Shown piece by piece: positions 1 to 43,516 of a DNA stretch of 43,516 nt. The stretch is from Actinomycetes bacterium. Its GTDB lineage: Bacteria > Actinomycetota > Actinomycetes > Nanopelagicales > Nanopelagicaceae. A program made the position numbers and the translations under genes. Within the stretch, counting starts at the first letter, position 1; every line of letters starts with the position of its first letter. Where the stretch lies: positions 1 through 43,516 of the forward strand of contig JANYCW010000040.1 in the NCBI GenBank assembly GCA_025360085.1. Reading direction: 5' to 3'. Under the pieces are notes generated by a model. The model was not told where the DNA came from, made no database searches, and worked only from the letters and a program-made list of their open reading frames with translations.

Positions 1-1998
1 GCAATCGCTGAAATTGCCCGGCGCTTTGAGGCAGGTGAACAAGATGTTGTCTTATTAGGTGCAACAGGAACTGGAAAGTCGGCAACTACTGCCTGGCTTA
101 TTGAAAAACTACAACGTCCAACGCTGGTGTTAGCTCCTAACAAACTGCTAGCTGCTCAGTTGGCCAATGAATTTCGCGAACTACTTCCTAATAACGCCGT
201 CGAATACTTTGTCTCTTACTACGACTATTACCAACCTGAAGCCTATGTTCCGCAGACCGATACTTTCATTGAAAAAGATTCCAGTGTTAACGATGAGGTC
301 GAAAGGCTACGACACTCGGCAACGAACTCTCTTTTGACTAGGCGAGATGTCATCGTTGTGGCAACGGTCTCCTGCATCTATGGACTTGGCACCCCTCAGG
401 AATATATAGATCGAATGGTCACGCTGCGAGTGGGCGATGAAATCGAGCGAAATGCGCTGCTTCGCCGATTCGTCGATATTCAGTACAAACGAAACGACAT
501 GGCCTTTGAACGTGGGACTTTTCGAGTGCGTGGGGACACGATTGAAATCATTCCCATGTATGAAGAGTTAGCCATTCGCATCGAGATGTTTGGCGATGAG
601 ATTGAAAAGATTTTGACGCTGCATCCTCTGACCGGTGAAATTATTCGTGACGAGAGCGAAATGTATATTTTTCCCGCAACCCACTATGCCGCAGGACCTG
701 AAACGATCAAACGTGCAATTGGGGATATTGAGGATGAACTTCAGGTTCAATTAAATCTCTTTGAAAAGCAGGGCAAGTTACTTGAGGCCCAGCGAATTCG
801 TATGCGGACCACCTTTGATACCGAAATGATGGAGCAAATCGGTTTCTGTAGCGGAATCGAAAATTATTCAAGACACTTAGATGGTCGCACCGCGGGATCT
901 GCCCCAAACTGCCTTTTGGATTATTTCCCTGAGGATTTTTTAGTGGTCATCGATGAAAGTCATGTCACCGTGCCTCAACTGGGGGCGATGTATGAAGGCG
1001 ATGCATCACGCAAACGTACTCTGGTCGAACATGGCTTCCGCCTTCCCAGTGCTCTTGATAACCGCCCACTCAAATTTCCTGAGTTCTTAGAGCGCACGGG
1101 GCAAAAACTCTACTTGTCGGCAACTCCAGGTAAGTATGAGATGGCAAAGGTAAATGGCGATGTAGTTGAACAGGTCATTCGACCTACAGGTTTAGTGGAC
1201 CCTCAGATTGTTATCAAACCAATTAAGGGTCAGATTGATGATTTACTGCATGAAATTAGCGTTCGAGCCGAAAAGAACGAGCGAGTACTTGTCACAACAT
1301 TGACAAAAAAAATGTCCGAGGATTTAACGGATTTCATGCAGGAGAAAGGCGTGCGTGTACGGTATCTGCATTCAGAGGTTGATACATTGCGGCGCGTAGA
1401 ACTACTGCGCGAGCTTCGTTTGGGCGAATATGATGTTTTAATCGGTATTAACTTACTGCGCGAAGGTTTAGATCTACCCGAAGTATCCTTAGTTGCGATT
1501 TTAGATGCCGATAAAGAGGGTTTTTTGCGTTCGGCAACTTCGCTCATTCAAACAATTGGACGGGCGGCGCGAAATGTCTCAGGCGAAGTGCATATGTATG
1601 CCGATAACATCACCGATTCAATGGCCAAGGCGATTGATGAAACAAATCGCCGTCGTGCAAAGCAAGTGGCCTATAACCTCGAGCGGGGAGTTGACCCGCA
1701 ACCATTGCGCAAGAAGATTGCAGATATCACGGATTTGATTACTCGCGAATCCGAAGATACCGACGCGTTGTTGGCAACTAGTAAGAAGGCAAATCAAAAA
1801 AGTGTGACATCGGTAGGTCTCTATTCCCAAGCCTTAACTAGTCTGCCAAGGCTGGATTTGATTGCGTTGATAGGCTCTCTTACGGATCAGATGAAGAATG
1901 CCGCTGCTGAACTTCAATTCGAAGTAGCGGCGCGTCTTCGTGATGAGGTTAAGATTTTGAAGCGAGAGCTTCGCTCAATGGAAGAGGCAGGGGTCTAG
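1..1998 (+). CDS. uvrB: UvrABC system protein B, 5'-truncated by window edge
   Basis: Damage-verifying helicase-like subunit of the nucleotide excision repair nuclease; it receives lesion DNA from UvrA and recruits UvrC. The frame is open from base 1, giving 665 visible residues; by comparison with remembered actinobacterial UvrB about 30 N-terminal residues lie outside the window. Visible: Walker A GATGTGKS (visible residues 20-27), the beta-hairpin region [15 protein letters not shown], the Walker B/DEAD-like DESH (about 318), the helicase motif QTIGRAARN, and a C-terminal UVR domain (about 621-655) that contacts UvrC. The stop overlaps the uvrA GTG start by one base. Family assignment is certain; only the start is missing. 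Confidence 0.98.
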
Positions 1999-4856
1999 TG
2001 AGTATTGATAAGTTAGTCGTGCGCGGAGCACGTGAGCACAACCTCAAAGATGTATCAATTGAACTTCCTCGCAATGCCCTCATTGTTTTTACTGGGTTAT
2101 CGGGCTCTGGAAAATCATCACTTGCCTTCGACACTATTTTTGCTGAAGGCCAACGCCGTTATGTCGAATCACTTTCGGCCTATGCCCGACAGTTCTTGGG
2201 GCAGATGGATAAACCCGACGTAGATTTTATTGAAGGGTTATCACCTGCCGTTTCAATCGATCAAAAATCTACGAATCGAAATCCGCGCTCAACCGTGGGA
2301 ACAATTACGGAAGTCTATGACTATCTGCGTCTGCTCTTTGCCCGTGCGGGCCGGCCACACTGTCCCACCTGTGGCAAAGCAGTATCGCGCCAGTCTCCTC
2401 AGCAAATTGTGGATCAGATATTAACGATGCCTGCCACAACAAAATTCCAGGTTCTTGCCCCTGTTGTGCGCGCCCGTAAGGGCGAGTTCGTTGATCTCTT
2501 TGCCGAACTCATTACAGCAGGCTATTCACGTGCTCGCGTGGATGGCGTTGTTGTAGCTTTGACGCAAGCTCCGAAGTTAAAGAAGCAGGAAAAGCACTCA
2601 ATCGAGGTAGTTGTTGATCGATTGAGTGCCAAAGTCGAGAGTAAAACGCGATTAACCGACTCGATTGAGACCGCTCTGCGATTGGCTTCTGGAATCGTAA
2701 TTTTAGATTTTGTTGACTCTAAATCGCTCGACAAAGAGCGCACGTTTAGTGAACATCTTGCGTGTCACGACTGCAACTTATCCTTTGAAGAGTTAGAGCC
2801 GCGTTCATTTTCATTTAATTCACCTTTTGGTGCATGTCCTGAGTGCTCGGGAATTGGTACTAAGTTAGAGGTCGATCAAGATCTCATAATTCCCGATGAC
2901 TCAATCTCCATACTTGAAGGCGCAATCGCGCCATGGTCGGGTGGTCAGTCATCTGATTATTTCATTCGATTGCTAGAAGCTCTGGCCAAAGATATGCCCT
3001 TCTCACTAGATATCCCTTGGAAGAAAATCTCCGTTAAGGCGCGTGAGTCGATTCTTAATGGTTACGAGTATGAGATCAAAATGAAGTACAAGGGTCGCTA
3101 TGGAACGAAGAACTACACGACGGGCTTTGAAGGCGTGGTGCCCTTTATTCACCGCCGCCATAGTGAGACCGATAGTGATTATAGTCGTGATAAATACGAG
3201 GCTTACATGCGCCAAATTCCTTGCCATGTTTGTTCTGGAGCACGGCTAAAGCCTGAAGTTTTAGCGGTGACCATCGGAGGAAAAAATATTTCCGAGATTA
3301 CAGAGTTATCAATTTCCGAGTGTGCTGAATTTTTGAAACAAATAAAGTTTACAAAACGCGAAACTCAAATCGCCGAACGAGTAATGAAGGAAGTCCATGC
3401 CCGCTTGGGCTTCTTGCTCGATGTCGGGCTCGACTACCTATCCCTGGCTCGTCCTGCAGCCACTTTATCTGGGGGAGAGGCTCAACGAATTCGTCTTGCA
3501 ACTCAGATTGGCAGTGGTCTCGTTGGAGTTCTCTACGTCTTGGATGAACCCAGCATCGGTCTTCATCAGCGCGATAACCGACGCTTAATTGAAACGCTTA
3601 CCCATTTGCGCGACTTGGGAAACACATTAATTGTCGTAGAGCATGACGAAGAAACGATTCGCACTGCAGATTGGATAGTAGATATAGGGCCCGGGGCCGG
3701 TGAGCATGGGGGACATGTCGTTGTCTCAGGTAGTTATGAAGAATTAATTGCATCAAAAGAATCAATTACCGGTGCCTATTTATCTGGGCGAAAATCGATT
3801 GCAATTCCACCAACGCGCCGTCCCATCGACTCTAAACGAGTGTTAACTGTGAAAGGCGCAAAGGAAAACAACCTACAAAATATTGAAGTACAAGTTCCAC
3901 TTGGCGTCTTTGTCTCAGTTACTGGCGTGAGTGGTTCGGGAAAATCAACGCTCGTCAATGATATTTTGTATACGACCCTTGCTAACAAACTCAATGGCGC
4001 TCGTTTAGTGCCGGGCCGTCATCGCAGTATCTCAGGTGTGGAGTTGCTGGATAAAGTTGTGCACGTCGACCAATCACCCATTGGACGCACGCCACGATCT
4101 AATCCCGCTACATACACAGGTCTTTTTGACAAAGTTCGCGCGCTATTTGCAGAGACAACCGAGGCTAAAATCCGTGGATATCAGCAGGGTCGTTTCTCAT
4201 TTAATGTCAAGGGTGGACGTTGTGAAAACTGTTCAGGCGACGGCACGATTACAATCGAAATGAACTTTTTACCCGATGTCTATGTGCCATGCGAGGTCTG
4301 TCACGGAGCCCGTTATAACCGCGAAACTTTAGAGGTTCACTTCAAAGGCAAGACCATTGCCGATGTTTTGAACATGTCCATAGAAGAGGCACATGCCTTC
4401 TTCGAGGCAATTCCAACTATTGCTAGGTTTTTGAAAGTTCTCAACGATGTAGGACTAGGTTATGTGCGTTTAGGACAGTCTGCCCCAACACTTTCTGGTG
4501 GTGAAGCCCAGCGCGTAAAGCTTGCAACCGAACTACAGCGTCGTTCTACGGGGCGAACAATCTACGTACTGGATGAGCCGACTACAGGCCTGCATTTTGA
4601 AGATGTCAGCAAATTGCTGATAGTTCTCAACCGCCTTGTTGATACGGGAAATACGGTTGTTGTCATCGAACACAACTTAGATGTCATTAAATCCTCGGAC
4701 TGGGTCATCGATATGGGTCCCGAAGGGGGTTTTCGTGGTGGATTAATTGTGGCGCAAGGGACTCCTGAAGAAGTTGCAAAAGTAAAGACTAGTTATACGG
4801 GCCAATATCTCGCACCCATGCTTGAACACAATCGAAAAGTAACAACCAAGCAGTAA
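1998..4856 (+). CDS. uvrA: UvrABC system protein A (excinuclease ATPase)
   Basis: Damage-recognition ATPase of nucleotide excision repair; dimerises and loads UvrB onto DNA. 952 residues, normal for the family. There are two ABC-type ATPase halves: Walker A GLSGSGKS at residues 33-40 and GVSGSGKS from about 643. Each half has an ABC signature ([24 protein letters not shown]) followed by Walker B ([20 protein letters not shown]). Zinc-module cysteine pairs are visible (CHDC...CPEC in the first half, CENC...CEVC in the second). Start is GTG at 1998, sharing its G with the uvrB TAG stop, so translation is probably coupled. uvrC follows 3 bases after the stop. Confidence 0.98.
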
Positions 4857-4859
4857 GCG

Positions 4860-6779
4860 ATGGCAGATCCAGCATCGTATAGACCTAGTGATATTCCAAA
4901 ACTTCCTGGGGTCTATCGCTTCTATGATTCAAACGAGACGGTCATATACGTAGGTAAGGCAATTAACTTGAAGAATCGCTTAAGCAATTACTTTCAAGGT
5001 AATTTATTGGAAAAAACCTATCGCATGGTTAATCAGGCAGTGCGGGTTGACTGGACGATTGTCGATACCGAAGTTGAGGCGCTAGCGCTAGAGTTTTCAT
5101 GGATTAAGCAGTACACACCACAGTACAACGTTCAGTTTCGCGATGATAAGTCCTATCCATATTTGGCCATTACAAATAACGATGAGTACCCACGCATTTT
5201 TATTACACGTAAATCTAAGCGTCCGGGAATTACCTACTTTGGTCCATTTGCGCATACGTGGGCGTTGCGTAATACCTTTGATGTTATTTTAAAAGTCTTT
5301 CCGATTCGATCGTGCACTACCGGAAACTTTCAACGTGCCCAGCGCAGCAAACGCCAATGCTTGCTCGGAGATATTGGTAAGTGCGCGGCACCGTGTGTTA
5401 ATTGGATAAGCAAAGAGGAGCACAAAGAATTATCGAATCGCCTTGTTGAATTTATGTCCGATGGAAATGCCGATATTATTCCAACGCTGCAGGCTGAGAT
5501 GCAGTTAGCATCGCAGCGCGAAGAGTTCGAACGGGCCACCAAGATTCGTGACTCAATTGCCGCCATCGAGCGCGCACAGGAATCCACCGATGCCGCACTT
5601 TCGACGTCCTTGACGGCCGATATTGTTGCAATTCATCATGATGGGGCACATGCGGCTGGATCAATCTTCCTTATTCGAGGAGGCGCTATTAAAGGCTCGC
5701 GCTCATGGATTGTGGATCAAAGTAAATCCCTTGAAGGCGATGATGAGATGGGAGCGCTTTTTTACTCCATTTATAGCCAAAGTTCACCGGCAGAGATTCC
5801 CGCAGAGATTGTGATTAACGAACGACCGCTAGATGCGCCAGCGTTAGAGGCTTGGTTATCTCAGCTACGTGGGGCACCTGTGGTCCTTAAAGTTCCACAA
5901 CGCGGCGAAAAACTGGAGATCTTGCAAACGGTCAAACGCAACGCCCAATACTCACTCATTCAGTTTTTGAGCAAGCGATCAACCGATGCTGCAGTCAGTG
6001 GGAAGGCACTCATTGAAATTGAAGAGGCTTTAGATTTAGATTGCACGCCGCTTCGTATTGAATGCTTTGACATCTCAAATATTTCAGGAACATCGGTAGT
6101 TGCATCTATGGTGGTCTTTGAGGATGGATTAGCAAAAAAGAGCGAATACCGCCGTTTCATTATCAATACCGATGAGGGTTTCGATGACACTCGCGCCATG
6201 CACCAAGTAATCACGCGCAGACTCAAGAGGCTCATCGATGATCGCAGCGTAGATACGGCCGAAGTCGCCGAACTCGGCGGAAAATTGAGCAAGTTCTCCT
6301 ATCCGCCGCAGTTGATAGTCGTCGATGGCGGGGCTCCACAAGTTAACGCTGCGGCGCGTGCCATGAGCGAACTAGGACTTACCAACATCGCATTGTGTGG
6401 TTTAGCTAAACGTTTAGAAGAGGTTTGGATACCAGGATCAAGTGATCCCATTATTTTGCCGCGATCGAGTGAAGGCCTGTATCTGCTACAGCGCATTCGA
6501 GATGAAGCTCATCGTTTTGCCATTACTTTTCATCGGTCTAGACGCTCGAAGATTATGCTGGAATCGATTTTGGATGAAATTCCTCAACTCGGTCAGGTTC
6601 GGCGCTCCGCACTTTTAGAGCGCTTTGGATCAGTAGCGGCGATCAGGAAAGCTAACCGCAATGATATCGCCGCGACTCCAGGAATAGGTCAAAAAATAGC
6701 CGAGCTAATCTGCGCCCATCTTGAGTTGATCGGAAGTGAAAAAGTGAATATGCAAACTGGGGAAATCACGCATGATTAA
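4860..6779 (+). CDS. uvrC: UvrABC system protein C (dual-incision nuclease)
   Basis: Makes the 3' and 5' cuts on the damaged strand once UvrB is bound. 639 residues. Order of domains: GIY-YIG nuclease at the N terminus (GVY at 17-19, IYVG at 29-32), cysteine cluster near residues 157-178, UVR domain (about 210-245), RNase H-like 5' nuclease (CFDISNISG near 402, VVDGG near 487, DEAHRFAITFHR near 548), and C-terminal helix-hairpin-helix repeats (about 577-627). The conserved Asp, Asp and His of the RNase H site are present, so it should be active. It lies 3 bases after uvrA, giving an uninterrupted uvrB-uvrA-uvrC run. ATG start. Confidence 0.97.
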   Translation: MADPASYRPSDIPKLPGVYRFYDSNETVIYVGKAINLKNRLSNYFQGNLLEKTYRMVNQAVRVDWTIVDTEVEALALEFSWIKQYTPQYNVQFRDDKSYPYLAITNNDEYPRIFITRKSKRPGITYFGPFAHTWALRNTFDVILKVFPIRSCTTGNFQRAQRSKRQCLLGDIGKCAAPCVNWISKEEHKELSNRLVEFMSDGNADIIPTLQAEMQLASQREEFERATKIRDSIAAIERAQESTDAALSTSLTADIVAIHHDGAHAAGSIFLIRGGAIKGSRSWIVDQSKSLEGDDEMGALFYSIYSQSSPAEIPAEIVINERPLDAPALEAWLSQLRGAPVVLKVPQRGEKLEILQTVKRNAQYSLIQFLSKRSTDAAVSGKALIEIEEALDLDCTPLRIECFDISNISGTSVVASMVVFEDGLAKKSEYRRFIINTDEGFDDTRAMHQVITRRLKRLIDDRSVDTAEVAELGGKLSKFSYPPQLIVVDGGAPQVNAAARAMSELGLTNIALCGLAKRLEEVWIPGSSDPIILPRSSEGLYLLQRIRDEAHRFAITFHRSRRSKIMLESILDEIPQLGQVRRSALLERFGSVAAIRKANRNDIAATPGIGQKIAELICAHLELIGSEKVNMQTGEITHD

Positions 6780-6811
6780 CCGCTACTTGACAAGCGTAAG
6801 AGAATAATCTC

Positions 6812-7675
6812 ATGAGCAGTAGTGAGATTTTAATACTGACGGGAATGTCTGGTGCAGGACGATCCACGGCCGCCCATGCACTTGAGGACATAGGTTTCTA
6901 TGTCGTTGATAATCTACCACCTGCGCTACTGCCAGCCTTGGTAAGTAAAGATGCCGGCCCTGATGGTAAAGCCTATGCCGTCGTCGTAGATGTACGCGGC
7001 GGCCATTTCTTCGATGAACTCACATCCGCACTTGCTCAATTAAAATCAGACGGGCGGACGTATCGCTTAGTATTTTTAGATGCTACAGATCAGGCTTTAG
7101 TTCAACGCTTTGAATCAACTCGAAGGCCCCATCCCTTGCAAGGTGTTGATCGCATCCTCGATGGAATTTCGCGAGAACGAGAAAAATTAGATGATGTGAG
7201 ATCTGAATGCGATGTTGTTATAGATACAACAAATTTAAATGTCCACCAACTGGAAAAACGTATAGGCGAAATATTTGGTGGCGGTAAAGTCCAAGGAATG
7301 CGGATAAATGTTTTGTCTTTTGGCTATAAGTATGGAATTCCAGTTGATTCTGATCTAGTTCTCGATTGCCGTTTTATTCCGAACCCTCACTGGATTCCAG
7401 AACTTCGCCCGCTCACAGGTTTATCGCCATTGGTAAGCCAAAAAGTCTTAAGTAACGGTGGAGTAAATGATTTCGTAAAAGATTACGTCGATCTCGTGCT
7501 TTCTATGTCACCTGGTTATATGCATGAAGGAAAAAAATTTCTGACAATTGCAGTGGGGTGCACGGGAGGAAAACATCGTAGCGTTGCGATTACAGAAGTG
7601 ATTGCACAACAACTTAATGCCCGTGACATTGGAATCTCCGCATATGCGACGCATCGAGATGTTGGGCGTGAATAG
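6812..7675 (+). CDS. rapZ: RapZ/YvcJ-family nucleotide-binding protein
   Basis: P-loop protein of the RapZ (YvcJ) family. In enterobacteria RapZ is an RNA-binding adaptor controlling glucosamine-6-phosphate synthase; the actinobacterial role is not established. 287 residues. The Walker A is GMSGAGRS (11-18) with Arg in place of the usual Lys; I recall the same change in actinobacterial homologues, so it is probably not a defect. The C-terminal signature GCTGGKHRSVAI (about 248-260) is intact, as is VVDNLPP after the P-loop. Starts 32 bases after uvrC with only a weak purine-rich stretch upstream; yvcK follows after 3 bases. Confidence 0.93.
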   Translation: MSSSEILILTGMSGAGRSTAAHALEDIGFYVVDNLPPALLPALVSKDAGPDGKAYAVVVDVRGGHFFDELTSALAQLKSDGRTYRLVFLDATDQALVQRFESTRRPHPLQGVDRILDGISREREKLDDVRSECDVVIDTTNLNVHQLEKRIGEIFGGGKVQGMRINVLSFGYKYGIPVDSDLVLDCRFIPNPHWIPELRPLTGLSPLVSQKVLSNGGVNDFVKDYVDLVLSMSPGYMHEGKKFLTIAVGCTGGKHRSVAITEVIAQQLNARDIGISAYATHRDVGRE

Positions 7676-7678
7676 ATT

Positions 7679-8629
7679 TTGATCAAAGATAAAGTTGTGG
7701 CCCTCGGCGGGGGTCATGGTCTGGCCGCAACGCTCTCGGCGTTGCGTTCAATCACCTCGCAGATTACGGCAGTCGTAACCGTTGCCGATAACGGTGGATC
7801 AAGCGGTCGGTTGCGACAAGAGTTTGAAATATTTCCACCAGGAGATTTGAGAATGGCCCTTGCTGCGCTTTGCGCCGATGATGAATGGGGCAGAACGTGG
7901 GCCGACATCATGCAACGTCGTTTTGTCAGTGACGGTCCGCTCAATGGACATGCAATGGGCAATCTTCTCTTAGCATCATTATGGAGTGATTGCGAAGATC
8001 CTGTAGAGGGGTTAGATCGTGTTGGCTCGCTACTAAAAGTTGTCGGGCGAGTTCTACCAATGGCAGAAGTTCCATTGGATATTGAAGGAAGTTTTATTAC
8101 CTCCACAGGTCGCATTCTCATCCGTGGACAAAAGGAAGTAGCAATAGCTAAAGGGCGCATTGAGTCTCTTCGAGTTATTCCAGAGAATCCCCCCGCGTGC
8201 GCACAAGCATTGGTGGCAATTAGAACTGCAGATTGGATCACTATGGGACCGGGTTCATGGTTTTCTAGCGTGATGCCACATCTCTTGGTGCCGATGCAGT
8301 TAGATGCGTTGGTGCGCACAAACGCCGAGAAGATTTTAATTCTTAACTTAGATGCATATTCGAATTCGAGTGGGGAAGAGTTTGCAGGATCAACGCCTGA
8401 AGCGCATTTAGAGCTCTTTCACGCATATGCGCCAGAGTTGAGAATAGATTATTTTCTTGTCGATAACTCGGTAATACGCAATGAAAAAGCCTTATCGAGC
8501 ATGGCCCGAAAACTTGGCGGTCGCGTTGTGCCCGTAGACATTCGCAAGGCACCGGGGAGCATTCATCACGATGTCACACGATTGGCCCTTCATTTAGGCC
8601 ACATTATGCGTCAAAGTTTGGTTGGATAG
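7679..8629 (+). CDS. yvcK: YvcK/CofD-like protein, UDP-sugar binding family
   Basis: Member of the YvcK family (CofD-like Rossmann fold), which in Bacillus and mycobacteria (CuvA) binds UDP-GlcNAc and links carbon supply to peptidoglycan synthesis and cell shape. 316 residues. Visible: the glycine-rich nucleotide loop GGGHGL (10-15), the [10 protein letters not shown] signature (37-46) and [12 protein letters not shown] after it. Start chosen is TTG at 7679, three bases after the rapZ stop; it gives the expected short N terminus before VVALGGGHG. Position between rapZ and whiA is the classical Gram-positive cluster, supporting the call. Confidence 0.92.
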
Positions 8630-8633
8630 TCCC

Positions 8634-9611
8634 ATGGCAATGACATCATCGGTTAAAGACGAACTCAGTCGTATTTCAATCACTAAACCATGTTGTCGCA
8701 AAGCCGAAGTCTCTTCGCTCCTGCGTTTTGCTGGCGGCCTTCATATCGCCGGCGGAAAAATAGTTATTGAAGTCGAACTCGAAACCTCTCAAAGTGCACG
8801 TCGATTGCGAAAAGATATTGCCGATATTTATGGACATGGCTCTGATTTGGCAGTTCTCTCATCAAGCGGACTCCGTAAAGGCTCTCGATATGTTGTCCGC
8901 GTTATTGAAGCCGGTGATGCCCTAGCAAGGCAAACAGGTTTAGTTGATGCTCATGGCCGCCCAGTTCGCGGACTACCTCCGCAAGTCGTATCGGCCGCTG
9001 TCTGCGATTCAGAGGCTGCTTGGAGAGGCGCCTTTATTGCGCATGGTTCATTAACCGAACCTGGCCGCTCATCCTCACTTGAGATTACATGTCCAGGACC
9101 TGAAGCCGCACTGGCCTTAGTTGGTGCAGCGCGTCGCATGGGGATAGTGGCTAAGGCCCGTGAAGTGCGAGGCGTTGATCGGGTTGTCATTCGTGATGGT
9201 GATGCCATTGGAGTATTGCTCACACGATTGGGTGCACATGAATCTGTTTTGGCGTGGGAAGAAAGACGCATGCGTCGTGAAGTTCGCGCCACGGCCAATC
9301 GCCTTGCAAACTTCGATGATGCAAATCTTCGTCGATCAGCCAGAGCTGCCGTTGCAGCATCGGCACGTGTTGCGCGTGCGATGGAGATTCTTGGAGCAAG
9401 TATTCCTGAGCACCTCAAAGAGGCAGGAGAGCTTCGTATTAACCATGGTCAAGCATCCCTCGAGGAGCTCGGCTCCTTAGCCCTGCCTGCCATGACCAAA
9501 GATGCAATTGCCGGACGCATCCGACGTCTATTGGCGATGGCAGATAAACGCGCTGGTGAACTTGGAATTCCAGATACCGAGAGCGGACTTTCCCTAGATT
9601 TGTTGAACTAA
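8634..9611 (+). CDS. whiA: Sporulation/cell-division regulator WhiA
   Basis: DNA-binding protein with a degenerate LAGLIDADG homing-endonuclease fold at the N terminus and a helix-turn-helix at the C terminus. In Streptomyces it works with WhiB to activate division genes; here sporulation is unlikely, so a division or growth role is inferred. 325 residues from ATG 8634 ([13 protein letters not shown]), which matches the usual N terminus; the in-frame TTG at 8622 would overlap yvcK and add four unexpected residues. Very highly conserved stretches such as [20 protein letters not shown] and [19 protein letters not shown] are present. Four bases separate it from yvcK. Confidence 0.95.
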
Positions 9612-9667
9612 GACTGGTTTTTACTTAGCACTATGGGCAAGCTCCACTGGTAGGCTTGGTAGTAAGA

Positions 9668-9708
9668 CCCCAATGATGTGGCTGCTTTAAAAACCACCCA
9701 TTGCGGGG
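9668..9708 (+). promoter_or_regulatory. Imperfect hairpin between whiA and gap
   Basis: Three 4-bp stem segments face each other: CCCC (9668-9671) with GGGG (9705-9708), AATG (9672-9675) with CATT (9699-9702), and GTGG (9678-9681) with CCAC (9694-9697), around a 12-base loop. No uninterrupted T-run follows, only the T-rich stretch from 9710. It could be a terminator for the uvr-whiA unit or a leader element of gap. It is the only notable structure I see in the 142-base gap. Confidence 0.4.
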
Positions 9709-9735
9709 CTCTTGCAATTTTCAAGCCCTTCCTAA

Positions 9736-10751
<1,016 letters not shown>

Positions 10752-10752
<1 letters not shown>

Positions 10753-11939
10753 TGTCGGCACTTGCTGATCTTGATGTAGTTGGTAAACGAGTTTTTCTGC
10801 GTTGTGACCTTAATGTGCCTTTGAAAGAAGGTGTGATTAAAGATGATGGTCGAATAAGAGCCTCGCTACCGACTATTCAATTATTGCTGAGCAAAGGTGC
10901 CTCGCTTGTCATCGCTGCGCATTTGGGGCGACCTAAAGGTGTTGCGGTACCCGAACTAACTTTGGCCCCCGTTGCAAAGCGCTTAAGTGCACTTTTAGGT
11001 CAAGAGGTTATCTTTCTTGGAGAGGTTAGCTCAGCGCATATGCGTACCGCCGCCCACTCGCTCAAAGCTGGCGAAATTCTGCTCCTTGAAAATATTCGCT
11101 TTAATGCCGCAGAAACAAGTAAGGAAGATAGTGAGAGAGCTGCATTTGCAAAAGATTTAGCAGATTTAGCTGATGTCTATGTCGGGGATGGCTTTGGTGC
11201 TGTACATAGAAAGCACGCCTCAGTCTTTGAGCTTCCACAACTTCTGCCTCACGCGCCTGGTTTACTGGTGAGCGCCGAAGTAGAGGTTTTAAAAAAATTG
11301 ACGCAGAACCCACATCGACCATACGGAGTTATTTTGGGTGGCGCGAAAGTATCTGACAAACTTAAAGTAATCGAAAATCTTCTTGGAAAAGTCGATGTTT
11401 TAGCGGTCGGCGGGGGGATGGCCTTTACCTTTCTTGCAGCCCTTGGAAGAGAGGTTGGCACTTCCCTCGTTGAGACCGAGATGATCGATGCGGTAAAGGG
11501 GCTTATTCAAAGCGCTGATGACAAAGGCGTAAAGCTTTTACTTCCTACGGATATTGTTGTCGCTTCAGAGTTTAGCGCACAGGCAACTCCCACTCTGGTT
11601 TCGGCCGATGCCATTCCAGTTGATTGCATGGGGCTGGATATAGGACCGATTTCGGCGGCCGCTTTTGCATGTGAAATTGAAAAATGTGCCACGGTATTTT
11701 GGAATGGACCAATGGGAGTCTTTGAATTTCCTAACTTTGCAGCAGGTACTACAGTCATTGCTACCGCACTGACTAAGGTTTCAGGCATCTCCGTTGTGGG
11801 GGGAGGAGATTCAGCGGCTGCAGTTCGAGCTCTTGGCTTTGCCGACTCCGATTTTGGTTATATTTCTACCGGTGGTGGAGCATCACTGGAGTACTTAGAG
11901 GGCAAGGAACTTCCTGGTCTTTTGGCTTTAGGTATATAA
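10752..11939 (+). CDS. pgk: Phosphoglycerate kinase
   Basis: Transfers phosphate from 1,3-bisphosphoglycerate to ADP in glycolysis. 395 residues. N-terminal substrate-binding signature RVFLRCDLNVPL and AAHLGRPKG, central LGGAKVSDKLKVI, and C-terminal nucleotide-binding segment with WNGPMGVFE and the GGGDSAAAVR loop are all visible. ATG at 10752 shares its A with the gap stop; tpiA follows 10 bases after the stop, so gap-pgk-tpiA is one transcription unit. Confidence 0.97.
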
Positions 11940-11949
11940 AGGGAGAGAA

Positions 11950-12726
11950 ATGCGCAAACCATTAATGGTTGGTAATTGGAAGATGAACTTAAATCACCTT
12001 GAGGCGATTGCTGTCGCTCAAAAATTGGTTTATTCAATCAACGATAAGGATTATGACGCTGTAGATCTCTCTATCGTTCCTCCTTTTACCGATATTCGAT
12101 CGATTCAAACATTAATTGATGGAGATCGTTTGCGATTAACCTATGGTGCTCAAGATCTTTCACCGGAAATTGGTGGAGCCTTTACTGGTGATATCTCGGG
12201 GTCAATGTTGCGCAAACTTGGATGTAGGTATGTCATCGTTGGCCACTCTGAGCGTCGAGCAATTCACAGCGAGAGTGATGAGCTCGTCAATCGCAAAATT
12301 AAAGCGGCATTATCTAATGAGTTAACTCCTATTTTCTGCGTAGGCGAAGAGCTTTCAGTGCGTGAATCTGGCGCTCACGTCAGTCATATCATCCGCCAAA
12401 TTCGTGCCGGGTTAGCGGGATTGACGAAGCCAGAGTTGAAAAAGATTGTTGTCGCTTACGAGCCCGTCTGGGCAATTGGTACGGGAAAGGTGGCAACACC
12501 AGAAGATGCTCAAGAGGTATGTGCGGCAATCCGTGAAGAGATTGAAAATATTGGCTCGCACGAAATCGCCCTAGCGATGCGAATCCTCTATGGTGGCTCA
12601 GTTAAATCGGGTAACATCGCCGAAATCATGAAGATGGCCGATGTAGATGGCGCCCTTATTGGTGGTGCCAGCCTGGATCCTGACGAGCTGGCAAGGATCG
12701 TTAAGTTCCACGCCCAGACCGAGTAA
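11950..12726 (+). CDS. tpiA: Triosephosphate isomerase
   Basis: Interconverts dihydroxyacetone phosphate and glyceraldehyde-3-phosphate. 258 residues, TIM barrel. Catalytic residues are seen: Lys11 in GNWKMN, His99 in VGHSERR, and Glu171 in YEPVWAIGTG; the phosphate-binding YGGSV and GGASL loops are near the C terminus. Ribosome-binding site GGGAGAG lies just upstream of ATG 11950. It completes the gap-pgk-tpiA glycolytic run. Confidence 0.97.
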   Translation: MRKPLMVGNWKMNLNHLEAIAVAQKLVYSINDKDYDAVDLSIVPPFTDIRSIQTLIDGDRLRLTYGAQDLSPEIGGAFTGDISGSMLRKLGCRYVIVGHSERRAIHSESDELVNRKIKAALSNELTPIFCVGEELSVRESGAHVSHIIRQIRAGLAGLTKPELKKIVVAYEPVWAIGTGKVATPEDAQEVCAAIREEIENIGSHEIALAMRILYGGSVKSGNIAEIMKMADVDGALIGGASLDPDELARIVKFHAQTE

Positions 12727-12756
12727 GGCTAACTCCCTTTTTACGGGTATCCTTAC
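12723..12756 (+). promoter_or_regulatory. Possible hairpin between tpiA and secG
   Basis: GTAAGG (12723-12728, containing the tpiA stop) is the perfect inverse complement of CCTTAC (12751-12756), with an inner CCC/GGG pair (12735-12737 with 12745-12747) around a T-rich loop. It sits just before the secG ribosome-binding site at 12769-12774. Could tune tpiA/secG expression; no T-run follows, so it is not a standard terminator. Weak support. Confidence 0.25.
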
Positions 12757-12784
12757 GCTCTACGAAACAAGGAGTTTACTAACA

Positions 12785-13012
12785 GTGAAACTAGCTCTCT
12801 CGATCATGCTTGTTATAACGAGCGTTCTCATGATTCTGCTTGTTCTATTACATAAGGGTAAGGGAAGCGGCTTATCAGATCTCTTTGGTGGCGGTATCTC
12901 TTCCAACTATGGAGGTTCCTCGGTCGTTGAACGCAACCTCGATCGAATCACAATCGTAGTGGGCGGTCTTTGGTTTGCATTTGTCGTGGCTCTAAGCCTG
13001 GTTCTCAAGTAA
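12785..13012 (+). CDS. secG: Preprotein translocase subunit SecG
   Basis: Small accessory subunit of the SecYEG protein-export channel in the cytoplasmic membrane. 75 residues with two hydrophobic helices (about 3-22 and 50-72) separated by the conserved loop HKGKGSGLSDLFGGG. GTG start at 12785 is chosen because AAGGAG (12769-12774) precedes it and the product begins directly with the first helix; a longer frame starting inside tpiA would add a long non-conserved leader. secG after tpiA is the usual actinobacterial order. Confidence 0.93.
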   Translation: MKLALSIMLVITSVLMILLVLLHKGKGSGLSDLFGGGISSNYGGSSVVERNLDRITIVVGGLWFAFVVALSLVLK

Positions 13013-13051
13013 ATTTATTTTTTGCGTACTAATTTTAAATAAGGAGTTTTA

Positions 13052-13387
13052 ATGGCAAGTGCAATACGTGGAAGTCGAGTCGGTGCCGGCCCAATGGGAG
13101 AGTCAGAGCGCGGCGATTCAATCGCTCGTGCTTATGTCTCGTACTTTTGTGCCCATGGGCATGAGGTTCGCCCATCATTTGCCGTTGAAGAGACGGTCGT
13201 CATTCCAGCTGAATGGGACTGCCCTAAGTGTGGCTTTCCTGCCGGCCGCGATCGCAACAATCCTCCAAGTCCCATTAAGAATGAGCCTTATAAAACACAT
13301 TTGGCTTATGTGAAAGAGCGCCGTACCGACGCTGAAGGCGAGCGCTTGCTAAATGAGGCTTTGCGAAAAATACGCGGAGAAGATTAA
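13052..13387 (+). CDS. rbpA: RNA polymerase-binding protein RbpA
   Basis: Actinobacteria-specific factor that binds RNA polymerase and the primary sigma factor and stabilises the open complex. 111 residues. N-terminal AIRGSRVGAGPMGESERG is the conserved tail; the zinc-site candidates are Cys33, His37, Cys57 and Cys60 (CAHGH and CPKC); the C-terminal part PYKTHLAYVKERRTDAEGE is the sigma-interaction segment. AAGGAG at 13041-13046 supports ATG 13052. Its 3' end overlaps that of the opposing pgi gene by 4 bases. This gene is strong evidence for an actinobacterial source. Confidence 0.96.
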   Translation: MASAIRGSRVGAGPMGESERGDSIARAYVSYFCAHGHEVRPSFAVEETVVIPAEWDCPKCGFPAGRDRNNPPSPIKNEPYKTHLAYVKERRTDAEGERLLNEALRKIRGED

Positions 13388-14910
13388 AGGTTCCTGACTG
13401 ATTCAAGTAGTTGATTAATCCCCGCACTTCGAGTAATCAAGTTCAAACGAAGTACAGGGAGCCCTCTTGATCGAAGTGCTTTCCCGTCTCCTAAAGCTTG
13501 TGCTGCAACTAAAGTCCTAAATCCATAGTTCTGACCCGGAATCTCTATATCCTTGAATGAATTTCCGGTGATCTGTAAAAAAGCGCCGTTTTGTTGACCA
13601 CCTTTATGGAACTGTCCCGTTGAATGCAAAAATCGCGGACCCCAACCAAAAGTTACTGGTCGGCCAGATTTCATTGATACAAGCGCGCGTAACTGCGCGA
13701 TTTCTACATCGACCGCTCGATCAAGGTAGGCCATCACCGCAACGTAACCCCCTGCGGGAATTGAGTTAATAAATAAGGTAAGTGCGTCCGTTAAATCAAC
13801 GCCAACACCAAAAATCTCAATATCTCCATCGAGTACGTCGGGAGAGAAGTCAGGCAGAACCCCTTTCCATTCGCTAAGCAAATTCGAAGTTGCCGATTTA
13901 GCTTCGCTCACATTGGGTTGATTGAAGGGATCGATTCCAAGGGCGGCGCCAACGAGGGCCGTTACCCACTCCCAGATAATAAATTGTGAAGCTAGGTCGG
14001 CAGTGATAACGATGTCGGCGCTACCCCAGTACATGACTGAAAAAGCCTCACTATTTTCGGCAGTTTCAATAACTATTGGCATACGCCCAACGTGATTCTT
14101 CCCGGTTGATTCGGCAACGAGTTGTTCAATCCAATCGCTCAATCCTGGCATTTTCGAACCGTCATCACAGAACGTCATGTACTGTCCCGAGATATAGGCG
14201 ATTGCATAGGCCATATCTACAACATCCGTCGGATCCTTTAAAAAACCCGCCTTAGTTTCATTTGCGCTATCGAGCAAAATTGAGACATCAACCCCAATGA
14301 GCGCTGCAGGAGTTAATCCAAATGCACTTAAAACACTGAAACGTCCACCGACATGTGGATCGGCATTTATGACGCTATATCCATTCTCGCGAGATTGCTT
14401 ATCGAGGGGTGAGAGTGGATCAGTGACGATAACGATGTGATCCTGTGGTTTCAATTCCGCCTTCATGAAGGCGGATTCAAACAAAACCCGCGCAGAAGAG
14501 GTTTCAATAGTTGATCCCGATTTTGAGCTCACAACAACAACCGTTTTAGAAAGGTCACCCGCTAGGGCATGTTCAACATAATTAGGATCCGTTGAATCTA
14601 AAATAAAAAGTTCGCGATTAGTTGTTTTGGCAATTACTTCAGGACCAAGTGATGAACCGCCCATTCCACACAGAACTACCCGTAACTTGTCACGGTGTTT
14701 TGCGCACAAGGCATCTAAAATCGGAAGCAATTGCCTTGAACTTTCAGGTAAATCTATCCAGTTCAGACGAGTTTGTGCTTCATCGGCCGCTTCAACTCCC
14801 CAGATGGTTGAGTCTTTAACGGCCAAGCGTTTATGAAACTCCAAAAGCGCAACGTAGCGCGGATCACTTCTATCGATTTTTGCTATGGCATTACCGCTTA
14901 AAAAACTCAT
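13384..14910 (-). CDS. pgi: Glucose-6-phosphate isomerase
   Basis: Interconverts glucose-6-phosphate and fructose-6-phosphate. 508 residues from ATG 14910 (MSFLSGNAIAKI). Active-site blocks: MGGSSLGPEV, the sugar-phosphate loop SSKSGSTIET, the Glu in ESTGKNHVGRMP, and the His in HSTGQFHKGG. The sequence looks like the PGI part of bifunctional transaldolase/PGI proteins rather than the E. coli type. The start overlaps the tal stop (ATGA, 14907-14910). An in-frame ATG at 14952 inside tal would give 14 extra unneeded residues. Last gene of the ctaA-tkt-tal-pgi unit. Confidence 0.93.
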   Translation of the reverse strand: MSFLSGNAIAKIDRSDPRYVALLEFHKRLAVKDSTIWGVEAADEAQTRLNWIDLPESSRQLLPILDALCAKHRDKLRVVLCGMGGSSLGPEVIAKTTNRELFILDSTDPNYVEHALAGDLSKTVVVVSSKSGSTIETSSARVLFESAFMKAELKPQDHIVIVTDPLSPLDKQSRENGYSVINADPHVGGRFSVLSAFGLTPAALIGVDVSILLDSANETKAGFLKDPTDVVDMAYAIAYISGQYMTFCDDGSKMPGLSDWIEQLVAESTGKNHVGRMPIVIETAENSEAFSVMYWGSADIVITADLASQFIIWEWVTALVGAALGIDPFNQPNVSEAKSATSNLLSEWKGVLPDFSPDVLDGDIEIFGVGVDLTDALTLFINSIPAGGYVAVMAYLDRAVDVEIAQLRALVSMKSGRPVTFGWGPRFLHSTGQFHKGGQQNGAFLQITGNSFKDIEIPGQNYGFRTLVAAQALGDGKALRSRGLPVLRLNLITRSAGINQLLESVRNL

Positions 14911-15992
14911 TGCGCTTGTGCCACTTTTATTTTTTCTAATAAGTCTTCCCATGCCTGAGCAAATTTTTTCACACCATCGGTTTCTAACTCAGCAGTAACC
15001 GCATCGAGTGAGATGCCGAGACAGGCAAGAGATTTAAATACATCAACGGACATGGCGTAGTTCTGTGTAATAGTCTCACCACGTACGACGCCATGGTCGA
15101 TAACGGCATCTAAAGTGTTTTGTGGCATCGTATTGACGGTATCTGGTGCAATCAATTCAACAACATAGCGAGTGTCATCATAGGCAGGATCTTTGACCCC
15201 AGTGGAGGCCCATAACGGACGTTGTTTATGTCCACCTCGTGCGGCCTGTGCCAACCAGCGCGGTGATGCAAATTTTTCGTCAAATAGTTGATAAGCAAGG
15301 CGTGCATTTGCAATCGCGGCTTTGCCGAGTAGTTGCGAAGCGAGCTCACTAGAATCTTTCTTGAGCAGTGCATCAACAGCTGAATCAATTCGACTGACAA
15401 AGAACGATGCAACTGAGTGAACATGCGATGGATTTGTTGCAGCCTCTATTCCAGCCATGTAAGCATCTATCACTGCGCCGTATCGCTTGATGGAAAATAT
15501 AAGAGTGACATTGACACTTATGCCTGCAGAAATGAGAGAGGTAATGGCGAGAAGACCTTCGAGGGTGGCAGGCACTTTTATCATAACGTTGGGACGATCA
15601 ACGATTTTCCATAACTCGATGCCGGCTGCAATTGTGCCCGCTGTATCATGTGCCAGTCGGGGGTCGACTTCAATACTGACACGACCATCAATGCCTTTGC
15701 TCGAAGAGAAGATATCTCGGAAAAGATCGCAGGCATGTCGAACGTCATCGGTCGTTAGTTTCTTTACACATTCATCAACGCTCACGCTCTTCATGAGTGC
15801 AATATCGCTGGCGTACTCTGAAGCCCCACTTATGGCGCTAGCAAAGATGCTGGGATTAGTTGTGACCCCAACAACGCCATCATGAGCGATTCGTGAAGGA
15901 AGAGAATGCGTATCGACACCACTTAATTTCGCGCGAGACAAGTCATCCAACCAAATGGACGTTCCACCTTTTGCTACATCTGCAACACTCAT
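14907..15992 (-). CDS. tal: Transaldolase
   Basis: Moves a three-carbon unit between sugar phosphates in the non-oxidative pentose phosphate pathway. 361 residues, the longer actinobacterial/cyanobacterial form. The N-terminal signature DGVVGVTTNPSIF and the Schiff-base Lys139 in NVMIKVPAT are present. ATG 15992 shares its first base with the tkt stop (TAATG), and its stop overlaps the pgi start (ATGA), so tkt, tal and pgi are very likely translated in a coupled manner. Confidence 0.95.
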   Translation of the reverse strand: MSVADVAKGGTSIWLDDLSRAKLSGVDTHSLPSRIAHDGVVGVTTNPSIFASAISGASEYASDIALMKSVSVDECVKKLTTDDVRHACDLFRDIFSSSKGIDGRVSIEVDPRLAHDTAGTIAAGIELWKIVDRPNVMIKVPATLEGLLAITSLISAGISVNVTLIFSIKRYGAVIDAYMAGIEAATNPSHVHSVASFFVSRIDSAVDALLKKDSSELASQLLGKAAIANARLAYQLFDEKFASPRWLAQAARGGHKQRPLWASTGVKDPAYDDTRYVVELIAPDTVNTMPQNTLDAVIDHGVVRGETITQNYAMSVDVFKSLACLGISLDAVTAELETDGVKKFAQAWEDLLEKIKVAQAQ

Positions 15993-18037
15993 TACAGGGC
16001 CTGCTTAATACGTTGTGTAATGTTTTCGACCGAGAAACCAAACTCACTAAAGAGTCGCTTTGCATCGGCCGAAGCACCGTAGTGCTCAAGAGAGATTGCA
16101 ACTCCAGAATCACCGATTAATTCACGCCAACCTTGGGCGATTCCAACTTCGATGCTCACTTTCAACTTTATTGATGCAGGAAGCACAGACTCTTTGTAAG
16201 TGGCATCTTGTTCGGCAAACCATTCAAGACATGGCGCACTCACTACTCGCACGTCTATTCCATCTACGGCTAAAGCAGTCTGTACATCAAGTGCAAGTGA
16301 AACCTCTGATCCCGTGGCAATAAGTATCGCTACTGGATTTTTACAATCTTTGAGAATATATGCACCCTTGGCAGTCCCGCTTGCCGGTGCACATACAGTG
16401 CGATCACAAACGGGGAGATTTTGGCGAGAAAGCAGGATTCCAGCTGGGCGATTTCGAAGAATTATTTGCCTCCATGCTTCTGCAACTTCATTGGCATCTC
16501 CTGGTCTGATGACATCTAATCCAGGAATAGCACGAAGCGCGGCAAAGTGTTCGATGGGTTGGTGAGTAGGTCCGTCCTCGCCCACTCCGACGGAGTCATG
16601 GGTCCAGACAAATGTTGAGGGGATATTCATGATCGCCGCTAAGCGCACAGCAGGTCGCATATAGTCACTGAAAACGGCGAAAGTTCCGCCAAAGCAGCGA
16701 CTTAATCCGTGGAGGGCAATTCCATTAATGATTGCTCCCATCGCGTGTTCGCGGATTCCGAAGTGGATAATTCGGCCATAAGGATTGGCATCTTTGATGG
16801 CACTCGTGTTTGGTAAAAACGAATTGCCACCATCAATGCTCGTATTATTTGATCCGGCCAAATCTGCCGAGCCGCCCCAAAGCTCAGGAAGTGTTTTAGC
16901 AAGAGCATTAATTACTTCACCTGATGCTGCGCGGGTAGCAATATCTTTTCCAGCGCTAAAAGTTGGAATATTTAGATCCCAATCGCTCGGCAAGGTACGT
17001 GCGTGAAGTCGCTTGAGAAGATTTGCGCGCTCTGGGTTCGTTGATTCCCATTCGCTAAAGGCTTTGTTCCACTCTGAGTGTCGTTGCACTCCACGTTCTT
17101 TAACTAAGCGCGCATGAGCTAGTACTTCCATTGGCATTGCAAATTTTTCGTCAGGGTCTAATCCTAAAAGAGTTTTTGTAGCGGCAATCTCATCATCACC
17201 CAGAGCTGAGCCATGTGATTTACCATTTCCGCGAAGCGTTGGGGCAGGCCAAGCAATAACTGATTTTAAACGAATCAACGTTGGCTTTGAAGTTTCTTTC
17301 TTTGCAGCCAACATTGCAGAATCAAGTGCGTAAATATCCACTCTTCCATCACTTGCAGTTGCGACCTCAATAACATGCCAACCGTAGGCTCGATAGCGCA
17401 TCGACACATCTTCTGTAAATGCGTTGTGAGTGTCGCCTTCAATCGAGATTCGATTGTCATCGTAGATTACATTTAAATTTCCAAGCGCTTGTGTGCCGGC
17501 AAGTGATGAGGCTTCAGAAGTGACTCCCTCTTGCATGTCACCATCAGAGCATATGACCCATATGCAATGATCAAAGAGTGAACTTTGAGAGGCGGCATCA
17601 GGATCCAATAAACCCCTTTCAAATCGCGCCGCCATTGCCATTCCAACTGCTGTTGCAACTCCTTGGCCTAACGGACCCGTTGTCATTTCTACTCCGGCGG
17701 TATGTCGATACTCTGGATGTCCGGGTGTTAACGAGCCCCATGTTCGCAAACTCATTAGATCGTGCATCTCTAATCCATAGCCGCTATAGAAAAGCTGGGT
17801 ATATAAAGTAAGTGATGAGTGACCGCACGAGAGAATAAATCGGTCTCGACCCATCCACGTTGGATCACTCGGATCATGAATTAAGTGGCGCTGAAAGAGT
17901 AAGTAGGCAACGGGAGCTAAAGACATCGCAGTTCCAGGATGCCCATTTCCAACCTTTTGTACGGCATCGGCGGCCAGTGCTCGGGCATAGGTAATTGCCT
18001 TATCGTCGAGTCGAGTCCAATCGGCCAGAGCGTTCAT
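15992..18037 (-). CDS. tkt: Transketolase
   Basis: Thiamine-diphosphate enzyme transferring two-carbon units in the pentose phosphate pathway. 681 residues from ATG 18037 (MNALADWTRLDD). Visible: TPP-binding GDMQEGVTSEAS with the downstream YDDN, NGHPGTAMSLAP near the N terminus, the pyrimidine-domain block GIREHAMGAI, and THDSVGVGEDGPTHQPIEH with catalytic His residues. A 20-residue longer in-frame start exists inside ctaA but lacks conservation; ATG 18037 overlaps the ctaA stop as ATGA. Confidence 0.96.
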   Translation of the reverse strand: MNALADWTRLDDKAITYARALAADAVQKVGNGHPGTAMSLAPVAYLLFQRHLIHDPSDPTWMGRDRFILSCGHSSLTLYTQLFYSGYGLEMHDLMSLRTWGSLTPGHPEYRHTAGVEMTTGPLGQGVATAVGMAMAARFERGLLDPDAASQSSLFDHCIWVICSDGDMQEGVTSEASSLAGTQALGNLNVIYDDNRISIEGDTHNAFTEDVSMRYRAYGWHVIEVATASDGRVDIYALDSAMLAAKKETSKPTLIRLKSVIAWPAPTLRGNGKSHGSALGDDEIAATKTLLGLDPDEKFAMPMEVLAHARLVKERGVQRHSEWNKAFSEWESTNPERANLLKRLHARTLPSDWDLNIPTFSAGKDIATRAASGEVINALAKTLPELWGGSADLAGSNNTSIDGGNSFLPNTSAIKDANPYGRIIHFGIREHAMGAIINGIALHGLSRCFGGTFAVFSDYMRPAVRLAAIMNIPSTFVWTHDSVGVGEDGPTHQPIEHFAALRAIPGLDVIRPGDANEVAEAWRQIILRNRPAGILLSRQNLPVCDRTVCAPASGTAKGAYILKDCKNPVAILIATGSEVSLALDVQTALAVDGIDVRVVSAPCLEWFAEQDATYKESVLPASIKLKVSIEVGIAQGWRELIGDSGVAISLEHYGASADAKRLFSEFGFSVENITQRIKQAL

Positions 18038-18921
18038 TGGTTTGTTTCCATTTCTTCTCGTTGAACCGATAACCAAATTCTCCACGCTAAAATCCAAATG
18101 AGAACTGCACCGACAAGATGTGTTGAAACGAGGAGCACAGGGACACCTTGAATATATTGAATCAAGCCAATTGCGCCTTGGGCAAATGTGAGTAGTGCAA
18201 ACATCGCCAGAAGTTTCTTAGTATCAGCACTTGTTTGGGTGCTAAGAAAAAACGCAAGCGTGAGCAGTAGTAACAAAGCAACGGCGATCCCATGAATGGC
18301 CGTTGCACTCTGAATACGAATATGCAATCGGGGTGCATCAATGTCTCCTGCATGAGGTCCAGCACCTGTCACGACAGTGCCGAGTGCAATGACAATGGCA
18401 GAGAGGCCAACATGCATCCGTGAATAAATATCGGTTTGTTGTGACGAGAATTTCTTGACTACCGGTTTATACCGGCGTGTGAATAAAGACGTGGCAGCGG
18501 CAATTAATATTGTGGAGAAAATAAAGTGGCTTGCAACGGCTATCGGGTTCAAATTTGTTAGAACAGTTATTCCACCTAAAATTCCTTGACCAAATATTCC
18601 TGCGACCTGTCCGATAGCCAACAACCTTAAGTCTGGACGTTGTGAAAATAAAACTGCAAGCAGGGTTGCTAGTGCGGCAATTACTAAGACAAAAGTTAGT
18701 ATCCGATTACCAAACTCAATCCAGGCATGAAGTTGGCCTTCAATTTGACCAGCAATGGGAAGATATGAGCCGGGAGTGCATTCGGGCCAGGTGGGGCAAC
18801 CCAGACCTGAACCAGTCAGGCGCACCGCCCCGCCCGTTACCACCAAAGTTGCTTGCAAAAATAAGAGAGCTGCACTGGCCTTTGGTAGAGTCCGAAGCGC
18901 TTTTGCGCGTAACCTCTTCAT
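18034..18921 (-). CDS. ctaA: Heme A synthase (CtaA/COX15)
   Basis: Membrane enzyme that oxidises heme O to heme A for aa3-type cytochrome oxidase. 295 residues from ATG 18921; about eight hydrophobic helices. Signature features: TGSGLGCPTWPEC with its Cys pair soon after helix 1, HAWIEFGNRILTF with a heme-ligand His, HIRIQSATAIHG, and a C-terminal THLVGAVLIW. A TTG at 18960 would add 13 residues but would place the start upstream of the likely -10 at 18929-18934. ctaB (heme O synthase), which often lies between ctaA and tkt in this phylum, is absent here. Confidence 0.93.
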   Translation of the reverse strand: MKRLRAKALRTLPKASAALLFLQATLVVTGGAVRLTGSGLGCPTWPECTPGSYLPIAGQIEGQLHAWIEFGNRILTFVLVIAALATLLAVLFSQRPDLRLLAIGQVAGIFGQGILGGITVLTNLNPIAVASHFIFSTILIAAATSLFTRRYKPVVKKFSSQQTDIYSRMHVGLSAIVIALGTVVTGAGPHAGDIDAPRLHIRIQSATAIHGIAVALLLLLTLAFFLSTQTSADTKKLLAMFALLTFAQGAIGLIQYIQGVPVLLVSTHLVGAVLIWILAWRIWLSVQREEMETNQ

Positions 18922-18928
18922 GACGCTA

Positions 18929-18934
18929 ACCCTA
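18929..18934 (-). promoter_or_regulatory. Predicted -10 element of ctaA (leaderless)
   Basis: On the minus strand TAGGGT lies 7 bases before ATG 18921, with no ribosome-binding site between. No convincing -35. The spacing equals that at fabG, sufR and DUF3099 in this window, which is the main support. Confidence 0.4.
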
Positions 18935-18970
18935 TTGCTAAGCGTGAATCTGGTTCTCAACTGGTAAATA

Positions 18971-18999
18971 GTGTCGAATTAAGACACAATACTGTTGTG
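18971..18999 (+). promoter_or_regulatory. Candidate SufR operator and sufR promoter
   Basis: Two inverted repeats share bases: GTGTC-N7-GACAC (18971-18987) and CACAA-N5-TTGTG (18985-18999). The second encloses TACTGT (18990-18995), a fitting -10 hexamer 7 bases before ATG 19003. A repressor bound here would cover the -10, as expected for the autoregulation known for SufR in cyanobacteria and mycobacteria. The pairing is seen; SufR binding is inferred. Confidence 0.55.
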
Positions 19000-19002
19000 A
19001 AA

Positions 19003-19686
19003 ATGATAGGGGTACGAGGAGTCAAAGGTGGTGAGGATCCACGCACCCGCGAACTCGTTGCACGTTCAATTCTAGAAAATGGCCCTTCGACCGCTGCCCT
19101 CTTAGCTTCGCGTTTGGGAATCAGTGCTGCGGGAATTCGTCGCCATTTAGATCTTTTGGTGGCCGATGGAGTTTTAGAGGAGCGAACGCCACATGTTGCC
19201 CCCGCTCGCGGACGAGGACGGCCCTCGAAGGTTTTTCTTATGTCAGACACCGGGCGCGAAAAATTCGAGCACTCCTATGATGATTTAGCGGTTGCCGCTT
19301 TGAAGTTTATGTCGGCGCACTCAGGGGAGCATCTCGTGCGTGACTTTGCCCTAACTCGCGCCGAAGATATTGAACGAAAAGCAGTCGATGCAATCAGCCA
19401 GAGCAATGATAAGAACGTAGCACTTGCAGAGTTTTTAACTGAACAAGGATATGCAGCAAACATTTATGCCCGTCCGACAGGAGTTGAACTCTGCCAACAT
19501 CATTGTCCAATCGCCCATGTCGCCTCAGAGTTTCCACAACTATGCGAAGCTGAAACTCAAGCGCTTTCACGTTTATTAGGAACTCATGTTCAACGTCTAG
19601 CAACGATTGCCCATGGTGACGGTGTCTGTACAACATTTATACCAACTCCACACAATAAGACCAACAAAAGAAAGGTACGTGCATGA
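19003..19686 (+). CDS. sufR: SUF operon repressor SufR, Fe-S sensing
   Basis: Winged-helix transcription factor that holds an Fe-S cluster and represses the suf operon when clusters are sufficient. 227 residues from ATG 19003. N-terminal helix-turn-helix ([21 protein letters not shown]), wing with the basic [10 protein letters not shown], then a C-terminal cysteine block: Cys164, Cys168, Cys181 and Cys209 (LCQHHCP, QLCEAE, GVCTTF). GTG at 18997 would add two residues but falls inside the palindrome and precedes the predicted transcription start; ATG 19003 fits a leaderless mRNA. The stop overlaps the sufB ATG (ATGA). Confidence 0.92.
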
Positions 19687-21092
19687 CTATTGCGCATCCA
19701 GAGTTAGACGGTCTAGGCAACTATGAATATGGTTGGTCAGATAAGAGTGACGTTGGCACCAATGCACGTCGCGGCATCAATGAGGATGTCGTTCGCGACA
19801 TCTCAGAAAAGAAGTCCGAGCCACAATGGATGCTCGACCTTCGACTAAAAGGTTTAGCCCTCTTTGAAAAGAAACCTATGCCCAACTGGGGTGCTGATTT
19901 ATCTGGAATTTTCTTTGACACGATCAAGTACTTTGTTCGCTCGACTGAAAAACAAGCCGCAACGTGGGATGACCTTCCAGAAGAGATCAAAAATACCTAT
20001 GATCGCTTAGGTATTCCTGAAGCTGAAAAACAACGATTGGTCTCAGGAGTTGCAGCGCAATACGAGTCCGAAGTTGTCTATCACTCGATACGTGAAGATT
20101 TAGCGGCGCAGGGTGTTATCTTTTTGGATACTGACACTGCATTAAAGGAGCATCCAGAGTTATTTAAGGAGTATTTTGCCACGGTCATTCCAGTCGGTGA
20201 CAATAAATTTGCCGCTCTCAACACATCGGTGTGGTCGGGAGGATCATTTATCTACGTCCCAAAGGGCGTTCGCGTTGATATCCCTTTGCAAGCGTATTTC
20301 CGCATTAATACCGAAAATATGGGCCAGTTCGAGCGCACACTGATTATCGCCGATGAAGATTCATATATTCACTATGTAGAGGGATGTACCGCGCCAATCT
20401 ATAAATCAGATTCGCTGCACTCGGCGGTTGTTGAAATTATTGTGAAAAAGGGTGCGCGAGTTCGTTACACCACCATTCAAAACTGGTCTAACAATGTTTA
20501 TAACTTGGTTACCAAACGTGCAACATGTGCCGAAGGCGCCACAATGGAGTGGGTCGATGGCAATATTGGATCGAAAGTCACGATGAAATATCCAGCGATA
20601 TTTTTGATGGGACCTCATTCCAAAGGTGAGACTTTATCGCTTGCCTTTGCGGGCGAGGGTCAACATCAAGACTCTGGCGCAAAAATGGTACACGCTGCGC
20701 CGTACACCTCTTCATCGGTAATTTCAAAGTCGGTTGCTCGCAATGGCGGTCGCACTTCATACCGAGGATTGGTTCAAGTACAAGAGGGTGCACATCACTC
20801 TAAGAGCACCGTTAAGTGTGACGCACTATTAGTTGACACCATTTCAAGATCTGACACGTATCCATATGTGGATATTCGAGAAGACGATGTGTCGATGGGC
20901 CATGAAGCAACAGTGTCGAAGATTAGTGATGATCAACTTTTCTATCTGATGTCTCGTGGTTTAACCGAAGATGAAGCAATGGCCATGATTGTGCGTGGGT
21001 TTATTGAACCCATAGCACGAGAGCTTCCAATGGAGTATGCCCTAGAGCTCAATCGCCTTATTGAACTTCAAATGGAAGGCGCTGTTGGTTGA
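19683..21092 (+). CDS. sufB: Fe-S cluster scaffold SufB
   Basis: Scaffold subunit of the SufBCD complex on which Fe-S clusters are built. 469 residues. The beta-helix core is visible ([28 protein letters not shown]) as is the C-terminal KCDALLVD, whose Cys corresponds to the persulfide-accepting Cys of E. coli SufB, and the SufBD C-terminal block [19 protein letters not shown] 19683 overlaps the sufR stop; its TGA overlaps the sufD start. Confidence 0.97.
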
Positions 21093-22174
21093 TGTCACTT
21101 CTTACAACTAACTACTTAACTCCCACTGGACGCGAGGAAGCTTGGCGATTTACGCCACTTAAACGCCTGCGTGGTTTGCATGATGGTCAAGCAGTTACGG
21201 GCGATCGCACGACATTAAATTCACTTGGCACTCTTGCCTCTGGAGTTACATTTCTGCGTGAGCACCTCGAACCAATTGCCGCCAGTGATGATGTCATTGT
21301 TAATCGCATTCGAAATCTATCACCGGACGTGGCACATTTATCAATTGCGGCAAATACGCACGTTGATAAAGCTATCTTTTTGGGCAGGAGCGCTGGCGCC
21401 TTAGATAGTGCTGAGTACTCAAGAGTGCGCATCAGCCTAGGGGTTCACTCCGTTGCCACCGTTGTTCTTGAAAATACGGGGGACACCGTGTTAGCTGAAG
21501 ATCTAGAGATTTATTTAGCTACGGGGGCATCCCTTAAATTTATCTCACTCCAGGAGTTTGATTCTCAGAGTGTTTATGCTGCACGTCACCACGCGGTGAT
21601 TGATAAAGATGCAGAATTTAAATCAATCACAGTAACCGTTGGTGGCGATGTCGTCCGTATTCTTCCAACAGTTGAATTTATCGCACCTGGGGGCTCTGTT
21701 GAACTCCTTGGAGTTTACTTTGCAACAACTGGTCAGTTTTTTGAACATCGCATGCACATTGATCATGCTGTACCAAAAGCCAAATCACGAGTCAACTTTA
21801 AAGGCGCCCTTGCTGGTCGCGATGCACACACAGTGTGGATTGGTGATGTACTAATTCGCGCCGTGGCCGAGGGCACCGATACATATGAGCTCAATCGCAA
21901 CTTACTTCTTAGCGATGGAGCCCGCGCCGATTCCGTTCCCAACTTGGAGATTGAAACTGGTGAAATAGTTGGTGCAGGTCATGCCAGTACCACGGGGCGC
22001 TTCGATGACGAGCAACTCTTTTATCTTATGTCTCGAGGAATCACTCTTGATAATGCAAGACGCTTAGTTGTGCGTGGTTTCTTTAATGAGATTGTTTCAG
22101 AAATTGGAATTGATGATATTCAAAATCGAATAATGAGTCGCATCGATTCCGAACTTGAAAGGGCAGGTGCTTAG
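21092..22174 (+). CDS. sufD: Fe-S cluster assembly protein SufD
   Basis: SufB paralogue that pairs with SufB and SufC. 360 residues from ATG 21092, which shares its A with the sufB stop (TGATG); an adjacent TTG one codon earlier is less likely. Conserved C-terminal block of the SufBD family: [20 protein letters not shown], then VRGFFNEIV. N-terminal helical part begins PTGREEAWRFTPLKRLRGL, typical of SufD. Abuts the Rieske ferredoxin gene without a gap. Confidence 0.95.
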   Translation: MSLLTTNYLTPTGREEAWRFTPLKRLRGLHDGQAVTGDRTTLNSLGTLASGVTFLREHLEPIAASDDVIVNRIRNLSPDVAHLSIAANTHVDKAIFLGRSAGALDSAEYSRVRISLGVHSVATVVLENTGDTVLAEDLEIYLATGASLKFISLQEFDSQSVYAARHHAVIDKDAEFKSITVTVGGDVVRILPTVEFIAPGGSVELLGVYFATTGQFFEHRMHIDHAVPKAKSRVNFKGALAGRDAHTVWIGDVLIRAVAEGTDTYELNRNLLLSDGARADSVPNLEIETGEIVGAGHASTTGRFDDEQLFYLMSRGITLDNARRLVVRGFFNEIVSEIGIDDIQNRIMSRIDSELERAGA

Positions 22175-22492
22175 ATGTCGGATTTCCAGTTAAGCGAACT
22201 TAAAGAATACATTCCCGTCAAACTTGAAAAAAGCGGGAAGACTATCTGTGTCACACGCATCGGCGAAGAAGTATTTGCCATTGATGATACGTGTTCTCAT
22301 GCAGAAGCCTCGCTATCTGAGGGTGAAGTCAGTGGGTTCAAAATTGAATGCTGGTTACACGGTGCTGAGTTTGATCTTCGCACCGGCCAAGCGATTACAC
22401 TCCCCGCGACTATTGCCCTTGCAACGTATCCCGTAAGTATTCAAGCAAACTCGGTCACAATAGAGATTTTAGAGAAGAGAGATGATAAATGA
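22175..22492 (+). CDS. Rieske-type [2Fe-2S] ferredoxin of the SUF operon
   Basis: Small soluble Rieske-fold electron carrier of the non-heme dioxygenase ferredoxin type. 105 residues. Cluster ligands are C40-x-H42 (TCSHAEASL) and C59-x2-H62 (ECWLHGAEFDL), both complete. No signal peptide or membrane segment, so cytoplasmic. It begins directly after the sufD stop and its end overlaps sufC (ATGA). Placement between sufD and sufC is usual in actinobacterial suf operons; a role as electron donor for cluster assembly is inference. Confidence 0.93.
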   Translation: MSDFQLSELKEYIPVKLEKSGKTICVTRIGEEVFAIDDTCSHAEASLSEGEVSGFKIECWLHGAEFDLRTGQAITLPATIALATYPVSIQANSVTIEILEKRDDK

Positions 22493-23241
22493 GTACTTTA
22501 GAGATTCGTAATCTTTACGTATCGGTCAACACCGAAAACGGGTCAGTTGACATTCTAAAAGGTGTAGATCTAACGATTAAATCTGGAGAAACCCACGCCA
22601 TCATGGGACCAAACGGTTCGGGTAAATCAACTCTGGCTTATTCAATCGCCGGCCACCCTAAGTACACCATTGTTGGTGGCTCGGTGATTCTAGATGGTGC
22701 TGATGTTTTGGCTATGAGTGTTGATGAGCGCGCTAAGGCCGGCCTTTTTTTGGCAATGCAGTACCCCGTTGAAGTCCCAGGTGTTTCAGTTTCGAATTTT
22801 CTGCGTACGGCCGCGACCGCACTTCGAGGCGAGGCGCCAAAACTTCGTACGTGGGTTGGAGAAGTGAAAGCGGCGATGGAGGCTCTGAATATGGATCCAA
22901 TATTTGCATCTCGAAATGTAAATGAAGGATTTTCTGGTGGAGAAAAAAAGCGGCATGAGATTATGCAGTTGGAACTTTTACGGCCCAAAATTGCAATTTT
23001 AGATGAGACTGACTCAGGTTTAGATGTGGATGCATTGAGAATTGTTTCAGAGGGTGTAAACCGTGCGAAAGAGAGTAATAATTTAGGCGTCGTTCTTATT
23101 ACTCACTACACACGCATTTTAAAATACATCAGGCCTGATTTCGTGCATGTATTCGCAAATGGTCGTATTGTCGAAGAAGGTGGCGCGGATTTAGCCGATA
23201 AATTAGAGGCACATGGCTATGCAGATTACGTGAGCAAATAA
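22489..23241 (+). CDS. sufC: Fe-S cluster assembly ATPase SufC
   Basis: ABC-type ATPase that drives conformational change in SufBCD. 250 residues, soluble. Walker A GPNGSGKST near residue 40, Q-loop AMQYPVEVPGVS, signature GFSGGEKKRHEIMQ, Walker B AILDETDSGLDVDAL, and H-loop ITHYTRIL. The DETDSGLD form of Walker B is the SufC hallmark. ATGA overlap with the Rieske gene; sufS starts 6 bases after the stop. Confidence 0.97.
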   Translation: MSTLEIRNLYVSVNTENGSVDILKGVDLTIKSGETHAIMGPNGSGKSTLAYSIAGHPKYTIVGGSVILDGADVLAMSVDERAKAGLFLAMQYPVEVPGVSVSNFLRTAATALRGEAPKLRTWVGEVKAAMEALNMDPIFASRNVNEGFSGGEKKRHEIMQLELLRPKIAILDETDSGLDVDALRIVSEGVNRAKESNNLGVVLITHYTRILKYIRPDFVHVFANGRIVEEGGADLADKLEAHGYADYVSK

Positions 23242-23247
23242 AACTAT

Positions 23248-24504
23248 ATGTCATTTTCGGCCGCTGCGATACGCAAAGACTTTCCAATCTTTGGGCGAAC
23301 TGTTCGCGATGGAAAGAGATTGGTCTATTTAGATAGTGGTGCCACGAGCCAAAAGCCACTGAGCGCAATAGAGGCAGAGAGTGATTTTTATAAATTCCAT
23401 AATGCTGCCGCGCATCGCGGTGTCTACCAATTAGCTGAAGAGGCCACCGATGCTTATGAGGGCGGACGGGCGATTGTCGCTGATTTTTTAATGGCACCGG
23501 GCGGTGCTGATGAGATTATCTTTACGAAAAATGCAACCGAGTCTTTAAACCTTTTGGCCTATGCAATGGGAAATGCTCCTGCCGGAAATCGTTTTGCTCT
23601 CAAAACTGGCGATCGCATAGTAGTGAGCGAGATGGAGCACCATGCGAATTTGATTCCTTGGCAGCAGTTGGCCGTCCGTACTGGCGCAGAGCTGGCATGG
23701 TTTGGAGTTACCCAAGATGGTCGTCTTGACTTATCGGCAATAGATCAAATTATTAGCGCGCAAACAAAAGTTGTAGCGCTCACCCATCAATCAAATGTTC
23801 TTGGCACCATAAATCCGCTTGCTCACATCGTTGCACGTGCCCATGAAGTTGGCGCCGTTGTGATTCTCGATGCTTGCCAATCAGTGCCACATATGGCTAT
23901 CGACATTGGAGCACTCGACGTAGATTTTTTAGTTTTTTCAGGACACAAGACGCTCGGTCCGACGGGCATCGGAGTTCTTTGGGGACGCTTGAAACTCCTT
24001 GATGAGCTCCCGCCGTTTTTGTTTGGCGGTTCAATGATTGAAAGCGTCACAATGACCTATGCCACGTGGGCGCCGGTTCCGCAGAAATTTGAAGCAGGGG
24101 TACCGAATATGGCCCAAGCGGTGGGACTTGGTGCGGCGTTGAATTACTTAACGAAGCTTGGAATGGAGAATGTGTTTGCCCATGAACTCTCTTTGACGGG
24201 GTACCTTTTAGAGAAAATGATGTCTATTCCAAACATTCGCCTTATTGGTCCTACCGATATGAATTCTCGTGGAGGAACAGTTTCGTTTACAGTTAACGAC
24301 ATTCATCCACATGATCTGGGTCAATTTTTGGATAGTCAGGGAATCGCTGTTCGTACGGGCCATCACTGTGCGTGGCCATTGGCACAGCGCATGAACGTTC
24401 CCGCATCGACGCGCGCCTCGCTCTATCTCTATAACGATGAGTACGATTGCGACGCTCTTGTTAATGGCATAATGGAGGCACAGAAATATTTTGGGGCGCT
24501 CTAA
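23248..24504 (+). CDS. sufS: Cysteine desulfurase SufS
   Basis: PLP enzyme (group II) that takes sulfur from cysteine and passes it on through SufU. 418 residues. The PLP-binding Lys234 lies in FSGHKTLGPTGIGVLWG and the catalytic Cys374 in RTGHHCAWP; HQSNVLGTINPL and DACQSVPHM cofactor-contact blocks are also present. sufU starts at the very next base after its stop, matching their known partnership. Confidence 0.97.
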   Translation: MSFSAAAIRKDFPIFGRTVRDGKRLVYLDSGATSQKPLSAIEAESDFYKFHNAAAHRGVYQLAEEATDAYEGGRAIVADFLMAPGGADEIIFTKNATESLNLLAYAMGNAPAGNRFALKTGDRIVVSEMEHHANLIPWQQLAVRTGAELAWFGVTQDGRLDLSAIDQIISAQTKVVALTHQSNVLGTINPLAHIVARAHEVGAVVILDACQSVPHMAIDIGALDVDFLVFSGHKTLGPTGIGVLWGRLKLLDELPPFLFGGSMIESVTMTYATWAPVPQKFEAGVPNMAQAVGLGAALNYLTKLGMENVFAHELSLTGYLLEKMMSIPNIRLIGPTDMNSRGGTVSFTVNDIHPHDLGQFLDSQGIAVRTGHHCAWPLAQRMNVPASTRASLYLYNDEYDCDALVNGIMEAQKYFGAL

Positions 24505-24942
24505 ATGCAGTTGGACTCGCTTTATCAAGAGGTAATTCTGGATCACTATAAGCACCCTCAACATAAGGGTTTGAACCCTACTTTTGATGCACAAGTAAGT
24601 CACGTAAATGCTAGTTGCGGTGATGAAATAACTCTCAACATTAAACTCGAAAATGATGTCATCGAATCCTTGACGTGGGATGGTCAAGGATGCTCGATTT
24701 CGCAGGCAAGTGTTTCAATGATGACGGATTTGCTAATAGGCAAGACCCTACATCAAGCCAGCGTTATTGTTAAGAGTTTTTCCGAACTCATGGCTAGTAA
24801 AGGAACTTCTACGGGTGATGCGCTCATTTTAGAAGATGCCATTGCTTTTTCAGGAGTATCAAAGTTTCCAGGACGTATTAAATGCTCACTTCTTGGTTGG
24901 ATGGCCTTCAAAGATGTATCAATTCAAGCTCAATCTCAATAG
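24505..24942 (+). CDS. sufU: Zinc-dependent sulfurtransferase SufU
   Basis: IscU-like protein that in Gram-positives works as a zinc sulfurtransferase accepting sulfur from SufS. 145 residues. Metal-site residues are all visible: Cys38 and Asp40 (ASCGDE), Cys63 (GQGCSISQAS) and Cys127 (RIKCSLLGW). The Gram-positive insertion between the second and third Cys, which separates SufU from IscU, is present. Confidence 0.95.
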   Translation: MQLDSLYQEVILDHYKHPQHKGLNPTFDAQVSHVNASCGDEITLNIKLENDVIESLTWDGQGCSISQASVSMMTDLLIGKTLHQASVIVKSFSELMASKGTSTGDALILEDAIAFSGVSKFPGRIKCSLLGWMAFKDVSIQAQSQ

Positions 24943-24969
24943 ATTCACTTACTTGACAAGGGGAGAAAA

Positions 24970-25281
24970 ATGACAACAACTGTAGATGATGTTACTGAAG
25001 CTATGAAGGATGTCGTCGACCCTGAACTCGGCATCAATGTTGTCGATCTTGGTTTAATTTATGATGTTATGGTGGATGAGGCAAATATCGCGATTCTCAA
25101 CATGACTCTTACATCTGCGGCATGCCCACTACAGGATGTCATTGAAGATCAAACCCGCCAAGCACTCTCTGGCATGACTAGTGATGTAAAAATTAATTGG
25201 GTTTGGATGCCACCTTGGGGGCCAGATAAAATCTCTGATGATGGTCGCGACCAACTTCGTGCGCTTGGATTTACTGTTTAA
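24970..25281 (+). CDS. sufT: SufT-like DUF59 (MIP18) Fe-S maturation factor
   Basis: Member of the MIP18/DUF59 family, implicated in Fe-S cluster maturation or carriage. 103 residues. DPELGINVVDLGLIYDV (17-33) and the conserved Cys52 in TSAACPL are present. AGGGGAG just upstream of ATG 24970 gives a strong ribosome-binding site. Last gene of the suf unit, 27 bases after sufU; PaaD-like annotation is possible but context favours SUF. Confidence 0.88.
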   Translation: MTTTVDDVTEAMKDVVDPELGINVVDLGLIYDVMVDEANIAILNMTLTSAACPLQDVIEDQTRQALSGMTSDVKINWVWMPPWGPDKISDDGRDQLRALGFTV

Positions 25282-25293
25282 CTCTTGAGTCAA

Positions 25294-25299
25294 TAGGGT
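25294..25299 (+). promoter_or_regulatory. Predicted -10 element of the ABC exporter gene
   Basis: TAGGGT ends 6 bases before ATG 25306. No -35 match. An AGGG lies inside the 6-base gap but is too close to the ATG to act as a ribosome-binding site. Same geometry as argC and pheS. Confidence 0.4.
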
Positions 25300-25305
25300 A
25301 GGGCC

Positions 25306-27177
25306 ATGTCAATGCAGGCCGCTTGGATGACTCATAGGTCAATGACTGCCGACCCATCGGTTAAAGCCCAAAAGTTAAAGCCCGGAACGGTAAAGCGAAT
25401 CTTTTCCTTTGCCAAACCGTACCGAACCAGCATTTTAATTTTTCTTGGAACCGTAGTTGTCGATGCGGCTTTGGTTGTTGCGACGCCATTGCTTCTATTG
25501 AGATTAATCGATGATGGCGTTATTCCTAAAAATGGTGATTTAGTTACCAAATTGGCGATTCTCGTTGGCCTACTTGCAATTGCCGATGCCGCATTCAGCA
25601 TGCTTGGACGTTATTTTTCATCAAGAATCGGTGAAGGTCTTATATATGATTTAAGGTCATTAGTCTTTGCACACGTTCAAAAGCAGTCGATTGCATTTTT
25701 TACGCGCACCCAGACCGGAGCTTTGATCTCAAGAATCAACTCAGATGTAATGGGAGCTCAACAGGCATTTACTGCAACTCTGTCAGGAGTTGTGAGCAAT
25801 ATTGTCAGTTTGATCTTGGTCGGTGTGACGATGATGATTCTCTCTTGGCAGATAACGATATTTTCACTTGCCTTATTGCCCGCCTTCTTAATCCCAACTA
25901 AATGGGTGGGGCGCAAACTACAAGCCCTTACACGCGAATCATTCGATGTAAATGCACAAATGTCGAGCACTATGACGGAGCGATTCAATGTTTCAGGAGC
26001 AATGCTGGTCGCACTCTATGGTCAGCCTGAGCGCGAGCGTGAGTATTTTCGTTCACGGGCGCGCCGGGTCGCAGATATTGGTATTAAAACCGCGATGCTC
26101 AATCGACTGTTTTTCATCGCCCTAACAAGTGTCGCCGCCATTGCAACGGCATTTGCTTATGGGATCGGCGGACATTTAGCCATTAAAGGTCAAGTCACTG
26201 TCGGAACCTTGCTGGCAATTACCGCTCTTCTGGCCCGCCTTTATGGTCCATTGACAGCTTTATCAAATGTTCGAATCGATGTCATGACTTCTCTTGTTTC
26301 ATTTGAACGCGTATTTGAAGTTTTGGACCTTGAGCCAATGGTAAAGAATCGTGAAGGCGCTATTAATTATCAAGGCAAGAACCCACGCATTGAATTCGAC
26401 AACGTTGGTTTTGCATATCCAAGGGCTAATGAAATATCTCTTGCATCGTTAGAGTCGGCCGCCAAGCCCGAGACCGTTGATAGCGGTGAGGTTTTAAAGC
26501 GCCTCTCTTTTGTCGCCGAGCCTGGAACTTTGACCGCCCTCGTTGGCCCATCAGGTGCTGGCAAGACAACGATTAGCGCATTGATACCACGTCTCTATGA
26601 CGTAACTTCAGGTGCAATAACGATCGATGGTTATGACATTAGAGAGTTAACCATGGAGTCGCTGCGTGAATCGATTGGCGTCGTCATGCAAGATGCCCAC
26701 TTGTTTCATGAAACTATCGCGGAAAATCTTCGATATGCCAAAAATGATGCCACCGATGAACAAATGCGCACCGCTTGTGAGGCCGCGCAGATTTGGAAAC
26801 TTATTGAGTCTTTGCCTAATGGTTTAGACACGATGGTTGGCGAACGTGGGCACCGATTATCTGGCGGGGAGAAGCAGCGTCTAGCGATAGCACGACTGCT
26901 ACTTAAATCTCCAGCAATAGTAATTCTGGATGAAGCGACCGCGCATTTGGACTCTGAAAATGAGGCCTTGGTGCATGACGCATTGGAAAACGCGCTCAAG
27001 GGGCGCACGAGCATTGTGATTGCGCATCGATTGAGTACCGTTCGGGCCGCAGATCAGATTTTAGTTGTAGAAAACGGCTCAATAGTCGAACGTGGCAAAC
27101 ACGATGAACTCGTTGCTTTAGGCGGTCTCTATGCCGATCTCTTTAACCGCCAAGATCTAACGGGCTCGCCGGATTAA
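25306..27177 (+). CDS. ABC exporter, fused membrane and ATPase domains
   Basis: Half-transporter of the multidrug/lipid exporter type; substrate unknown. 623 residues. N-terminal membrane domain with about six helices (roughly 40-310) including the coupling-helix region, then an ATPase domain: Walker A GPSGAGKTT, signature LSGGEKQRLAIARLLL, Walker B IVILDEATAHLD, and H-loop IAHRLST. Between the A-loop (FAYPRANE) and Walker A there is an extra ~20 residues (SLASLESAAKPETVDSG) that I recall from one actinobacterial subfamily. First ATG 25306 is used; internal ATGs at 25312 and 25327 are possible. Its last 21 bases overlap the opposing SURF1 gene. Confidence 0.88.
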   Translation: MSMQAAWMTHRSMTADPSVKAQKLKPGTVKRIFSFAKPYRTSILIFLGTVVVDAALVVATPLLLLRLIDDGVIPKNGDLVTKLAILVGLLAIADAAFSMLGRYFSSRIGEGLIYDLRSLVFAHVQKQSIAFFTRTQTGALISRINSDVMGAQQAFTATLSGVVSNIVSLILVGVTMMILSWQITIFSLALLPAFLIPTKWVGRKLQALTRESFDVNAQMSSTMTERFNVSGAMLVALYGQPEREREYFRSRARRVADIGIKTAMLNRLFFIALTSVAAIATAFAYGIGGHLAIKGQVTVGTLLAITALLARLYGPLTALSNVRIDVMTSLVSFERVFEVLDLEPMVKNREGAINYQGKNPRIEFDNVGFAYPRANEISLASLESAAKPETVDSGEVLKRLSFVAEPGTLTALVGPSGAGKTTISALIPRLYDVTSGAITIDGYDIRELTMESLRESIGVVMQDAHLFHETIAENLRYAKNDATDEQMRTACEAAQIWKLIESLPNGLDTMVGERGHRLSGGEKQRLAIARLLLKSPAIVILDEATAHLDSENEALVHDALENALKGRTSIVIAHRLSTVRAADQILVVENGSIVERGKHDELVALGGLYADLFNRQDLTGSPD

Positions 27178-27846
27178 TATCCGCCCATATATTACAAGCC
27201 CCGCAAAAAAAATCCATTGCAATGCGTAGGCCATATGTGGTCCATCGCTTAATTCAGGCAATGCAGCTGGCACTGCGGGTGTGAGTGAACTTTCAGAGCC
27301 ACTAAGCAAATCGAGATAAAAATTCTCGGTACGTGAACGCGACTGGGCATTGAGTTCTGAGATTAAGCCAGATCCATTTGTTGGAAGAGCAAAAAATGAT
27401 CCGCGTGGAAGGGATGAGTCCAAACGCAATCGTCCAACAATGTCAACAACTCCCGCAGGTGCTTGGGTGATTTTAGGGGGAGTAATTGCACTTTCTCCCG
27501 CTTGCACCCAACCGCGATCAACCCAAAATCTCTGATTATTTTCAGAGACGAAAATTGTCAGAACTTCAAAACCGTATTTGCCTTCCGAATATCGGTTGCG
27601 AAGCAGAATCTGTTCACTCGAATCAAAGCGTCCCTTTGTTGCAACGCTCTGCCATTCAAAACGATCAGGGGCTCGATTGACATTTACTAATGGGGTAGGC
27701 ATAAGCGCAATGTGGTTTTCAATCATCGTGTTACGAGCGTGGCGATCAACTCCGCGCTGATACTGCCATTGAGCAGCCCACACGCATAAAATAATTAGAG
27801 CCAGCGCAACAGCAGATTTAAAATATGCCCAAGGCTCGCCCTTCAT
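27157..27846 (-). CDS. SURF1 family cytochrome oxidase biogenesis protein
   Basis: Membrane protein assisting heme A insertion into aa3-type cytochrome oxidase. 229 residues, with an N-terminal helix (about 8-24) and a C-terminal helix (about 207-225) flanking an outside domain, the standard SURF1 plan. Family blocks: WQYQRGVDRHARN, GRFDSSEQILLRNR, FWVDRGWVQAG and C-terminal HMAYALQWIFFAG. Works in the same process as ctaA at 18034-18921. A TAAAGT hexamer 6 bases before ATG suggests its own promoter, although DUF3099 lies only 14 bases upstream. Confidence 0.92.
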   Translation of the reverse strand: MKGEPWAYFKSAVALALIILCVWAAQWQYQRGVDRHARNTMIENHIALMPTPLVNVNRAPDRFEWQSVATKGRFDSSEQILLRNRYSEGKYGFEVLTIFVSENNQRFWVDRGWVQAGESAITPPKITQAPAGVVDIVGRLRLDSSLPRGSFFALPTNGSGLISELNAQSRSRTENFYLDLLSGSESSLTPAVPAALPELSDGPHMAYALQWIFFAGLVIYGRILIRRAR

Positions 27847-27852
27847 GGTAAT

Positions 27853-27858
27853 ACTTTA
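27853..27858 (-). promoter_or_regulatory. Possible -10 element of SURF1 gene
   Basis: Minus-strand TAAAGT lies 6 bases before ATG 27846, no ribosome-binding site between. Could be chance, since the gene may simply be cotranscribed with DUF3099. Confidence 0.3.
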
Positions 27859-27860
27859 GT

Positions 27861-28133
27861 TTACGAAAGCGCGCGTGGATTCTCGTTTTGCATGTTGACT
27901 CCAGGCGAGAAAGTTTCTCGTCCTGCATTGGCGACAACGACGGCAATGTAAGGCAAAATCATGGCACCTGCCAGGGCTATCCACCTATAAGGGCTGGGTA
28001 GGATGATGGTTAAAATGAAACAAAGCGTGCGAATCATCATCGAAATGAAATATCTTTTCTGGCGAGATGATTGATCCGCGCGCAGCGCTGTCGGAGCGCT
28101 GGTGATATTAAAGGTTTCTTCGGCTTTAGCCAT
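27861..28133 (-). CDS. DUF3099 membrane protein
   Basis: Small actinobacterial protein of unknown function. 90 residues from ATG 28133 (MAKAEETFNITSAP). Family block ITSAPTALRADQSSRQKRYF is followed by two hydrophobic helices (about 31-48 and 52-70) and the conserved VVVANAGRE. A longer frame from ATG 28169 exists; I prefer 28133 because homologues start shortly before the ITSA motif and TATGCT stands 7 bases upstream. It shares an operon direction with SURF1 and is divergent from fabG. Confidence 0.8.
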   Translation of the reverse strand: MAKAEETFNITSAPTALRADQSSRQKRYFISMMIRTLCFILTIILPSPYRWIALAGAMILPYIAVVVANAGRETFSPGVNMQNENPRALS

Positions 28134-28140
28134 ACTCGCA

Positions 28141-28146
28141 AGCATA
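28141..28146 (-). promoter_or_regulatory. Predicted -10 element of DUF3099 gene
   Basis: Minus-strand TATGCT, identical to the argC -10, lies 7 bases before ATG 28133. No convincing -35 at the expected distance. Supports a leaderless start at 28133. Confidence 0.4.
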
Positions 28147-28172
28147 TGTCCAAGTAAGGCATGCTGCATCTT

Positions 28173-28200
28173 TTGATTACTTCACGGTAGCCACTAGATT
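28173..28200 (+). promoter_or_regulatory. fabG-fabI promoter, predicted leaderless
   Basis: TTGATT (28173-28178), 16-base spacer, TAGATT (28195-28200). The predicted start of transcription falls on or next to ATG 28208, and no ribosome-binding site is present. Confidence 0.6.
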
Positions 28201-28207
28201 TGCATGC

Positions 28208-28912
28208 ATGGGTTCACTAGCACTTGTCACAGGTGGCAATCGTGGAATTGGGTTAGCCATTGCTCACTCCCTCAAAGCGGCAGGATATGACGTAGTAATC
28301 ACTTACCGTTCTGGCCCGGCTCCGGAAGAGTTTAAATCGGTATTGATGGATGTCACATCTACTCAAAGCGTTCATCAAGCATTTGATGAAGTAGAGGAAA
28401 AGTTTGGCCTACCCGAGGTAATCGTTGCAAATGCTGGAATCACAAAAGATGGCCTTGTTCTTAGAATGAGTGATGAAGATTTTGAAAATGTCATCAACGC
28501 CAATTTAACGGGAGCTTTTCGTGTTGCACGCCGAGCGACTAAAGGTTTATTGAAATTGAAACGGGGACGATTGATATTTGTAGGCTCCGTTGTTGGATCA
28601 ATGGGCTCTGCCGGCCAAGTTAACTATGCAGCAAGTAAATCGGGGCTCGTTGGAATGGCACGATCCTTCGCCCGTGAAATTGGTAGCCGAGGTATCACAT
28701 CTAATGTCATTGCTCCTGGATTTGTTGAAACCGATATGACTGCAACGTTGGATGAGAAACGGCGCAATGCAATCGCCGAATCGGTACCACTTGGAAGGTT
28801 TTGTACAGCTTCAGAAATTGCAGATGTAGTCACTTTCATCGCTTCCCCTCAGGCAAGCTATATAACGGGGGCGGTAATCCCCGTTGATGGCGGATTAGGA
28901 ATGGGACACTAA
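28208..28912 (+). CDS. fabG: 3-oxoacyl-ACP reductase FabG
   Basis: NADPH-dependent short-chain reductase of type II fatty acid synthesis. 234 residues. Cofactor motif TGGNRGIG (8-15), VANAGITKDGLVLRM, catalytic Tyr140 and Lys144 (NYAASKSG), and C-terminal YITGAVIPVDGGLGMGH. Pairing with the enoyl reductase gene, which begins at the next base after its stop, is the mabA-inhA arrangement of Actinobacteria and fixes the role among many similar short-chain dehydrogenases. Confidence 0.94.
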   Translation: MGSLALVTGGNRGIGLAIAHSLKAAGYDVVITYRSGPAPEEFKSVLMDVTSTQSVHQAFDEVEEKFGLPEVIVANAGITKDGLVLRMSDEDFENVINANLTGAFRVARRATKGLLKLKRGRLIFVGSVVGSMGSAGQVNYAASKSGLVGMARSFAREIGSRGITSNVIAPGFVETDMTATLDEKRRNAIAESVPLGRFCTASEIADVVTFIASPQASYITGAVIPVDGGLGMGH

Positions 28913-29683
28913 ATGGGAATTCTCGACGGAAAGAAAATACTTATAACGGGTGTGCTCACCGATGCCTCGATTGCTTTTCATATCGCTCGAATTGCGCAAG
29001 AACAAGGTGGCGAGGTTGTGTTGTCATCCTATGGCCGCGTTCTCTCCCTTACGACTCGCATTGCTGGCCGACTTCCAAAGCCTGCGCCTATTGTGGTGCT
29101 TGATGTAACGAACCCAGATGATTTAACTGCTCTGGAATCGCGAGTACGAGCGCACTTCCCCGAAGGCTTAGATGGCCTGGTTCATTCAATCGGTTTTGCT
29201 CCAGCGGCCGCCCTTGGTGGCAATTTTCTCAACACTTCGTGGGAAGATGTTTCAACTGCCCTCCATGTATCTGCGTACTCACTTAAATCACTTACGATGG
29301 CCGCGCGTGGATTATTTAACAATGGCGGATCCGTTGTTGGTTTAGATTTTGATGCCACCGTTGCTTGGCCACAATATGACTGGATGGGGGTCGCGAAGGC
29401 GGCCCTTGAATCTACCTCGCGCTACCTAGCCCGTGATTTAGGGGCCGAAAATATTCGAGTAAATCTCGTTGCCGCAGGCCCTATTCGCACCATGGCAGCC
29501 AAGTCGATTCCGGGCTTTGATGAGTTTGAAAAGGTGTGGAACGAGCGCTCACCTCTATTCTGGGACGTCACTGATCCAACCCCAGCAGCTATGGCCGCCG
29601 TGGCACTTCTCTCAGACTGGTTTCCAAAGACTACGGCCGAGATAATCCACGTTGATGGTGGAGTTCATGCGATGGGTGCTTAA
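28913..29683 (+). CDS. fabI: Enoyl-ACP reductase, FabI/InhA type
   Basis: NADH-dependent enoyl-ACP reductase finishing each elongation cycle of fatty acid synthesis. 256 residues. Starts with GKKILITGVLTDASIAFHIA (variant cofactor loop as in InhA), HSIGFAPA, and the catalytic Tyr155-x6-Lys162 (YDWMGVAK). The YDWM block resembles the mycobacterial InhA YNWM block. C-terminal IIHVDGGVHAMGA. Abuts fabG; followed by the 221-base infC leader. Confidence 0.94.
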   Translation: MGILDGKKILITGVLTDASIAFHIARIAQEQGGEVVLSSYGRVLSLTTRIAGRLPKPAPIVVLDVTNPDDLTALESRVRAHFPEGLDGLVHSIGFAPAAALGGNFLNTSWEDVSTALHVSAYSLKSLTMAARGLFNNGGSVVGLDFDATVAWPQYDWMGVAKAALESTSRYLARDLGAENIRVNLVAAGPIRTMAAKSIPGFDEFEKVWNERSPLFWDVTDPTPAAMAAVALLSDWFPKTTAEIIHVDGGVHAMGA

Positions 29684-29719
29684 GCCACTTCTTCAATTTC
29701 ACCGATTGGCCTAACCTCA

Positions 29720-29883
29720 GGTAACCTTACCCACAGACCAGTGGCCTAAACGCTCACTGCAAGAGGAGTTACCGCTCCCACCTACATCGCCATTCGTGCG
29801 ATCTGGTTTGTCGGATATAGGAATTACATTCCTTGTCGACCTGCGGTTTTCTTTTTGCAAACGCGTTAACACCACTAGCGTTT
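29720..29883 (+). promoter_or_regulatory. Hairpin-rich 5' leader of infC operon
   Basis: The gap 29684-29904 holds a run of short perfect hairpins: GGTA/TACC (29720-29731), CAGTG/CACTG (29739-29759), GGAG/CTCC (29765-29778), ATCGC/GCGAT (29786-29802), AGGAAT/ATTCCT with a TAC loop (29819-29833) enclosed by GTCG/CGAC (29810-29840), and AAACGC/GCGTTT (29859-29883). No T-run. Consistent with a cis-regulatory leader controlling infC-rpmI-rplT, as known in other phyla; the mechanism here is unknown. Confidence 0.5.
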
Positions 29884-29904
29884 ACTAAACCAAAGGAGCA
29901 CACA

Positions 29905-30495
29905 GTCAGCACAGAGCCGCGCATCAATGATCGCATTCGCACACCACAAATCCGCTTGATCGGTCATACCGGCCAACAAATTGGGGTTGTCGATATCGAT
30001 ACCGCGTTAAAGATGGCAGATGAGGTGGGACTCGACTTAGTCGAAATCGCCGCAGAAGCTAATCCACCCGTTTGCAAGATTATGGACTTCGGAAAATATA
30101 AGTACGAAGTTGCACAAAAAGCTCGGGAGGCGCGGCAAAACCAGACCCACATTGTGGTCAAGGAGGTGCGTTTAACACCAAAGATTGAGACACATGATTA
30201 TGAGACTAAACGTAATCAAGTTGAGAAATTTCTTAAAGGTGGCGACAAAGTGAAAGTGACTATGAAGTTCCGAGGCCGTGAGCAAACGCGTCCTGAGCTT
30301 GGATACAAAATGCTGCAACGTTTGGCAACCGACATTGCAGAGTTTGGATTCATTGAATTCGCTCCAAAACAGGAGGGGCGAAATATGACCATGGTAATCG
30401 GACCGACAAAGAAGAAAACAGAGGCAGTTGCAGAAGCTAAGGCGGCACGTAAAGCCAAAGCAGATGCAGCAGCAGAGACAATGGATGGAGCATAA
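29905..30495 (+). CDS. infC: Translation initiation factor IF-3, likely GTC start
   Basis: Binds the 30S subunit, keeps subunits apart and rejects wrong start codons. 196 residues if started at 29905. N-domain begins [11 protein letters not shown], as in actinobacterial homologues, then [19 protein letters not shown], the linker [17 protein letters not shown], and the C-domain [20 protein letters not shown] with [11 protein letters not shown]; the tail is Lys/Ala-rich. The conserved N terminus is reached at a GTC codon (29905-29907) placed 6 bases after AAAGGAG (29892-29898). A TTG at 29833 would add 24 unconserved residues without a ribosome-binding site; the first internal Met would remove much of the N-domain. 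A rare start codon fits IF-3 self-control, known for AUU in E. coli. Confidence 0.93.
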
Positions 30496-30497
30496 AG

Positions 30498-30695
30498 ATG
30501 CCAAAGATGAAAACGCACAGCGGAGCTAAAAAGACTTTCCGCGTTACAGGAACCGGGAAGATCATGCACGAGCGCGCTGGTAAGCGACACTTGCTCGAGC
30601 GTAAATCCTCACGCGTTACACGCCGTCTATCAACCGAACAGTCAGCAAAACCAACCGTCACAATGACAGCCAAGCGCATGCTTGGTCTAAAATAA
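30498..30695 (+). CDS. rpmI: 50S ribosomal protein L35
   Basis: Small basic protein of the large ribosomal subunit. 65 residues: [20 protein letters not shown] at the start and a C terminus rich in Lys/Arg are diagnostic. GGAG inside the end of infC precedes ATG 30498, two bases after the infC stop. Part of infC-rpmI-rplT. Confidence 0.97.
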
Positions 30696-30709
30696 GGAGC
30701 GTGAATTAA

Positions 30710-31069
30710 ATGAGAGTAAAACGTGGTGTTCACGCCGCAAAAAAGCGTCGTACAACTTTAGAGCGTGCCAGCGGATATCGCGGACAACGCTCACGTCTTT
30801 TCACAAAGGCGAAAGAGCAAGTTACGCATTCAATGGTCTATGCATTCAATGACCGTAAAGATAAGAAGGGCGATTTTCGCCGTCTCTGGATTCAACGAAT
30901 AAATGCGGGCTGCCGTTCACACGGATTGACCTATAACCGTTTCATCCAAGGTCTCAAAATTGGCGGTGTTGAAGTAGATCGCCGCGTTCTCTCTGATATG
31001 GCAGTTAATGATCCTGCAACTTTCAAGGTTCTTGTAGATCTTGCTCGCAAGAACCTTATTTCAGCGTAA
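30710..31069 (+). CDS. rplT: 50S ribosomal protein L20
   Basis: rRNA-binding assembly protein of the large subunit, autoregulatory in several bacteria through the infC operon leader. 119 residues; [30 protein letters not shown] and [19 protein letters not shown] are family blocks. AAGGAG at 30694-30699 supports ATG 30710. Confidence 0.97.
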
Positions 31070-31078
31070 TCATCGCTA

Positions 31079-31864
31079 ATGATTGAGAGCCTTAACTCAC
31101 CGCATGTTGGGCGAGTTAAGGCTCTTATTAGTTCTCGTGGCGTTAAAGAGCGACGAATCGCGGGTGAATTCGTTGCAGAGGGTTTGCAATGTTTTCGTGA
31201 AGCGACTACCTCACATAACGGTCCTCGCATTCAATCGCTTTATCTAACGGCGTCGGCGCGCATCAAAGTCGATGAAATGGCTGATCTCTCGCTCATTAAT
31301 ACTTTCGATGTCAGCGATGGAGTTATGTCAGCGATGTCGCAGACAATTACCCCGCAGGGCATTCTTGCGATCTGCACGATTCCGCGATCATCACTAGATT
31401 CCATCGCTTTGAATGGAACACGTAAATTTATTTATCTCTCAGAGATCCAAGATCCAGGAAATGCCGGAACAATTTTAAGATCTGCCGATGCTTTTGGAAT
31501 GGATGCCGTAATTACTTCACCTGGCAGCGTCGATATGTACTCACCTAAAGTGGTTCGAAGTACCGCTGGTTCACTGTGGCATATCCCTGTTTTTGAATCT
31601 ATCGAACTCCAAGGCTTACTCACTTCAAAGAAACTTCATGCATTTACTCTGGGTTCAAAGGGTTCAAAGCCTTTAACTGATTTCACCACTTCGGGGGATT
31701 GCATTGCAATTTTTGGAAACGAAGCGCACGGCTTAGCAACATTTGATTCGAGTGCTGCGATTGAATCGGTGAGTATCCCCATGCCAGGTGCGGCTGAGAG
31801 CCTGAATCTTTCGGCGGCGGCGGCGATCGTTATGTATCACCTGGCAAAAATGCGGCCTGCTTAA
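31079..31864 (+). CDS. SpoU/TrmH-family rRNA 2'-O-methyltransferase
   Basis: Knotted SPOUT methyltransferase that probably modifies a ribose in rRNA; exact target not known. 261 residues: an N-terminal substrate-binding region (SLNSPHVGRVKALISSRG, GEFVAEGLQ), then the three SpoU motifs: EIQDPGNAGTILRSADAFG, IAIFGNEAHGLA and SIPMPGAAESLNLSAAAAIV. ATG 31079 lies 9 bases after rplT. Genes of this family are usual between rplT and pheS in Actinobacteria. Confidence 0.9.
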   Translation: MIESLNSPHVGRVKALISSRGVKERRIAGEFVAEGLQCFREATTSHNGPRIQSLYLTASARIKVDEMADLSLINTFDVSDGVMSAMSQTITPQGILAICTIPRSSLDSIALNGTRKFIYLSEIQDPGNAGTILRSADAFGMDAVITSPGSVDMYSPKVVRSTAGSLWHIPVFESIELQGLLTSKKLHAFTLGSKGSKPLTDFTTSGDCIAIFGNEAHGLATFDSSAAIESVSIPMPGAAESLNLSAAAAIVMYHLAKMRPA

Positions 31865-31876
31865 AGTTGCAACCAT

Positions 31877-31882
31877 TAGACT
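31877..31882 (+). promoter_or_regulatory. Predicted -10 element of pheS
   Basis: TAGACT ends 6 bases before ATG 31889; the 24-base gap holds no ribosome-binding site and no room for a T-box. No clear -35 inside the upstream gene. Confidence 0.4.
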
Positions 31883-31888
31883 CGCTCC

Positions 31889-32896
31889 ATGCGCGAAGAT
31901 GAGATAGCAAGCTGGGTATCCGATGCCCACGCCGCATTCGCAGCCGCTGCAGATTTAGACACTCTTAAAATTGCACGCCTGACACACTCTGGCGACAAAT
32001 CACCTATCGCGTTAGCATCTCGCGGCCTTGGGGCGCTGCCTGCCGATGAGAAGATGCAATATGGAAAGCTCATTGGGGATGCCAAAGCCTCCATTGCCAG
32101 CTCCCTTGCCGATGCAACATCGGTTTTAGAGGCTGAGCGCGATATGAAAGTTTTGCTAGAAGAAATACTGGACGTCACACTTGCCTCTAATCGTTCTCAC
32201 CGTGGCGGCTTACATCCGATTTCCATTATGAAGAATGAGATCAGCGATTTCTTTATTGAACAGGGATATAGCGTGCAAGAGGGTCCAGAGATGGAGTCTG
32301 GCTGGCTTAACTTTGATGCACTCAATATTCCTCCCGATCATCCAGCGCGCACGATGCAAGATACATTTTTTCTAGAGCCGATTGAATCAGGGATAGTTCT
32401 ACGGACTCAAACATCGCCTGTTCAAATCCGCACAATGCTTACATCTTCACCGCCGATTTACATTATTTCCCCGGGACGTACTTTTCGGGCCGACGGACTC
32501 GATGCCACACATAGCCCGGTATTTCACCAAGTCGAGGGCTTAGTGGTCGATCGAGGAATCACTATGGCCCACTTAAAGGGCACACTCGATAATTTTGCAC
32601 AGGCCATGTTTGGCCCGGATGTCACCACGCGGTTACGACCATCGTTTTTTCCATTCACAGAGCCAAGCGCCGAAGTCGATATCTATTTTAATAATCGCTG
32701 GATTGAATGGGGCGGTTGTGGAATGGTCAATCCTAAAGTTTTGCAGACGTGCGGAATCGACACTGAGATTTTCTCAGGATTTGCTTTTGGTATGGGCATC
32801 GAGCGTACGTTAATGGTGCGCCATGGCATTACCGATATGCATGACATCGTCGAAGGCGATCTTCGTTTTACTCGACAGTTCGGGGTTGGGCTCTAA
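31889..32896 (+). CDS. pheS: Phenylalanyl-tRNA synthetase alpha chain
   Basis: Catalytic subunit of the alpha2-beta2 enzyme charging tRNA-Phe. 335 residues: N-terminal coiled-coil tRNA-binding arm (about 1-85), then the class II core with motif 1 region HPISIMKNEISDFF, motif 2 FRADGLDATHSPVFHQVEG and motif 3 GFAFGMGIERTLMVRHGI. ATG 31889 is the first codon and gives a normal N terminus. Its stop overlaps the pheT start by one base (TAATG). Confidence 0.97.
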   Translation: MREDEIASWVSDAHAAFAAAADLDTLKIARLTHSGDKSPIALASRGLGALPADEKMQYGKLIGDAKASIASSLADATSVLEAERDMKVLLEEILDVTLASNRSHRGGLHPISIMKNEISDFFIEQGYSVQEGPEMESGWLNFDALNIPPDHPARTMQDTFFLEPIESGIVLRTQTSPVQIRTMLTSSPPIYIISPGRTFRADGLDATHSPVFHQVEGLVVDRGITMAHLKGTLDNFAQAMFGPDVTTRLRPSFFPFTEPSAEVDIYFNNRWIEWGGCGMVNPKVLQTCGIDTEIFSGFAFGMGIERTLMVRHGITDMHDIVEGDLRFTRQFGVGL

Positions 32897-35343
32897 TGCG
32901 CGCACCACGCTCGTGGCTCAAAGAATTCGCTGCTATCCCGACATCACTTTCATCTGATGAAATCGCACAAGCTTTCATCCGTGTCGGTTTTGAAGTTGAG
33001 GAGATTATCGAAACTGGCGTTGATTTAACTGGGCCGCTCGTAATTGGTGATGTTGTTTCAATCGAAGAGATTACCGAATTCAAAAAACCTATACGTTTTG
33101 TTGGCCTTGATTGTGGTGAAGGAAAGATCCGCTTTGTTATCTGTGGTGCCTTTAATTTTAAAGTAGGCGATCTCGTTGTTGTTGCACTCCCCGGTGCGGT
33201 TCTACCTGGTGGTTTTGAAATCGCCCAGCGAGAAACATATGGAAAAATCAGCGATGGAATGATCTGTTCATCGCGCGAATTAGCTTTAAGTGATGAGCAC
33301 GCCGGCATCATGGTTATTGCTCCGGGCCAGGCTCACATCGGTGATGATGCAATTGTGCTCCTTGAAATAAACGACACCATCTTTGATATTGCCGTAAATC
33401 CAGATCGTGGTTACGCCTTAAGTATCCGCGGATTGGCGCGCGAAATCGCAGGAGTTCTTGGCCTTTCCTACACTGATCCCGTTGAGGCGCTGCGCTCCTG
33501 TGAGTTTGAAGAGCGTGGTATTGGTGTCAAGCCAGTATTAGAAACTGGAGCAAGCGTTTTATATTTGACCACACTGGGAAATTACAATCCTCAATCTCCT
33601 ACACCTTTGTGGATCATTCGACGTCTTGAAAAAATGGGAATGCGTTCTATCTCCTTGGCCGTTGATATTACTAACTATGTGATGCTCGAATTAGGACAGC
33701 CGATGCATGCATTTGACCGGAGCGAGATTTCGGGTGATATTCGGATCGGACGATTAAAAACGGGCGAGAGCTTTATAACGCTAGATTCACAAGAGCGCAA
33801 TGTTTCACCTGATGACGTTGTGGTAATGGATGATAAGCGAACGCTTGCTATCGCTGGAATTATGGGTGGGGCAGGATCTGAGATTAACGAGTTAACAACT
33901 GAACTTGTAATCGAGGCGGCGCGCTTTGATCCGATGGCAATTGCCAAGAGTTCTAGACGTCATAAACTTTCAACCGAGGCATCGCGGCGCTTTGAAAGAT
34001 CGGTTGATGCTTCATTGGCCCAGTTTGCCTCCGCCCGTTGTGCGCAGTTACTTATTGAGTTCGCAGGGGCCGTGCATATCCAAACTCGCAGTTCGGGTAA
34101 GCCCGTTTACGCCCCGATTGTCCAGCTTGATCCACAATATATTTCACGGGTTTTGGGCATTGATGTCCCTGAACAAAAAATCTGCGAAATTCTCACCATG
34201 CTTGGCTGCGATGTCGATGCCGATTTCAATGTAGATCCGCCCTCATGGCGTTGGGATTTAACGCAACCCGCCGACTTTGTTGAAGAGGTCGCGCGCATGC
34301 TCGGTTACGACAGTATTCCATCGCACTTGCCGCCTCGTCCGCTGCATGCCAGCTTGACTGCGGCCCAAAAGCGTCGGCGCGCAATAGCGCTTTCCCTCGC
34401 CGCGCAGGGTTTATCGGAAGTCCAGACATTTCCATTTACAAACGACGCACTCATTGCATCTATGGGTTATGTCGCCGAGCGCGCTTCTACCTATCGTTTA
34501 GCCAATCCCATGTCGGAGGATAATCCTGTCCTTCGAACTCATCTTTTGCCGGGTCTTGCTCAGGTGGCTCAACGAAATATTGGCCGCGGCGCAAAAGATA
34601 TCGCTATCTTTGAGATCGCATCTATCTTTCGCAACTCTCAAGATTTGGGTCCAGCGATTTCACCAGAGCTTGGAGCTAAACCATCGGATAACATTATCGC
34701 CGATATCTTTGCCAGCGTACCGGTGCAACATCTGCACTGTGCGGGGCTATTGGGGGGAAAGATTGAACGTGAATCTTGGCGTGGCAAGGCGCGAAGCTTT
34801 GATCACAACGATGCAATCGCACATGTTGAGCGAATTCTTGAACTCTCGAATCTGAGCTACTCACTTAAGCGAAGTGATTTTGCGCCATGGCATCCAGGCA
34901 GGTGTGTTGAGTTTATTATCGATGGGCGGCCCGTGGCGCATGCAGGTGAGCTCCATCCGCGTGTGGTAGAACAGTTCTCGTTACCGCTTCGTTCAGTTGC
35001 ATTTGTCATAAATCTTGATGCCTTGCCCCAAACACCCATGGTGCGAGCACAATCAGTTGCAGTGATGCCGCCGGCTACGCAAGATGTCTCACTAATCGTT
35101 GATACCTCTGTCCTGGCCGGGGATATTGAGGCGGCTCTGCGCGAAGGTGCGGGCGAACTTCTTGAATCTATTACCCTCTTTGATCGCTATGCCGCGATTG
35201 GCGAAGGCAAAGTATCTCTGGCTTTCACGCTAACTTTCCGCGCCCCCGATCGCACCCTAACGGGGGATGAAGTCTCTGCCATGAGAGAGGCCGCTACCGC
35301 GGTCGCGGTAAACAAATATGGGGCGGAAGTTCGTACCGCATAA
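32896..35343 (+). CDS. pheT: Phenylalanyl-tRNA synthetase beta chain
   Basis: Structural and editing subunit of PheRS. 815 residues. N-terminal EMAP/OB tRNA-binding domain (about 39-150, ending near KISDGMICSSRELAL), B3/B4 editing domain (about 210-370, with SLAVDITNYVMLELGQPMHAFD), B5 domain (about 400-470), catalytic-like domain, and a C-terminal anticodon-binding FDX-ACB domain (about 725-815). Starts on the pheS stop. Confidence 0.97.
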   Translation: MRAPRSWLKEFAAIPTSLSSDEIAQAFIRVGFEVEEIIETGVDLTGPLVIGDVVSIEEITEFKKPIRFVGLDCGEGKIRFVICGAFNFKVGDLVVVALPGAVLPGGFEIAQRETYGKISDGMICSSRELALSDEHAGIMVIAPGQAHIGDDAIVLLEINDTIFDIAVNPDRGYALSIRGLAREIAGVLGLSYTDPVEALRSCEFEERGIGVKPVLETGASVLYLTTLGNYNPQSPTPLWIIRRLEKMGMRSISLAVDITNYVMLELGQPMHAFDRSEISGDIRIGRLKTGESFITLDSQERNVSPDDVVVMDDKRTLAIAGIMGGAGSEINELTTELVIEAARFDPMAIAKSSRRHKLSTEASRRFERSVDASLAQFASARCAQLLIEFAGAVHIQTRSSGKPVYAPIVQLDPQYISRVLGIDVPEQKICEILTMLGCDVDADFNVDPPSWRWDLTQPADFVEEVARMLGYDSIPSHLPPRPLHASLTAAQKRRRAIALSLAAQGLSEVQTFPFTNDALIASMGYVAERASTYRLANPMSEDNPVLRTHLLPGLAQVAQRNIGRGAKDIAIFEIASIFRNSQDLGPAISPELGAKPSDNIIADIFASVPVQHLHCAGLLGGKIERESWRGKARSFDHNDAIAHVERILELSNLSYSLKRSDFAPWHPGRCVEFIIDGRPVAHAGELHPRVVEQFSLPLRSVAFVINLDALPQTPMVRAQSVAVMPPATQDVSLIVDTSVLAGDIEAALREGAGELLESITLFDRYAAIGEGKVSLAFTLTFRAPDRTLTGDEVSAMREAATAVAVNKYGAEVRTA

Positions 35344-35344
35344 A

Positions 35345-35362
35345 TATGCATCAAATTGCATA
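35345..35362 (+). promoter_or_regulatory. ARG box (ArgR operator) upstream of argC
   Basis: Perfect inverted repeat TATGCA-N6-TGCATA, 18 bp in total, the size of an ArgR half-pair. Actinobacterial ARG boxes carry TGCAT-type arms. It overlaps the argC -35 (35356-35361), and argR is in the same operon at 39487, so repression by ArgR with arginine is the likely role. Confidence 0.75.
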
Positions 35363-35384
35363 AATATCGAAGTTTGTCTATGCT
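35356..35384 (+). promoter_or_regulatory. argC promoter, predicted leaderless
   Basis: TTGCAT (35356-35361), exact 17-base spacer, TATGCT (35379-35384), then 6 bases to ATG 35391. Transcription should start on the A of ATG; no ribosome-binding site is present. Confidence 0.7.
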
Positions 35385-35390
35385 ATCTCT

Positions 35391-36410
35391 ATGAAAACAG
35401 TGGTTATCGGCGGCAGTGGCTATGCAGGTGGAGAGCTCCTGCGTTTATTGGCCCTTCACCCTCATTTTCAGGTTGTTGAGATAAGTGCACATAGCAATGC
35501 AGGAGAACTCGTTACCACGGTACATCCACATCTGAGCTCATACGCCGGTCAGCGTTTTTTAACCCCGTCCCAGATTGATTTTGCAGGTATTGAATATGCA
35601 TTCATTGCATTGCCACTTGGCGAATCTGCGGCGTTAGTTTCATCGATTCCATCTGACGTAAAAATCATTGATCTAGGCGCCGACTTTCGTTTAAGCGATA
35701 CTGCGCAGTGGGAAAAATACTATGGCGGCGCTCACGCAGGAACATGGAGCTATGGGCTTGCTGAATTACCAGGTCAACGAGGAATTATTGCCGCCGCTTC
35801 CAGAGTAGCTAACCCGGGCTGTTATGCCACATCCATTCTTCTTGGTATTGCACCGGCACTTGGATTCATTGCCGTTGATGACATTGTTGTGGTGGCAGCC
35901 TCTGGAACAACAGGGGCTGGAAGAAGTGAAAAGATCAGTTTGAGTGCAAGCCAGGTGATGGGATCACTTACTTCCTATAAATTTGCTGGAGTACATCAAC
36001 ACACACCTGAAATCGAAGAGGCCTTAAGTAAAATTGCGCACAGCGCAGTTCGAATTTCATTTACTCCCATCTTGGCACCAATGCCACGTGGAATTCTTTC
36101 AACAATAACCGCCAAGTTGACGAAACCAATGAGTACAAAAGAAGTGCATACTATCTACACCACGGCATATGCAGATGAATACTTTGTTGAGGTTCTCCCC
36201 TCTGGCCAATTGCCAAAGACCGGCGATCTCACTGGCAGCAATAGAGCCCAGATACAGGTCGGAGTTGATGAACACACGAATCGACTTATCATTTCATCAG
36301 CCCTTGATAATTTAGGCAAGGGTGCTGCAAGCCAGGCGATTCAAAACGCTAATGTAATGGCGGGTTTTGATGAAACCACTGGGCTGTTAATTGATGGTCT
36401 AGGTGTATGA
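35391..36410 (+). CDS. argC: N-acetyl-gamma-glutamyl-phosphate reductase
   Basis: NADPH reduction of N-acetylglutamyl phosphate to the semialdehyde, third step to ornithine. 339 residues. Rossmann start VVIGGSGYAGGELLRLL, catalytic Cys144 in ANPGCYATSI, and HQHTPEIEE with the family's conserved His. First gene of the arg unit; the argJ ATG overlaps its TGA stop. Confidence 0.97.
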   Translation: MKTVVIGGSGYAGGELLRLLALHPHFQVVEISAHSNAGELVTTVHPHLSSYAGQRFLTPSQIDFAGIEYAFIALPLGESAALVSSIPSDVKIIDLGADFRLSDTAQWEKYYGGAHAGTWSYGLAELPGQRGIIAAASRVANPGCYATSILLGIAPALGFIAVDDIVVVAASGTTGAGRSEKISLSASQVMGSLTSYKFAGVHQHTPEIEEALSKIAHSAVRISFTPILAPMPRGILSTITAKLTKPMSTKEVHTIYTTAYADEYFVEVLPSGQLPKTGDLTGSNRAQIQVGVDEHTNRLIISSALDNLGKGAASQAIQNANVMAGFDETTGLLIDGLGV

Positions 36411-37549
36411 GGTTACCAAAGGGCTTTCGAGCAGGGGCCGTGGCCGCTGGTTTGAAAAGCAATGGCGCGCTTGATGTAACCCTGATAGAAAATCAAGGAC
36501 CATACTTTAATTCTGCTGCCGTATTTACAAGCAATAAGGTAGTAGCTGCCCCAGTTATCTGGTCACGTCAAGTTGCTAAGGGTGCAACCGTGCGCGCCGT
36601 GGTTCTTAACTCAGGAGGCGCCAATGCCTGCACTGGCCCGCAAGGTTTTATTGATACACATGCAACAGCCGAGCTCGTAGGTGAACTTTTATCGATCTCA
36701 TCAGGTGAAGTAATCGTATGTTCGACAGGGCTTATCGGTGAACCATTGCCGATGGAAAAAATAATTAAGGGAATAAGAACCATAGCGCCACTTATGGATA
36801 GCGATTCATTAGGTGCCGCGGCGCAGGCGATTATGACAACGGACACTGTTGCAAAAATATGTACCACACATAAGTTCGGGGTTGAAGTATCAGGAATTGC
36901 TAAGGGTGCTGGAATGCTAGCGCCCGGACTTGCAACCATGTTGTCGGTGATTATGACTGATGCGATTATTTCACATAATGCGCAGGAAATATTTACACGT
37001 GCAACCGATCGCACATTTAATCGAATTGATTCTGATGGCTGTATGTCTACTAACGATACGGTGTTGTTAATGTCATCTGGTGCATCCGGTATTTCAATTA
37101 GTGACCAAGGGCTAGAAGAGCTTCTCATGCATGTCTGTGAATCTCTAAGCGCTCAACTCATTGCCGATGCCGAAGGCTCTACTAAAACGGTGGAAATTAA
37201 AGTAATGAATGCAGCAAGTGAGAACGATGCGGTCAAGATCGGTCGTGCATGTGCCCGAAATAACCTGCTCAAAGCCGCAATCTTTGGAGGAGATCCCAAT
37301 TGGGGTCGAATCTTGGCAGCTGTTGGCACGGCCGATGCCGAAATGGATCCAAGTAAGATTGATGTAAACCTTAACGGTGTTGCAGTCTGTACTAATAGCG
37401 CTGCCGATGTGGATAAAACTACGGTGAATTTCAGCGATCGCTTGGTAAGAATAGTGATCAACATGAATATAGGTCACGCTAGCGCGGTTATTTTAACCAA
37501 TGATTTATCGCATGGATACGTCCATGAAAACTCGGCCTACTCAACATGA
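36407..37549 (+). CDS. argJ: Bifunctional ornithine acetyltransferase/NAGS ArgJ
   Basis: Transfers acetyl from N-acetylornithine to glutamate, recycling the acetyl group; bifunctional forms also use acetyl-CoA. 380 residues. The autocatalytic cleavage site is intact: KGAGMLAPGLATML with nucleophile Thr177. Also NSGGANACTGPQG and DPNWGRILAA. No argA or argE is present, so the cyclic pathway is expected. ATGA overlaps on both sides (argC, argB). Whether it is mono- or bifunctional cannot be decided from sequence alone. Confidence 0.94.
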   Translation: MRLPKGFRAGAVAAGLKSNGALDVTLIENQGPYFNSAAVFTSNKVVAAPVIWSRQVAKGATVRAVVLNSGGANACTGPQGFIDTHATAELVGELLSISSGEVIVCSTGLIGEPLPMEKIIKGIRTIAPLMDSDSLGAAAQAIMTTDTVAKICTTHKFGVEVSGIAKGAGMLAPGLATMLSVIMTDAIISHNAQEIFTRATDRTFNRIDSDGCMSTNDTVLLMSSGASGISISDQGLEELLMHVCESLSAQLIADAEGSTKTVEIKVMNAASENDAVKIGRACARNNLLKAAIFGGDPNWGRILAAVGTADAEMDPSKIDVNLNGVAVCTNSAADVDKTTVNFSDRLVRIVINMNIGHASAVILTNDLSHGYVHENSAYST

Positions 37550-38331
37550 TCATCGTTAAGTTCGGTGGACATGCAATGGACGATGAAAATGGCAACTTCG
37601 CCAACGCTATTTCAACTGGAATCTTAAGAGGTGAAAAAATTGTTGTCGTCCATGGCGGTGGACCTCACATCAATGCGGCATTAACCAAGGCCGGAATCGA
37701 AAGTGAATTTATAGAAGGTTTTAGATATACCTCTCCCGAAATTTTCACTATCGTAGAACGAGTTTTGACTAAGGACGTTGGAACCCAACTTGCAGCAACA
37801 CTTGTACGAAGTGGAGTAAATGCCATAGCAATATCTGGGCGCGAACTACCGACGTTTATTTCACGAAAAAAGAGCGCACTCATCGATGGCAGCCCAGTTG
37901 ACCTTGGGCAGGCGGGCGAGGTTGTATCCGTGCATACTGCCCAGATTCAATCACTTTTAAACGATGGATTTGTTCCTGTGCTCGCACCAATTTCTGCCAA
38001 TGAATCAGGCGATGGCGGGTTAAATCTCAACGCTGATTTAGCTGCAGCTGCATTGGCAGGTGCCTTTGAGTCAAGCGTTCTAATAATCATGACCGATGTT
38101 GCTGGTATTTACCGTAATTGGCCCGATAGAGATTCGTTGATAGATGTTATCTCGGCGGATGAACTTGAATCTCTTGCATCAACATTTAGCGATGGGATGG
38201 CGCCAAAGGTGCAAGCGGTTTTACATGCAATTGCCCAAGGAGCTAAAGCGGTTCGTATTATTGATGGAAGAGATCCCACGAGTTTTGACGCAGCGTTAGC
38301 TGGCCATGGCGGAACTCTGGTGATTGCATGA
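37546..38331 (+). CDS. argB: Acetylglutamate kinase, short form
   Basis: Phosphorylates N-acetylglutamate. 261 residues, E. coli-like length. Lys5 and Gly motif IVKFGGHAM, substrate loop VVVHGGGPHIN, and NLNADLAAAALA with its catalytic Asp are present. The ~25-30 residue N-terminal helix that forms the hexamer in arginine-inhibited kinases is missing: the product starts directly at IIVKFGG, and the ATG overlaps the argJ stop, leaving no alternative start outside argJ. Feedback sensitivity is therefore doubtful. Confidence 0.95.
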   Translation: MIIVKFGGHAMDDENGNFANAISTGILRGEKIVVVHGGGPHINAALTKAGIESEFIEGFRYTSPEIFTIVERVLTKDVGTQLAATLVRSGVNAIAISGRELPTFISRKKSALIDGSPVDLGQAGEVVSVHTAQIQSLLNDGFVPVLAPISANESGDGGLNLNADLAAAALAGAFESSVLIIMTDVAGIYRNWPDRDSLIDVISADELESLASTFSDGMAPKVQAVLHAIAQGAKAVRIIDGRDPTSFDAALAGHGGTLVIA

Positions 38332-39497
38332 AGAACAAAGAGTTGGTGGAAAGGTGGTCGGCATCGATACAAAATAACTATGGCGCTCCATCAATCGCCC
38401 TCGTCAAAGGCAAAGGTTTAGTTGTTCATGATGCTGATGGAAAAGAGTATGTAGATTTTCTCGGTGGCATTGCAACAAATATTTTGGGACATGCTCATCC
38501 AGCCATAGTTAAAGCCGTTACTAAACAGATAAGTACCCTTGGACATGTCAGTAATTTTTATGCCCATCCAAATGCTCTCAATTTGGCCGAAAAGTTAAAG
38601 AGTTTCACGGGTGATGCACGCGCAAAGGTATTTTTCGCCCAATCTGGGGCCGAAGCCAATGAAGCTGCCTTCAAACTTTCACGTTTAACGGGTCGATTCC
38701 GTGTAGTTGCTGCCCAAGGCGCATTTCATGGGCGCACTATGGGCGCACTCTCATTAACGGGTCAGCCTTCAAAGCGCGATCCGTTTCTACCTTTGCTCAA
38801 GAGCGTTAAACATGTGCCCTACGCAGATATTGCCGCGATGAACCGTGCAGTTAATAGAAAAACAGCGATGGTAATTATCGAACCGATAATGGGAGAGGCC
38901 GGAGTCATCGTTCCGCCACCAGACTATCTTTGGCAAGTACGCGAAATATGTAATGCAAGCGGTGCGCTTATGGTTCTTGATTGCGTACAGACCGGAATGG
39001 GACGCACAGGGGAGTGGTTTGGTTATGAATACTCTGGCATCACTCCAGATGTCATCACTCTTGCTAAAGGCCTAGGCGGTGGTCTACCCCTAGCAGCGAT
39101 GATTGCATGTGGATCTTCGGCTTCGCTATTTAAACCTGGAGACCACGGCTCAACTTTCGGTGGCAATCCAATAACGACCGCGGCAGGATTAGCGGCGATT
39201 GATTTCATTGAGAAGGCAAATTTATTGGCAGCAGTAAAAGAACATGAAAAGATTTTAAAAGATGGATTAGCATTAATTCCGGGAGTAAAAGAGGTCCGTG
39301 GCGCAGGACTTCTGATTGGAATCGAATTAAATTCAGAAAGTGCGCACAAGGTACAGATCGCTTTACAAGAAAAAGGGATTTTGGTAAATGCACCGACTCC
39401 TACAACGATACGCATAGCCCCCGCGTTGATCGTTACAAAAAAACAGTTAAGTACATTTATTTCAATGTTTAGAATGGTCTTGAACGATGTCCACTAA
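38328..39497 (+). CDS. argD: Acetylornithine aminotransferase
   Basis: PLP enzyme forming N-acetylornithine; class III aminotransferase. 389 residues. Lys247 in TLAKGLGGGLPLAAM binds PLP; DFLGGIATNILGHAHP and SGAEANEAAFKLSR are family blocks, and DCVQTGMGRTGEW is the cofactor region. ATG overlaps the argB stop. The end overlaps argR by 11 bases, whereas argF would stand here in most relatives. Confidence 0.95.
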   Translation: MKNKELVERWSASIQNNYGAPSIALVKGKGLVVHDADGKEYVDFLGGIATNILGHAHPAIVKAVTKQISTLGHVSNFYAHPNALNLAEKLKSFTGDARAKVFFAQSGAEANEAAFKLSRLTGRFRVVAAQGAFHGRTMGALSLTGQPSKRDPFLPLLKSVKHVPYADIAAMNRAVNRKTAMVIIEPIMGEAGVIVPPPDYLWQVREICNASGALMVLDCVQTGMGRTGEWFGYEYSGITPDVITLAKGLGGGLPLAAMIACGSSASLFKPGDHGSTFGGNPITTAAGLAAIDFIEKANLLAAVKEHEKILKDGLALIPGVKEVRGAGLLIGIELNSESAHKVQIALQEKGILVNAPTPTTIRIAPALIVTKKQLSTFISMFRMVLNDVH

Positions 39498-39969
39498 TTC
39501 AACTAGCGTCTTAGCCCGTCGAGCCAAGGCCATTTCACTCATTCAGGCTGGATTGGTTCGTTCGCAGTCAGATTTAGTCGCCCTGCTTAAAAAATCTGGC
39601 TACCTCGTCACGCAAGCAACTGCTAGCCGTGACTTAGAGGAAATTGGCGCCGTACGTGGGCGCACAAATAATGGCGAAACGATCTATCAGATTCAGGGAA
39701 CCGGTGATGATGCACGCGCCCGACTTACATCCATGCCCTCAAAGTTGATTCTCACCGTTGATCACAGTGCCAATTTGGCTGTCATTCACACACCACCGGG
39801 GGCGGCGCAGTTTTTGGCTAGCTCACTCGATCATGCGAATTTGAGCGGGGTCATCGGTACTATCGCTGGCGACGACACGATTATTTTGGTATCCAAGAAA
39901 GCCACGGGCGGCGCCCAATTAGCGAAAGAATTACTGGCATACGCAGCATCTACGGTTGGGAAAAAATAA
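39487..39969 (+). CDS. argR: Arginine repressor ArgR
   Basis: Hexameric arginine-responsive repressor. 160 residues: N-terminal winged helix (about 8-75, SQSDLVALLKKSGYLVTQAT then SRDLEEIGAVRGRT) and a C-terminal arginine-binding oligomerisation domain with GTIAGDDTIILVSK, whose Asp pair binds arginine. It probably acts on the box at 35345-35362, making the operon self-regulating. Starts within the end of argD and is followed directly by argH. Confidence 0.95.
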   Translation: MSTNSTSVLARRAKAISLIQAGLVRSQSDLVALLKKSGYLVTQATASRDLEEIGAVRGRTNNGETIYQIQGTGDDARARLTSMPSKLILTVDHSANLAVIHTPPGAAQFLASSLDHANLSGVIGTIAGDDTIILVSKKATGGAQLAKELLAYAASTVGKK

Positions 39970-41397
39970 ATGGCACTCTGGGGTGGGCGATTTACTGATA
40001 GCTCTGCCGATTCAGCCTTCGCCCTTTCCTGCAGCATTGAATTTGATTGGCGCCTAGCACCTTATGACATCCGTTCATCTCTTGCCCATGTAGCTGTTTT
40101 AGAAAGTAGTGGGTTACTGACCCCAACGGATGCTGGTGCAATTCGCCAGGGACTCAAAGAGTTAGCCGAAGAAGTCAACGCTGGAAAATTTATACCCCAA
40201 GCAAACGATGAAGATGTCCATAGCGCCCTTGAGCGTGGCCTTACCGAAAAGCTAGGGCCACTCGGGGGCGCCCTTCGCGCCGGGCGTTCGCGCAACGACC
40301 AAGTCACCACTGATCTACGTTTATTTTCAATCGATCACATGCTCGAAGTTGGCTCAATGATCACCACTTTACAGAGCGCAATTTTAGAAAAAGCAGCGCA
40401 GTACATCAATGACAGCGCACCTGGCTTTACGCATATTCAACATGCACAGCCTGTTTCTTTTGGCCATGAGTTGGCAAAACATGCACATGCTTTTGCCCGC
40501 GATTTAGATCGCATCAATGATTGGCTTGATAGAACATCGGTTAGCTCTCTTGGCGCCGGCGCACTTGCGGGCTCATCGCTTCCCCTTGACCCGGCATTCA
40601 CGGCCGTCAATTTAGGATTTGCATCCAGCTTTGCAAATAGTATCGATGCCGTGAGCGATCGTGATTACGTCGCCGAAGCTTTATTTATTTTCTCACTCAT
40701 TGGAATCCACCTCTCGCGTATAGGCCAGGAGTGGACGTTGTGGGCATCAACGGAGTTCGCTTGGGCAGAGGTATCTGATGCTTATTCAACGGGATCATCG
40801 ATTATGCCGCAAAAGAAAAATCCAGATATTGCCGAACTCGCGCGGGGAAAATCTGGTCGTTTGCTTGGAAATTTAGTATCTGTTTTAACAATGCTCAAAG
40901 CCCTTCCCTTTGCTTATAACCGAGATCTGCAAGAGGATAAAGAGCCTTTATTCGACAGTATTGACACACTACTTTTACTTCTTCCGGCAGTGGCTGGAAT
41001 GATTGCCACAACCGAGTTTGATCGTGAAAAAATGGCGATGGCTGCACCCCTTGGTTTTACTTTAGCCACTGAGATTGCCGATTATTTAGTGCTCAAAAAG
41101 ATTGCCTTTGCACAGGCGCACGAAGCGGCAGGTTCATGCGTAAAACTCTGTCAGAGCACGAATCGCCAACTGCACGAATTAACCGATAGCGAATTTCTCG
41201 CGATTCACTCAGCTTTAGATCCGGGCGTGCGCATGGTGCTCAGCGTTGAAGGTGCGCTTCATTCGCGCACCACTGCTGGCGGAACTGCGCCGGTTTTAGT
41301 AGCCAAACAAATCGCAGATGCTCTTGCCGCAAATGCAGGGCAAGCGGCGTTAATTACCCGCGCACAGAAGGTTTTTAGGGAGATGATGGCATCATGA
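39970..41397 (+). CDS. argH: Argininosuccinate lyase
   Basis: Splits argininosuccinate to arginine and fumarate. 475 residues. N-terminal WGGRF, HSALERGLTEKLG, GRSRNDQVTTDLRLF, the THIQHAQPVSFGHEL His block and the flexible catalytic loop GSSIMPQKKNPD with Ser276/Ser277. ATG is the codon right after the argR stop; argG, normally placed between them, is absent. The stop overlaps the tyrS start (ATGA). Confidence 0.96.
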   Translation: MALWGGRFTDSSADSAFALSCSIEFDWRLAPYDIRSSLAHVAVLESSGLLTPTDAGAIRQGLKELAEEVNAGKFIPQANDEDVHSALERGLTEKLGPLGGALRAGRSRNDQVTTDLRLFSIDHMLEVGSMITTLQSAILEKAAQYINDSAPGFTHIQHAQPVSFGHELAKHAHAFARDLDRINDWLDRTSVSSLGAGALAGSSLPLDPAFTAVNLGFASSFANSIDAVSDRDYVAEALFIFSLIGIHLSRIGQEWTLWASTEFAWAEVSDAYSTGSSIMPQKKNPDIAELARGKSGRLLGNLVSVLTMLKALPFAYNRDLQEDKEPLFDSIDTLLLLLPAVAGMIATTEFDREKMAMAAPLGFTLATEIADYLVLKKIAFAQAHEAAGSCVKLCQSTNRQLHELTDSEFLAIHSALDPGVRMVLSVEGALHSRTTAGGTAPVLVAKQIADALAANAGQAALITRAQKVFREMMAS

Positions 41398-42659
41398 AAC
41401 TCATTGATGATTTACGGTGGCGGGGTTTGCTTGCCCAATCAACCGATGAAAAAGCGCTCACTCAAGCGCTGGAAAAACCCACCACTGCCTATATCGGCTT
41501 CGATCCAACGGCGGCATCATTGCATGTTGGAAATCTCGTCGTCCTTTTAGTTCTGCGCCGCTTTCAGTTAGCTGGCCATCACCCCATCGCCTTAGTCGGG
41601 GGAGCAACGGGATTAGTCGGGGATCCCAGTGGTCGAAACGATGAGCGCTCACTCAATAGCAGCGATGTCGTAGAGGGATGGGTTACAGGAATCCGTAAAC
41701 AAGTTTCATCATTTCTAGATTTTGATACCACAACAAATCCTGCACTGGTTGTTAACAATCTCGATTGGACTGCGCCACTAACTGCAATTGAATTCCTGCG
41801 CGATATTGGTAAACATTTCTCGGTTAATCAAATGTTAGCTAAAGAATCCGTCGCTGCACGGTTAGAGGCGGGAGGGATTTCTTATACGGAGTTCTCTTAT
41901 CAAGTTCTGCAGTCTTATGATTTCTTAGAACTCTTTCGTCGCCACAACTGCACGCTGCAACTAGGTGGTTCAGATCAATGGGGAAACATTGTTGCCGGCT
42001 TGGATTTAATCCGTCGTGTTGAGCAGGGGAGTGCACATGCACTCACCGTTCCATTATTAGCAAAATCAGATGGCTCTAAATTTGGCAAAACTGCCGGCGG
42101 AAGTATTTGGTTAGATCCCGAGATGACTTCACCGTATGCATTTTTTCAGTTTTGGTTAAACACCGACGATAAAGATGTTATTAATTTTCTTAAAATCTTT
42201 TCTTTTCTATCGCATGCAGAGATCGAAGCGTTAGAAAAAGCACATAGCGAAAATCCTGGGCTGCGCGAAGCCCATCGCGCCCTAGCGCGCGAACTTACAA
42301 CTCTGGTGCACTCACCCGATACAACAACGCGCGTTGAAAACGCAGCGCGCGCACTATTTGGACAGGGTGATTTAAATGAGCTAGATGAAAAAACACTTGG
42401 CTCGGCTTTGGCCCAGCTTCCACGTACAACTATTTCAAAAGATGATGAGATTCCGACGTGGGTAGATCTCCTAGCAGCAACCGGCGTCGTTGAGAGCAAA
42501 TCCGCGGCGCGACGCGTCGTAAAAGATGGTGGCGCATATCTCAATAATGTAAAGATCACGTCAGAGGAGTTTGCACCAGAAAAATCTGCTTTTTTATACG
42601 GCAAATATGCGATATTGCGAAAAGGTAAGCGCGACTTAGCTGCCGTTGAACTCATTTAA
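41394..42659 (+). CDS. tyrS: Tyrosyl-tRNA synthetase
   Basis: Class I synthetase for tRNA-Tyr, bacterial type. 421 residues. HIGH-type HVGN starting at His44, tyrosine-binding SYDFLELFRRHNC and GGSDQWGNIVAG, KMSKS-type KFGKT (229-233), and a C-terminal S4 RNA-binding domain (about 355-415, VDLLAATGVVESKSAARRVV). Following argH is common in Actinobacteria. ATGA overlap with argH; a terminator follows 12 bases after the stop. Confidence 0.97.
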   Translation: MKLIDDLRWRGLLAQSTDEKALTQALEKPTTAYIGFDPTAASLHVGNLVVLLVLRRFQLAGHHPIALVGGATGLVGDPSGRNDERSLNSSDVVEGWVTGIRKQVSSFLDFDTTTNPALVVNNLDWTAPLTAIEFLRDIGKHFSVNQMLAKESVAARLEAGGISYTEFSYQVLQSYDFLELFRRHNCTLQLGGSDQWGNIVAGLDLIRRVEQGSAHALTVPLLAKSDGSKFGKTAGGSIWLDPEMTSPYAFFQFWLNTDDKDVINFLKIFSFLSHAEIEALEKAHSENPGLREAHRALARELTTLVHSPDTTTRVENAARALFGQGDLNELDEKTLGSALAQLPRTTISKDDEIPTWVDLLAATGVVESKSAARRVVKDGGAYLNNVKITSEEFAPEKSAFLYGKYAILRKGKRDLAAVELI

Positions 42660-42666
42660 TCGCCTT

Positions 42667-42692
42667 AAAAGCCTAGCGGGCTAGGTTTTTTT
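42667..42692 (+). terminator. Rho-independent terminator after tyrS
   Basis: CCTAG (42672-42676), loop CGGG, CTAGG (42681-42685), followed by seven T (42686-42692) and preceded by four A. Ends the arg-tyrS unit; the A-run could also stop transcription from the other side. Confidence 0.9.
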
Positions 42693-42730
42693 GATGGTAT
42701 GCAGAAACTTCTACGCGCCTATAACCCGAT

Positions 42731-42759
42731 TTGACCCTTCTGTGAGCGCGGGTTATAGT
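42731..42759 (+). promoter_or_regulatory. rRNA operon promoter
   Basis: TTGACC (42731-42736), 17-base spacer, TATAGT (42754-42759), the best promoter in the window, about 390 bases before 16S. It lies inside a 10-bp inverted repeat (42719-42728 with 42749-42758). Confidence 0.8.
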
Positions 42760-42765
42760 TACGCT

Positions 42766-43148
42766 CTTGCTGTGAAACGGACGATATAGGCCGAACAGAA
42801 GCAATCTTCATCTCTAGTTCATCACAATGGCGAGCGTTTGACCGCGCCCGCGTGTATGGAGTAGTTTTGGGGGTCTGCCCTGAAAAATGGAAGAAATTCT
42901 ATGCTCCAGTGCGCATCCGTACCTTGAGAACTCAACAGCGTGCCATAAGTCAATGCCAATATGTGGCTGTATTTGACATGCTTTAAATAGCGCGAAGTGA
43001 GTGTTTTACACTGGCTTTTGAAAGATACCCACGGCATAAACAAATACTTCAATGAGGTATGACCGTTAAAAGTTATACCCGTTGATTTCCTTTGGTAAAT
43101 AAGACAAAATAAACGTTAGTTTGTTTGTCTGTACGCCAGATAAAACTT
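42766..43148 (+). other. rRNA operon leader (no protein gene)
   Basis: This 383-base stretch before 16S holds no credible gene. CTTGAGAACTCAACAGCGTG (from 42923) matches the antitermination-like segment common in actinobacterial rRNA leaders and contains TTGAG-AA-CTCAA. A small hairpin AGTGT-TTT-ACACT lies at 43000-43012. A longer one, with left arm 43103-43114, loop GTTA and right arm 43119-43129, stands 19 bases before 16S and may belong to processing. The partner sequence for an RNase III stem would lie beyond the window. Confidence 0.6.

Positions 43149-43516
<368 letters not shown>

Follow-up and report, generated by a model that had tools for sequence, protein, structure and literature searches.

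IF3 destabilizes initiation complexes in which codon-anticodon pairing is imperfect. Autogenous control of infC, the gene encoding this factor, uses an AUU start codon in E. coli and an ATC start codon in Streptomyces (PMC5472188; PMC1805508), and an AUA start was assigned to S. aureus infC by ribosome profiling (PMC13009471). A GTC start has been reported for the Streptomyces gene sigR, which is repressed by IF3 in vivo (PMC5472188). In that system, replacement of GTC with a stop codon abolished the protein and replacement with canonical start codons raised it, while SigR levels fell with extra IF3 and rose in IF3 fidelity mutants (PMC5472188). An IF3-repressed GTC start has thus been demonstrated in an actinobacterium.

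The window analyzed here, meaning the whole stretch of 43,516 nucleotides, is part of a 1.63-Mb draft genome in 61 contigs, and its closest named records were "Candidatus Planktophila" and other Nanopelagicaceae, which are small freshwater actinobacteria. A FabI-type enoyl-ACP reductase gene lies upstream of infC, and the gene order infC-rpmI-rplT is present, with the following features.

29892..29898, plus strand: Shine-Dalgarno (SD) sequence AAAGGAG, six bases (CACACA) before GTC (GGAG-N6-GTC in 27 of 27 GTC genomes)
29905..29907, plus strand: GTC start codon of infC (GTC in 27 of 107 genus genomes, ATC in the other 80)
29905..30495, stop included, plus strand: infC, encoding IF-3, 196 amino acids from GTC (TIGR00168)
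30498..30695, plus strand: rpmI, encoding ribosomal protein L35, directly 3' of infC (TIGR00001, E 7.7e-20)
30710..31069, plus strand: rplT, encoding ribosomal protein L20 (TIGR01032, E 5.8e-42)

The reading frame is open from GTC to the stop ending at 30495, and the protein translated from GTC matched TIGR00168 (infC) over profile positions 3 to 170 of 170 (E 5.9e-66), the single infC match to this profile in the whole genome. At the sequence level, the gene belongs with the infC genes described above: it encodes IF-3, has a non-canonical start codon and a strong SD sequence, and lies in an infC-rpmI-rplT operon. With infC of E. coli (AUU) and Streptomyces (ATC), it shares the gene itself, the rpmI-rplT order, the strong SD sequence, the mismatch at codon position 3, and the absence of a canonical start; it differs in that GTC also wobbles at position 1 and in that its autocontrol is proposed by analogy. 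The same GTC codon, the same phylum, and a strong SD sequence link it to Streptomyces sigR (PMC5472188), but sigR is a sigma-factor gene and another target of IF3, whereas the infC loop would close on itself. S. aureus infC is likewise non-canonical with an SD sequence but has AUA, an extended SD sequence, and a host in another phylum (PMC13009471). The 16S 3' end was searched for in the genome and was not found, probably because it is unassembled, and that search is uninformative about the presumed pairing of the infC SD sequence with 16S.

The genus set comprised 135 genomes, of which 111 had an infC match and 107 a readable infC N terminus. GTC followed by the conserved N terminus was matched in 27 of the 135 genomes, and no codon other than GTC or ATC was found at the infC start among the 107 readable genes. 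ATC was also found at all 50 loci from other genera of the family. The first-pass annotation had placed AAAGGAG six bases before GTC, which the sequence confirmed, and the spacer from GGAG to GTC had this length in every GTC genome; it was one base shorter in 79 of the 80 ATC genomes (the exception being G191). Relatives with ATG or GTG at this site, the check named in that annotation, were absent from the 107 genomes. In the sequences compared, GTC has taken the place of an ancestral ATC throughout a clade and is no peculiarity of a single genome.

After removal of the start codon, a tree of infC DNA was built from 141 rows (22 GTC and 73 ATC rows from the genus and 46 from other genera), leaving out genomes with fewer than 480 bases of infC as well as G005 and G051. 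The tree required one start-codon change, with the GTC rows forming one side of a branch within the ATC rows, and this single origin within ATC rows indicates that ATC is ancestral. The branch uniting the GTC rows was recovered in 90% of 200 bootstrap trees, and its support was modest (87/54) in the careful tree. Comparison of neighbors across the branch (CACAAATC on the ATC side versus CACAAAGTC on the GTC side) suggests that one inserted base, converting CACAAATC to CACAAAGTC, could at once have created GTC and extended the spacer from five to six bases.

Conservation around the start codon was compared with fourfold degenerate sites. Within the GTC clade, the SD sequence, bases -1 and -3, and the start codon were invariant, and bases upstream of about -18 changed as often as fourfold sites, or more. 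Since 8 of 59 fourfold sites in this clade were also unchanged (mean, 3.39 changes), the constant third base of the start codon is by itself weak evidence of selection. Unchanged fourfold sites numbered 0 of 50 in the genus ATC rows and 0 of 21 in other genera; the ATC rows were picked by codon and thus show zero codon change by construction, the point being that no third codon occurred in the 107 genomes. The SD sequence of the GTC clade (AAGGAG) was not extended in comparison with the ATC relatives; the weaker codon thus has no visible compensation, which counts against the explanation favored below. The IF3 proteins of the GTC and ATC clades differed at residues including 144, 148, and 105, and nothing in this comparison was tied to codon recognition.

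Start codons in the wider phylum were called in a sample of 149 genomes, 146 of which had infC, by tblastn anchoring and an SD-based start caller applied to 130 loci. The caller is rough and returned calls for 120 of the 130 loci, leaving 10 without a call. Called starts were ATC (43), ATA (37), GTA (12), GTC (11), ATT (6), and others (11). In total, 117 of the 120 were NTN codons not ending in G, and the remaining three ended in G (TTG in 2, CTG in 1); as a comparison, G was the third base of 31.3% of 5,583 NTN codons inside infC genes. Some calls were probably wrong, including GTC in families f25 and f44, CTT in f27, and TTA in f22; in f27 and f22, an ATA or ATC adjoins the called codon. In family f13, from another class of the phylum, all 11 genomes had either GTC (8; L179, L184, L186, L191, L199, L200, L202, and L339) or GTA (3; L180, L193, and L340). 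These starts followed a strong SD sequence, in most cases extended and of the type GGAGGTGAT, and, with a single exception, the rows displayed with a stop in this region had it in frame, three codons before the start. In family f16, GTA appeared to be the start in all 9 infC genes read, out of 12 (L253, L360, L361, L362, L367, L368, L372, L374, and L377). As an outside control, loci of alphaproteobacterial type had ATA (29 of 31) or ATC (2 of 31) before a conserved ARRPH start. The first-pass annotation had described GTC as a rarely described solution; that description held, and the rarity itself perhaps did not, as GTC or GTA infC starts recurred in at least two other families sampled. In one genus of family f10 (g87; L219, L222, and L343), the sole SD-placed infC codon appeared to be TTC or TTT, six bases after AAGGAGGTG.

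The explanation that we favor, and consider likely, is that infC in this genome and clade starts at GTC with the ordinary fMet initiator tRNA and that rejection of this codon by IF3 provides autogenous control inherited from the ATC start. Pairing of GUC with the CAU anticodon would be poor, combining a G-U wobble at the first position with a C-C mismatch at the third, and for this reason IF3 would reject a 30S complex formed on GUC. Initiation at GTC would then rise when IF3 is scarce and fall when it is plentiful, which would be the control loop known from the AUU start in E. coli and the AUC start in Streptomyces. Having inherited an ATC start, the clade would have turned it once into GTC and retained a start rejected by IF3. 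From known infC biology and the Streptomyces sigR experiment, we infer IF3 control of the GTC start; use of GTC by the ribosome, fMet as the first residue, and IF3 as the regulator are each put forward conditionally. By the same analogy, GTC probably serves to limit the production of IF3 through IF3 itself. An in vitro study in which first-base non-Watson-Crick pairs were not tolerated among the combinations tested, although GUG with CAU worked at 73.8% (PMC10158994), counts against this explanation.

GTC could instead be the start codon and simply set a low rate of translation, with no IF3 feedback. Weak start codons lower output by themselves, and non-canonical starts in S. aureus gave about 10% of AUG output (PMC13009471). 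We regard this alternative as unlikely, as the gene product is the very factor that rejects such codons, third-base G was avoided across the phylum sample, and repression of a GTC start by IF3 is known in Streptomyces (PMC5472188).

Initiation at a canonical codon upstream, giving a protein with an N-terminal extension, is very improbable. In the window the upstream frame is open as far as TTG 29833, its sole ATG, GTG, or TTG, 24 codons before GTC, and in 20 of the 27 GTC genomes at least one canonical codon occurs upstream of GTC before an in-frame stop is reached. However, these candidates lie at differing distances (-8 to -37 codons) in a region whose bases vary as freely as fourfold sites, and a canonical codon 24 codons upstream was found in the window only (0 of the 26 other GTC genomes). 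By eye, TTG 29833 has no SD sequence comparable to AAAGGAG. In seven of the 27 GTC genomes (G035, G042, G053, G057, G151, G158, and G167), the stretch from GTC back to the first in-frame stop contains no ATG, GTG, or TTG, so an upstream canonical start is impossible in those seven and is refuted for them; in G053 and G057, this stop is six codons before GTC. In many ATC relatives, a TAA stop overlaps the SD sequence itself. Downstream, the first in-frame canonical codon is TTG 29956 (residue 18) and the first ATG is at 30013 (residue 37); an internal start at either codon was rejected because it would remove the conserved RINDRIR. The view in the first-pass annotation that no ATG, GTG, or TTG gives the right N terminus is accordingly borne out, and its assignment of the infC start to GTC is supported, on sequence comparison, by the position of the codon, its conservation in 27 genomes, its exact replacement of the ATC of all other relatives read, and the seven genomes with no upstream alternative.

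A special initiator tRNA with a GAC anticodon, which would read GUC as cognate, is known to work as an engineered version in E. coli (PMC2268962). The genome contained two identical initiator tRNA copies (L393 and L394), both at contig ends, with the GGG/CCC anticodon stem and a CAU anticodon. All 35 tRNA matches in the genome were run, and 8 of the sequences were inspected directly; none of these 8 was an initiator with a GAC anticodon, and the inspected Val-type tRNAs lacked the initiator GGG/CCC stem. We therefore consider a GAC initiator highly improbable here. In the same genome, three odd tRNA-like genes with similar D arms and unusual anticodon loops were found near the end of contig C55 (positions 42772, 47301, and 47807), which ARAGORN assigned as Val-gac, Val-aac, and unassigned (cgcg).

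The window comes from a draft assembly, but a sequencing or assembly error for ATC or GTG has a negligible probability and is refuted by the occurrence of GTC with the shifted spacer in 27 of 107 genomes, including one in a single contig (G109), and by the GTC start in five named public records (L059, L060, L061, L068, and L081).

Upstream of infC, a conserved structured leader RNA was observed at window positions 29717 to 29860, with the following elements.

29734..29813, plus strand: leader domain of three hairpins with GAC/GUC closure (81.5 bits with covariance model R1)
29758..29775, plus strand: possible alternative long helix, 5' arm (TGCAAGAGGAGTTACCGC), which overlaps leader hairpins 1 and 2 (minimum free energy [MFE] fold and duplex versus shuffles)
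29843..29859, plus strand: possible alternative long helix, putative 3' arm (GCGGTTTTCTTTTTGCA), rich in U (MFE fold and duplex versus shuffles)

A scan of 153 leaders for the short strings CAGACC/AGACCAGT plus GAGGAG/CTGCAAG found them in 106 of 107 leaders in the genus and in 8 of 46 from other genera; the one genus leader without them had 76 bases of upstream DNA. Thirty-five rows were chosen for alignment and 33 were kept (L054 and L169 were dropped); in this alignment, 98.6% of cells were paired, and 6 of 20 pairs had changes on both sides. Such double-sided changes filled 35 cells, compared to 10.0 in shuffles, of which 0 of 500 reached 35, and sliding the partner by one base lowered pairing below 39%; several helices were invariant and hence uninformative on pairing. 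Fold stability was not unusual for the start region folded alone (z 0.38) or for the whole leader (z -1.66), so the claim of leader structure rests on the alignment. In other genera, model R1 matched 44 of 50 loci (including 7 that were part of the model); it also matched 4 of 4 further named Nanopelagicaceae-like loci, with weak matches in 3 of 18 other actinobacterial loci and a match in 1 of 65 loci of other classes (L268).

The pairing of 29758 to 29775 with 29843 to 29859 was the MFE structure and is exclusive of the hairpin domain. The corresponding duplex was stronger than base-shuffled controls in 20 of 27 GTC, 52 of 64 ATC, and 7 of 8 other-genus leaders (99 of 114 leaders were tested). 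The infC-rpmI-rplT operon probably has a leader of the attenuator type, which may be of the L20 kind. Rfam scanning of the window around infC gave no match at E up to 10, and the Scr1601 and L20_leader cutoffs were not reached. The Rfam L20_leader (RF00558) also lies upstream of infC-rpmI-rplT, but the window leader had no match to it; among the relatives, only L004 showed a weak L20_leader match, which covered the whole model with 28.4 bits (cutoff, 58.7; E 0.031) and was absent in a second scan. Scr1601 (RF02830), listed as a Streptomyces sRNA and reported in untranslated regions of S. ambofaciens (PMC8388888), shares with the window leader the three-hairpin domain and CAAG.GGAG...CUCCCACCU. 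This was seen in the Streptomyces-like locus L254, one of the three weak actinobacterial matches, where R1 matched at 510 to 582 (E 0.0051) inside an Scr1601 match at 485 to 708 (184 bits). Scr1601 differs in having a long terminator hairpin, which the window leader lacks in that form.

A broader reading is offered tentatively, as a possibility that we rate somewhat below even. The infC start across the phylum may be selected solely for a wrong third base against CAU, with the first base free to be A, G, or T, so that the codon would wander among ATC, ATA, ATT, GTC, GTA, and perhaps TTC or TTT and almost never become NTG. Each codon would then set another level of the IF3 balance, and the Planktophila clade would represent a natural, dated reset by one inserted base, beneath a leader RNA controlling the same operon.

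Non-canonical infC starts have long been known, and the GTC variant is apparently new: a GTC start for infC was not found in the largely open-access journal literature searched. A 2020 study of genes preferring non-AUG starts by Gvozdjak and Samanta reportedly names infC and may hold codon counts bearing on this novelty. The change from ATC to GTC occurred inside a single genus, whose members are very small bacteria abundant in lakes, and GTC or GTA was found in two other families. The infC genes involved are naturally matched, differing only by the start codon and one spacer base; comparing them could show whether IF3 measures position 1 or position 3 and in what way the codon determines the set point of the loop. 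Gene callers restricted to ATG, GTG, and TTG will misplace infC starts throughout the phylum, as has already been stated for Streptomyces (PMC5472188).

Irregular infC records were also observed. At L305 (G005), the infC match was in two overlapping pieces (profile positions 3 to 114 and 57 to 170) within one open frame of 255 codons, which reflects either a repeat of about 58 codons inside the gene or a fault in the assembly. The infC gene at L117, in a record titled Enemella evansiae (an actinobacterium), was of the Rhodobacteraceae type, which suggests that this assembly is contaminated.
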